Assembly (NCBI GenBank): GCA_004335835.1
Contig: RWJK01001886.1
Span: forward strand, 62,001-126,000
Length of the DNA stretch: 64,000 nucleotides
Source of the DNA: Scenedesmus sp. ARA3
Lineage: Eukaryota > Chlorophyta > Chlorophyceae > Sphaeropleales > Scenedesmaceae
Direction of reading: 5' to 3'
This document shows positions 1-64,000 of the stretch, in pieces. Both the position numbers and the translations under genes were made by a program. Below the pieces are notes generated by a model. That model was not told where the DNA came from and searched no databases. It was given only the letters and a program-made list of their open reading frames with translations. Numbering within the stretch: position 1 is the first letter of the stretch; each line of letters opens with the position of its first letter.

Positions 1-1863
1 CACAAAAACAACATCCTGCCAGCCTGCATGACATGCAAGCTTGCAATGCATAGCGCTACCTGCATGCAGCAAGTGCACAGCCGGCAGCGGCAGCCAGCAC
101 CACTGCAGTGCCTGTTGCTCCAGCTGCGCAGCACATGCCAAGCAGCACATGCCATGCAGCACATGCCATGCAGCACATGCCATGCAGCACATGCCGGCCA
201 GCGGGCCTGCATCCGTCTCCGTCTATTAATCGCACCCGCAGCCGCCGATGTTGAATGCCATTGCTGCTGCTGCCGTTGCGTCACATGGTGCTGTACCTAT
301 GAGGCTGCAGGTGATGCCGCTGCCACTGCCGCTGCCACTCTGGCTGCTGCGACTGCTGCTGCTGCTGCTGCTGCCCCAGACAACGACACCCTACAACCGC
401 ACCTATGAGGCTGCAGGTGACGCCAGAGCTGGCTGGTGCCTGCCAGCCTGCTGCTGCTGCTGCTGCTGCTGCCACAAACAACAATGACATCCTGTGGCCG
501 CACCTATGAGGCTGCAGGTGACACCAGTGCCAGTTGGTGCCTGCCAGCCTTGCTGGGTGCAGGTCGACTCCCAGCTGCCTGCCTGGCGGTAGCCGGGCGC
601 ACACTGTGTGGTGCAGGTGGAGCCCACCGCAGCGTTGCTGCTGCCGCATGACCAGGCCGCGTTATCAGGCAGAGGGGAGCTGCCGGGCACTCCAGTGCAG
701 CCTGCAGATCACATGGCAGCAGCCAGCATGTCAGTTGCAGCCGCTTTGGGAGCCATGCGCACTGGCTTCACCAGCTAGCTCGGTTTGCTCAGCTTGCAAC
801 TGCTGCTGGTGTGGGCGATCTTCCGTGCAGATCTCAGCCGCATGTCTCATGCAGTACACGTGCAGCAGCATCACGCAGGGTGAGTTGCAGCCACCTCACC
901 TGGCCGTTTGCATGCCAGCGAAGTTGCTGTAGCAGCCCACACGTCGTTGCCTTCATAAAATGAACAAGTGGCTGAAAAGCTCCCCGATGCAGTGAAGCCA
1001 GGCAGGCAGGCAGCCTGACACTCAGTGTTAGAATTCGATTCCTGAACTGCAGGGTCGCAGTTCCCGCTTGCAACCCACTGTGCATTGGTGGGCGGCGCCG
1101 GCAGGTCGTTGTTAGCACAGCCGGTGGTCCCCAGCAGCGAGCGAGCCATGTCCCCAGTGAGCTCTGCCCCTGCAGGCCCAGCAGGACCGGCAGGCCCTGC
1201 AGCGCTGACTGGCCCTTCAGAGGTTTTAGGCGCTGCAGAGGGTTTAGGCCCTGCAGAGCTGGCTACATGTACATGCGCAGCGCTAACAGCGCCCAGGGGT
1301 GCTCCTGCAGGCGCAGCAGGCTGTGCCGCATGCACATGCATATGGCCCGATGCTGCTGATGGCCCAGCCGGGCCTGATTCGGCTGCAGCTGCGTGGGCTG
1401 CGCCTGCTGCTGCATGCGCACGCAAAGCAGGCAGCGGCACAGGTATACAATTGCAGGCCGGCAGAGGCAGCAAGAGACGCATGGGGTGTGTCAGCGGTGA
1501 GGTGGGGCACCACCTGCAGCAGGCAGACATGCTGGCAGCTGCAGTAATCTTGCTAATCCATCACCATCGAATGCTGATAGAGGTATGGAGGAGTTGCAAT
1601 GGGTGCTGCTGGTGGTTGCTGTGTCACTCTGGAAGCAGCAGTTAATGGGTGGGCAGTAAGAAGGATATGATCAGGCGGCCCCCGTGCATGGATTGACTGC
1701 TTTGTCCGTGAAGCAATTGTAACTGTGTTCGCCAGAACAGGCAGCGATCGGGAATGTCTGGGTGCGTTGGTCGTACGCTAGCGCGGGCGATTAATCGTGG
1801 CAGCTTACCTCGATGAGAGAAGATCACCACGCAGATCACAACGCAAATCCATTTATTCTCCAT
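1..1863 (-). CDS. Secreted protein with sushi/CCP-like Cys modules (partial, 3' end outside the window)
   Basis: Exons on the minus strand, in order: 1863-1809, 1409-900, 701-504, then short repeated exons to the left edge. All these junctions are phase 1. Exon 1 encodes a short hydrophobic leader (MENKWICVVICVVIFSH) ending at a GTAAGC donor, which reads as a signal peptide. Exon 2 begins with Ala/Gly/Pro-rich sequence including a collagen-like GPAGPAGPAG run. It then enters a module with spaced cysteines (C-x-A-x-C-x-PGF-x-x-SGS-x-x-x-TC, then LACK). Exon 3 repeats the same pattern (W-x-C, C-x-x-QC-x-PGY, STC, GVTC). That spacing resembles sushi/CCP domains known in cell-surface and matrix proteins, and is the only basis for the family call. 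Expected location is secretory or extracellular. The exon 3 tail is repeated in the intron to its left. The leader junction is the least certain part. Confidence 0.55.
130..197. repeat. 14-bp tandem repeat, about 4.8 copies
   Basis: Unit AGCACATGCCATGC, with the first copy one base different (CCAAGC). It lies inside the intron region of gene A. Confidence 0.85.
297..548 (-). repeat. Repeated exon tail / 45-nt micro-exons in gene A
   Basis: The last 45 nt of exon 3 (about 548-504), ending in a CTCATAG/GTGCGG donor, recur at 447-403. There the copy is preceded by a CAG-repeat acceptor and followed by the same donor. It is exactly 45 nt, phase 1 at both ends, and encodes GWQAPASSGVTCSLI. A weaker copy ends at 297 with a GTACAG donor. 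The first half of another appears at positions 24-1 after a TGCAG acceptor (GWQD). These may be real alternative micro-exons or decoys. Confidence 0.6.
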
Positions 1864-2553
1864 GATATGCGCTGCAGGTGGCGAGAGTGGCTGTCAAGGG
1901 CTGCAGAGCATGCAGACTCCTGATGCGCGAAGAGGCAGTGATGGCTAGCTGCGCCAACGCAAGCTAGAAAACTAAGTAATTTCTGTTGCTGGTACCACAG
2001 CTGGCTGCCAATTCGCTGCCAATTCTGCCTGTCTGCTGTGATGAGCTGCTTGCCAACGAACAGGAGAACAGGTGCACTCAACAAACCATGCTATACAATA
2101 GGTCGTGAATCACGTGCTAGACGTTCAGTAGCTCACGCTCAACCAGAGCTGGTGATTTGCTTATGTTACTGCGTCCTTCCCCCGTAGTTCTGATGGTGTC
2201 GTTGAACAGTTGTTTTGGTCGATCTCGATGGCAAAATGTACCGGCAACACGTGCGTAAATCACCATCCGTCGTACAGACTCCGCCCTTCACATGGCTGGC
2301 CGCCTGGGCATGTAACCATCGTGGTGCATGACATACACTACTGCTGAACGCGGCCTGAGGCGCTGCAGCTTGAAACCGAATATCATATATAGGGTGAAGG
2401 GTCATTACCAAAATAGAGCAAGGGAGATGTTGTCTGCTTTGCCATGCTCTGGCTTGCAGCAGATGCAGCTGCAGCAGCAAGTACAATGTGGCCAGGCGAG
2501 GCAGCGGCAGCAACGGCAGCTGGTTAGGCAGCTGCAGCAATAGCAACAGCAGG
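1864..2553. promoter_or_regulatory. Divergent intergenic region between genes A and B
   Basis: These 690 bp separate the minus-strand start of gene A (1863) from the plus-strand start of gene B (2554), so they should hold both promoters. The only ORFs are Leu/Gln/Cys-rich with no recognisable domain. No clear TATA box can be assigned. Confidence 0.4.
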
Positions 2554-4064
2554 ATGGTCTGGCTGAATGGCCACCATGCAGCAAAAGTGCCCAGGCGGAG
2601 CAGGCCATGGGCAGCTGCTCCCAATCAAAACCGGAATGTATGCCCATCAGCGCCTGCTGCTGCTAAGGCAAATCTCCCTACGGGCCTGCTGCTGCTACTG
2701 CTGCCGCTGCTGTCAGTGGCGGCATTAATGCTGATGTTGGCGCACATGAGGCTGGTGAGTGTGATGGGCGGCCATTGAAGCTATCAACGTTCAGGGCTGC
2801 CACTGCTTGGCACGTTGTCTTTGCAAATCCGCTGCACACGCTGGCAGTCGCGTATCCTTGCCCAGAGCTTTAAATGTAACATCACACGCCATGCTCAAAC
2901 TCAACATTGGAGCCGCTGACAATGGCCTTATCTTATCTCTCACTCAATGTATCACGATGCCCCATCTCAGCAAGCTGCAGCTGCATGCCTGTTTGATGCC
3001 TGGTTTCCACAGTGCAGTGCATGGTCGGATTACGAAAATCGCACTGCACCTGGTGCGCATTGCGAAACTTGCTGCTGTCATGTGCTGCACCTGTGCTGTG
3101 CAGGCAGCAGAGGGCCCCTGTGAAGCTGCACGTGTGCCGCATGACAGCAGCAGGCCATACAGCCGCAGGGCAAGCAGCAGCAGACTTAGCATTGGGAGGG
3201 GAGCCTCCAGCAGTAGCACACACAGCACACTACCCAAGGTGAGGTGTACACATGTGCGTCACCTGCCACGCATGCGCAAGGAGAAGCTTTCGCAGTAAGA
3301 GTAAATGCAACGGTCAATGTCGTGGCCATGTGACGTTGAATGTGTGATGGCTACATGTCGGATGTGCCTTGACTGCCATATCCAAATGCCAGGCTGCTGC
3401 GTGCCTACGAGATTGCCAGCTTCCAAGCTGCAAACTGCACTCGTGTCTAATCACAGCCGCAGTGGCGCTCAGCAGGAAAGCAAGGCTGCACGGTCAAACT
3501 TACACCTGGAGTCATCACACTGTTGTCATGCGCATAGCTGGACAACCCCAATCACAGTCAGCTGCTGCATCCAAGTGCCTAACTCAGCTAATGTTCATCA
3601 CAGGTGGCACTGCTCTTCTTGACAAGGGACGGTTCGCCCCTGCCAAACGAGCCGGTGTGGCGGGCCTTCTTTGAGGCAGCAGGGCGGCTGCAGCTGCAGC
3701 CAGCAGCAGCCACAGCAGCAGCGGCGGCGGCAGAGTGTGGCGCAGCCAGCAGCGTACAGGACCTGCTAGGCAGCAGGGCCCTGCACCCTGCCCTGGAGCC
3801 GCAGCAGCCCTGGACCTACCCCGGGTATAAGATACAGCACGGGCTGGATCGAGGTGCCTGGCAACCACCGCTACACAAAGCTCAGGTTCAGCGTCAACCA
3901 AACGTCAGCAGTCATGAGATATACCACAGCAGCAGCATCAGCAGCAGCCAGCAGCCTGCATGGCTGCAGTTTTCAGCTGCAGATTTGCCACAAGAACAGG
4001 GGCTGCTGCATAAAGAGGTGGAGCGCCTGCTGCAGCTAGCCCCGCACTCCTCAGCAGGAGCTCC

Positions 4065-4118
<54 letters not shown>

Positions 4119-4946
4119 AAAGGCAGATGATCAAGCAGCACTGTGGGAGCCAAAGATTCAACTTTCTACAGCAGAACAGGCAGCAGTACGAGAGGCAGAG
4201 TTGAGTGCCCATGCTCCATGTAGCAGGAAAGCCGTGAGTGTCCGAGGCTTCAGACAAAGAGGGTGGCACCAGCACCAGCAGGTCTTGCAGGGTGGCAGCA
4301 GCAGTGACAGCAGACGAGGCCCGCTCCATCCTGTGCTAGCTCAGCAGCAGCTGTTCTCGGTGTATGTGCACAGCCCTGATGGTATGCTGATGCCGCCTGG
4401 CAGCATATTCTCCGGCTCTGAGCTGCGCGCGAGGCTCAACACCACGCAGGGCTACGCGCAGCACGTGCTGGCTGAGGCCGCCGTGCTGCTGCTGCGGGCA
4501 GCGCTGCAGGACGAGTCCAATGTCCACTTTGTGATGGTGTCCGACACATCCATCCCCCTGTACCCACCACAGGTGAGCAGCTGCGAGGGCAGATTGTTGC
4601 ATGCTGCTGCAAGTTAGCAGCAGCCAGCCAGGCAATGAAACAAGCATGGTGTTATTTGTTTGCTAACACGTGCATGCTGGTGTCTTTCGGTGCTGCTGCA
4701 GGTGGTGTGGGCTCAGATGATGTCGGAGCAGCGCAGCAGACTGGACGCATGCACCACACGGCGCAGCTATGTTGACATGTACAGGTGGGAACTCCTCATT
4801 TGAGGTGAAGCCCACACGGCTGAAAGTGGGCGGCCAGAGGTGTCTGAAGAAAGATTCCGTGGCTCTTCAATCCTGCAAACATGTTAGGTTTGCCAACTCA
4901 GCTGGCGCATCTATCCTGTATCTAGCTTCGTGTGTCGTGCTAGCCT

Positions 4947-4977
<31 letters not shown>

Positions 4978-6997
4978 GCAGCGCCGTCGACGTCCCACAG
5001 GCACTGCGCCACTCATGCAGCAGCTCACCCACAAGCCATGCAGCCCAGCAGCATATGCTGCAGCATCTGAGACTGAAACCTCCTCATGTTGAGCGTTCGA
5101 TTGGGGTCTCTCTTTTGCACGCCAGTCATGGCTATCCCTCAGCACTGGCCGCTGCTGCGCTGCAGGTGGTCAGCGGCGCTGTCGTCGGAGCATTTTGGCA
5201 AGCAGCACTGGCGCAAGAGCAGCCAGTGGTTCACGCTCACACGCCCCGCAGGTGCGCTGCAGCAGGCGCATAATGCTTTTTCTGCCACAGCTCAGCGGAG
5301 CCTCTGGAGGCCTGACATTCGGCTGTACACGGCGCTGTTATTATGTCACACATTGCTGTGGGCTGTGCTGCCGGTGCTATCCAGTGCGCATGGCGCAACC
5401 TGACACACACAGCCGCAGGCATGCATAGTGTCACGGCAAGTACCCCGCCTAGTACTATTAGTACTAGTAGCACCACTCGCGTCGAGCTTGTATCTGCAAC
5501 GGCAGTGCGTTCAGCAACAGTGCATATGGCGGCTACCACCACGGCCGTAGCACCTGCTGCTGTGTGATGCAATTGCAGCGCTGCTGGTGGTGGCAGACAG
5601 TCATGTGCGCGAGCTCTTCCGCAGGCACTGTTACACCAACTTCACTCGGGGCCGCCCAATGTGTGTGAGCGATGAGCACTACATGGCTTCCTTGATGGCC
5701 AGTTATGGCTTGGAAAACGCAACAGACTGCGAGGTGCGCTACATACTATGTACTACATGCTATGGTAGTACCACGTCACGCTGCCCGCTGCAGTTGCCTG
5801 CTGAGCAGCTCAAGGCTGTGGCTGCAACGGTTGCTTGTGACATGGCAGTAATAGGGCAGTGCATAGTGCAGCCTGCATCATGCTGTACTGCTTGCTGCAC
5901 ACTGGAAGGAGCAGAGGCACAGTGCAACCAGCTGGGCAGGTAAATGAGATTGCTTCAGTGTCACTCGTCAGCACAGTGATGGATAGCAAATATGTTCTGT
6001 AAGCCGCTCCGCAAGAGGCGTATCAAGGCAGCACTGCTCGCTGGCAGCAGTCTTGAATGATTCAAGTTGAATCAGCTCCATGTGCTTCTGTTTGCAGGGG
6101 CGCGTGAGCTATGCTGATTGGGCTCCTGGCGGTTGGCACCCCAGAACCTTCTTGGCCAAGGATATCACCTCATCACTTGTGCAGCGCATGCGGGGTGGTG
6201 GCCAGGCAGCTGCAGTGCAGGCAGCAGCATTGCTGGATGCAGCAGCACCCAACATGGATGCCGAGACAGCTGCAGCAGTAGCGCAGGCATTTGCAGCCAC
6301 CCTCGCAGACGCAGAAGCAGAAGTAGCCGCAGAACTGGAAGCAGCAAAAGCAGCAGCACAGCTGCAGGATTCATCAGATGCTGCTGACGAGGACGCGGAT
6401 GGCCCACCTCTGCCTGCATGTGAAGCTGCAGCAGCCATCCATTCAGCTTTGACTCTAGTGTTTCAGCCGCGGGGCACACCCACTGGCACGCAGCACAGCG
6501 TGTCACCAGCCCATGCTGGCCCAGAAGCTGATGAATTTGCAGTGCCTGCACAAGGCATGAGAGGCGGTACAACGGCGGGAGGTGCTGCTGAAGCTGCAAC
6601 TCAGCCAGCTGCAGCAGCAGCGGCAACCGGAAGGCGCCCCCTCAGCACAGTGCGATCGCATCTGCAGTGCCAGCAGCCTGCGCAGCAGAGGACAGATGCT
6701 GGCCTGGCGATTTGGCAGCGTAGTTTGAGGCTCCTGCAGGGCGGGCAGCGGCTAGCAGCTCTGAACAGTGGAAACAGCGCGGAAGGCGCTGCAGCAGATG
6801 CTGTGCGAGATGTGGGGGCTGCTGGGTGGATGGTGTCTGCTGGCTATGTGCCGCTGAGTTCGCACTGCCCGCTGTTTGCGCGCAAGTTCACTGCTGGCGT
6901 GGTGAATGAGACGCTGGCCATGGCGCTGAGCTGTGCTGGGATAGGGCTGGGCAGCTGGTGCGCAGAGCAGCAGTGGCTGGCGTTGGTGCATGGCTAG
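2554..6997 (+). CDS. GT14 family glycosyltransferase (core-2/I-branching-like), copy 1
   Basis: Seven exons: 2554-2754, 3104-3238, 3604-4572, 4702-4784, 5166-5251, 5579-5733, 6098-6997. All phases agree, giving 842 residues. The start is the only ATG in the open frame. Residues 44-63 form one hydrophobic segment near the N terminus, the type II Golgi anchor layout. The catalytic part follows the plant GT14 order: VALLFLTRDGSPLPNEPVW, LFSVYVHSPDG, VHFVMVSDTSIPLYPP, SSQWFTLTR, CVSDEHY, then DWAPGGWHP. Plant family members add branches or glucuronic acid to arabinogalactan and cell-wall glycans in the Golgi; the exact donor and acceptor here cannot be told. A polyQ run sits in exon 3 at 4066-4114. 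A C-terminal block (CPLFARKFTAGVVNETL) after a low-complexity linker is shared with copy 2. Exon 7 is 900 nt in both copies. Confidence 0.85.
4066..4114 (+). repeat. CAG tract encoding polyGln in GT14 copy 1
   Basis: About sixteen CAG codons in exon 3. The tandem paralogue has only about eight at the corresponding place (around 9350-9371), so the tract length varies between copies. Confidence 0.9.
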
Positions 6998-7862
6998 GGA
7001 ATTGGTGTGCCTGCATGCTTACACTGCACGCTGCTCCTGACTACCACCCGATCACACAAGGCATGCGACCAGGAACGCTCACAGCATATATGACGTCCCC
7101 TACAGGAATCTGCTGCTTCTGCTTTGGCTGGCTGGAGCAGGATCTATCCCGTAACTTACCATTATCATCATGCAGTCACAGCCGTGTGCTTGGCAGTCCA
7201 GCCCCAGGCAGCGTACCTGTGGCGCATGCATCCCAGTTCCTGCTTAGCCCCTCATCATGATGATGATGGCGAGACTGTAACGTCACTAAAAATTGATGGG
7301 CTGCTTCTCATTCTCCTGGCCACTAACCTGATTGCGGTTAGGTAAGCACATGAAAATGGAAAACAATTCCAGCCTTGGCACGCTGGTACAAGCAGTGTTT
7401 GTGTTGGTGCCTGCCAGGCTGGCAGTGCCAGCTGGCACTGCTGCAGGTCGCCCCTCCAGGTGCGCTGTCCTATGGGAGTAGGTTGCAAGGCAGTCACGCA
7501 TGTGCACGACTATACGCCGTGAAAGGCTGCACAACACCAACGCAACTAGACTTGCTACATACTATCGCCTAAACACCTGCGTCGAGTTGTGCATCTTTTG
7601 GGGGTTGCCTGCGAGTCAAACATCTGATCTGAAGGTGACCGCTGGGTTTTAGGCCACTGAGAAAGCTTGATTATATATCTTAGTTTTGGTCTTTGAACCG
7701 ATGCACGCAGCACTTGGTCAGCTGCAACCACCCACCTTGTTCTGGGCGAGGGTGCGTTGGCAGGCGGCTTGCTTGGGCCAGTAGTACACACATGTTCACT
7801 TCAATTGTATTCGTTTGAGTATAAAGTCGGAAACCGTGCAGTGCTGCAAGCCATGCCGGGGG
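6998..7862 (+). promoter_or_regulatory. Intergenic region between the two GT14 genes
   Basis: This is the 3' flank of copy 1 and the 5' flank of copy 2. A short CATCATGATGATGATG imperfect palindrome is at 7254-7269. No gene is supported here. Confidence 0.45.
7276..7280 (+). terminator. TGTAA polyadenylation signal of GT14 copy 1
   Basis: TGTAA lies 279 nt after the stop of copy 1. It is the usual poly(A) signal of chlorophycean algae. Confidence 0.45.
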
Positions 7863-10211
7863 ATGATCAGCAGCACAGACAGCAGCACAAGCGGGAGTTG
7901 CAGCAGCGGCCACATTGGCATGTTTCAGCGAAGCAGCGGCGTCGCAGCTGACAAAATACGTTGGTGTACGTCAGCTGCTGGTATGGCAGCTGAGAAGAAG
8001 CAAACGACATGGGCCCGCTACATGGCTCTGCTGATGCCCCTGCTGCTGTTGACAGCATGGACATTAGCAATGACCCAGGTGCGGTGCTGGCAGCGGCAAC
8101 ATCACTGAACACATGGTATGCATATATTTGGTTGTTGCTGTGAGGCGATTTTGCTGTGGCTAGTGCATAGCGCTGCTGTAACTGTTGCTGCACTGCATGC
8201 TGACTCACTTCCCGCCCTCGCTGACAAGCGCTGCACAGCATAGGTGTGATGGCACATACTGAAACTCCTGCCATGCTTGTTGTCTGCAGGTCCATGGTTC
8301 GATGAGTTATACCGGACTTCAGCACCCGGCTCGCCAGAGCAGCGTGCAGCAAAGCAGTGTATCTGTCACTGCTGTCAAATTGACCAGCACAGGCAGCGTT
8401 CGACGCATGAGCGGTAGCAGCAGCAGCAGCAGTAGCGGGACCAGCAGCAGTAGGGGGACCAGCAGCAGTAGCAGGACCAGCAGCAGTAGCAGCAGCCTTC
8501 ACAGCAGCAGGCGCAGCAGCGGCGGTCATGCCAAGCTCCCAAAGGTGAGAGCTGCGCTGTAGCAGCAGGCCCGTCCATGACGATGCTCATCAGGCTATCG
8601 CGCTCTTTACTGCACTTGCATGATGACACACCACACAGCAATGCTTCTGCTTCTTCTCCTGGCGCGCTTTGGATCACAACGCTTGCCACCCAACAGGTGG
8701 CGCTGCTCTTCCTCACAAGGGACGGCTCGCCCCTGCCAAACGAGCCGGTGTGGCGGGCCTTCTTTGAGGCGGCAGGGCGGCTGCAGCTGCAGCCAGCAGC
8801 AGCCACAGCAGCAGCGGCGGCGGCAGAGCGTGGTGCAGCCAGCAGCATACAGGACCTGCTAGGCAGCAGGGCCCTGCACCCTGCTTTGGAGCCGCAGCAA
8901 CCCTGGAACTACCCAGGGTACAAGATACAGCATGGGCTGACGCCTGGTGCCAAACGTCGGTGGCCACGATTGTCACCTAGTCAATTGTTCAAGAACATCA
9001 GCGGCCTTGGAAGCAGCAGTAGCAGTAGCAGCAGCAAGCGGCCTGCTTGGTTGCAGTTCTCTGCTTATTCTTTACCTCAGGAGCAGCTCCTCCTGCATAA
9101 GGAGATGCAGCGGCTGCTGCGGCTTACTCCGCAGCGTGGCCCTGCATCGGTCGTAGCCGATCATCCTCAGCAGCAGCAGCGGCGCCAGACACAGAAAGAT
9201 GACGACACATTCATCCGTGATCCCATGCAACAGCTGAATATAGTAGAGCAGGCAGCAGCACTTGAATTACATATGGGAAGTACTGCATCCAAGTCCGGCA
9301 GCGCAAAAGCAGTAGACCGCAGCCTGCGGCTGGGAGGTGGCCGCGGGGATCAGCAGCAGCAGCAGCAGCAGGGCAGCAGCAGTGACAGCAGACGAGGCCC
9401 GCTCCATCCTGTGCTAGCTCAGCAGCAGCTGTTCTCGGTGTATGTGCACAGCCCTGATGGTATGCTGATGCCGCCTGGCAGCATATTCTCCGGCTCTGAG
9501 CTGCGCGCGAGGCTCAACACCACGCAGGGCTACGCGCAGCACGTGCTGGCTGAGGCCGCCGTGCTGCTGCTGCGGGCAGCGCTGCAGGACGAGTCCAATG
9601 TTCACTTTGTGATGGTGTCCGACACATCTATCCCCCTGTACCCACCACAGGTGAGGGGCAACCAGCACACTTGCAGAAATGACACTCGCATGACAGGGCC
9701 AAAGGAACTAATAGGCAGTGGAATCAAAACAGCGAGCTGCATCCTTTACAGGAGGGCTTGTCGCCAGCTTGTTTGATTGCATGTGCTCGTCATACTGTTG
9801 CGCATGCAAGGTGCTCATGTCCTCTGCTGCTGCTGCTGCTGCTGCTGCCGCTGCTGCAGGTGGTGTGGGCTCAGATGATGTCGGAGCAGCGCAGCAGGCT
9901 GGACGCATGCATGTACAGGCGCAAAGACATCGACATCTACAGGTGCGCAGCGGCCGTGTCTCCCTTGTCACTGCAGCCACAACCATGGGACATGCTCAAT
10001 CTGCCCTGCATGCTGCAAAGTGGCCCAAGTCGCTTTGGGTGCTAGCTTGCTGTGTTGCGTGTGTTGCTCTGTGCTACAGCAGTACACTTTGTGCGTGGTA
10101 TACCGGCCCGGCTTGTGATGTACATGTACTGCTGGGCTTCAGTCTTCTCAGCTGTTGCTGTCAGGGGCAGCAAGTCACCTCACCGCCTTGCCTGCCTCCC
10201 TGCGCCGTGCT

Positions 10212-10250
<39 letters not shown>

Positions 10251-11828
10251 GCTGCAGGTGGTCTGCGGCGCTGTCGTCAGAGCATTTTGGCAAGCAGCAC
10301 TGGCGCAAGAGCAGCCAGTGGTTCACGCTCACGCGCCCCGCAGGTGCGCTGAGGCGTGCTTCATTCAAAAGTCAAATAGCCGGTTAACCTGTAATTGGCA
10401 TGGTGCATGGTGCTGTGAGCAGCTGGGGATGGCACCGTGCCTGCAACCGCTGCCCTGCATGCAAGCTGCAACTCAGGCTGCAGCACTCAGAGCTGCATCT
10501 CAAGGTTTAGTACACTCACAATCTGCATACGCACTGCTTGCTCTGCTCTGTCCTGCAGCGCTGCTGGTGGTGGCAGACAGCCATGTGCGCGAGCTCTTCC
10601 GCAGGCACTGCTACACCAACTTCACGGTGCTGATTGGGCGCTCGATGTGTGTCAGCGATGAGCACTACCTGCCATCGCTGATGGCCAGCTATGGCCTGGA
10701 TGATGCCACAGACTGCAAGGTGCGCTGCTGGAGGTCATGCCAGAGATGTGATTCAGAGAGGGCTGTTTCATGTGGGTTGCGGCACGATCTTAGACAGTAC
10801 AGCCACAACACAATGGACGTGTTGTCTGAGACAGAAAAGTATGGCCTGGATGATGCCACAGACTGCAAGGTGGGCTGCTGGAGGTCATGCCAGAGATGTG
10901 ATTCAGAGAGGGCTGTTACATGTGGGTTGCGGCACGATCTTAGACAGTACAGCCACAACACAATGGCCGTGTTGTCTGAGACAAGAAAGTATGGCCTGGA
11001 TGATGCCACAGACTGCAAGGTGGTCATGCCGGCATGCCAAAATGGAGGCTGGTCATGTGGGCCCATGGGCGCGAGAAGCCACACATGGCCTCTGTGTCGC
11101 AGGTACCATTCAGCGACATCAGGTGCTGCTGAGCTGCCTGAGATTTGCATCTCAGGCAACGGCAACAACACCGCACGCTCAACGTGTGCTCTCTGGCTGT
11201 CGGTCTTGACCAGTACTTTCGCTGCTTCAGCTGCAGCTGACCAGTACAAACATGCTGCTGCTGCTGCTGCAGGGGCTGGTGAATTTCAACGACTGGAGCC
11301 CAGGTGGCTGGCACCCCAAAACCTTTGCAGCCAAGGACATCACGCCAGCACTGGTGCCGCGCATGCGGGGCGGCAGAGTGGCAGCACATCTGCAGCACCC
11401 AGCAGCTGCTCTGCCAGGACACCTGGCTGCAGCACCTGTAGTAGATGCTGAGACAGCAGCAGCTGCAGCTGTGTCGAAAGCTGTCGGGGCGAGCCTGGCC
11501 AAAGCAGCAGCTGATGTTGCAGCGGCGCGCGCGGCAGCAGCAACAGCGGCAGCAGCGCTGCGGCTGCAGGAGTCTGCAGAGGCAGACGATGGTGAAGAGG
11601 AGGAGACGTGTGGCATTGCTGCAGCATTGCATTCAGCATCAGCCATCTTTGTGCAGCCACAAGGTGGGGATGCAGCAGCGGGTGGCCACCCAGCAAGCGC
11701 CACAGCAGCGGCGGCAGCAGCGGCTGCTGCTAAGAGCCTCGGCAGTGTTGTTTCGGATGTGCAGTATCACTTGAAGGTCCAGATGTCATGGCTCGGAAAG
11801 AAGGGCCGCCAGCTGGACAGCCAAGACG

Positions 11829-11864
<36 letters not shown>

Positions 11865-12172
11865 CGCAGGGTGAGGCTGGGGCTGGGGCAGGGGCAGCCA
11901 GCATGCAGCAGGTCGAACACGATGATGATGATGATGATGATGACGCTGGCGATGATGATGATGGTGATGACGGCTATGCATTGTGGCGGGAAGATGCTTC
12001 ACGGTGGATGGTGTCTGCTGGCTATGTGCCGCTGGGATCGCACTGCCCGCTGTTTGCGCGCAAGTTCACTGCTGGCGTGGTGAATGAGACGCTGGCCATG
12101 GCGCTGAGCTGTGCTGGGATAGGGTTAGGCAGCTGGTGCGCAGAGCAGCAGTGGCTGGCAGGGACTGGGTAA
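7863..12172 (+). CDS. GT14 family glycosyltransferase (core-2/I-branching-like), copy 2
   Basis: Seven exons: 7863-8078, 8290-8544, 8697-9650, 9860-9942, 10258-10343, 10559-10719, 11273-12172. Phases match copy 1 exactly, giving 884 residues. A hydrophobic segment at residues 52-70 predicts a type II membrane anchor, followed by a Ser-rich stem (exon 2). The catalytic motifs are as in copy 1, including DEHYLPSLMASYG and DWSPGGWHPKTF. Exons 4 and 5 have identical lengths in the two genes; exon 6 is two codons longer here. Exon 7 carries a run of Asp codons (about 11920-11967, GAT repeats) absent from copy 1. The end of exon 6 is triplicated in the following intron, so three donor sites compete (GTGCGC, GTGGGC, GTGGTC). 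Introns 3, 4 and 6 end in CTG runs. Likely a tandem duplicate of the upstream gene, with a similar Golgi role. Confidence 0.85.
9823..9859 (+). repeat. CTG tract at the 3' splice site of GT14 copy 2 intron 3
   Basis: A CTG run, interrupted once by CCG, ends in CTGCAG, the acceptor of exon 4. Copy 1 has only a short CTG stretch at the same place. Confidence 0.85.
10213..10257 (+). repeat. CTG tract at the 3' splice site of GT14 copy 2 intron 4
   Basis: About twelve CTG units run directly into GCGCTGCAG, the acceptor of exon 5. Confidence 0.9.
10690..11022 (+). repeat. 150-bp tandem repeat of the exon 6 end and donor
   Basis: Copies begin at 10690, 10840 and 10990 (the third is truncated after about 33 bp). 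Each starts with TATGGCCTGGATGATGCC, the end of exon 6, and continues through a GT donor into intron. The period is 50 codons and the frame stays open through all copies, so intron retention or use of a later donor would lengthen the protein in frame. Confidence 0.9.
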
Positions 12173-12831
12173 CCGTCGTAACTCTTGGATAGGGGGCATG
12201 TGGTGCATGCATGCACCTGTCACAGGTACAGTGTACACCTGGCTGTTGGTATCCGATGCCCTTCGGATGACTTTGTCATGCTATATAACGACAAAGGGGC
12301 CCTTCGGATGATTTTGTCATCTTATGCAACAGCAACATTCGGGAAGTTATGTGACCGCCGCGTCATGTGCCCGCGTGCTTTAACATAAGTGCCTTCAACA
12401 AATGTGATGGGCTTGCAGCCTCGTGGCACGTGCACACTTGGTGCATCGTGATGATCAGGTGAACACCAAGCAGATACATCAGCTGCTGCTCATCATAATG
12501 TTACCAAGAGACCCATCAGCTTATGCTGTTGGTAAAAAGGGCCGCTGTTGGTAAAAAAACACAGCAGCTTCTTCCAAGTTGACTTCAGCTTGAGTTCTGT
12601 ACATACCCGGGCCTGTAAGCACATGGGGCCTCGAGCAATCCCACGAGACAGGTGTACAGGCCCTAGGGGCAACGCATGTATGCATATGTTTTAACAGCAG
12701 GGCAGGGCTACTAGTTGTAGTACAACTTTGTCAGCTAATCAACTACAGTGACAAAACGAGAAAGCTGTAGCTTGGCTGCCCCTGCAATCAGTTGCTGGCT
12801 GCTGATGGTGACGACCAGGCCTGCCGCCGCC
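12173..12831. other. Convergent intergenic region between GT14 copy 2 and gene D
   Basis: It holds the 3' flanks of two converging genes. A 21-bp direct repeat (CCCTTCGGATGA then TTTGTCAT, one mismatch) lies at 12259-12279 and 12300-12320, with a TTTGTC/GACAAA arm between the copies. A TGTAA at 12614-12618 could serve copy 2. No coding region is seen. Confidence 0.5.
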
Positions 12832-15370
12832 TCATGCGTGGGGCCTGCGCATCGCAGCAGCATGCAGCGTAAACAGCTGCTGCATCACCTCAGCACTCAT
12901 CTTGCGCTGCGACCCCAGCTGCAGCAGCTCTGTGACCTCATCAGCAGGAATGCCTGCAGCCGCCGGCAGCTGCAGCAGCTGCTGCGCCAGCAGCGTGGTA
13001 CTGGCAGGCACTGAGTAGCTATCCCGCCGCATCAAGCTGCGCAGCATGCCAGCCACAGCACTTGCCGGCAGCTGCTGTGCACCTGGCAGGCCGCTCAGCG
13101 CTACGATCGCCGGGCTGTCGAGCTGCTCCACAACACCAAACGACAAGGCCGCTGCAGCAGCATCTGGGCCGAGATGCTGCGCCCCTGGAAGCTCACACAG
13201 CCGCACCACCGCCTGCTTTGCACCGTGCTGCCCCGCCTGCTGCAGCAGCAGCGACACGCTGCTGCTGCTCAGCTGCTGCGCGCCCGGCAGATCCAGCAGC
13301 CGCACCACGGCCTGATCCCCACACGCGCGCATGCGCAGCGCGAGATCCAAGGTTTCCTCGATCTGGCTGGCTGACAACAGCCATGCCGGCTGCAGCCTAC
13401 ACATCGCATCCAGCGGCTCGGCCAGCCGCAGCCGCAGCGCCAGCTGCAGCAGCTGCAGCAGCTGCTGCGGCTGCAGCTCCTGCGCTCCCTTCAAGCCTAG
13501 CAGATACACCGCTGCCTCGCCATCGAGTTGCTGCATCGCTGACTCGAGGAGCTGCTGCACGCTGCAGCCTGGAAGCTCCTCTGCTGCCTGCAGGTGCACG
13601 GATAGCACCTCCACACCTTCTGTCCACTGCAGGTTGAGTGCTGTGCGCAGGAGCCTGCAAACTGCATCAGCTGGCAATGTCTCTGCACCTGCAAGCTCAC
13701 AAAGGTCCTGCAACAGCAAATCAGAGAGTGTTGCAGCAGAGGCAGGATGCACGTGGGTGCAGCTTTCGTCGTCACTGGTTGATGTCTGCAGCCTGCTTCA
13801 CTGCTGGACCAAACATTGTTGCGAGCATACACAGGCAAGCACCGGCGTACGGAGAGAGGCGCCAAGGCATGAGCAGAACACAGCCATGCTGTGTGCCCTC
13901 TACATTGCAGCTGCGTGCTCATGCTGCAATCTGCCGCACCCACACGCTGCCGGAAGCCCACCCACACACCAATGGCCTCAATAAAGTAAGTATCACATAA
14001 CAGACCCACCATAAGCATGCCGCAGCAACCCACGCGGATGGCAGCAGTCATGATCTGCTCAACACTCTCATGACTGATGCTGTGTGCTGCTGCCATCTGG
14101 CTCAGGATCTCCACACTGTTGTCATTGTGCTGCTGCGTCGCGTGCAGCAGCAGCGCCTGCAGCCGCTGCGGCGACAGCTGCTGCAGGGCCGCCGGCGTGC
14201 ACAGCAGCAGCGCGACCGGCCGCAGCTGCCGCCGCTGCATGGCGAGTTGCAGCAGTGCATCAAGGCGCTCAGCAGTGAGCGCCTGCTGCCGCTGGTGATC
14301 CGCAACGAGCAACCCGCAGATCGCCTCGACGCAATCGCAGCTTGCGCCCAGCTCCAGTGCTGCAGTCAGCTGCTCTGCAACAAACTGCAGCTCCAGCTGC
14401 ATTGCTGGGGGCAGCCGGCACAGCTGCTCGGCTGAATTGTGCAGCTGCCGCGCCACTGCCGCCTGCAGGAGACCCGCGAGCTGCTGCGGGGAGAGCTGCG
14501 CAGCTGCCGGCAGCTTCACCAGCAGCGAGCACACCCTGCAGCACTGCTGCTTCACTGCAGGTGTGCACACAACAGCAGCAGCAACAGCGATGGCAGCAGC
14601 AGCAGCGGGGTTATGACCTAGCAAAGCAACGGCAGGCAGGTTGAGGACAGATACAAAAGCCCCTGGCCATACCACGCAAAAGCCAGAAAGGCGTAACCTG
14701 CATGCTTAGCCCTGCGTGCCCGAAGGCAGCAGGTGCTGCACCATATAAGGATGCAAACTGATGAGGCTGCGAACAGCTCACTGAGCCCGCCCACTCGCTG
14801 CTGCAGCCAGGCTCACCTGCACAGTCGAGCAGCGCTGCTGCCGTGCCCACCTCCAACTGCTGTGCAGCAGGCAGCTGCAGCAGCGCAACAGCAGCATCTT
14901 CCTCCGCAGCCTCAACTGTGCACTCCAGCAGCTGCGCCAAACCCTCCCGGCTCAGCTGCTGCGCTGCTGCACTGGCCAGCAGCAGCTTCAGCACACCATA
15001 CTCCTTATCATGTGCTGCACTCTGCAGCATCGCAGTGAGGCTGCTAACGCTTAGCTGCAGCTGCCTGCACAAGCACGGCAGTACCCGCAGCGCCCGCAGC
15101 TGCACTGCCTGCCGAATCAGCGGCTCCGGATCCAGCAGCGCTGCAGCCGGCAGCTCGCAGAGCTTGTTAATAACAGGCACATCTGCAACCAGGCCCTCAG
15201 GGTCGCCATCTGCATCTGCATCCAGATCGCCACCTAATGCATAGCTGATGCTTCCAGACTGCTGGATGATGGTTTGCAGCAGCGAGCTGATGGTGGCTGC
15301 ACCCAGCAGCTGCATTCCCGAGAGCTGCTCACACATCGCCAGTGCTGCAGGGTACGCGGCATCCTGCAAG

Positions 15371-15407
<37 letters not shown>

Positions 15408-17790
15408 GCAGCAGCAGGTGTGGTGAAGTGCTGGGAAGACGAGCTGTGTGCTTGGCGTGTGCAGACATTTGGGGCTGCGCTTGCAGACAGCTCTTGTCCT
15501 TACAGCAGCTTGCCCAATTCTCCCCTCACTCTCCTCCGCTCCAAGCTGTGCGCTGCATTAGCCGAGTCTGACCCCTGACCCCTAGGACACGACGAGGGGA
15601 ACCTGCTCTGGTCATGTAGCACTAAAAACGTCTCAGGTTTGTCGCCAGGTGTATACAAGCATACACACTCCCGCACCTGCAGCGTTGCCTGCAGCACTCC
15701 AGCCAGCGTCGCTTGGTCCATGCTGCCTGCTGCCGGCAGCGACAGCAGGAAGCGAAAGGACTCTAGCCGACTGAGGGGGTGCGACACGCAGCTCAGCGCC
15801 TGCCGCAGAAGTGCCGCAACAGACGCCGCCGGCAAGGCCTGAGCACCTGCGGCAGCGCAGCAGCACACGCACAGCCAAGTAAGTGATGCAGGTGGATAGC
15901 ACAACCTGCTCTTTGCACCAGCCGGCCTAGGCTGTGGCTGTTCGCAAGTCAACTGATTACTGGCTCACTCCAGACGACAGAAATACACGACACAACTGCA
16001 AAGGCATAAACATGCATCACCGCACAACGCCACACCTGGCAGCCCAAGCAGCGGCAGCACCAGCATATGGCTGCAGTAGCCCTTCAGCGCATCGCCGCCG
16101 TATGCTGTCAGTGCTGCAGCCAGCAGCCGCGCCAACGCTGCTGGCTGCAGCGCCCTCGCTGCTGCACAGCTGCACAGCAGCGCCACGCCGTGGTGTGCAA
16201 CAGAGGCTGAGTTGGCCAGCATTGCAGCAGCAATGCTGCTCTCACAGTTGGCCGCGTCCAGCAGCGGCGACAGAGGCGGCTTGCACAGGGCTGCGGCACA
16301 CACAGCGAGCAAAGTAAGCAACGGCTGTCAGATGGCATGTGAAGAACAAGTAAGCAAGGACCTTGTGTGAGCATCGGCAATAACACGACGGCATGCTCAG
16401 GACCTGCGCTGAGATTGTGTGAGGGTGCGAGGATAAAGGCAGCTGTTGCAACAGCCGAACCGCTGCACGCACACCTTCTGCTGCCGGCGAAACTGTTACG
16501 CATGTCCCGAGTTTCAAACTGCTCACCCGTGAGCATCACCATGCTGCGGCCTGGCGTCAGCGCAGCCTGAATCACCGAAGCCACATCAGCAGGCTGCAGC
16601 TGCTGCACCGCAGGCAGCCGCAGCAGCTGCTCCACCACACACACGTGCTGCCGCTCCACTGCTGTGCACAGCAGGTGCAGCAGCAGCGCCGGCGTGAGCT
16701 GCTGCAGCAGCGCCGCATGGCCTTTGCTGCTGCGGGGCAGCCGCAGGAAGGTTAGGAGCTGTGTGGCGGCTGTGGTGTCGCTTTTGTTGACTGCGATGTG
16801 CAGCAGGTCCTGCACGTTGGCTGCTGTGACCTGGCGGCTGCTGAAGGACAGCCGGTCCTGCAAGCACATACATACACACAGGATCAGAGCTATGGCCGCA
16901 AAGGGCAATGCTGCAGAGCTTGGCTAAACATGCACTTACCTGCGGAGATTCATGCAGTCAAAATGCTGCTGCTGCTGCAACATCTGTGGCTGCTTTCTGA
17001 GGCTGACGCTGCAGCATCTGTGACTGCTCCTTGAGGTGAAGAATTGCATTGCTCACCCCTGCAACAGCAGTGCACACGCTTTCCACGACTGCAGGAAGCC
17101 CCGACTTGACGCGCATCGTCTTGCAGACCTTCACCCACGCCTCCAGCCCCAGCACGCGGCACCTTGCTGCGCTTGCAGGAGACCCAACAGCAGCAGCATC
17201 AAGCAAAACAGCAGGTACATGGTGCACCTTTCAGGCGCTACAAGCCAGCTAATAGCAAAGAGTGTGTGATTGCTGCAGACACACGGCAATTGTGCCCTGT
17301 GCAGTGAATGTGGAGTGTTGAAACGCAGAAGTGTCATCCGCATTGCTGCCATCTGTTGCGCCGGCTTCAACCCACCTGCTGCCGCCAGCTGCTGCATATC
17401 CATACGTGCGCCGGTGTCTAGCACCGCCTCGATGACATCAGCAGGCATGCAAGGCATGCATACCAGCTGGCTCAGAGTGCCATGCTCAAGCTGCTGCTCC
17501 TGCTTGGCCAGGAGCCACTCCAGCGCTGCCTGCTGCTCGTGACGGCCGTATAAAGTGATACATGATTGATAAGCCGCACCGGGCACGAGAACAGCAGCTT
17601 GATCGTTTACAAATCGCGTAATTGCCTCTGCCCACTGCTTCGACACTACGCAGCACTGAGCCAGCTGTTTGATGCTGGTGTGATCTACAGCAGTGCATTG
17701 AAGGACCAAATCTAGAACTGCTGCTGTCGAGACAGCTGTTGGCATCGCATCCTTCCTTGCCCGGGCCCGCCTGGTCTGCATGACGCCCAT
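12832..17790 (-). CDS. F-box-like protein with about twenty copies of an unrecognised 36-38 residue helical repeat
   Basis: Eight minus-strand exons in order: 17790-17376, 17166-17057, 16857-16527, 16290-16036, 15846-15677, 15363-14817, 14554-14010, 13707-12832. All phases agree, giving 1082 residues. Residues 20-55 (AVLDLVLQC, then LAQCCVVSKQWAEAI) resemble an F-box, the Skp1-binding motif of SCF ubiquitin ligases; this is a weak, by-eye match. The rest is a solenoid-like array. Its consensus is roughly L-x-x-LPGAQQL-x(4)-V-x-x-LL-x-x-A-x(6-9)-AV, seen most clearly as VVRLLDLPGAQQL and IVALSGLPGAQQL near the C terminus. It lacks the signatures of ankyrin, PPR, OPR, LRR or TPR repeats that I know. 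The register is kept across intron boundaries (for example GMLM/DLCEL). If the F-box is real, the array would be the substrate-binding part. Function unknown. Confidence 0.8.
15364..15410 (-). repeat. CTG tract (sense strand) at the acceptor of gene D exon 6
   Basis: On the gene's strand about eleven CTG units run into CTTCTTGCAG, the acceptor of exon 6. On the plus strand this is a CAG tract. Confidence 0.9.
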
Positions 17791-18552
17791 CTGACTAGAA
17801 TGTATTGCTGTGAACCACAGTTGCACATGGCGCAGAGTACCCAGCCTATTACTCTGAAAGCTTCCGCAGCTACAGCTTTAAGTGACACAAGCAGCACCTG
17901 GTAACCTTGCTGGGTCTACCCCTACCCTGTTCATGAGAATGACATGTGCATGCCGTTGCAAACTTCTGTGCTTTCTTAAATCGCTTGTCTCTTTATGATG
18001 ATGATGATGTCTCTTTATAAGCTTTTCAATGCCTCTCAGCAGCTGTTACGTCAAGCAGTAGAGTCCAACACTCAGCAGCATGGGAGCAGGACCTGTTGAC
18101 ACTGAACAGCCACCCCTCTACTCAGCTGCTGCAGCATGAACCTTGATTGAGATGAATAAGGTGATCCTTGAGACCTGCTCAAATCCAACAGCATGGTGGT
18201 TCAGCCTTTCCACCCACATTGTCACCACATAATCACTGATGTGCTTTTTCACGGCGTGAACTTTATGCACAAACAAAGTTATACCACTCAGCCCATACAC
18301 ACGAGCATCAATGATTGTTAGCTTGACAGCAAGATTGGCCTAGTCAAGAAGCACAGTATCAGCACGACTGAGGTGCACATGAATAACACAGCTGGGTGGA
18401 GTCAAATCTGCAATTGAATTGCCAACACCAGTCACACGGTGTCTGTGTGCATTCTGATAGTGTGAAACATGTTTCATTGTGTCTGCGGCTGCACAGACTG
18501 AACCCGCCAGGCACACATTCAGCACCTCAAGCGTAGCACACCCACAGGAGGT
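17791..18552 (-). promoter_or_regulatory. Region between the gene D start and the gene F stop
   Basis: It holds the promoter of gene D and the 3' flank of gene F, both on the minus strand. A TCTCTTTAT motif flanks an ATG triplet run at about 17988-18018. No gene is seen. Confidence 0.4.
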
Positions 18553-19222
18553 CTACCTAAAGCTGGCCCGTGAGGGAGTGCTGGGTGACCCTTTTGCTGC
18601 CGCAGCCAGGCTGCCAGGCCTGCCGCCACTGCCGCTGCCTGCCTTTAGCGGCGACGCTGCAGCAGACAGGCTGCCGCCAGTGAGTGATATCGACTTGCCC
18701 GACAGCGAGCGGCTCAGGCTAGCGCTGGCTGCACCAGCAGCAGCAGCAGTGCCAGAGCCAGAGCCGCCCGTCCTGCCCTCCAGCAGTGCTGCTATCCTGT
18801 CATACTTCTCCAAGTCACCCCCACCGGGGCTACGCGAGCCAGCCGCTGCTGCTGCTGCAGCAAGGCTCAGCGCAGCGCTCCTGCTGCCAAACGACGCCTG
18901 CGGGCTCATCGCCTTGCTGGCAGGCTGGGGGCTGGCAAGCAGGCCGCTGCTGCGCGCAGACAGTGATGGCGAGCGCTGGCCCAGGCCATCTCTGCCAGCT
19001 GGAATGCTGCCGGCTGCTGCCCCTGCTGCTGTCTTCTTATCCAGCAGCCCCTGCACCCAGCTCTCATAGTCGCTGAGCATGCTGCTGCTGTCTGCGCGGT
19101 ACTGCTTTGCCTTGCGCTCGGCCGCCACCAGTGCTGCTGCGTTGGTGGCTGCCTCGTCTGCCTTGGCCTTCGCATCAAGCACCTGGCTCAGAGTTTGGAT
19201 CCTGTGCCAGGTGGATGACAAC

Positions 19223-19270
<48 letters not shown>

Positions 19271-22200
19271 CCCAGGAATCCGTTACGACCAGGCTATGTG
19301 AGCTGAGATTGGTGGCTGACCAGGCATGGTCAGCAACATACCAAAGTAATAAGCACAAGGAAAAACAAGCAACAGCCGGCATATGCAGGGCCGCTGGCGT
19401 CAATGCTTGAACGGTGCTATGATGTCGAGGCAGACATGAAAGGCACAATCTACTGTGGTGTTCGGCTTGGCCTAGCATCCTCTGGTGCCTGCGAGCGTCG
19501 TCCTGAGCTCACCGCTGCGCCTGCAGCTGCGACTCCACAGTGGCCTGCTTCTTCTTGGCTCTGTGCAGCTCCAGCTGCGCATCCAGCCGCGCCTGCTGCT
19601 CAGCCTGGCAGCAGCAACGGCAGCGGCAGCAGCAGCAGCAACACAACATAGCATCAGCGCACAAGCACAGGGCCATTGTCAGGTGCGTACTGTACCAGCA
19701 AGATTTCAAAGTCATCCACGCGTGAACGGCTGGCATCAGCCTCCCACATGCACACACAAGCATCGCGCACACGCCAGATCTCATTGTGAAGCTCACGCAC
19801 ACTGTCGCATAACACTCGCAAGCCGCCAATCCAACTCCTCACCGCCAGTGCAGCAGACAGCTCCTGCACGCTGCGCAGCCGCGCGTCCACCTCCGCGCCC
19901 TTCTCCCGCTCTAGCGCGCCCAGCTCAGCGCGCAGCGCAGCTAGCCGCGCCTGCTCGTCTGCGAGCGCCAGCGTGGCACTTTCGAGCTCCTGCTGCGTGG
20001 CGCGTAGCTGCTGCCGGTGCACCTCCGCCTCTGAGCGCGCTGCGTCGTGCGCCTCCTGCAGGTCCACCAGGCGGGCCCTGCGGTGCGGCCCAAAGGGTGC
20101 AGCACGCAGTTTGGAGTGAGAGGGCGTATGGATGCACAGCAGGGTTAAAGACACAATGCACACCGGCTAGCAACTGGCATATGTAAGTGGAAGGCTTCCT
20201 CTAGGTGCTGCGTCGTGCGCCTCCTGCAGGTCCACCAAGCGGGCCCTGCGGTGCGGTGCAGCATGATGTAAGGTGTCGAGTGAGGGACCATGGATGCACA
20301 CAGGGTTTGAACAGTTAGAGGCAGCAATGCACAAAGGCTTGCAATGGGCAAATGCAAGAAGCTCTGTGTAGACCATTTGTTTGCCTTTGGTGACAAAATA
20401 GCATTGCAGACGCGGGCTGGCACAACAAGCCAAACACATTTGATGAGGGTGTTGGGGCGAGTTTACTGCAAAGCTGCTTACAGCACTGCTCACCGGAGCG
20501 TGGTGACCTCCTGGCTCTGGCCCCTGTCCCGCTCCTCCCACTGCACCAGCAGCGCACTGCTGCGCTTGGCTGCAGACGTGCGCTCCTCCTCAGCTGAAGC
20601 CAGCTGCCGCCTGACCAGCGCCAGCTCAGCTGCTGCGTTGTCCAGCGCCACCTGCAGCTTGGCCACCTCGTGCGCATGAGCCTGGGAGCTGCTCACGGCC
20701 TGGTCAGACTTGGACTCAAGCTGCAGCAGAAGTACAGCAGCAGAAGCAGCAGCACCACAGATGCCTCAAAGTTCACCAGCTTTTTTCGCAAGTTCAGTGA
20801 GGGCAACTGACATAGGCAGCTGCCACATCATCCAAAGGAGGCCTTGGCCTGATGTATCCACAGCTTGCCGGCTCTGGGTGCAGTGCTTGGACATGCTACT
20901 GCCATCTCCCATAGCGCAACTCACCTCCTGCTGCAGCTGCACCGCCTTCTGCCGCCACTTGCTGGTAGACTCCTCCAGCTGCTGGCGCTCCTCAGTCCAG
21001 GTGCTGCTGCTGCTCTTCTGGCTGGCCAGCAGGTCAGACAGCGCAGCCTCCTGCTGCAACACATGCACCTGCAGCCGCAGCAACAGCAGCAGGAGCAAGC
21101 AGCATCAGAAACAGACCACATCTCCGCAGACTCGTGCATAAAGGGCATACTAGCAAACTTCACGGCCGCTGCTCGTCACGTGCACTGGCAGCCGGCAAAC
21201 CCTGCCAGCTGATACCGTTTAACACAACACACCTTGGTCTCTTTCAGCTGCTCCTCCTTGGCCTGCAGCTGCTGCTGCAGCTGCTCCACCCGGCTCTGCG
21301 CTGTAGCCAGCTGAGAGCCAGCAGCATCGCCGATGTGCCGCAAGCTGTCAACCTGCACACACGAACCAGTTGCCGCAGACAGCCACCCTGCATCAAGTCT
21401 TGGATCCCAATGCTTGCAGCTCAGCACGTGTGCGCATGCCCTGACGCATGCCACTTTTCAGCAGGCGCGCAAACATCCAAGATGCACGCAATCTGCTCAG
21501 CGCACCTGCTGGGTGAGGCGTGTGATCTCCGCACGAGCTGCTGACAGCGCTGAGTCAGAGTCGCATGCAGCAGCGCCGCGCGCATCCAGCTCGCTCTGCA
21601 GCGCTGCCATGCGGCTGGCGTGCTGCGCTGCCAGCCGCTCCTCCCTAGCAGCTGCCTGGCTGCGCAGAGAGGCAGCCTGGCTGTGTGCCTCTTGCCTGCA
21701 AGCATGCAGCATGTGAAGGCCATGAACGAGCTTGGTGGAGCCGCAGTGTTGGTGCAGGTGCAGCTGCAGCTTCTGGCCAGCTGGCCCAACCGCTCACCAG
21801 CACACACACTGCGGTCAGGCACTGCTGCGGCCAGGCATTGTGTGTGTGACTCTACAGAAAAACATCTGCGCTGTCGCCATCGCAAACAAATAGCTGAGGT
21901 GCCGCGTATGGCACACAACCGCACCTCACAAGCTCCAGCTCCTGCTCCAGCCGCTCCGCGCGTGCACTTGCAGCACGCACCTCCACAGCAGCGTCGGCAG
22001 CTGCTGCCTGCCAACAGTTGCAGCAGCCAAAGCAGTAGGGAGGACAGCAGGGGCACAAAGACAGACGGTAGCTTCAGCAAGCCGTACATATTGGCCAGCT
22101 GCACACATTATGTACACAGGCAAAAGGGTAGGGCAATCGCTGGACGCTTCTTGCATGCTGTGCATAAGTGACATGCACAAAGCACGGGCATTTGCACACT

Positions 22201-22339
22201 GGTCGACATGTCTGGCAGCGCAGCGCACCTGTGCATCTGCCAGCGCCAGCTTCAGCGTCGCGCGCTCGTCATCGCCTGCTTCGCTGCGCTTGGTGAGGGA
22301 GCCCACCTCACGCCGCAGCCGCTCCACCTCAGCCTGCAG

Positions 22340-22370
<31 letters not shown>

Positions 22371-25158
22371 AGCCATGTTTGATATACGCAGGCTCATCAC
22401 GCAGGCCAAGGTCATAACACCAGGGAGTCCTGATATCCGAGCAACCCACACCCCGAGCGGATACTCTGCTGCTGATCGCAGGAACCCGTGGTCATGTTGT
22501 TGTGCGCCTGATCAGGCTGCGTGACTTGCAGTGAGCAGCTGTCAACCCACCCGCAGTGCTGCTGCCTGGCTGCGCTCCAGGGTTGCATCCGCCTGCAGCT
22601 TGCTGTGCGCCACACGCTCTGCCTGCAGTGACTTCTCGCAGGCCGCCAGCTGCTTCTCAACCTGGCCAGCGTGGTCTGCACACCGCAAGCACGCACAGTG
22701 GCCACAACAACAGCAACATCTTCAGCATGCTGCACACAGCAGTAATACCATAAATTTGTACGGCATAGCATCGCCACGGTTGCCAACGTTGACTAGTCCT
22801 GTAGGCTAGGTTGAACAACTGCTGCAGCATGCTCAACTGTCTGCTATAGAACGTCTCTGCAACTGTGCACCTGCTCACAAAATGGCTACACGCTCACCCA
22901 GCTGCTTCTCTGCCTGCTTCAGCTGGCTGCTTGTTGCATCCAGCGCGTCCTGTGTGCCGCGCAGCTCCTGCTCCAGGGAGGTGCAGCGCTGCCACAGCTC
23001 TGCACGGCTGGCTGACTCCATCTCAAGCCTGCAGGATGCAGCCGCAATGCACAGCTTCCACTCAGCTATGACATCTGCAGGACAGAGTCAGGTGAATGTG
23101 CTGCTGCGCCACGCCGCTTTCCTCGAAGCAACCAGCTACACAGAGCCAGGAGCTTGTTTACTGCTGGTCAGCTACCATGTGCAAGCGCAGTGATGACGCA
23201 GGTGAGCGTGCAGTGCATGTTCCAAGCACAGCTCACCTGGCTGACACCTTGCCCAGCTGATCGCGTGTGTGCAGCAGCTGCGTGCTGTCCTCCTGCTGAG
23301 CAGCAAGCTCTGCCAGCAGCTGGTTGTGCGCCTCCTGCAGCGGCTTCAGCTTGGACAGATGGTCCTCCTTCAGCCTGCAGCACACCAGCATAATCGACAC
23401 AGCGGCAGAAATGTTTTGGCTTGGTGCAGCTGCTCGCTCAAACACTGGCTTTTCAACAGGCTTCTCCTTCCGAATGCACAGCAGGGGCAGCACTTTCATG
23501 TCCCAGCCGATCCATCAACGGCATGCAAAGCCGTGCTAGCTCCTCTGCTGTCCGGAGCCCGCCGTGTGCCTCAAGCAGACATCTGACCCTCACCTGCGGG
23601 CAACCTCCTTGAGGCGACTGTGGTGTTTCTGTTCTGCCTCCTCATTTTGTTTCTGCGCATCAGCCAGCCGGTTCTGCAGCAGGTCCTGTTGATGAAAAGC
23701 AAAGCAGCAGCAAAGAGATGCAGCGCCCGTATCAGTGGCTAGGCTGAAGATTCAGCCAAACAATGCCCCTTGCGGGTGACTGATGAACGCTGGCATGTCT
23801 CCCTGTCATCGCCCATGCCGCTGCTGGCATGTGTGAAGTGAAGCTGCTTTGTCATAGATGCAATGTGCAGCACTTGCAAGTTGCTGCTGCTGGTGCTGTT
23901 TCAAATGCTGCTGCTGCTGCTGCTGCTGCTGCTTGCTTTGCTGCATGCTCACAATCTTGTCATTCTGTGCCTGCAGCAGCAGCTCCAGCTTCACCACTTC
24001 TTCTCGCAACGCCTGGCGCTCCTGCACGCATCCACCAGCCACATGCAGCATCTTGTGACCCGTGCTCTGCTCAAGTGCTACATAGATCAATCCATAAGCA
24101 TAGCATGCACTGCTCATGCAATGGCATGTACACAACGCATGCATGTGCCGCGCGTCGTGACGGCGTGATAAACCGAATGATACTCCAGCAGGTTGTCCAG
24201 TAGTGGCGCAGTCAAGCTAGCACTTTCTGCACGCACCTCTCCACCAGTGGACTGCAGCCTGACAAGCTCATTGGCGAGTGTGGTGTTTGCTAATTGCAGG
24301 TCCTGCAGCATCACGCACGCACATCCAGTGTCAGTGCAAACCTTTTGCATTTTAGCATGTCTGCGGCGTGCCTACTGCGCCGTACATGAAGACGACTGCT
24401 CCCAGTGCTCCTGCTGCTGTTGCTGTCAGCGTGCCTTGCGTTTCCTGTTCCAGTCTGCAGTGGCCTGGCTCTTTGCACTTCCAGCAGTTTGCAGCTGTTC
24501 GTTGTAGCACACACGCTGCTGTGGGCTGCGGGTCACTGGTATTGTGTGTGGTACTGCTCTTACCTTCATGGCTGCTTTATTTAACCGCACAAGCTTCTCC
24601 TCATTGGCCTTGTCAGCGGCCCTTGCACCTCCGCGGGTGAGGTAGTTGACAGGGTCATACCTGTGTGATTGTGTGCATCAGAAACTGACATGGCTGCAGA
24701 CACAGGAAGATGTCCAGCTTGTACATGAGCTGCGCATCTGCTGCTGCAGGCACTGCTGTGTGCACAGGAACAACGGCGTCATGCTGGTTGAAAGTGGATG
24801 CAAGGCTGCCCTTCAACATGCACACGTACGAGCTCGCCTGTCTTGTACTGCAACGCCAGCTGCAGTGACATACCTGCCGCTCCCACACAGCACTGTCCTG
24901 CCAGGGCTGCTCCTGCGCACAGGGCTGCTGCTGCAACCTGCTGCAGGCATACATTTTTCCATGAGTGCTACGTATGCATTTGTGCGGGGTGATGCTGCAC
25001 TTCAGGAGAGATTGAGCACCTCTGCAGTGACTGTGCTCTCTATGTCTCCTCTCCCTGCTGGTGCCTCCCTCCGTGTAGGCATGGTGATGGCTATTGGTTG
25101 GCACAATAATAACATTCGTGGGAGTGTGGTACAGTATGTCGCTGGATTCAGAGTCCAT
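18553..25158 (-). CDS. Long coiled-coil protein of unknown function, 17 exons
   Basis: Minus-strand exons: 25158-25133, 24660-24564, 24302-24237, 24021-23953, 23685-23594, 23374-23237, 23028-22898, 22675-22551, 22333-22229, 22007-21925, 21695-21506, 21352-21233, 21068-20925, 20720-20494, 20077-19843, 19604-19513, 19201-18553. They sum to 862 codons plus stop with every phase matching. From about residue 20 to 670 the protein is heptad-rich (for example KQLAACEKSLQAERVAHSKL and VEQLQQQLQAKEEQLKETK), so it should form an extended coiled coil. The last 200 residues are Ser/Ala/Gly-rich and disordered. There is no motor, membrane or enzymatic domain. A scaffold role (cytoskeleton, centrosome or basal body) is only inferred from this architecture and from the NEK kinase next door. 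The 26-nt first exon with a GTACCA donor is the weakest call; it would start MDSESSDILYDPVNYLTR. Confidence 0.75.
19220..19270 (-). repeat. CTG tract (sense strand) just upstream of gene F exon 17
   Basis: About fifteen triplets lie within 25 nt of the CACAG acceptor at 19202. They read CTG on the gene's strand and CAG on the plus strand. Confidence 0.9.
20039..20256 (-). repeat. 168-bp tandem duplication containing the start of gene F exon 15
   Basis: The 50-bp block at 20039-20088 (exon 15 acceptor and first codons, encoding RARLVDLQEAHDAA) recurs at 20207-20256 with one visible difference. The flanking intron is also similar but diverged. The second copy keeps a CCGCAG acceptor but has no donor close by, so it is probably a dead or cryptic exon head. 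The offset is 168 bp, a multiple of three. Confidence 0.85.
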
Positions 25159-25839
25159 GTTGACAAGTCCACCAACTTCACCAGAAACAGTTTCAACTTG
25201 GCATCAAGCCATCGCTCCGTAACGTCATGATATGCTTAGACATGTGCGATGGTAGTTTGTATAATAGTAAAGTGTTTCTTTACAACCAAGTTGCACACAT
25301 CGCATCACTTTTTTCAGTCATCTGTTACTTTGAAACACGTCAGTCGTCTGTGCGGCCGCATTTAAACGCATGGCCTGAAAAGCACTTGGTATTATTGCAA
25401 TGACTCAAGAGTTAACTGCGTCATTTGGTGTGACCCTGTCACGCCAGCTGAGTACGAAGCAGTACCAGGCAGTCACACCCCACCCAAGTGATTGGCGGTG
25501 CTTGGTGCATGGCGACATGTCTGTGCATCATGCACGGTACGCGACATCCGTCTGCTGCATGCCCGACACCTGCCTGATGTACACCCCACGGGCTGCCCCA
25601 AAGTTCACCCGGCCAGCTCTGTCACTGTCACGAACATCTGCTGTCGGCTGAGCTGCTGCACCAACAGTCAGCCAACAGGACCAGGGCATGCTGGCCCAGC
25701 CGCTAGTGACTCAGCACAGTCAAACCAGCAAGCGCAAGCATTTGCGCCCTGTCAAAATCAATGGTGACGGCCGCCGTTCAACAATGTAACAAGTCGTTTT
25801 GTCAGGCTGCCAGCCTTCAAGGCTTGAACAGAACACCAC
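25159..25839 (-). promoter_or_regulatory. Region between the NEK kinase stop and the gene F start
   Basis: It contains the 3' flank of gene E and the likely promoter of gene F, both minus strand. TGTAA on the minus strand at 25284-25280 is a possible poly(A) signal for the kinase. No further coding exon is evident. Confidence 0.4.
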
Positions 25840-28800
25840 CTACTGCCAGAGCAATGCAGTACGCAACCCAGCTGCAGCAATGCTTTTGGCGGAAATGCTA
25901 CCGGTCACTGCAGCAGCCGCAGGTGCCCGCCGATTGGCCTGCCGCAACGCTGCTAGTGCAGCTAGCTGCCTGTCAATCTCTGCTTCTTCACAGTCTGAGT
26001 CGTGGCCTGTACTCAGCTCTCCACCAGGAACTGCTATGCCAAGGCCACTCAGTTGCTGCTGCTGCTGCTGCTGGCGGTCAGCCAACCCCCATTCAGCTGC
26101 TATCAACCCTGGCGCTGATGCAGTGGCCACAGGCTGAGCAATGTGGCCCCTGGGCAGAGCAGTGTTAGCAGCAATAAGCCCATCTGCTGCTGCTGCTGCT
26201 GGCGGCGACGCGGGGCTGCAGCCTGATCCCAGCAGGTGTCTGGACGACCGCCGGCCAGCTATGGGGGGCTTGGACGCCGAACAGCTGCCTGAACTGCTCG
26301 CCACGCTGCCCAGTTGCTGCTGGAGCTGCTTGCTGCTCCTGGCTGCTGCTGATGGATGTGGCTTTGACCACTGCATGACAACAGCAGCAGCAGCAGCAGC
26401 AACAGCACAGCTTCTAGTTTGAAAGTGACCAAGCATCTGAGGCAATGCGCTCCAACTCATCAGCTTGCAAGCAGTTGACACGCTACTCATGAAATCCATG
26501 CACTGCAGGCGCTCACAACACCACAGCCACACAAAGCATCTTATCAGGCTTTTCATGTCACAAGCTAACACTGGCTTAAGGATGTGTTAGCCTGTACAGG
26601 TCTGGCTTTGGGAGCATCAGTGGCTGCTGCAGCAACAATGTGAACCCACCATGTCACTGCTTGCCACGGCTGCACCGCCTCCTTCCAGTGCGCCTGCCCG
26701 CTTCACTGCCGGCTGGCTGTGCTGCGCACCAAGTGCACCAACGCCTGGCACGATGCAGGCGGTGGCGCCATCAAACATGCTGCTGGCTCGCATCTCAGCA
26801 GCAGCACGCTCCAACTGATATAATCTGCAGCAAAGCAGAATTAACACAAGCAGTGTCAGCTGCCGATTGCGATCAGGTTCTATGCTGTCATGGCAGCCAT
26901 GCCGCTGCTGTCACGGCTACCCCGCAGACTTTCAGCAGCTGCTGCGCGTGGTAATGTTGCAACATATATACTGTCATCCATCCTCAGGTTGAGTCAACCA
27001 CAGGGTTATGATGAAAACCGCTCTGTCCTGTTCTCACCTTCTGGCCTGCTCCAGCTCAGCTGCTCGTCGCATGAGGTCCTCTGCCTTGCGTGCTTCCTGC
27101 CTGGCCTTCACGCTGTCAGCATGCAGGCTGCTGCTGGCGCTGCCGTCGCCGCTGCTGTAGCTGCTGCCATTGCTGCTGCCTTCACTGCCGCAGCCAAAGC
27201 CGTCGCTGCTACCGTCATAGCCAAGAGCTTGCACAGAGGCAGCGCTGCAACTGTAGTCACCTACGCGTCCAGCTGCTGCTACTCCGTCAACACGTGCAGT
27301 GTCTTCAAAGTTGAACAGGCTCCTGCGGGATGGACCGTGGCTGCTTGACCTGTGCATGAGGATAGGCTGCTGCTGGTCCAATGCACCATTGCAGCCAGTC
27401 CCCATGCTGAGAGCCGCCAATGCTGCCGTGCCATGCGCCACGATGCTTGGCAGCTGGTCCGCAGAGCAGGCTGACTCCAGGTGGCTGTGCCTGTTGCTGC
27501 TGCGGGCACTGTGAGCTGCACTTGCAGGCGCAGTCAGCACTACAGAGTTGTGCCCAATGCTGCCAGCCACTGCTGCTGCACAGTCCGTGCTGCTGATTCT
27601 GTGCATGCTGCTGCTGTTGCCAGCTTCAACACCAGCTCCCGCATGTGCCTGTGAGCCCCGGCAGCTGGACCCAACTTTGCTGGACAACTGTGCCAGGCTT
27701 GGCTGAGCGCTGCTGCTGCTAGCGGTGCCGCTGTCACTGCGCAGCAGCTTCTCTATCACAGCAAAGGCAGAGGCACTTTCAGCCCCAGGTCTTATGGGTG
27801 GCAACTGCGCAGGCATGTTTGTACTGGTGCTGCTGCTGGTGGCGAGGCCTGCTGCCACAGCAGGCCTCAGGTCTCTGCTGGAGTTCGGTGCTGAAACCGC
27901 CCAGGAAGCATGTGGTACAGAGCCCCTCGGACTTATGTGGGCACTGCTTCTCCGGCTGACGAGGCCACCCTCTGCTGCCATGGCGGTCCCAGCAGCTGAA
28001 GCTGCTGTTGCAAGGGCAGCTGCGCTGCTGCTGCCAGTGCCACCATTTCCATTCAGCATGATCTGCGACTGGGATTTTGTACGCCGCTGCAGCGCCGCTG
28101 CTGCAAATTCAGATTTGCTGCCGTCGCTGCTGCTGCTGTGTGTAAAGCTGCCGTGCCCCTGCCTGTGCTGGGCTAGGGGTGGCATGTGTGGGTAGCTGCT
28201 GTCAATCAGCCCAGCTGGCTGCTGCTGCTGCTGCAATTGGACCAGCGGCTGCAGCACAGGCAGCTGCTGGTGTGACAGCCTTCTTGGTTGCTGCTGCTGC
28301 TGCTGAAGTGCGCCTGGCTCACCACCATCCAGCACTGTAGCTTGCTGCTGCACAAAGTCTACCTGGTACCTCAACACCTGCACACACAGCAACCGCAGCC
28401 GCCAACACCAAGTGAGCCTTTTATCCGCGCACTTGTACACCCACATGCGTGTACTGCCGACTTTGATGCACAGCTGCTTGTCAGTGCTTGCTGAAGTTGC
28501 CGCATCACGCCACATTGCCAATGTCGAATTGCAGCACACGGCGCACCTGCTCTCGCACGGCCTCACGCTGCGCCTTAATCACCCTCAGCCGCTCCCGAGC
28601 TGCCTGCAGCTGTGCATCCAGCGCATCTCCGTCTGCTGCTGCTGCTGCTGCTGCTGGCTGCGGCCTGGGAGACACCAACAAAGGTGCTGCTGCAGGCGCT
28701 GCGTGGCTGTGAAAGCTGTGACTAGGCGACAGCGCGCGAGAGCTTGTGCGGCTGCTTCGGCGCCCTGAGACAGGAGGTGCAGCAGCAGCTGCTGCTGCGG

Positions 28801-31394
28801 CTGTCCTGTCGCTGCTTGCTGAGGGTCCGGCAGCTGCCGCAAGGTGCCTGCTGCTGCTGGACTTGGCAACGGCAGGCCTTGGTGATAGCACTGGTGCTGA
28901 CTGTGCTGCCAAGGCAAGTGCCTGCGCAGGTCACAGGAAGTGTGCACAGAAAGGGCAAGTATCAACACAGCACCTCCTAACACCTGCACACCTGTACTCA
29001 GCCAGCACAGTCAGCCTGCTTTTTGAAAACAAGAAACGTACCCAAGCTGCAGATCTGCAACATGCTGCTTCAGCATTCAAGACAACACCGTGCAGCTGCT
29101 GTACCTGGTGTCACGCTCACTTCGCACATCACATGCTGTTGAGTGTGCTGTGCACTCTGTTGTGCTGTCTGCAACGTTAGTTTCTTTCACAAGCAAGCAG
29201 CACAACCAGCGTGGCCACCGTCTCACCTGCTTGCTCGCCACCAGGTCCCTGGCAGCTGCCACTGCCGGCTGCAGCAGGGGCAGCGCCAGCAGCTCCTCGC
29301 AGCTGGGCCGCTGGCTGGGGCTGCTGCTCAGCAGCTGCCGCACCAGCGCCTGCAAAGGGCGTTATACACAACAACAAACACAACATCACAACATCATGTA
29401 CGCCTGATGAAGCCCAGGTATACTGTGTGGTGTACTCTGGCACAGCAGTTGCTGTAAAGATGGCTCAATCAAACCCACCTAAACAGCCAGGTGTGTGCGG
29501 TGTGCAGGAACAGCCGCAGTGCTGCACTACTTGCATGGCAGTGAGCTGCACGGCCCCCTTCGCACCTGCAGCTCTGCTGGCACGTGTGCCGGCATGGGCT
29601 GGTGTGCCCCTGCCATGATCATGGACACCAGCCCAGGCATGTCTGGCGCGTCAAAGGCCTGCCTGCCAGTCAGCAGCTCAAACAGCACGCACCTGCAGCA
29701 GCAGCAGCAGCAGTATTTGAAGGGTCAGGCAATTGCTGGCCTTCAATCACTGCTGCCAGTCACCCCTTGCCCCAATTGCCCTGCCACGTTCACACCAAGG
29801 TGGCAACGAATGCTTAAGGAGAGCAATAATGCCTTATTATGCCAAGGGGCTGCTGTGCTGCTGCATTGGTGAAGCAGTGGGGCGCTCACCCTGCGCTCCA
29901 CATGTCGCTCTTGTAGTCATAGGGCAGGTTCTGCATGATCTCAGGCGACATGTAGTACGGTGTGCCGATCAGCGTGCTGGCCATGCCTGCGCTGCTGCGC
30001 AGGCTCCTGCAGCCAGGCGGCAGGGCAGCAGCAGACACACATCGCCATGCTGATGTTGACGTGTTGATCTTATGGATGGAGCATTACGCTGTCGATGCTG
30101 GTTGAGCGGAATGCGAGGCGGCTGCTGCCTATGCTGGCGGGCACAGGCATGCTGAATCTGCATGCATGCAAAACTGGTGCCCTGTGTAGCTGCTGCTGAC
30201 TCCTTACATGTCTCTCCTGCAGGATGTTGCTATTCCTCGACAGCTGCTGCCTTGCCAGCTGCACCACAGCCGGCAGCTGTGCAGCTCACTCCCTCACTGC
30301 TTGCCCCCCGAGCCCCACCTCGCAATGCCAAAGTCTCCCAACTTTATGTATCCCTCCTTGGTGAGGAATATGTTTTGAGTTTTCAAGTCCCTGTGCAGCA
30401 CGTCTTGGCTGTGCACATGCTGCAGCGCCAGCAGCATCTGCGCAAACCAGCCCAGAACCTGCACAGGGCACAGAAAACAAGGCACAGCTGCTGCTTATCC
30501 TTGTGCTACTATCTCAGCCACAGCAGCCTGCACGCCTGCCCCTTGAAGTCAATCAGCTCCCACTGCACCAGCCATCCGCTGTGCAATTGCGGTACACATG
30601 CGCCAGTTTTGCTGCATCTGCTGCTGCGCCTCTGGCTCTGGCAGTTGCCAGCAGCTGTCCACATGATACCATTATCTGTGCAACAGCTGTAGCTGTGCGA
30701 AGCTGCATGCTGTACCTGAGCCTCCGGCAGCTGCGCGTGCCCCTGCTGCTGCTTTGTTGCTTGCAGGAACTGGTACAGGTCGCCATTCTCGCAGTAGTCT
30801 GTGATGATGCACAGTGTGTTCTTGTATGTGAAGTGGTCCACATAGCTGGGATAGTGCATGCACAGACAAAAACAGATACATCAACAGCGCCAGGTGAGAA
30901 AAGGGTTCAATGTAGTGCCCCTGCGGGACACGGTTGCCTACTGCACATCTGTAGTGTGCTGTACAGCAGGCGCGCGCGCTATGTCTTCATCATCAGCAAC
31001 TGATGTCGAGCAACTACGTTCCAACATCAGCTGAGCTACATGTGTTGCTGCTGTCATGAGATTCGGTGTGTCGAGCTTCAAACACCAAGCATCACATCAC
31101 ATCACAGTAGCTCAGGGCTAGGCAAGCAGCAAGTGCCGAGACTTCAAAATATACATCAAAAAATTCTGCGGCAGTGCCTACCCCGCCTGATACTTACCTC
31201 AGCACAAAAGGGTGGTGCAACCTCGCCAGCAACTTGACCTCATTCTGTGCCTGCTGCTTTTCCCGCTCAGTGGCATCATGCGGCTGCACCTTCTTCAGCA
31301 CAAACTTGCGCTGCGGGTCTGCTTTGCTGCAGACTAGATACGCAGAGCCATACGCCCCGGTGCCTATCTTACGCAGCACAGTGTACTTGTCCAT
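25840..31394 (-). CDS. NEK: NIMA-related protein kinase (NEK) with a long low-complexity tail
   Basis: Ten minus-strand exons: 31394-31198, 30845-30716, 30458-30319, 30006-29890, 29692-29566, 29349-29227, 28921-28547, 28377-27038, 26824-26650, 26370-25840. All phases agree, giving 1084 residues. Residues 4 to about 270 form a Ser/Thr kinase domain. It has the Gly loop GTGAYG (11-16), Lys34 for ATP, the catalytic loop [11 protein letters not shown] (131-141), DFG (151-153) and the NEK-type activation segment GTPYYMSPE (170-178). All catalytic residues are present, so it should be active. The tail starts with a short coiled coil ([17 protein letters not shown]), continues through Ser/Ala/Gln-rich disorder and ends with another coil ([19 protein letters not shown]). 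Known NEKs act in mitosis, microtubule organisation and cilia. Its neighbour on the same strand is a coiled-coil protein. Confidence 0.9.
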
Positions 31395-31927
31395 GGCTCT
31401 GTAAGGTGCAGCCTCATGCTACTGAGCTGCAGATGTACTGCTGCATGTGCACATCTGCTGTGCACCAAGCAGCAGCAGCTGCTGCTGATGTGCGTGGTGC
31501 GAGCGCCTCAATGAGACTTGGTTCAAATAATTAGTCCTTTGTGTTGGGATTCAAGGCGACCATTGGCTTGTTTGTTCCTGCGGTGACACTGGCGGGGACA
31601 TGTAGTGCGTATGTACTGCGTTAGGTGCCCTGGCGTCAAGAATGAAGGTTATACGCAACAATCTGTGGTACTAGGAAACCGGAAATCTTTCCTGACAAGG
31701 CTCGCCCAGTCGTAAAACCTTCAATCCATCGCCAACATCGTCAGGCACAGCTGACAACACTGTACGCACTCTCCATCAACAAACCAACGTTGAAGCTCAA
31801 TTATTTGTCCTCCTTCTGCCAGCAACCAATTTTCTGAGAGGCCGAACACACACCTGTAGCACACCTCAGATCAGGACGTTTTGCGCACACATTACCCAAC
31901 CATATCATTCCCCTCGCAGTTTCTACC
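31395..31927. promoter_or_regulatory. Divergent promoter region between NEK and uS11
   Basis: These 533 bp separate two divergent start codons (31394 minus, 31928 plus). The region is less CAG-rich than its surroundings. No TATA box or repeat can be assigned with confidence. Confidence 0.45.
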
Positions 31928-33025
31928 ATGCTAGGAAGGCAGCTTAGCGTGCTCCTGCAAGGGCAGCTAAACCTGCTGCACACAGGTGGGTGCTGCTGCT
32001 GCTGCTGCTGCTGCTGCAGCTCCCCTGGTGCTGTTGCCGGCTGTGCAGCGCACACATCAGCTTTGGCATCAGCCGCCTGCCACATTTGCCGAGCTCTCTT
32101 ATCTGTGATACAAGATGGTGCCTACACAACATGCCTGGGATACGTGCTTGCCGTTGATACTGGACAGCAGCAGGGTAGCCCTGCTAGCACGGCAGCTGCC
32201 TCTCAGTTACAAGCTGGTCATTGCTGTGTCCTCTACTGTCGCAAATATGTTGATGGATGGCGCTTATGTCTTGCTGCTGCTACAGGCTGCCAGCAGACTG
32301 CCGGAATCGCGCAGCTTGCTGCTGTATTGCCATGCGGCATGCTGCGCGTTTCCAACAGCAATGCAGCAGACATGCAGGGCAACAGCAACAGCAGCTATAG
32401 CTATTGGCGTAGCTACAGCAGCAGCATCAATGAACCTAAAATCGGCAGCGGCAGCAGCAGCAGCAGCAGTGAAGCAGGCAGTGCTGCTTCAGCATCTGGC
32501 AGCAGCAGCAGTGACCAAGCAGGTGCTGCATCAGCAGCCAGTGCCCCGCAGCAAGCTGCCGCGCCGCCAGTACAGCCGCAGCAGTGGCAGAAGCAGCAGC
32601 CAACAGCAGCAGCGGCTGCATACGGCCCACGCAAGATCACGCCGCGCGCAGGGCAGGCAGCAGCTGGTGCAGGGCCTACCAGGCGTGAGGGCATTGTGCA
32701 TGTCAACAGCACCTTCAACAACACCATCATGGTGCTCACGGACCGTGACAGCAAGGTGCAGACGTGGACATCTGGCGGCACAATCGGCTACAAAAACGCC
32801 AACAAAGCAACACCCATGGCGGCTGAGCTGGCAGCAAAAGAGCTCGCCAAGCGTGCGATTGGGCTAGGGTTCCACTCCGTGGTGGTGAAGCTCAAGGGGA
32901 TGGGCAAAAACAAGCAGTTTGCGGTGCAGAGCCTGGCGGCCAATGGGCTGACAGTCTCACAGCTGCAGGATGTGACGCCCATCCCGTACAATGGCTGCCG
33001 GCTGCCACGGCGGCGGCGCGTGTGA
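31928..33025 (+). CDS. MRPS11: Organellar ribosomal protein uS11 (S11), probably mitochondrial
   Basis: Two exons, 31928-31985 and 32286-33025, phase 1 junction, 265 residues. The intron is inferred because reading through would give a run of nine Cys codons (a CTG-type repeat in another frame) and because the GTGGGT donor and CTACAG acceptor fit. The leader MLGRQLSVLLQGQLNLL looks like a mitochondrial targeting sequence. The C-terminal 130 residues are bacterial-type uS11: GIVHVNSTFNNTIMVLTD, TWTSGGTIGYKNANKATP, then DVTPIPYNGCRLPRRRRV. uS11 sits in the platform of the small subunit near the mRNA exit. A Ser/Ala/Gln-rich spacer separates leader and domain, unusually long for the family. Mitochondrial rather than plastid is inferred because algal plastid genomes usually keep their own rps11. 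Confidence 0.92.
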   Translation: MLGRQLSVLLQGQLNLLHTGGCCCCCCCCCSSPGAVAGCAAHTSALASAACHICRALLSVIQDGAYTTCLGYVLAVDTGQQQGSPASTAAASQLQAGHCCVLYCRKYVDGWRLCLAAATGCQQTAGIAQLAAVLPCGMLRVSNSNAADMQGNSNSSYSYWRSYSSSINEPKIGSGSSSSSSEAGSAASASGSSSSDQAGAASAASAPQQAAAPPVQPQQWQKQQPTAAAAAYGPRKITPRAGQAAAGAGPTRREGIVHVNSTFNNTIMVLTDRDSKVQTWTSGGTIGYKNANKATPMAAELAAKELAKRAIGLGFHSVVVKLKGMGKNKQFAVQSLAANGLTVSQLQDVTPIPYNGCRLPRRRRV

Positions 33026-33877
33026 GGCAGGGCTTGCGCTGACGCGTTATGCGGAAGGGCTGTTGCACATGTGCTTGCTGCATGGTTTGGCAGCTGCTAG
33101 AAGCTAGCTTTAGTGTATGTCGATCAGCGCTGGAAGTCATGTGCACGGTGCATTGTTTATGTCCTGTGCAAAAATGGTGTGTTTCAGGGCGCCTAGAATG
33201 GTTCCAGGTGTCAGGCCAGGCCCTGTGGATCGTTGGCAGTGATCTCATGGTGGCATAATCTTGCATATCTTGCAGAGTAGCCATGTTGAGAGACGCAATC
33301 TGTGCATGGGCAGCGTTTGCTTGCGTGCTGTGTACAGCCGTCTGTTCCCACATCAATGGGCCCGGCAGCTCCTGCTAGCAGCACCGCAATCTGCGTGCTG
33401 TGTGAAACAGCCTGTTGCAGGTTAACATTGTACTGGTTGAGAACATGGTTACTGGTGTGATTGCACACACATTAGTGTCCACCCTGGTGCAGAGCAAACA
33501 CCAGTACTGCTGTACCCAAATGGAGGCCAAAATCACCCAGCTGTGTCAACCCTGGATGTGCGTTGCCCCAGGCCCCGAGGCCCAGCAGCATATTATATAA
33601 TATACACGTAGAGAAATTCCAGGTGACGGCAACAGCCCGTCCGATACAAAAGATGATGTGATACTTTCCAAAGACCCAAACAATGTGACAGGCTGGCTGC
33701 TGCCAAGGGCCTATAGCGCGCCTGAGTGCTCTGCCAGGCGTGCGCGTGGACGAGCAGTTGAGTGGGCATTCCTTCTTGACCCCGGTTCATCAGCCACCGT
33801 CTTTACGTTGAGGCGCCACAGTGAGCAGGCCTGCTGCCCAAAACTGATCCAGCCAACAACGCAAAGAGCATAGAACC
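33026..33877 (+). other. Intergenic region between uS11 and gene H
   Basis: This is the 3' flank of uS11 and the 5' flank of gene H. Only short ORFs without recognisable domains are seen, and no TGTAA was found near the uS11 stop. Confidence 0.35.
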
Positions 33878-36412
33878 ATGAAGATACTCACGGGTGTCAA
33901 TTATAGAAGTGACTTTGATAGTTGTCAGCGTTTGCTTGAGGCGATTGCCAGTCGTCGGGCAGCCAGCTCCAGCTCAACAACAGCTCCAGCTCAACAGGTG
34001 AGACGGGTCTCTGTAGGCCCCCGCCGCACCTACACGCATCACGTGATATTTATCTGGCATGAGAAACATTTCATGCTCTGCCTCGGCAGCTCAGGCTTTG
34101 ACACGGGGCTGCTGCGGCTGTACATATACGAAATGCGCCAGGCCGAGTTTTCCAGGCTGTAGCCAAGGCAACAGCACAAGTTTTCGGGCGACTGAAACAC
34201 AGAAGAATGTCTACAAACTGCCGGGCAACGTTGGGCGTGTCGGACCACGGCACTCGGCTGAAGAGAGGGTGTGCAGCTGGCATGTGTACAATGTGAGATA
34301 TCCTTTACGCTTGTCCTGGCATGTCCCAGCTTCCACTAGACATTGTTTGGGTATGTGGCATGCCTGTTACCGCTTTGAAGTTATAGGATGTGTCGATGAA
34401 GCCACTCTGTCACTGTCTTGCACTGCACCTGCACACCATCTCGCTGCTCTGGTGGTGTGTGATGTGTATGCCTGTCGCTGCCTGCTTGCGCGCTGTTCTC
34501 TTGTGCCCTGCAGGTCTCCATCTATCTCATGCAGCTGGAAAGCTAGCAGCAGCAGGCAGCGTGTGCGAGCACTGAGTGCACATGGCAGCTCTTCTGCTGG
34601 CCGCAGCACTGGCAGGCATGCTGCAGCTCAAGCCTCCGCGGCAGCATCAGCAACTGTCCTCCGCAAGAACCGCAGGGCAGCTTCTGGCAGCAATGCTGAA
34701 GACAGCTATGACGCAGACGAGGCAGCAGCAGCACCTATGCATGCGCTGCCTGGCAGCAGGATTGAGCCTGACGAAACATATGAAGCATATGAGCAGAGTG
34801 AGGAACCCCTCTATGGAGGCAGCTTTGACGCCACTCACTACGACTCGCAAAATTGGGAGCAGATGACCTCGCTGCTGTCATTTGATGGCGAGGAGCACAA
34901 GTATTTGATGAGGTGCGTGCACAGGGCACGGCTGTAAGCTGCCAATGCATGTTAGCGCCAACTGCCATCAAGCAAGCTACAGTGCTGGGGTAGGACTGTG
35001 GCACCATTCACAGCGGGAAGCGCAGCATCGAACACACTGCAACAAAAGCAGTAGTTGGTGCTTCTTGCAAGCCGGCTGCCACCTACTAATATCCAGACAG
35101 CCGGAGCGGCCTTTGACCGCACATCTGGTGCTGCTGCTGCTGCTGCTGCCACTGACTGCTGTCCTGCAGGCACATGCCAGGTGCAGGCACGCGTGTGGAA
35201 GACATGTTTGCATCTTTTGACGGTGACGATTTCGAAGCTGTAATGACAGCCGCCGCGCGCAGCAGCGAGCCTGCAGCAGCACCAGCAGCCAAGCCAGCAC
35301 ACAACAGCAGCTTAGACAGCAGCGACGAGCCAGAGGACTTGTACCTTGCTGTCAGCAGGCGCAGGGCAGCTGCCATGGCTGCTGAGGCAGCAGCAAACAA
35401 GCAGGTGCCCACACCTAGGAGGCGCAAAGCCCCTCTGGGCAGCCAGGCGAGTGATGCATGGATGTTCCAAGCACCTGCAAACCACCCTCCGGCAGTGCTG
35501 CTGCAGGGCCTGTCGCTGGAGCAGCAGTATGCAGCTGCGCAGCGGGCGTTGCTGCCTCCACTGGAGCACGCAGCAGCTGCAACGAGCGGCGATGCAAGCC
35601 AGCCGCCTGCAACGTCAGTGGTGGCAGCTGCAGCTGCCGCAGCAGCACGTCAGGATGCGAAGCAGCAGCAGGAGGTTGTGGTGGTGGTGGTGCAGCGGCC
35701 GGATGCAGGAGACCGGCCTGTCTCGCCAGCGCCCCATGCAGCACATGCGCAGCCTGCCGGGGAGCCTCAGCTGCTGCCAGTGCCGAAGCTAAAACTAAAC
35801 ATCAGCAGGGGCATGAGCGCTGCCGGGCTGCAGTCTGGGGCTGCGGCAGCGGGCCAGGCTCGCCCTGCTGCGTCAGTCTCAGAGGGAATGCTGGGCATGG
35901 CGGGAGTGGGTGCGGCCACAGTCGCCACGCAGCAGCGGCAGCCTGGCGAGGTGTGGAGCTACAGCAGCAGGGTGCAGAGCGCTGCGCCTGTGCTGCTGGA
36001 ACCCCTGGCGGCTGCGGCAGCTGCAATGGCTGGGGCTTGGGGTGGTGCTGGGCAGCTGGGCGGTGTGGGTGGTGCAGCGGAGGCAGCTGCAGGAGGTGCT
36101 GAGGCGCGCACGAGGCTGCTTGCGCTGCCTTCGAGTGACGACGAAGAATGCGAACGGGAGATGCTGGCTGCAAAGATTGTCAGTGGCACCAGCAGCAGCA
36201 GCAAGGCAGGATGCGGCAGCTGGGAGCCTGCCAGTGGGGCGGGACCTGTAAACGATGTTGTTGTAGAATACAATGCGATGCCGCTTGATGGGGCTGTTCC
36301 TGCAAGGCGGGCGAATGGCACAGCGGCGCTGCGACGCGCACTGTGCAAATTGAAGGGTGGTGTGGTGGCCTCCAACAGGTTTGGAAGCCGCAGCAGCAGC
36401 AGCAGCTCCTAG
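33878..36412 (+). CDS. Disordered protein of unknown function
   Basis: Three exons, 33878-33997, 34560-34912 and 35170-36412, with matching phases, give 571 residues. The N terminus (MKILTGVNYRSDFDSCQRLL) looks folded and is the best seed for a homology search. The middle has an acidic Tyr/Glu stretch (PDETYEAYEQSEEPLYG) and a second short acidic block (VEDMFASFDGDDFEAVM). The rest is Ala/Gln/Pro-rich, with DDEECEREMLAAKIV and a basic C-terminal segment ending in a Ser run. No signal peptide, membrane span or enzyme motif is visible. Intron 2 ends in a CTG run. I do not recognise the family. The acceptor of exon 2 was chosen for phase; nearby CAG acceptors in the same region are possible. Confidence 0.6.
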
Positions 36413-39298
36413 CTAGCTGGCGCTGAGAGCGCAGCAGCAGGGACTGTTGTGCAACACAGAACACACGGACCACAGCACAATGTGCCGTGTCTGCATGTGA
36501 TCCAGGTTGAGTCTGAGCTTGTGTTGCCTGGTTGTGGTGTTTGCAGTACTTGCCTTGTTCTGACGCGCTAATGAGTGTGAGTTGTGTATGTCCAAACAAG
36601 TGGTGTGTACATTACGTGTGGCATGACGTCATCTGTTGATGCTATGGGGGGTGCTGTTCTGTGGTGGTTCTAGGGTGGTTCTTGAGCTTGTGTGCCAAAT
36701 CATTGTGTGTTGGGATGTTGAGGGTTGCGGTGAATTGCGCGTTTCAGGAGCCTTTCTGCAGTTACGCTGCAGGCAGCATCTGCAAGCCTGCATGTGCATA
36801 TGTACATGATTCGCTTGGCCGGTGTGCTGGTCATGTCACGGTTCACGGCACACAGCCTTGTGCTGTGCTACGTTGCTGAGGGTGTTGAGTCAGCATGGCA
36901 CGTCTAAGCATGGACTGTCTCTGAGGTAATTGTCGGGGTTGCGTTTGCATGTTGCCCATGGGCTGCATGGAAGCAATGTTGCATGGCAGCTAGTGTGGTG
37001 CAGGTTGTGGCAGTACAACAGTGGCAAGGTCATTGCAGTATGTCTGCTGTCTGCCATGACTGCATGTGGGGTTATATTCAACACACGCACACCTGACAGC
37101 GCACATGCTCGTACCAATATGGGCTGACTAGTCTGCTGCTGATGGGCAGTACTCGCCCACAGGTGCAGCAAGCCAAGGCTGCAGGTACACAGCATGTGTG
37201 CGCACAGGTTTGTGGCATTTCAATGATCCGGCCAACAGCAGCCATGCTGGTACAGAGGGGACTGTGCACCCCTGGTTTGCAGGGCACTGAAGGGGGTTGT
37301 TTGCACACTGGTGCTGTGGACCCTAGCGACACCTTTGTATTGTCACTGGTTCTAACAGCGGTAAAGGCACAGCTGCTTGTGGTGCACAGGCGGTGCAGCA
37401 TGTGTGGAACTGGGTATCTGCGCACGGATCAGGTATATGTTTGCTCCTGACAGCTACTTGTGAGCGAGCAGCACAAGCTGCCGCAGAAGATCCGATTCGA
37501 GCATTTTCTGACATTGGTGACTTGGCTATGTGGTCATCTGCGTAGTTGGAGCTACGTAATCAGGTGGTGCTGTCGGCTGATGTACTACTTAGTCCCTGTG
37601 CTTCACGCCCGTGCTGTTGATCTTGCAGGCTTGGGTGGCAGGGCTCTGCATCGGCGGGCGTGACTCCTGCTGTCAAGCAGCCTAATGGCAGACTGGTGGC
37701 TTTCAGGTGCTGGATTTCTTCTGAAACTGTACGCATTGAGGCATGGAAACTGAGCCACTTTCAAACATAGGCTAGAGTAGCTTGTGCTGCATGTCCTGTG
37801 TGCTGCTACACTGGGATGTGTGTGCAGTGTGCTCAAGGCCGGCACTTTGCGTCCGGCTCTGCCCCACCGGATTCAACTTTGGCTCGTGGTTATGCACTTT
37901 TTGTTTTTGTGGTGTGACACTGGGATGTGCCCATTACAACATTCAACCTGCGGCACAGCAACACTGCTATGCATTTCTGAGCTGTGAGAGTTTTTGAATT
38001 GTGGGGTGGGGGTAGGGGAGTCTGCCTGTTGTGTGATGGTGTGCGTGCCGCTAGGAATCCACAACATGCTGTGATCTGCTGCGCGCTCCCGTGGCAGGCT
38101 GGCAAGCAGACGTCTGCAACATGCCTGCTGCATACGCACTTTGGAATTTGTGCATACGCTGGTTGCACTTTTGTACCTTTTGCTGCGGAGTTTTCTGGGT
38201 GACAGCGCTGTAATGCGCAACTGCCTGGCTGCAATGCCCTGTCCTCGTGCTTTTTGGACTACTCATGCTTGTGACGCCTCCTGGCTCTTCATGGTTTCCC
38301 AGGGTTAGCCTGGCAGGCTGCTGCTGCAGCACTGGATATGGTCTTGCACGGGGTTCAACTTTGGCAAAAAGGGCGCATCATGTGAGCAGTCCCTGCCAGT
38401 GCTGGCCCCATGCTGACCACTCATGCACTCATTACGTCTATTATCTGGCACTCAGCACTCGTTCGTTTGAGGGTTCAGCACGCTGCAATGTTGGGCGCCA
38501 TTCGTGTAGATTTTGCTTGAGCTCTTCTGCCGCTGGTGGCGCTGCCATGCTTGTGATGGTGTGTCACGCAACACGGTGGTGTCAGTAGTACTTGTTATGC
38601 ATCATGCATGATGCTGAGCACTCTAGTGTTGGCGCTGAGCGAGAGTGCAAAAACGATGCATGCACAGTATGCACTCATGCTGCTGATGGGGTTGTGATGG
38701 CCCGAGGGCCGTCCACCCGCAGCAACTTTTATGAAACATGCCTGGCTGGAAGGCTGAATACCTGAGCCCCATGGTGCTTGTTACTCGTGTAACCGTTACA
38801 GCGAACAGCATGCGCAGCAAGCAGGCGGTTGAGCCAACACAGTACAGTACGCATACTTATTGCTGCAAAGCTCAGAGCAAACTCCGCACAGGCTCAGCAG
38901 TGAACAGGAGGAAAGGGGTTTGCCGCCGCTTTGAGCCTCCAAGATGGTGTGCGGGGCGCAAGGACCGAGTTGCTGCCAGCAGTCCGGGATCTTAGAACTC
39001 ATTCTCAGGATGAAATAATGGCATGGCATGCATGATGCGTTACTAGTCAAAGCGTGCCACATTCTGACGAGCCTGACTGTCATGGCACCGCAATGGTGAG
39101 CTATGTTTGGCATGATGTGCTGTCATGTAAACGGCAGTCGCTGCGCCGTATTGCTGCAGAACAGCCAAATGCTGCAATGACACGAGTTGCATGCTGGCAG
39201 GCCGCCAGAGCTTTCTGGTTACATGCAGCCGCCTTGGCTGGCAACAATTGCACAACGCTGTTGGCGACTGATAAGCCTCGCAGCCTGGCCTATCAGCC
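36413..39298. other. Gene-poor convergent region between genes H and I
   Basis: 2.9 kb between two converging stop codons. ORFs are short, rich in Cys/His/Val and without domains, so this is probably 3' UTR plus spacer. It is much poorer in CAG/CTG triplets than the coding regions. I see no RNA gene or mobile element. Confidence 0.45.
39219..39223 (-). terminator. TGTAA polyadenylation signal of gene I
   Basis: TGTAA on the minus strand, about 76 nt beyond the stop of gene I. Confidence 0.45.
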
Positions 39299-41785
39299 CT
39301 ATCCAGAGAGAGCATCCACACTCGCCGCCTGATTTCCGCTGTACGCCTGCTGTATGTTGTCTTGCACTGCGCCAAAATTGCCTGCATGAGGGAGCAGAAA
39401 GAAAGCATGCACACAGTGAGGACGATTATTTCAATGAGCCATGCTGGGATTATGCATACAGTTGTCTTTGAATATTTCAATGATCCACCGCAGAACGCCA
39501 TGGCTACGGGCAAAATCATGATTTGCATTGCTTTTTGCTGTGCCGCTGTGCATGCAGCTGCAGGACTCACCCCAATACTCTCCCGCTGTAGATGTGAATT
39601 TGTCCCTCTGCAAGCAGACATGGGCAGGGGGACAACATCTTGAGCTACAGATATGAGTACACAGCAGAGGGTTGCTGTGCGAAGCTTTCAACAAGCTATC
39701 TCGCAGCAGCCAACACACAGGCTTAAGCACAGGGCTCAGCAACACCAGTGGTTCCTGCAAGTGCTCTGTGGCAGCGATGCGTTTGGCATCATGCGCCCAG
39801 CACCCGTGATATACAGTGGGCAGCTGCCCACAACAGCGCTGCGTCACATGAACATGCACTGCACAACGCTGTCTGCTGTTGCCGACTCACTGTTTCTAGG
39901 AAGGCTTCCTTTGCCTTGAAGTAGATAGAGACCAAGCTGTAGCTTGTCAGCTTCTTGACCTGAGAGGCTGTGGTGAAGGCAGCGCTGTTGGCATCAACAC
40001 CCTCAAAAGCCAGGTTGATGCCAGTGGCACAGCTGCAGGCAATACCAGGCAAACAAGCAAAGATCAGTCGCGTGTACAGGCTTCACAAGCACACTGCTGG
40101 TGCAGAGCCAAGGCAACAGCTGCTACTGCATTTGCAACGTTGTCATCATGTGGATATGCTGTTGCAACTTCCCAAAGGTTGAATCGAACAATTAACATCC
40201 AAGAGATTGTGGCATGAAAGATGGGACGCCCCCCGTAATTGCCGCGCGCAAGCAACATGCAACTCACAAGGAAAAGTTGGCGTAGTTGCAGCTGGGTGTG
40301 TCCCCTGTTGCGTTCATCCCCAGCTGTACATCTGTGCCGTTTGTTGCGCTGTTGCTGTCTGCTGTGCTGTTGCCAGTCGTATCATTGCTGCCTGTGCTGC
40401 CGTCATCCTGTAGAAGGTGCCGCGATGTGGGAGAGCCGCCGCTGCTACTGCTGGATGGACAAGTGCACACGCTGGGGGCCAGTGCGCAGCTTGTGCTGTT
40501 GATGCACTGAGCACTCGTGCGGCCGCCGCAGTCATTGCAGGTTAGGTTGAAGAACTGCAGATACCTAAGGTTGCCAAGCTCTGCATATATCACAATACAA
40601 TTGCAAACACACACACACACCATGAAGTCAGCGGTTGTTGGTGCACAACAAAGAGAGGCAGGGTGGGACGCAGCATGTGTCAACACCTGACACATTGCTG
40701 CCTTCTACATTGCTGCTGCTGTTACAGCACCACGCGCTTCTGCAAACGCGGTGTGCCTGCTCTTTCATGCTGCAAGCATATGGTGTTGCTTCCACTGCTT
40801 CTGCTCTGCCTGGGGTAGTGGACACGCGGCTGACACAGCAAAGCATGTACGGGGTGTGGTGCTGCTTGGTACGCACCAAACTTGGCGAGCAGCGCCAGAC
40901 TCGGCACAAAACCAGTGCCAGCTGTCACAGATGGCTCAAAGCTGGCAATGTAGCGTGCCTCTGACCTGACATTGTTCCTGCAAACCAGCACATGCAACAG
41001 CAGCAGCAACAGTGCAGCAGTACTGAGCCATCAACAACGGATTCACGGAGGCACAGTTCTGACAAGTCATGCTTAGCTACTCCTGGCTGGTTAGGGCCAT
41101 GTCAGGTGTCATGCAGAGGCAGATATGTCCTGCAAGCATGATGACTTGGCCGTACAAGCAAGTGCAGTGTCACCACGGCTTTGCTGGTGTTCTCACCTGA
41201 AAGCAACTACTGATATAACTTTGGGCGAACCAGCTGGGGCCTTGGATGTCAGCATCAGTTCCTCAAGATACGAGGTCTTGAGAGCAGTGAGGCGGTCTGC
41301 TCTGACCTGATATGTTGCAAACATTGCTCCTAATGCGGTCTGCAGGAGGCAGGAGGTGCGCAACGTGGGCATGCATGTTAGGCATGCTGCGGCTGTTTCC
41401 TGCAAGCGACAGCAACTGCAGCACAACTCAACCAGCTGCTGCTAGCAGGCTACCAAGACGCACCAGATTGGCTTGTACTGCAGGGTCACATGGCTGCAGT
41501 CCTGTCTCTGGGCTGCCCCAGTCTGTCTCAAGGCCTCCTGGCCAGTACACCAGACCTGTTGAAAACACCTCAGTCTGCGGAGCAGCAACAAGGTCCATGG
41601 ATGTGGGGGTGCTGGCAGCAGCTGTTTTATCAGGTATCTGCTATGTACGAGGAGCCTGTATGTACCCTTTTGATGGCTGTGATCTCGTCGCATGGGCTGA
41701 AGTCGATGGCCACTGCTGCTGTCAGCAGCTGACAAGCCAGCAAGCATGTTGCACACAATCGCCATCCGCTGCTGACGGGAGGCAT
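39299..41785 (-). CDS. Small secreted, N-glycosylated Cys-containing protein of unknown function
   Basis: Eight minus-strand exons: 41785-41666, 41574-41464, 41339-41197, 40977-40877, 40580-40268, 40032-39891, 39607-39571, 39381-39299. All phases agree, giving 349 residues. Residues 1-26 are a clear signal peptide (MPPVSSGWRL then a hydrophobic core ending TAAVA), probably cleaved before IDFSPCDEI. The middle has Cys-rich segments (NLTCNDCGG, INSTSCALAPSVCTC) and several N-x-S/T sequons. A Ser/Thr/Asn-rich linker follows, then a helical C-terminal part (SQVKKLTSYSLVSIYFKAKE). There is no membrane span or catalytic motif. Expected location is the secretory pathway or extracellular. The last exons are small, and the stop follows VDALSG in the only frame that fits the phase. 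Because no exon gives a long ORF, this gene is easy to miss. Confidence 0.7.
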
Positions 41786-42120
41786 CAAAGTTTCTTTTGC
41801 ATGCGTTTCGACTGTGCACGATTTGTATTATCTCTTGGACGAGCTAGCTAACGTGGCGTATCCACCTAAGTGCAGTGCTGTCCAGCGTTATGGGCTGAAC
41901 GAATTCCTGTTAGCAAAGAAACGTGCAGAAATGAACAATGAAGCAACACACGCAGCATTACAGTGCCTCGTAGCTTTGAAAACAACACCTGTCACGCTGT
42001 GAAGTTTGACCACAACTGTCTGATTGACTTCACTAGGCGGAACAACAACATGAAAGATGTGCAAGTACACGAAGTCCGAAACATGAAGAGGGATATGCCT
42101 ACAAATCGGCTGTAACGGGG
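41786..42120 (-). other. Spacer between the gene J stop and the gene I start
   Basis: 335 bp holding the 3' UTR of gene J and the promoter of gene I. TGTAA on the minus strand at 41962-41958, about 160 nt past the gene J stop, is the likely poly(A) signal. Confidence 0.45.
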
Positions 42121-42256
42121 TCAGCCTTGGTACTGCCCGCTGTCTGCTGCTGGTGCTGGCTGGCTGCTGCTGCTGCTACTGCTGCTCCCTGCAGCCATAC
42201 CATCAGCGCCAGCCATACGTGACACGCTGCCATTTGGCTCCTTGCTGCCAGCACTG

Positions 42257-42288
<32 letters not shown>

Positions 42289-45200
42289 CTCTCCATAAAC
42301 AGCTTGATTGGGAGCTGCAGGCCCTGTTGGCATGCCATAGCTCCATGCACCGCTACCACCAGCAGCTCCTGCTGCTGCTGCTGCTGCTGCAGCGGGGCCA
42401 CCAAAGGCTGCAGCATCACCACCACCAGCTGTAGCAGCGCCATAGTCAGCAGTTGGCTGCTGTTGCGGTGCATGGTAGAAGCTACTGCCAACATACCTGC
42501 TGCTGCCGAACCCCGCCGCGTCTCTTTGGTACACCCCACTGAACCCCTGGTCTACAAATGGCTGCCCATACTGGCCATTGCTGCTGCCACTGCTGTTATA
42601 CATGTTGTTGTTTCCGTAAAAGCCATATGCACTGCTGCCATTGCTGCTGCTGCCGTAACCTGCAGCAGCATTGCCGTAGTAGCCATAGCTTGCTGCTGCA
42701 GGCGACCACACACCCTGGCTGTCAATGATGACATCAGGTACTACTGCATTGCTGTTGCTGCTGTCGTCGCTGGTGCTGCTGCTGCCGCTGCCACTCAGCC
42801 ATCCCAGCCCCTTCGTAACGCCAGAAGCAACATCAGCAGCCACGTTGGTAGCCACGCCACTGACTTGAGAAGCCACACCAGTGGCAACACCAGACAGCTC
42901 GCCAACCAGGCCAGCAGCATCAGGCAAAGGGATGTCTGGCATGCGCAGCTCTGGCATATACAAGAAGCCACCTGCACTGCTGCTGCTGCTGCCGCTGCTG
43001 TTTGAGCCCTCAGTGCTGCCGCCACTGCTTGCCTTGTCATCGCTGGCACTCACATGGCCATTGCTGCTGCTGCTGCCATTGGTGGCTTGGCTGCCATTGG
43101 TGAGCGAAGCTTGATAGGCGCCTCCATTGCCGCTGCTGCTGCTGCCATTGCTGCTGCCACCTTCAGCAGCTTGCTCAGCAGCAGCACCAGACCCGGCGCT
43201 GTAGGCAGGGCCGGCATAGCTGCCGGCTCCACTGCTCGCATCAACAAACCCTGCCGCGTCAACGAAACCAGCTGCGCTGCTGCCGGCTGTGCTACTGCCA
43301 TAGCCAGCATCTGCATAGCCGCTGCTGCTGACATAACCAGCACTGACGTAACCGCCACTGCTGATACCAGCAGCACCATACCCATACCCACTGCTGCTGC
43401 TGCTGCTGGTCCCAGGTACAACCCACTCTGCAGCTGCCCCTGGCCCCAGGCCTGCCCCAGCAGCAGTAGTGCTGTCAGCTGTGACATCATACACCCCTGG
43501 GTACTTATAGCCACCCTGCCCAGGGACCCCTGGTGCCGCAGCCTGCATCCCCCACCCATACAAACCACCAGCGGCTGTAAACCCACCAGCTCCCGCAAAC
43601 CCTGCTGCTGCTGGTGGGCTGGTGTACGCTGCTTGGTTAAAGCTGCTGCCTGCATTTACATCAACAAAGCTGCCAAAGCCGGCCCCTGCTGCTGCTGTTG
43701 CTGGTGCGCCTGCTGCTGCAGGGCCATCTGCTGCTGCCTGCCGGCCTCTCTCGATGGCAAGGCTGACGTCTAGGAAGACGTCACGGTCCACGAAGGGGTA
43801 CTCCGACAGCCAGATGCCAGACTGAGGCAGGTACACCTCACGCACCACCTGCAGCAGGCATCATCATCACATGGAGGGCAGGGCAGCAGTCGGCATGTTG
43901 AAGACATGCCGTGGTGAAGAGATGCTTGAACAGTTGCAGACCTGACAGCCGCTGCAGCTGTGCTGGCATTCAGCATCACCTGCGCAGCTGCGTCCATCTC
44001 AAAGTCAAGTTCAAAAAATGCATTTTGCCACTCATAACATGGCGCAGTGAAACCGGATTTCCGGCAAAAAATTCACACTGATTCCACCCGCCTCACCTTG
44101 AAGTTCACAAAGCGCTCATCCTGGCACAGCACCAGCAGCTCCGCAGGCTCCCCCTCCACGATGTCTTCACACCTGCAGGTGCAAAAGGCAAAAGAAAAGC
44201 ATGCAGGCATCATACAGTCGCTATATGTGACCACCAGTATCAACACAAAGCTGGTGGGAGTCGGTGCGGTCAGCAGCTTGCGTGGAATGTCATTACAGTG
44301 ACAATAACGAGCCGCTCAGACTAATAAAGTATGTGCCTGCAAAAGGGTACATCTCAGGGCAGCAGCTGCAACACATTGAGATGCTCACCCTGCCTGGTAG
44401 GCAAAGGTCAGCTCGCTGCGCGCGCCACCCTGCCAAGGGTCCCCCACTGTGATGGTGATGGTGTCACCGCCCGCCTGCCTGTAGGCGTACGGGATGGTGT
44501 TGATCTGCACCGTCAGTACCTGCGACACGACATGCCAAACAGCGTGGCAGCGCCCATCCAGGTTGTCAGATGCACTTGGCATGCAAGCAGACGAAGGCGC
44601 AACAGAAGCGGCAGGCACCTCTGCTGTGGTTTAAAGCACGCCACACAGTAGCCACCTACAGCCGATTGTAACCCAGGTATAGCCGCTGCTGCTGCCGCTG
44701 CTGAGCAGCCCTGTCAGCCTGTAGATCCTGACAGAGAGCTCGCACCCAATGGCGCCCAATCGCGCACAAACGCAGCACACCACAGCACACCACCAGTGCG
44801 CGCCGCACCTCCGCCCTCCACAGCCCCATGCTCTTGAACTGGCGCAGGTACAGCAGCTGGCTGCGGGTTGTCTGTCAACGGATAACTTAGCTGCTGCTGC
44901 TGCTGTTGCTGAAGGACGTTCAACAGGCTACAGCTGCTGCAGCAGCTGCTGCCACCCGCTTCAAGCCGACCTGTCAGCCTTACAAGCGCACTGCACAACC
45001 CCCAGCCGCCTCCAACCGCGCACCTCGGCCCTCCACAGCCCCACACTCTTGAACTGGCGCAGGTACAGCTGCAGGTTGCGCAGCCCTGCCCGGATCCAGG
45101 GCCCCCAGATGGGGTACAGCAGCGCAGGCCCAGCCAGCACTGCGCTCTTGCTGAGCACCACAGACACGCCAAAGGAGCCGATCACCTGCACCAGGCGCCT

Positions 45201-46192
45201 GTGGGGGTAAAGAGGCAGGCAGCAGCAGGGCGTGATATTAGCTGGGTTAATTGCGTTGTGCTGGTTTGCAGTAGCTTGTACACATACAGTGCACAGCCGA
45301 GCAGCATGCAGTCAAGGCACATAAGCATGCGATAAGATGCCATGTGGTTAGCTCATGAAACTGGTCCTGCTGTTACGCGCATGACATGTCACCTGTGTTG
45401 CAGCTTACAACATGACCTGGACTGCAAGGGTACAGCATGCGTTGCATAAGTCTGAATAGACAGGCATCTGCAGCAAGCACTCCAGCACTCACTCTGACAC
45501 TGAGCGGGGCTGATAGTAGCGCGCCTGATCAGCCGAGGGCCCTACCGGCAGCATAGAGTCCTGCAAGCCGCATGCACAGCACCGCACAGCACAGCAAGTT
45601 CAGTCACAGCAGCACACGCAGCATGAAGTTGCTGAAACACACCCTCTGTAGACACATCGTTACAGCTCTGCTTTCACAACAGTCTGCAATGCACGTGTAA
45701 TGCAGCACAAGCCGCAAATGCATACACCCAGCTTCAAGCATCACACAGTATATGGTGCAGCTGCATCTTTGAAAGCCAAGCAGCTGCTGTGAGCTAATGT
45801 GCCTCACAGCATCCCGCCTGCCGATGAGTGTGATGTCAGAAGGCAGCAGCCCGCCAGGCTGCTGTGGCGCACTGCCCGCAGCACTGCCACCTGGCTGGTA
45901 AGATGAGGTGGTGGTGTCAGCAAACGGCCAGCTGGCCTGCTGCTGCTGCTGCTGCTGCTCATAGCTGCTACTGCTGTTGCTGAAGCTGCTGCCGCCAAAG
46001 CCTGATGGTGGAGGGGGCGGCGCAAAGCCACTGCCAGCAGCGAAGCCCGCAGAAAAGCCTGCAGCTGCAGGCTGGTCATAGCCAAGGCCACTGCTGCTGC
46101 TGCTGCTGCTGCTGCTGCCATTCACGGTAGACCTGTATCCTGCGGCGTCAAAGCCTGCTGCTGTCGATGCACCGGGATCTTGCTGCTGGTAG

Positions 46193-46228
<36 letters not shown>

Positions 46229-46668
46229 GCATTGCTGCTGCCTTGTTGGCCTGGCACTGCTTGCGGCTGTTCACCCCAGTCCCCAGGGTTGAGGCTCTCG
46301 CCCCAGTCTGCTGGCCAGGGGCTGCTGCCATCATCCCAAGTGCCTGCAGCAGGAGCTGCGCCATCATAGGTGCCCCATGCGCTGGCAGGGCTGTTTGGGG
46401 GTTGCAATGGCGTGCCTGCTGAAGCACTGCCACCACCGCTGGCTGCATTAGTTGGTGCAGTGAAGCCTGCGCTGCTGCTGCCGCCGGGCCCATTTACATT
46501 GCAAGATGCACCGTTTGCACCCCAGCTGTTTGCAACTCGACATCTAGCAGGCCTATGGTGCTGCAAGATTCTGCTGATGCTGCTGCTGGGCCTTGGCAGC
46601 AGCAGTGCTGGAGACACCAGCTTGCCACAGCATGGGCCTACGCTCGAAGGCTGGCGAAGCTGCTGCAT
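42121..46668 (-). CDS. Plastid-type conserved membrane-associated protein with giant low-complexity ends
   Basis: Minus-strand exons: 46668-45808, 45560-45493, 45198-45024, 44519-44389, 44172-44097, 43848-42121. All phases agree, giving 1012 residues (16 more if the duplicated exon 44856-44809 is used). Residues 1-55 are basic and Ser/Pro-rich (MQQLRQPSSVGPCCG, PRPSSSISRILQHHRPARC), like a plastid transit peptide. A Trp-rich and polyQ segment follows. The conserved core, about residues 285-480, contains a hydrophobic stretch (SFGVSVVLSKSAVLAGPALL), PIWGPWIRAGLRN, GLWRAEVLTVQI, GDPWQGGARSELTF and WLSEYPFVDRDVFLDV. From memory of the family this resembles an uncharacterised cyanobacterial/plant plastid protein; no function is known to me. 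The last 500 residues are Gly/Ser/Tyr/Ala repeats (YGSS, GYVSAGYVSSSGY). A GTG/CAG-flanked segment at 44010-43950 was left out because its phase does not fit. Confidence 0.7.
44809..45070 (-). repeat. Duplicated end of gene J exon 3, an in-frame 48-nt extra exon
   Basis: The tail of exon 3 (about 45070-45024, encoding LYLRQFKSVGLWRAE) recurs 215 bp further on at 44856-44809 as LLYLRQFKSMGLWRAE. The copy has its own CAG acceptor and a GTGCGG donor and is 48 nt, phase 0 at both ends. It could be included, used instead of the first tail, or skipped. Confidence 0.8.
45945..46225 (-). repeat. polyGln and polySer tracts in gene J exon 1
   Basis: CAG codons (sense strand) at about 46224-46190 encode a polyQ run of about eleven. 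A second run of about seven Gln is at 45959-45938, with a Ser run between them (about 46120-46095). Confidence 0.85.
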
Positions 46669-47572
46669 GATGCGTGCCCTGCACGAATGCCAGCCCCTGG
46701 AGGGGCCGCAGTATGACGACTCAGGAAGACAGTGTGGCTGCTGTTTGTGTCTTGAACCGAAGAAGCATGCGCCCTAGGCGGCGACATTCAGGCTATCGTA
46801 ATACCGGAAGCTTGCTTGTCTAGCACGGCGACATATGCTCCACGCAAGGCAGAACGCTTGTGACAGGTGGGACCTGTAGTGTGTGTTCGCAGTAGAGCAA
46901 CACCCAGCAGTGCCGTTGAAACGGCGTTCCAGAGACATTTTTAGTTCATTGGCAGTGCAGCCTACTTGTGATCGTACTCCGACACACACAAACATTGCTA
47001 AATGGCTTGATTGCAGAGAGACTTGTCCACGTTGGCATTGCAGATGCTTCATTTGTACTATCTTTAGTTGTATATAGGCACATCTGGACACCACACCGCT
47101 CCATAGCTTCCAACAGCAGGCGCTACTACTTTCCCAACCGTCTCCAGCAGACAATAGACAGCCATGCAGCAGACTCTGGTGAATATAAGGACTTGCAAAG
47201 CTTCCTCCACCATCAGCAGGCGCGGAGCTAGGCCGGTTGGAACAGGATGTGGTGAGGATGGACACACTGCACTGCAAGCGCTGCACAGCAGCAGGCTAAG
47301 CATTCATGGATGCATGCATGCATGCATGCATGCATGTATGGCTGGCATGCATTAGCACCATGTGGTGTTTGTGGAAGTTCAATGGAATCTGCAGGTTGAT
47401 CCTTTATGCGATGCGATTGAACTGGTCAGCTTGAGTGGAGAGCGGGAGCTGAGTGGAGAGCGGGCAAACCCATATCTTATTAAGTGACCGCAGCGCGCCA
47501 CATGTGTCACTAGCCTGGCAGGCCCAAGCAGCACAGTTGCTGCCACGCCACCTTTGCCATGCATACACAAGC
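46669..47572. promoter_or_regulatory. Divergent region between genes J and L
   Basis: 904 bp between two divergent start codons. It includes an ATGC microsatellite. Two neighbouring copies of the motif GAGTGGAGAGCGGG lie at about 47433-47464. No gene is supported. Confidence 0.4.
47309..47340. repeat. ATGC tetranucleotide microsatellite
   Basis: About seven ATGC units, self-complementary and able to form a cruciform, in the divergent promoter region. Confidence 0.9.
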
Positions 47573-49931
47573 ATGTTTCAGCGTGTCGGAAGGCTAGCAG
47601 GTGTTTGTCATGCTACTGTGAACAATCATTAGAGACGTTGGCGCATCAGCTGTTGCTTTGTGGTGTCTGTGTTTAGACAGCAGGCAGCGCATGTCAGCTG
47701 TCGCTGACTTGTGCTTGCTCAGGAGCCGCTGAAGCAGTCAGTCGGCACCAGCGTGTACCTGCTGTCAAGCTGTTGGCTGCTGCCACATAAGCATCTGCTG
47801 CTGTGCCGCGCTGCTTATTCAGGGTCTAGGCAGCTGCTGCCTGTGCAGAGGTGCAGACGTGTCCCTGTGCTGGCAGCATACCAGCAGGATCCTCAGCCCA
47901 ACAGCAGCAGCAGCAGTGGCAGAAGCTCAGGCAGCAGTGGCAGTGGCAGCAGCAGCAGCAGCAGCAGTGGCGGGTTGGGCCCCAGTAGCACTGCGCTCCT
48001 GGCACCTACGTGAGTTCTCATTTGCGCGTTCTTTTTTGCTACAACTGTGTCTCAGCAACTGCTGTTGTTATTCAGCTGTCATGAACTGATGTAGTGCTAT
48101 GGTGTCGGCCGCTGCATGGTGCCACCCTGCATGTGACGCCAGCAGTCGCCAGCATCGTGGTTTGTTACTTGGAGGTCTTCCACTGTGCTACATCGCACTG
48201 TGCTGACAGTGGTGTGGTGTGCTGAGCTTGCTGCTGCTGCACCTTTGGCTGCCCTTCACATCTTGCGCATGTGCTGCGTGAACTCTGTGTGTGCCTGATG
48301 TGCTGTGATGTGGTCTGCTTGCGCCAGCATGTTTGGGTCGATTGAGGCGCTGTTGGCGTGCCAGCTGTTAATTCATCCTATGCCTGACGTGCTGTGTTTT
48401 GCTGTGTTTTGCTCTGTTTTGCTGTGCTGGAATCATATTGCAGCATATTCGGGTCCCTTGAGGCGCTGCTGGCGCGCCAGTTCTCCAGCAGCAGGCCGGG
48501 CGAGCGCAACGACTGGCAGGAGCTGGAGGGCTGCTGGGTGCTGCGGCCGCCAGGTGAGAGCGCCTCAGCAGCAGTAGCAGCGACAACAGCAGCCAGCGAT
48601 AACAGTAGCAGCGACAGCAGGAGCGGGAGGGGTGCTGGGTGCTGCGGCTGCCAGGTTAGAGCGGCAGGTAGCTGCCTGCAGCTCCAGGAGGAGCAACAGC
48701 AGGCGCGGCAGCAGCAGCGCATCAGCAGGGGCCCTCAGCACAGCAGCAGTCCATTACCAAAACTGGGTGCAGGGCTATGGCTTGGTGTTGCAGTTGTCAG
48801 CAGCAGTCGCAGCAGGAGTTTGTGAAGCAGCAGTTGCGCTCCAGATTCAAGCAGCAGGCGCGCTTTGGGGTGAACTGGAAACAGCTGTCAAGCGACTGCA
48901 TGGCATGGTGCCTTGTGCAACCACACAAGGCATCGCCAGAAACAGGCTGTGCCTATCAGTGTGTGTGTACTACACTTGCGCTCACGCCCCAGCCCGTGCT
49001 GCCTGTCCTGCTGCCGTATCTATGCCTGCGGTGCAGCCGGGACTGCGCCCGAGGCTGTGGTGCACTTCCTGGGTGGCGCGTTTGTGGGTGCCGCGCCGCA
49101 GCTGTCGTACAGGCAGTTCCTCGAGGGGCTGGCGGCACGCGGCGTGCTGGTGAGGCTGACCATGATCAATTGAAATGTCAGTAAGAACACACAAGCGATC
49201 ACCGTGTGTGTGCTTGTGTGTGCGCCTCTCAAACAGCAAAGCATAGGACTGTAAGAGATTAGCTGGAGCAGGTTGTGTTTACGCCTGGTGGCGGCGAAGA
49301 TCTTATGCACGCATGCACAGAGCTCCTCAGGGAGTTTTTGTTTGGCTGCGGCCTTTTCTGGGTTGCCGTCAACAGCTTGGTGCTGACTGCCTTGGCACGC
49401 CAAGGGCCCGACTGTCAGGCAGTTCCTAGAGGGGCTGGCGGCACGTGGCGTGCTGGTGGGGCTGATGGCTATCTGCGCTATCTTTTGATGTCAGCATGAA
49501 CATCTGAAGCGTCACAGTGTTTGTGTTATGAACACCACAGCACTGAAAGAGGTCAGTAGGATCATGTTTGTAGACTACTGGTGGTGGTGTTGCACCCCGC
49601 ATCTACAGCACCCTTCGTGCATGGTGCGTGTGTGTGCAGGTGATCACCACGCCATTCGGCACCAGCTTTGACCAGCTGCGCACTGCGGACGAGGTGCAGT
49701 ACAAGTTTGACCGCTGCTGCAAGGCGCTGACGGTGAGGCTGGCAGCAGCAGCTGTGCGTTCAAATTTAGGGGTATGTTTCTGACTTACAGCACGCATCAA
49801 TGAGCTGTGCAAGTAGTGCAGTTTTATCGTGATTGAACGCTGTAGGTCAGTTTGTGCTGCACAAAGCAACAGTTCACAGCAGGCGGGTGCGTAAGTTGTC
49901 CGTGGTTGATGCACTTGCTCAGCACTCTTCC

Positions 49932-49967
<36 letters not shown>

Positions 49968-51859
49968 AGGCGGAGGTTGGCGAGCTGCCTGTGTATGGCG
50001 TGGGCCACAGCATGGGCAGTCTGCTGCACATGCTCATCAACGCAAGATATGCAGTCAAGGTACGTCATGCTTGTGCAATGCAGCGGCACCGATGCTGGCA
50101 CACAGTGCTGAACAGCAGCTGCAGCTGCAGCCGTCCATATGCTGGTCACCTCGCAGCTCACGCAATGCTTCATCACCTTGGTCTGCTGGCTTCTGTTGAG
50201 CCACAGGCTGCGCTGCATGGTAGGCTGGGGCCAATTTGCACAAAACACATTGATCGTGTGTGCTGATCAACCGCGTGCTGTTCGTGCATGCATGCAGCGC
50301 GAGGCCAACGTGCCGATGACATGCAGTGCTGGCCTTGAGCTAACCATAACTACTTGTGTGTGCGCGCGTGCGTGTGTATCTGTGTGCGCACTGCGCCAGG
50401 GCAACGTGCTGATGTCGTACAACAACAGGCAGCAGTGCTGGCATGGCGGGCTCACAAAACCTATGTGTGTGTGCGCATGTGTATCTGTGTGTGCATGCAG
50501 CGTGAGGGCAATGTGCTGATGTCTTACAACAACAGGCCCGCCACGGACGCCATCCCCTTCCTGTCGCCCATCCTGGCGCCCTCCGCCAGGGCGGTGGGCC
50601 CGCTGCTGGAGCAGCTGGCCACCTCGCCGCTGCGGTGCGTGTTTCAGGCTGTTTTTCGCTTACAGAAGCAGCTGCGGTAATGAAATGCATGAAATGCATG
50701 GGTGGTGGGCCCGCTGCTGCAGCAGCTGGCCACCTCGCCGCTGCAGTGCGTGTCCAACGAGCTTGCAATTTATGTTGACATCTACGTGGCGCGATCAGCA
50801 GCCTTGGCAGATGGAGCCTGTGCAGTTACAGCTGACTGCTCTGGTGTATGTATTCGTTGCCTGCTGCGATGTAGCTGCTGCAGGTCTTTGCTGCAGTCTG
50901 TGGTTTTGGCCAGATGTTTGAGTCTCTCTGTGTGCTGCATTACGTCACATGTTGCTGGCGCAGGTCTGGGCTGTAAATTGTGCCTTGGGCAGAACAGGTG
51001 TTGAGTGGTTTTTGTGCTGCCTGCTGCTGTGGTGCTGGCGCATGGCTGGGCTGCAGTTCGTAGCTTCAGGCAGATGTTGAAGCGCAGATGTTGGAAGCGC
51101 ATGCGTTAACCTGTGTGCTGCCTGCTGCTGTGGTGCTGGCGCAGGTCTGGGCTGGAGACTGTGAGCGACGCGCTGCGCGGCGTGTCTCCCAGCCTGGTGC
51201 GGCAGCTGATGCCCATCTTTGACCAGCTGACACCTATCTACATGGATGTGGCGCAGGTGGGGTGGGGGGCTGGCAGCTGCAGTTTGTCTACCTTCGGTTG
51301 TGTTGCTGCATCTTGGCTGTTGTGTGCGACGGCATGATGCATCACCAACATGACTGCATGACGCGTCACTCAGATGACTGCAGAGTTGCACTGACGCTGC
51401 AGGATGTGTTTCGTGCGGTGTGATGCCATGCAGGGCCGTCAGGAGTTCAGCCCAACACCGCAGGAGACAGCGCAGCTGCTACGCAACTACTACGGTGAGG
51501 GCTGCTGCTGGTGAACCTGTTCTGCGTTGTTCAACTACCGACAGGTGTCAGCAGCAGCAGCAGCAGCAGCAGAAGCAGCAGCAGCTTTGCCATTCTTGCT
51601 GCACTTGGCTCAGAGCAGACAGTGCCACTGCACTGCCCTGGGTGTGCATGCACCTGCTGGCGCTCTGTCTGTCCTGCCTCTGCACAGCGTGTTGATTCAC
51701 ATGGCAGCCGTTCGTCAGCACCACCTACACCTGCAGTGTTCTGGTAGAATTATTTGGTTTGAAGTCATCTGCTACTGCTGCTGCTGCTGCCGCCGCCAGG
51801 CGTGTTGCGCAACCTCATCCTCAAGTTCAAGGATGAAACGATAGACCTGCTGAGTGTTG

Positions 51860-51899
<40 letters not shown>

Positions 51900-52048
51900 G
51901 CCAGGCGTGTCGCGCAACCTCATCCTCAAGTTCAAGGATGAAACGATAGACCTGCTGAGTGTTGCGCTGCTGCTGCTGCTGCCGCCAGGCGTGTCGCGCA
52001 ACCTCATCCTCAAGTTCAAGGATGAAACGATAGACCTGCTGAGTGTTG

Positions 52049-52079
<31 letters not shown>

Positions 52080-53946
52080 GCCAGGCGTGTCACGCAACCT
52101 CATCCTCAAGTTCAAGGATGACAGCATCGACGACTCCATAGAGCTGGCGCAGCTGCTGCAGGGCAGCGCAGCCATCAGCAGCAGGCTGGACCTGTCGCTG
52201 CGCACACTGGACGGCGACCACATACGGCCCATGGCGCAGGTGCGGTGCGGCTGCGTCTGCGGTGTGGTTTGCCATGCGTGGTTTCTCAATGTGTTACTGT
52301 GCCTGCGTTCCCTGGATGGCTTGCCCAGGCCAACAAGAGGTTGTTGAGGGCGCTGCCACTTGTGATGTTTATGTGTGGTCTTTTCATGGCGTGCGGTGGG
52401 CTTGTGTACACCAGATGGCTGGCCGTGGCCAGAGCTTTCCAAGGGTGCTGCCATGGTTATTGGCAGCAGGCAGGGCTGGCTGTTGCCGGGTGCAGGCAAT
52501 GGGTTTTTGTTTGTTATTGAGCTGCGTGACAGGGTCCTGCTTGACAGGCTGTGGTTGGCTGCAGCCGGCTGGACCCGTCGCTGCCTCATCTGGAGGGGGA
52601 CCACATCCGGCCCATGGCGCAGGTTCTGGCGGCTGTGGCAGCGCGTGGGGGCCAGCATGCACCATGCTGCTGGTGGAAGGCCTGTGCTGATGTGGCTGAC
52701 TGCTGTGCACACTCCTGACCATCAACAGCATGCCTGCTTGCTTGTCTGCTGTATGTGCTGCAGGCGCTGGTAGACCTACCGCCCGAGGTGGCGCGCGTGG
52801 CTAACCAAGCAGCAGCAACAGGCGGGCAGGTGCTGGGTGAGTGGCCTGCGCTGCTTATTGGTTACCAGGGTGGCGGGTGTGATCCCATTGGTTGTCCATG
52901 CAGCGAGGATCTGATGAGCCAGTTGCCTGAAACTGATTGCCTGCATTGCTGTTCTCAAGTCATGTCAGTGATGTTTGAGGGCTGGCTGCCAAGCGCATCT
53001 TGCGTACCCCTGCGGCATGTGCGGGGCACGCGGCGTGCGCCAGCTGCTGATGGCACTGATGCTTGCTGCTGCGCTGCTGTGGATGGCAACGTTGCATTTT
53101 GCATGTAGGCTTCTGAGCAAACCTGAATACTGTTTATCTTGAAGGATCTGACTAGGATAGTTACACACGAAGATTTTTACGGAGCAGTTATGTTGTTGTG
53201 CAGGCCGCCTGGCTGACATGGCCAGCCAGATGGGTGTGGCGGGCGCATCAGGGCCACTGGCAGACCTCAGCAAGGGCGTCAGCAATATGGCCAGCATGCT
53301 CAACGCAGAGGTGGGGCTGCAGTGCTGTGGACATAGATTTAACATGATTTTGCATGTTACATGGAAGCTGCTCAACACAGGGGTGGGTGAATTGTTAGAG
53401 GGGTAGATATAGATAGAGGGGTCACATCCATGTTTGCATGCGGCTATGCCGCGACAGACACCTGGCCAATCAGGCAGCTGCAAGCAGCTCAGCTCAGGCT
53501 GTCACTCTGAGGTTCAAGGCTGAGGTTGGCGCTGCAGTGCTGTGCTGTGTGCTGTGTTGTTGGCCAGGTGGTTTTGCAGTGCCAGCCCTGGGGTGCCACA
53601 TTGTCACAGTGGTGTTACTATGTGTCACTTGCTTCATCGTTGGAGCCTTGCTGGGCTGCTAGGTGTGTTGTCTGCTGCAACAGTTACTTCACTGGCCAGC
53701 TGGGTGCGGTTGTTGTGTGCCTGTTGGGCTCTGCATGCCATGCAGTGCATGGCAGGTGGGGTACTTCTACTTGTACTTGCCAGGCACAGTGGACATCATC
53801 AGGTCGCAGTGCTGTTGCGGATCATTAGCCAGTCTTCGAGTGCGGTTGGTTGCGGCCCTCGTGCGCAGGGATGCCGGCGCTCAAGCTTGCTACAGCAGTG
53901 CATTTGACTGGTGGGCATGATCTGTTCTTCCACATTGCTGAGCTGC

Positions 53947-53986
<40 letters not shown>

Positions 53987-54167
53987 CTTTGCATGCGTGG
54001 CGCGTGCTCGTGTGCTCCGCCTGCAGCCCAACGGCCAGGCGTCCTCCTCCGCTCAAGAGCTGGCAGATGAGGTGGCAGCCTGGATGTGCGTAGGGGATGT
54101 GGTGGTGAAGGGCAGGCGTGCACTGCCAGCTTCAGCCATTGGCAAGCCAGCCGCGCAGGCACAGTGA
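47573..54167 (+). CDS. DUF1350 alpha/beta-hydrolase-like protein, probably plastid
   Basis: Thirteen exons: 47573-47600, 47823-48009, 48444-48553, 49037-49149, 49640-49732, 49970-50059, 50501-50634, 51145-51256, 51434-51494, 52085-52239, 52764-52836, 53204-53310, 54027-54167. All phases agree, giving 467 residues. The leader MFQRVGRLAGSRQLLPVQRC is basic and Ser/Gln-rich, like an organelle transit peptide. The core matches plant/cyanobacterial DUF1350: VVHFLGGAFVGAAPQLSYR, TTPFGTSFDQLRTADEVQYK, GVGHSMGSLLHMLINARYA and GNVLMSYNNRPATDAIPFLS. GHSMG (residues 189-193) is the nucleophile elbow, with Ser191 the expected catalytic residue. The substrate is unknown. The gene is extraordinary for the number of partial exon copies in its introns. 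Exon 10 exists as one full copy and three upstream partial copies; the full copy at 52085 was chosen because only it continues to a donor with conserved sequence (SIELAQLLQG). Confidence 0.88.
48326..48364 (+). repeat. Echo of the start of gene L exon 3
   Basis: CAGCATGTTTGGGTCGATTG onward matches the head of the true exon at 48441-48481 (FGSLEALLARQ) with several changes (GSIEALLACQ). It retains a CAG acceptor but runs into a stop soon after. Confidence 0.75.
48622..48665 (+). repeat. Echo of the end of gene L exon 3
   Basis: GTGCTGGGTGCTGCGGCTGC plus a GTTAGA donor mirrors the exon 3 end at 48520-48566 (GCTGCTGGGTGCTGCGGCCG then GTGAGA). The donor is weakened from GTGAG to GTTAG. Confidence 0.75.
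49413..49467 (+). repeat. Echo of the end of gene L exon 4
   Basis: The sequence encoding RQFLEGLAARGVL and its donor, present at 49109-49155, recurs here almost unchanged (CAGTTCCTAGAGGGGCTGGC) with a GTGGGG donor. It is about 300 bp downstream, within intron 4. Confidence 0.85.
50298..50440 (+). repeat. Two echoes of the start of gene L exon 7
   Basis: The true exon starts at 50501 with CGTGAGGGCAATGTGCTGAT. Partial copies occur at about 50298 (CGCGAGGCCAACGTGCCGAT) and about 50398-50432 (GGCAACGTGCTGATGTCGTA). All three are preceded by GT-rich sequence, and the first two by CAG or CCAG acceptors. Unit spacing is about 100 bp. Confidence 0.8.
50700..50755 (+). repeat. Echo of the end of gene L exon 7
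   Basis: GGTGGGCCCGCTGCTGCAGC then AGCTGGCCACCTCGCCGCTG mirrors 50593-50634 (VGPLLEQLATSPL). The donor position now reads CAGTGCGTG instead of CGGTGCGTG, so the copy has no GT at the original cut. Confidence 0.8.
50935..51144 (+). repeat. Echoes of the gene L exon 8 acceptor region
   Basis: The block GTGCTGGCGCAGGTCTGGGC at the true exon 8 start (51133-51152) appears earlier at about 50954-50972 (GCTGGCGCAGGTCTGGGCTG) and about 51031-51050 (GGTGCTGGCGCATGGCTGGG). The second has lost the AG of the acceptor. A GTGCTGCCTGCTGCTGTG leader precedes the last two copies. Confidence 0.8.
51790..52120 (+). repeat. Four-fold array of the gene L exon 10 head with CTG spacers
   Basis: Acceptor-plus-exon heads start at 51800, 51905, 51989 and 52085. 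Each reads GCGTGT(T/C)(G/A)CGCAACC and encodes RNLILKFKD. The first three continue as DETIDLLSV and then a CTG run ending in GCCGCCAG, the next acceptor. Spacings are 105, 84 and 96 bp, all multiples of three, because the CTG runs differ in length. The whole array is open in one frame. Confidence 0.92.
52558..52635 (+). repeat. Echo of the end of gene L exon 10
   Basis: CGGCTGGACCCGTCGCTGCC then GACCACATCCGGCCCATGGC mirrors the exon 10 end at 52184-52240 (GDHIRPMAQ), with a GTTCTG in place of the GTGCGG donor. Confidence 0.85.
53947..53990 (+). repeat. CTG tract in the last intron of gene L
   Basis: About eleven CTG units, 40-75 nt upstream of the exon 13 acceptor at 54026. Confidence 0.85.
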
Positions 54168-55043
54168 TGCGTGGAGTGCATGCGTTGACGTACCAAGATG
54201 CAGTTTTACATGCTTGCTTTCACATGATGTCAGAACAGCTCGGTGAGCTGTAGCTCGGTGAGCTGTAGCTCGGTGAGCTGCAGCTGCAGCTACAGTGTGG
54301 CGGGGAGTAATCTGGGCCTGTCTCACGTGCACCCACCAAGCGTTGAGTCTCATCATCCTAACCACGGTTACGATATGACAGGTTTGTCAACATGGACGGG
54401 GTGTGACATTGTTGGATACGGGCTCGCCAGAACGTTTACGAGCTTGTTTCTGCTCCGCTAGTTGCGCCGATGCTTTCTGTGCTCTGTAAATTTCTTGAAT
54501 ATCTCAGGGCCGCTCATACTAAACGTTGCAATGTGATTGGGCGAGCCGCGATGCTGCGGTCAGAAGCTCACCATGTTGCTCGCGCTCATTCAGTGACATG
54601 TGGCCCGTCAACAAGGGCGCGCTCACAATTTGGTTTCATGTGTAACCTTCAGTTTTGGAATTCTTAGATCAACGCAGAGCCATGGTTGAACGTCAGCTAC
54701 TGGCTTCAGCTGCTGCACCCACCACGCACAACAATGCAAGGCTGCAAACGCGATGAAGGGCAATTACAAGCTGCTGTAAGGCAGTTTCTGGATGTTTCAG
54801 CTCTTGTAATCGCCGCTTATCCAACGCATAAACCCTCGCCTACAAGGGACACGCATCCGCGTATAGCTGCTGCTCGCTGTTGCGAGGAGCCCAATTCGCA
54901 ATTTAGCAACAGATTAGCATATGCAAACGTAGCCGCCAACATCGAACAAGCACGCAGGCAGAATGCTAATGGCCTGAGCCACAACGTCGAGATACAGTCT
55001 CAACCAACCGAAATGGTCTTGTAGCAACTACAACAGATGATCA
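54168..55043 (+). other. Intergenic region between genes L and M
   Basis: A GCTCGGTGAGCTGTA unit repeats about three times at 54238-54283. TGTAA at 54485-54489, 318 nt after the gene L stop, is a plausible poly(A) signal. The right half is the promoter of gene M. No coding exon is seen. Confidence 0.45.
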
Positions 55044-55879
55044 ATGGTCTACACAGCATCAGGCACACGCGCTGCGTTGCCCGGCACACTTCAAATTGCC
55101 ATGGGGGGCCCTGGACCTCTCCTTAACGAAAGGCAACTTACGAGCGCTATAAAGAATGCCACAAACGCAGAGCGCCTGCTGCAGCTTGCCTGCAGTCACA
55201 GCGGGTAGGTGCTATTGTCAGCAGCGCCCTTAGGCCCTTAGCTGTACCTGCTGTGGACATGCAGGTGCTGTTCATGCCTCGCAACTTTTCGTTCATTGCG
55301 TAATGCTTAGGGTTTCGCAGTACAGCAGCAGCAGCTGTCCAGCCACCCAGTAGGGGTACCTCAGTAGGTTTCAACCTGTGCTGCTGTCCTTGTTGCCTGC
55401 TGCAGGTGCATCAATGCCATCCACGTGGCTGCCATGCTCACAAAGCTGGCAAACATCACCAAAACGCATCCAAGTCTATACCACCAGGGCGTCCTGGGCC
55501 AGCCACAACACAGCTCAGCAGCATTCAGCGGGCCTGATGGCAGCAGCAGCAGCATTCAGGCGCAGGTGGAAGCTGGAGACGCGCTCGTTGCGCAGCTGCA
55601 GGCGCTGCTAATAGCGCAGCGCTGCCACGGCCATTCCCCGCGCGGGCTGGCAAACATCATCTGGGCGCTCGGCAAGATGCACAACGCGCCAGATGCCGAG
55701 CTGATGCTGATGCTGCTGCGGCGCTTCTTTGGCACGCTGCCGTCAGCAGTACCGCAGGACATCGCCAACGTGCTGTGGGGGGTGGCGCAAGTCACGCGAG
55801 ATCACGGGCTGATCTGCCCACCTGGCTTGCATGAGAAAGTGGCCGCAGATGATGCAGCGGCAGGCATGGGGAGGGGCAG

Positions 55880-55910
<31 letters not shown>

Positions 55911-58354
55911 GGTGCTGTCTTGGATCCTGCTGCAGGAGCAGCAGCAGCAGCGGATGGGTGTGCGCGAGAAGCGTGTGGTGTCAGCAGCAGTACCCCCGGC
56001 AATGCAACAGCAGCAGAGCCTGGCGCCGCCAGCAAGCAGCAGCAGCAGCAGCAGGGTAGCGCCATGCTGCCGCTGCTGAGTGTGCAGCAGGTGCAGGATC
56101 TGCTGCAGAAGCTGTGCGCCATGCTGCTGCAGGCTGCGCCGCAGACCATCTCCAACATCACGTGCGCGCTGTGCGTGCTGCAGCACTGCCACAGCTGGTG
56201 CATGTGCAGCTGCCTGCCGCAGGTGCAGCAGCTGGTCACTGCATTCGTGCAGAACATCCATGAATCGCTGCCCAGCCACATTCACAAGGTTGTCACCTGC
56301 CTCACACAAATGGCAACAGCCTGTGCCAGCCATGCGGTAGATGCTTGGATCGTCTGGCAGCCGCCGCTGCTGCAGGTGATGCTGAGTCACCTAGCGATGC
56401 AGCGCCGCACCCTGAAGCAGTTCCACATCGTGTCAGTGCTGCGCGATGTGACACAGCTGGCTTGCTTGTTCCTGCCGCTAGAGGTGACTAGTGAGGTGGC
56501 GGCGACCTCGGCAGCAGCAGCGGCAGCAGCAGCGGCAGTGCAGGCAGGGGGCCGGCAGGGGGCCGCAGACGCCAATGCAGCAGCGGCGGCGGCAGCAGGC
56601 GGCAGCAGCAGCAGCAGCGAGGAGGCTCGGAAACGGGTGGTGCTTGCATTGGCAGCAGCAGCGGCAGCAGTAGATGAGGTACTAGATGTGAAAGCCCTAG
56701 AGGACATGGAAGATGATTCGGGCCTGCCCTCAAGCAGCGCACCGCTGGCAGCAGCAGCGGCGGCCGCAGCAGCAGCCAGGGCACGTGCGGCGGCAGCAGC
56801 ATCTGGAGCTGCTGACGCGACAGCGCCGCCATCTACGCCACCCCTGCCTGGCAGCGGTGCCCCCAGCAGCAGCAGCTCCAGCAGCAGCATGGAGGGAGTG
56901 CTGGAGGCTGGTAGCCCTGGTGCTGCATATGTGCATAGCCTGGTGGCAGGCATGTTTGCGCGGCTGACGGTTGCTGATGATGATGATGCACAGCCAGCAG
57001 CAGCAGCAGCAGCAGCAAGTGAGGCATCCAAGGGAGCAGCAGCAGGCACACCGGAGCGCTCGGCAGCGGCAGCAGTCGACAAGCCCCCAGCAGCAGCGGG
57101 GCCGGCGGCTGCACCTGGCAGCAGCAGCGGCAGCAGCCAGTCGGTGCTTGAGAAGCTGCTGCCTCAGCTGCAGCGGCTGGGACTGTTGCAGCAGTACAAT
57201 GCGCTGCGCAACTGCGCCAACAGCCAGGGGCTGATGGGGGGCAACCTGCTGGGGCGGCAGTACACACAAATCGCGAATGCAGGCGGCAGCAGGCCGGGCC
57301 AATATGGCGGGGAAGCAGGGTTCTTTGCGGGTGATATGGTGGCTGAGGCGCAGCTTGCGCGGCAGCAGGCGCTGTCCTGGCAGCAGCAGCAGCAGCAGTA
57401 CGGCGGCGGCGCGATGCAGCAGCAGCAGCAGCAGCAGCAGCAGCGCTGGTGGGACAACCGCCAGCAGCAGCAGCAGCAGCAGCAGGGACCGTACGGTGTG
57501 AGGGGTGATGGTGGGCTGTATGGAGGTCCCGGCAGGAGGCGGGTGGATGTCATGGGGCAAGTTATGGAGGCGGGGGTTTATGGAGGTTCAGGTTTGCCCA
57601 CAGCGTATGGCCAAGGGATGCCTCCCGGGCGCGTGTTCATACCAGGCCCGCACAACAGTAACAGCAACCAGCAGCAGCAGATGCATATGCAAGGGGGCCC
57701 GCAGCCGCCACCGCCGCCGCCACAGCAGCACTATCAGCAGCAGCGGCAGCAGCAGATGGGGCCACACGCAAGCGCAGGCGAGTTCATGGCAGCTGCGGAA
57801 GCTCCCTCTGGTGATGTCAGCATGATCAGCCCTTTCCAGCACACCGCATCCGCAGCAGCAGCAGCAGTGGCAGCAGCAGCAGCAGCGGCGCCGGCTGGCG
57901 GCGGCTCGCTGAGCAAGCCCCTCGGCGGAGTTTTAGGCGCACATGGCAGCAGCGCCAGCAGCAGCGTCTCTGCTGTGCCGTCGCACCTGATGCAGCTTTC
58001 CAGCAGGAGCAGCAACAGCAGCAGCTATGTGGGGCTGGGGCAGGCCGGCAGTGGGCTGAGTGGGTCAGTGAGCAGCCTGCAGCCTGGCCTGTCTGGCAGT
58101 GCTGAGGGCCGGAGCGGCTACGGGCTGATGTCATCACACAGCTCAGGTGGGTGGGGTGTGGGGTGGTGTAGTGCTGCTGCTGGTGCCTGGTGGTGTGTGT
58201 CGCTGCGCCCCTGTCTGTGTGTTATCTTCTCTGCTGTTTAAAATCTGAGCAATCATTGCCAGCGTTTGGCATGTATGTGTGTGCTGCTGGCGTGTCGCCT
58301 GCAGCCCTGCAACCTCCTCGCCAGCTCGCATAACGTTCTGTGTTCCGCCAACGC

Positions 58355-58443
<89 letters not shown>

Positions 58444-58752
58444 AGGCGATGCACGCATGCGGCTGCGGCTGCCGGCACATATGTCGGCTCCCAAGGCACA
58501 AGCCACGCTGGGCCATGGCTCATTCAGTGCCGGCATGGGCAGCAGCAGCAGCAGCAGCAGCAATGCTGGCGGCCCTGCTGCTGCTGCTGCCCTGCCTGGC
58601 CCCTCGGGCTCCGGCCCTGCTCAGTTTGGCGGCGTGGCTGGCGGCACTGCTGCCAGCAGCAACCGCCAGTGGCAGATGATGCAGCAGCAGCAGCAGCAGC
58701 AGCACATGCCTGGCGGGCTGCAGACCTCAATGGCTGGCTCTGCAGGCCTAAC

Positions 58753-58784
<32 letters not shown>

Positions 58785-59169
58785 GTATGTCGGGGCTGCC
58801 AAACAGGAGCAGCAGCACTCAGCTAGGCATGCAGGGCATGTCCATGCAGCAGGGTGGATTTGCTGGCAGGGCAGGCACGCCTGGGGGCCAGGCAGTAGCA
58901 TATGCGGAGGCAATGGGGGTGCTGAGTTCTGAGAACTCTTCATCGCAGGTGTCAGGGTTGAGTGCAGAGGTGTCAGTTCACAGTGTGGGCGAGCCACCTG
59001 GGTTGCTTGGAAGCACTACCTCTGCATCACAGCTTGCTGGCATGAGTCAGCAGCAGCAGCAGCAGCAGCAGCTCGTTGCACGGGTGCCTGATGCGCCGAT
59101 CATGTTTCTGACGGTCAACGGGCAGCAGGTGGCATACCACAGCTTCCCAGATGGGACACTGGCGCCTGT

Positions 59170-59207
<38 letters not shown>

Positions 59208-59772
59208 TGATGATGATGATGACGATGTCATCCAGCTTTACTGGTGCGGTGAGGTCACCCACGGTGATGCAGGCCCAGCAGCAGCAGCCACAGCAGCAGC
59301 AGGCTCAGATGCTGCAGATGCTGCAGCAGCAGCAGCTGCAACAGCAGCAGCAACTGCAGCAGCAACAGCAACAGCAGCAGATGCTTGCAGTTCAAAACAG
59401 CGCGCCCGCTGCTATGGCATTTGACATGACAGCGTCTGGAGGTGCCGCTGCAATGGCTGCTGCGCAGCAGCAGCAGCAGCAGCAGGCCGGCAGGCAGCAG
59501 CCGATGCAGGTTTTCCAGCTGCAGCAGAGCCAGCAGCAGCCTCAGGTGGAGGCAGGCCAGGTGGTGTACTATGTGCCAACAGGCAATGCATCTGTTGGTG
59601 GTGATGGCTTGGGTACTGCTGGCAGCAGCGTTGTGCTGTCCGGTGCTGTGCATGCGGGGCAGGGCGGGTATGTGCTGGTTGACAACGGCAGCGCAACTGT
59701 GTCGTCAGAGGGCGCAGCTGGATTCAACATGATGAATGCGCAAGGGCAGATGCTGCTGTCACCACGAGTGCT

Positions 59773-59804
<32 letters not shown>

Positions 59805-60007
59805 CTCAGCAGCTCCAGCAGCAGCAGCAGTTGCAGCTCCAGCAGCTGCAGCTGCAGCAGCAGCTCATGCAGCAGCAGCTGGCAGGGTCAGGCAGTAGCG
59901 CTGCCATGCTGCAACTGAGTGGCACTGGCGGCGGCAACCTCGGCATGCCAGGCGCTTCTGCTCAAGATGCTGCCACAGCCCAACTGCTGTCAAGCCTGCA
60001 GCAACAG

Positions 60008-60042
<35 letters not shown>

Positions 60043-60330
60043 ACAGCAGCAGCAGGTGTTTTACATGCTGCCGCAGCAGGGTTTTCAAGGTGAGCGCTGG
60101 AACTGCATCGCAGATAGTGCCGCTGCGCTGGCTTTTGCAGCCACCTTGCAGGTCGGCTGCTTATGCTGGTGTTGCAGCAGCCCCACAACTGGGCAGCTGC
60201 TTCAAACAAGAGTGCCAAAATTGATCACGCTTTGTATCCAGATCTAACTTAGTCTTGATGCTGTCCTGGCCCTCAACTCTTTGCTACTGCCATCTGTTCT
60301 TTTGCTGCTGCTGCTGCTGCTGCAGGCTGA
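55044..60330 (+). CDS. OPR-like helical-repeat protein with very long polyGln tail
   Basis: Exons 55044-55204, 55406-58146, 58446-60089 and a final 60326-60330, phases matching, about 1516 residues. The N-terminal part (LTSAIKNATNAERLLQLAC, then INAIHVAAMLTKLANIT) and the following repeats (RGLANIIWALGKMHNAPDAE, PQDIANVLWGVAQV, PQTISNITCALCVLQ) have the pattern of algal OPR/FASTK-like repeats. Such proteins bind specific organellar RNAs and control their stability or translation. A polyQ insert interrupts the array (about 55888-55910). From about residue 400 the protein is Ala/Ser/Gln-rich, with one likely folded island (SVLEKLLPQLQRLGLLQQYN). Exon 3 is mostly Gln runs with MAF, VFYMLPQQGFQ and similar islands. 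The end is uncertain: after the GTGAGC donor at 60090, the phase-1 acceptor at 60325 gives an immediate TGA; another donor could instead give RLMSRRKEAAAASSGLRLQR and a stop at 60479. Confidence 0.7.
58356..58445 (+). repeat. Uninterrupted 29-unit CTG tract ending in the exon 3 acceptor of gene M
   Basis: Twenty-nine perfect CTG units are followed immediately by CAG, the acceptor. This is the longest pure triplet run in the window. On the opposite strand it reads CAG. Confidence 0.95.
59170..60056 (+). repeat. Cluster of CAG (polyGln) tracts in gene M exon 3
   Basis: Gln runs encoded by CAG/CAA lie at about 59170-59206, 59275-59380, 59465-59485, 59773-59880 and 60000-60056. CAA interruptions are frequent in the last one. 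Confidence 0.9.
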
Positions 60331-63300
60331 TGAGTAGGAGAAAGGAGGCGGCAGCTGCCTCGTCAGGGCTGCGGCTGCAGCGAGGTGTGGTGCGGAGGCA
60401 GAGCAACACAGAGGCGGTGTGGATTGCGTGGGACAGTGGCTGGCGACTTTGGTTCTCATGTACTGCAAGATGCACATGAGAAGGCGTGCCTGTGTAGGTC
60501 ACAGGAGGTGTGAGCTCAGCAGTCAACAAGCTCGCATGCAGAGTGCATCAGCAACAGACGAAACTGCGTTGTAGTCAGATGAAGCAGGGTTAGTGCATGC
60601 CTGCAGGCGCACGTGACGCTGCAACCATGTTGAGTGCAAACGTTCCACACTGCTATGTATGCGCGTTGTGGCACCGCTATATATGCGCTTCGGGGCGTGC
60701 ATGCACCACGGTCTGCGCGTGAGGCATGCACAGTGCATTTGATCATTCTTTGGCTAGCCGTGGTTTGATGCTCTGCTTCGGCTGATGATGAGCCTCATGC
60801 ATTTTTGCCACATGGAAACAAAGCAGATGGCTGCTGGCTGGGTCTGACACCTTTATGACCTCGTGCAGTGCAGCCACAAGCCAGCAGTAGCGATGTGGCC
60901 AAATGCTTGCTGCTTCCATGGTTGTCATGGGGCAATGACCAGCAGTTGGTGAATGCTGAATGCAGAGAATGCGCTGCGCTGTGCAGCTGTCGCTACTGTG
61001 CATATGGCTGTGCACTTTGCAGGAGCTGAACCAGCACAGTATGACAGGCATGTGGAAGAACACATAGCTTGATGTCCTGGTGAGCAGCAGACTAAAGGCT
61101 GCTGGCAGCGGCTGTGTGTTATGCAAGGCTCCATCGCCAGCAGTTGTGCATCCAGCATGCAGCAGCGTGGATGGCTGCTGGCAGCTAGGCATATTTCTTG
61201 GATCTGTTGGTATGAGCACAGCAGGCATGCGTCTGCAGGTCAGGGAGCTAGCGTTTCTTTCTTTGTGTGTGTGTGTGCCTTCATTGCTTTGTGGCTGTGT
61301 GTGTGTGTGTGTTCTTATGTTCTTATTGCCGTCGTCCGGGCTCTGCACAACTCTGTGCAACCATGGCGAAGAGGATTTTGAGTTTCTGCACAGGACATGC
61401 TGAATGTGCGTATGTGGCGGTGTGCGCAGGGTGCTTCAGCATCCTGCGATCGCTGTCACTGCATGTGGCTGGGGGTACCTTTGCTGCTCTTGAACACACC
61501 GTATGTATGCAGTCAGCTTGCATCATCTTGCACCTTTGCTTACATTTGAAACGCACCTCTAGGAGGCTGCATTGTGGCCTTGTTGCATGCGGTGCAGTGC
61601 AGCTGGTTAGCCTTGCCTGTGCAGGTCAAAAGGGGCCGGAAGGGTGCCGGACTGCCGGGCAGATGCTGTGTGCTTGAGAGGGAATGCAATGCAGCATGCC
61701 TGAAACTGCCAGGTTGCCAGTGCAGACAGTGCAGAACCACACGGCACTTCCCTGGGTTGCTGACTTGACCCCGTGTGAGGTTTTGAGCCCAGCATTTACA
61801 CGCCTGGTGCGTCCCTCTGCCGGGCACTTGCGGTGCAGAGGGTTCAGATGAAAAAAATTCACTGCTGGTTTGGCTTGTTGTGAGTCAGCACTTTGACTGC
61901 GTAATATGCACTTCGACCTGCGTAATATGCAGAGCATGGTTTTGGTAGCCACAATGTGCAGCGCATGTGTTGTTCTTGATCGCAGCCTTGCATAGGCTTT
62001 GCTACGCATTGTGTGTCCTGTGTCAACACACAGCGTCGTGGTTTATGCTGCTCTGATCGCAGTCTTTGCGTGCATGGTGCAACGTTGCAGCCTCTGTATT
62101 ATGGTGGCTAGCAGGCGCATGTGACGCGCCTTGGGCCTAGGAAGAGTTTGCCCAGCACAGATACCTGCCAATATGAGTTACCAGCCGCTTGGGGGCGGCT
62201 GCGCGAATTGCAAAACTTCAGCGATGATGCAAGACCGCCTGCGAATGCTGCAGGGCACATAACGTATCAGGAGCAATCATTGTTTTTTCTTCTCTGCGGC
62301 ACAAACTGACCAGCGCGTGTCTTTACTATTTGTTTCCGCATGCCGAATTTGCGACTTGTGCTGGTTGGTGTGATGCTTGCAGCAGCCAGCCAGCATGTGT
62401 GCAGCCGTTGCTGGCCGTGTGGAGGGTGGCGGCTGTTACACGCTTAAAGACTGAATACAGCAGCAGCTGCAACCAACCAGTTGAGCATCTTGGTGGCTTG
62501 CTTGCTGCGTGGCGGTTTTCTTGCGTAATATAACCGAGCAGACGTGCGTTGCTGGTTCCGTGGCGCGCAGGGCGCGGCGAAGGATGTGTGTGGGTGCCTG
62601 CCACAATGTGCTGGAAGCGGTGCTGCGCTGACACTGCGTAGGCGGTGCAGCTGTGCCTGCTGATGAGTGCCTGCAGTACATCACCAGGCGGGCTGATGCT
62701 CATGCTGCTAGGTGATTTCAGAGAGATTCCAACCTGTGTTGGTGGGCTACCAGCACTGCCTAGCTATGAAAGGAGGTCGCCCTGCAATACAAACCCCTGC
62801 AGTACGTAATATCAGATGAAACATGCAGGCTGTGTCAGCCAAATCCTACTGTTGCGCATGTCAGTGAGTACGCAGTCCATGGTAATATCTGGTGTGGGGT
62901 GTGTATGTACGCTTTTCACAGGCCGTGCGGCGAGCGCGTGCCTTTGTTGCGTGTGTGGCTCAGCACTAGTCATTGACAGGGCTTGTGGTGCAACCACCTT
63001 TGCTGCTACAGAGGAGGCGTCCAGCAACGCTGCCTGGCTGCACCCTGTGCGATACCATGCACACGGCCGGCTGCAGTGCGATACCATGTGCAGGGGCATG
63101 CGCAGATCATTCTTTTGTCGTAGATATGATCATTGATGCTCGCGTGGCAGCATCCTCTGCACAGGGTGGGGGCGGCGCCGGCATAGGCACGGCCCCTGCA
63201 CGTGGGCAGCAGGGCAGCTGCTGTGCACAGCTTCAGGGGGATGCAAGGGTGTATCTCGGCCCTTGTTGCATGTGCAGTACATGTGCTTTTGTTGGCAGAT

Positions 63301-64000
63301 GCAGCAGTGCAGCAGCAGGGACAAACGGGCGCCCTACGCAGATCAGGCGTTGGCACCAGTGGCGTTGCGGGTGTCTATTTTTATTCTTTCGCGCAGTCAT
63401 GCATTGGCGGGAGGGCGTCAGGTCCACTGTGCAACTTGTTGTATGAGTCTGCATTCCGTTCACAGCAAGGCATGCATGGCAGCTGCCAGCTTGCTGGCTC
63501 AGGAGCAGTAGAAAGGATACAGAAGCAACATGCAGCACGCTATTCAAGATTCTTGTCTACACGTGTCGAGTCATGTCTCTCTCTGATAAGGCTTGTGGCT
63601 TGGTACGGCACTGCACTGTGCTGGTGCCTGGCTTGATGACGAACGCAGCCGGCAACGTTGCACATTATTATGCTTTGTTGCTTCTGATGCACCTTTGTGT
63701 GGTATAATTATGCATTGCAGCAAGTGTGAAGGATGTTTGTGATTGAGGCGCCCAGTCAGCTCTGCTGATGATGCTGAGCAACAACCGCTGTGGCTGTGCT
63801 CTTTTGCGCAGACGTGTTTTTGGATTGCTGTTATGCCATGATTTGCCAAAGAGTGCATGCTGGACGTGCCTTTGTGTTGTGCCACTCTGCGTGCACGCAG
63901 TGCTGTGTGCCTCCACATGGTGCTGCATGTGATGATGAAGGTAATGACGATGGTGTTGAGGATTGTGATGCTGCACAGTCCCGCAGCTGCTATTTCAGCC
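60331..64000. other. 3.7-kb region without a supported gene
   Basis: Probably the 3' flank of gene M and spacer. It holds TG dinucleotide runs at about 61265-61279 and 61293-61311. A 14-bp direct repeat CTGCGTAATATGCA is at 61897-61910 and 61918-61931. A TGCGATACCATG direct repeat is at about 63048-63059 and 63076-63087. The ORFs are Cys/His-rich and show no domain; I could not chain any into a gene. Confidence 0.45.

Follow-up and report, generated by a model that had tools for sequence, protein, structure and literature searches.

Partial copies of exon ends, splice sites included, in the introns of a DUF1350 gene and of other genes of a Tetradesmus-type green alga

Several described systems involve short duplications or repeated sequence at splice sites or in introns. 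In potato, a tandem duplication across an exon-intron boundary has been found in one RdRp gene, as a single case (Ma, Lan and Niu, 2016, PMC4974935). According to the part of that paper available to us, the end of an intron and the start of an exon were duplicated in tandem within one gene and the splice signals were copied with them, which produced a new intron as well as an insertion of exonic sequence. The AGGT model also involves a short direct duplication touching splice-site sequence; in the accessible portion of its description, two AGGT copies of an exonic segment come to flank the newly made intron (PMC3443670). Short tandem duplications also arise in the repair of protruding-end breaks by cNHEJ. 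They are direct, local and tens of bases long, and in the available part of the source they have no tie to exon ends and no 118-bp spacing is seen (PMC5730883). Finally, introners are repeated sequences in introns, mainly of fast-evolving lineages such as green algae, and the part of the source at hand describes them as families across genes (PMC9860276).

Here, we describe copies that will be called echoes. An echo is a short copy of the head or the tail of an exon, splice site included, lying inside the neighbouring intron. Whereas the potato duplication is a single case, echoes are counted in dozens, they lie within existing introns, they have a preferred spacing and similarity of their intron part is lost. 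Unlike the AGGT duplication, an echo copies a second donor or a second acceptor into the same intron, and unlike an introner, it is a copy of its own exon. As far as the available parts of the four sources go, none of the compared systems has all the features of the echoes (PMC4974935, PMC3443670, PMC5730883, PMC9860276). A previous sequence-only reading of this DNA had been aware of no named mechanism that gives such a pattern at every other exon of one gene. In view of the portions at hand of two of these reports (PMC4974935, PMC5730883), this was too strong, but neither of them explains the density of the echoes, their preferred spacing and their stop at the splice site. A search of the open-licence literature, subscription journals being outside its coverage, found no account of such copies of exon ends, either for this alga or for any other.

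The window, that is the whole 64,000-nucleotide stretch analysed here, corresponds to C1467:62001-126000 of an 87-Mb draft assembly of 1567 contigs. It contains a DUF1350 (PF07082) gene at 47573..54167 on the + strand, on which all features given below also lie. Its 13 exons were rebuilt by hand: 47573-47600 (exon 1), 47823-48009, 48444-48553, 49037-49149 (exons 2 to 4), 49640-49732, 49970-50059, 50501-50634, 51145-51256 (exons 5 to 8), 51434-51494, 52085-52239, 52764-52836, 53204-53310 and 54027-54167 (exons 9 to 13). The start of exon 4 was set at 49037 because of the acceptor at 49035-49036 and of the phase. The product, 467 amino acids long, matches PF07082 (Pfam, E 6.4e-55) and is 98% identical to the T. 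obliquus protein P0002, which indicates that the source genome is that of Tetradesmus (Scenedesmus) obliquus or a very close relative. In alignments, exons 2-13 are in accord with the T. obliquus models P0001 (UniProt A0A383W0Y9) and P0002, the latter being devoid of most of exon 2. The hand-built exon 1 disagrees with both models and is unconfirmed.

Of the 24 exon ends of this gene, 8 score at least 22 against their own adjacent intron: the head and tail of exon 3, the tail of exon 4, the head and tail of exon 7, the head of exon 8 and the head and tail of exon 10. In 500 dinucleotide shuffles, no DUF1350 exon end reached 18. Thus, the echoes proposed from the sequence beside exons 3, 4, 7, 8 and 10 are upheld. 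The one suspected beside exon 12 is doubtful: placed by eye at 53366..53389, this tail echo corresponds to an exon end with a borderline score of 14.0 (P 0.004 from the shuffles) and was not counted. The head of exon 3 is echoed at 48325..48364, 116 bp upstream, with the AG kept (85% identity; score 25, unmatched by shuffles). Its tail is echoed at 48608..48663, 101 bp downstream (88%; score 37), and the decayed donor that had been noticed at about 48655 indeed reads GTTAGAG. The tail echo of exon 4, at 49416..49465 and 306 bp downstream, is 94% identical and has a donor GTGGGG at 49456, in agreement with the near-identical copy claimed at 49413-49467; the flanking intron is alike too, but with just 62/82 aligned.

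Exons 7, 8 and 10 have two or three head echoes in succession. For exon 7, the outer one (50284..50325, exon-equivalent start 50298) keeps the AG, and the inner one (50380..50430, exon-equivalent start 50394), 107 bp upstream of the exon, has TG instead of AG and is 77% identical across a longer stretch (score 29.6). The tail echo of this exon, at 50700..50753 and 111 bp downstream, is 94% identical with GTGCGTGT kept; no similarity was detected in its 57-nt spacer. The head end of exon 8 scores 22.5. Its outermost echo (50870..50902) is 73% identical to the middle one (50950..50982), in which the AG is kept, and the inner one (51013..51056), 101 bp upstream of the exon and 93% identical, has lost the AG, as had been claimed at about 51041 (CAT at 51041-51043). 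The three head echoes of exon 10 are in tandem at 51777..52061, with CTG tracts between the units. Their exon-equivalent starts are 51800, 51905 and 51989, and the spacings are 105, 84 and 96 bp. These units differ mainly in CTG number, and their lengths are all multiples of three. The array may vary between strains, as suggested by the two units apparent in P0001. Finally, the tail of exon 10 is echoed at 52561..52624, 383 bp downstream (84%; score 27.5), with a donor GTTCTG at 52623.

Other genes were surveyed with a small, home-made, self-trained gene finder in its strict two-strand version, so that exons are predictions except in two genes. On the DUF1350 gene, this program found nine exons exactly, shortened exons 2 and 3, merged the exon-10 echoes into exon 10 and added a few false pieces; the hand-made DUF1350 exons were therefore substituted for its predictions in the surveys. 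The first set comprised 226 kb including N and the final one 277 kb without N. The 277 kb, out of 87 Mb, were sampled by contig number, which is not fully random, and 126 kb come from the contig of the window. The controls were introns belonging to other genes, the intron on the wrong side of the exon, exon interiors and randomly drawn intron pieces. In the first survey, 16/184 tails and 15/189 heads scored at least 22, compared with 0/373 for wrong-side introns, 2/216 for exon interiors and 11/294 for random intron pieces. At this threshold, the DUF1350 gene is richer than average (8/23 ends vs 23/350 in other genes). At P<0.01, the same survey gave 39/373 exon ends, 23/294 intron pieces and 11/216 exon interiors, with wrong-side introns near chance (5/373).

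In the larger survey of 277 kb, echoes were found at 76/580 exon ends (40/287 tails and 36/293 heads) and in 65/327 predicted introns. Among the 76, 33 overlap another predicted exon, and in some of these, what is taken as the exon may be the echo and vice versa. The pattern had been thought to be confined to one gene. This does not hold: echoes occur in 21/45 predicted gene pieces, all 21 being among the 33 with four or more exons, and on 9/11 sampled contigs. Other points of the same reading are supported, namely that copies of exon-intron junctions grade from identical to decayed, lengthen introns and bear extra splice sites. Pfam recognized GST, TPR and kinase domains in three echo-bearing predictions. 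Independently of the gene finder, tblastn with the T. obliquus proteins ValRS (P0121) and DUF1350 (P0002) found many exon ends twice or more, the repeat matches lying on the same strand beside the exon. The ValRS gene (L024-L025, C1400:20001-40000) is also echo-rich, with 13 echoes in the larger survey and several in tblastn. The C-terminus of the ValRS record P0121 also carries alpha/beta hydrolase domains (Pfam); P0121 is possibly a fusion of two gene models. In a genome search with the whole DUF1350 gene, in which 40 of 288 candidates were scored, the only matches elsewhere were a 106-bp repeat from intron 12 and CTG/CAG-type simple repeats; neither the echoes nor a second long match to the gene turned up. 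Hence, in these 40 candidates, the same sequence was not found in the introns of many genes, as it would be for introners.

The position of the echoes follows the exon: those of tails lie in the intron downstream of the exon and those of heads in the intron upstream of it. In the 70/76 echoes that could be extended, the copied block covers on the exon side a median of 48 nt for tails and 45 nt for heads, and on the intron side a median of 7.5 nt past donors (control 3) and 11 nt past acceptors (control 5). The block edges therefore have about the same extent as splice-site constraint. In the matches reaching the junction, the GT is retained in 31/36 tails and the AG in 28/34 heads. When 45-nt windows were compared with the adjacent 700 nt, 77/578 exon ends (13.3%) were echoed vs 64/1631 intron windows at least 45 nt from a junction (3.9%), with an odds ratio of 3.8 (Fisher p 1.2e-13). 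The tail echo rate rises in exon windows starting at -135, -90, -67 and -45 (5/154, 13/219, 26/257 and 41/285), is 42/312 across the junction and is then 12/325, 11/312, 9/298, 10/275 and 10/241 in the intron. In the same window series, heads give 3/160, 6/225, 19/262 and 36/293 on the exon side toward the junction, 42/319 across it and 24/326, 19/313, 13/298, 13/278 and 9/241 into the intron. A cruder tiling of all windows gave 50/662 at junctions, 107/1893 in introns (head echoes included), 41/1232 in exons and 62/2105 in intergenic DNA. A mini-exon structure was rejected, an AG standing immediately before the block in 5/36 tails (by eye). A search for known RNA families returned none.

The copies are direct and close, as expected of short-range tandem duplication: local repeats within 1 kb at 40 bits or more comprise 204 direct and 7 inverted ones (alignments counted, arrays entering more than once). 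Templated insertion by polymerase theta is expected to yield copies in both orientations, which does not agree with this count. The distance from the true site to the echoed site has a first mode within 90-150 bp (mean 118, SD 15, n=40) and a second one at about 209-262, around 235 bp. Of the 63 distances within 85-270, only 2 fall within 151-205 (binomial p 9.5e-8) and, after merging rows, 2 of 56 (p 8.8e-7), this interval having been picked in both cases after seeing the data. An intermediate echo is present at P<0.01 in 8/21 second-mode cases, with none at that level in 13/21. A spacing of 90-150 bp is also found in 16/31 intron-only and 11/49 intergenic repeats (alignment counts). A spacing set by the reading frame was rejected, since the 76 distances distribute as 28, 24 and 24 by frame.

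With respect to divergence, echo blocks differ from their own exons by 7.7% on average (75/76 pairs of the larger survey). The 43 echoes lying outside other predicted exons show 8.5, 8.2 and 14.6% differences at codon positions 1, 2 and 3; in the same class, 18/22 gaps are not multiples of three and 3 stops were counted vs 5.8 expected. Coding selection on the echoes was rejected from these codon positions, frame-breaking gaps and stops. The codon-position pattern fits a neutral echo standing beside an exon that changes mainly at silent sites. Between exon and echo, similarity of the intron part was found in 22/73 pairs (tails 9/39, heads 13/34), whereas a neutral simulation expected 70.5. Hence, many pairs either never received a copy of the intron part or lost it as the block was being renewed. 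In the 75 pairs, intron parts were alike at P<0.01 in 21, gave P>0.2 in 34 and lay between in 20. In the 21 pairs with an alike intron part, local divergence is 12.7% vs 6.7% in the block. As this is near the two-fold ratio expected under neutrality, the introns do not look hypervariable. Intron-part similarity is not correlated with block divergence (Spearman -0.14, p 0.23). Past the block, similarity ends cleanly on the exon side (1/59 continuing at P<0.01), while it continues in 18/69 on the intron side. A single case, located on C1467 some 67.5 kb from the window start, has a fresher block flanked on both sides by older similarity, as conversion would give. When 22 spacers were compared with the 277 kb, 13 matched themselves only, 4 their own-array neighbours only and 5 something elsewhere; a single filler family was therefore rejected.

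What a mechanism has to yield is thus a set of local copies that keep to one side and one orientation, have a preferred spacing, bear no coding constraint, stop near the splice site and occur generally within the sampled genome. The reading that we prefer, with a probability of about 0.45, is that segments across exon ends are first duplicated at short range and that the block held by selection then undergoes slippage or conversion. The duplication is directly visible in the copies; the homogenising step is what we infer. Segments of the gene body spanning an exon end would duplicate locally, in direct orientation, about 118 bp apart or twice that distance. The outer splice site would keep working, so that selection would tolerate the echo, and it would purge any copy falling inside an exon. 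Selection would also keep the genuine end of the exon constant, along with its splice site, and the echo itself would be neutral. In the block where exon and echo still match, slippage or short tracts of gene conversion between them would then reset this block and add or remove units, and the unselected intron part would be left to diverge or be lost. This reading is preferred because the blocks end about where splice-site constraint ends, because some arrays step in whole units and because pairs alike over the full unit have the same distances as pairs alike in the block only.

Several observations weigh against duplication with homogenising. The exon-end excess depends on the threshold (39/373 vs 23/294 at P<0.01; 50/662 vs 107/1893 by tiling). 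Conversion should yield many half-decayed intron parts, and 20/75 pairs are intermediate. Mosaic echoes are rare, 1/59 having older exon-side similarity beyond the block, and 13/21 second-mode cases have no intermediate echo at P<0.01. The 118-bp spacing is not accounted for either. The echoes have the appearance of an ongoing, neutral process of duplication, by which introns are lengthened and annotation is misled. They would offer a genome-scale collection of duplicated junctions, ranging from identical to decayed, with which intron growth, the birth of cryptic splice sites and local homogenisation could be traced. The mean intron of T. obliquus is 462 bp, vs 230-302 bp for four other algae in the same table, in the available part of the source (PMC5966456), and echoes may help to explain these long introns.

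It may also be imagined that copying is limited to the exon end, each event taking the exon end with about 10 nt of intron and inserting it with unrelated filler deeper in the intron. The edge of the blocks would be expected if the template stopped at the splice site, as an RNA serving in the repair of breaks might. This is possible though somewhat unlikely. It fits the sharp edge as well as duplication with homogenising does, and it is the more novel of the two: in the 36 tails, the copy reaches a median of 7.5 nt into the intron vs an exon-side run of 31-105 nt, the 95% point of the intron-side control being 10.6, and among the 29 first-mode pairs whose block identity is 0.9 or more, 11 lack similarity in the intron (P>0.2; hand count). 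The spacers that match themselves only (13/22, the others being divided as above) agree with unrelated filler. However, distances of the same kind are found in the 21/75 pairs whose likeness extends to the intron part, which suggests a single process, and the fall in identity near +10 is based on 36 tails. We know of no enzyme performing such copying. In a bolder form, which we consider unlikely, a splice-site-bounded process would repeatedly write an exon end, together with some 10 nt of intron, into the intron next to it, about 118 bp or double this distance away. The template might be a splicing-associated RNA, or the process might be set by gene-body chromatin, and about one-fifth of the sampled introns would then hold a growing record of their own exon ends.

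Plain neutral tandem duplication, from paired nicks, protruding-end breaks or slippage and with no later homogenising, would account for the direct orientation and the tandem arrays. In this case, exon ends would seem special because the conserved exon copy keeps the pair recognisable for longer. Intron-only and intergenic repeats exist too, the exon-end excess over introns is small in the first survey at P<0.01 and in the tiling, and a junction-spanning precedent is known from potato, in the part of the paper at hand (PMC4974935). Already strained, this reading appears quite improbable. It would make the whole unit homologous between copies, while this is seen at P<0.01 in 21/75 pairs, and 22 recognisable intron parts were found vs the 70.5/73 expected. 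Moreover, 13.3% vs 3.9% exceeds the detectability advantage of exon ends, which was estimated by reasoning to be about 1.7-fold.

That echoes would be functional alternative or mutually exclusive exons is very improbable. Many splice sites are kept, in-frame stops are few (4 in 1373 codons) and P0001 translates two in-frame copies of the exon-10 echo with their leucine tracts, but codon positions, stops and frame-breaking gaps reveal no coding constraint and, of 7 DUF1350 homologues aligned, P0001 alone contains any echo stretch. These stretches are probably intron sequence translated by annotation, which is a warning that gene models of this alga can hold echo-coded peptides. Two echo stretches of the ValRS query are likewise absent from P0121 and from P0122, a record that, judging by its name, comes from a transcript assembly. 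AGGT-type intron gain was not observed in these records, as P0002, P0121 and P0122 cross the intron positions and are devoid of echo stretches. Finally, merged haplotypes or repeats in a draft assembly of 1567 contigs would be the least probable explanation, given the 7.7% block divergence, the decayed arrays, the presence of the exon-10 array in P0001, a second T. obliquus record that shows sequence differences of its own, and the fact that the 40 genome candidates scored out of 288 contained no further long match to the gene.

Intron 12 contains, at 53405-53517 of the window, a dispersed repeat of about 106 bp. It was found in at least 39 other places, with 40 of 86 candidates scored, on both strands and with 79-90% identity. 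The repeat ends near GGTTCAAG, which we take to resemble a tRNA-type B box, and it may be a small SINE.
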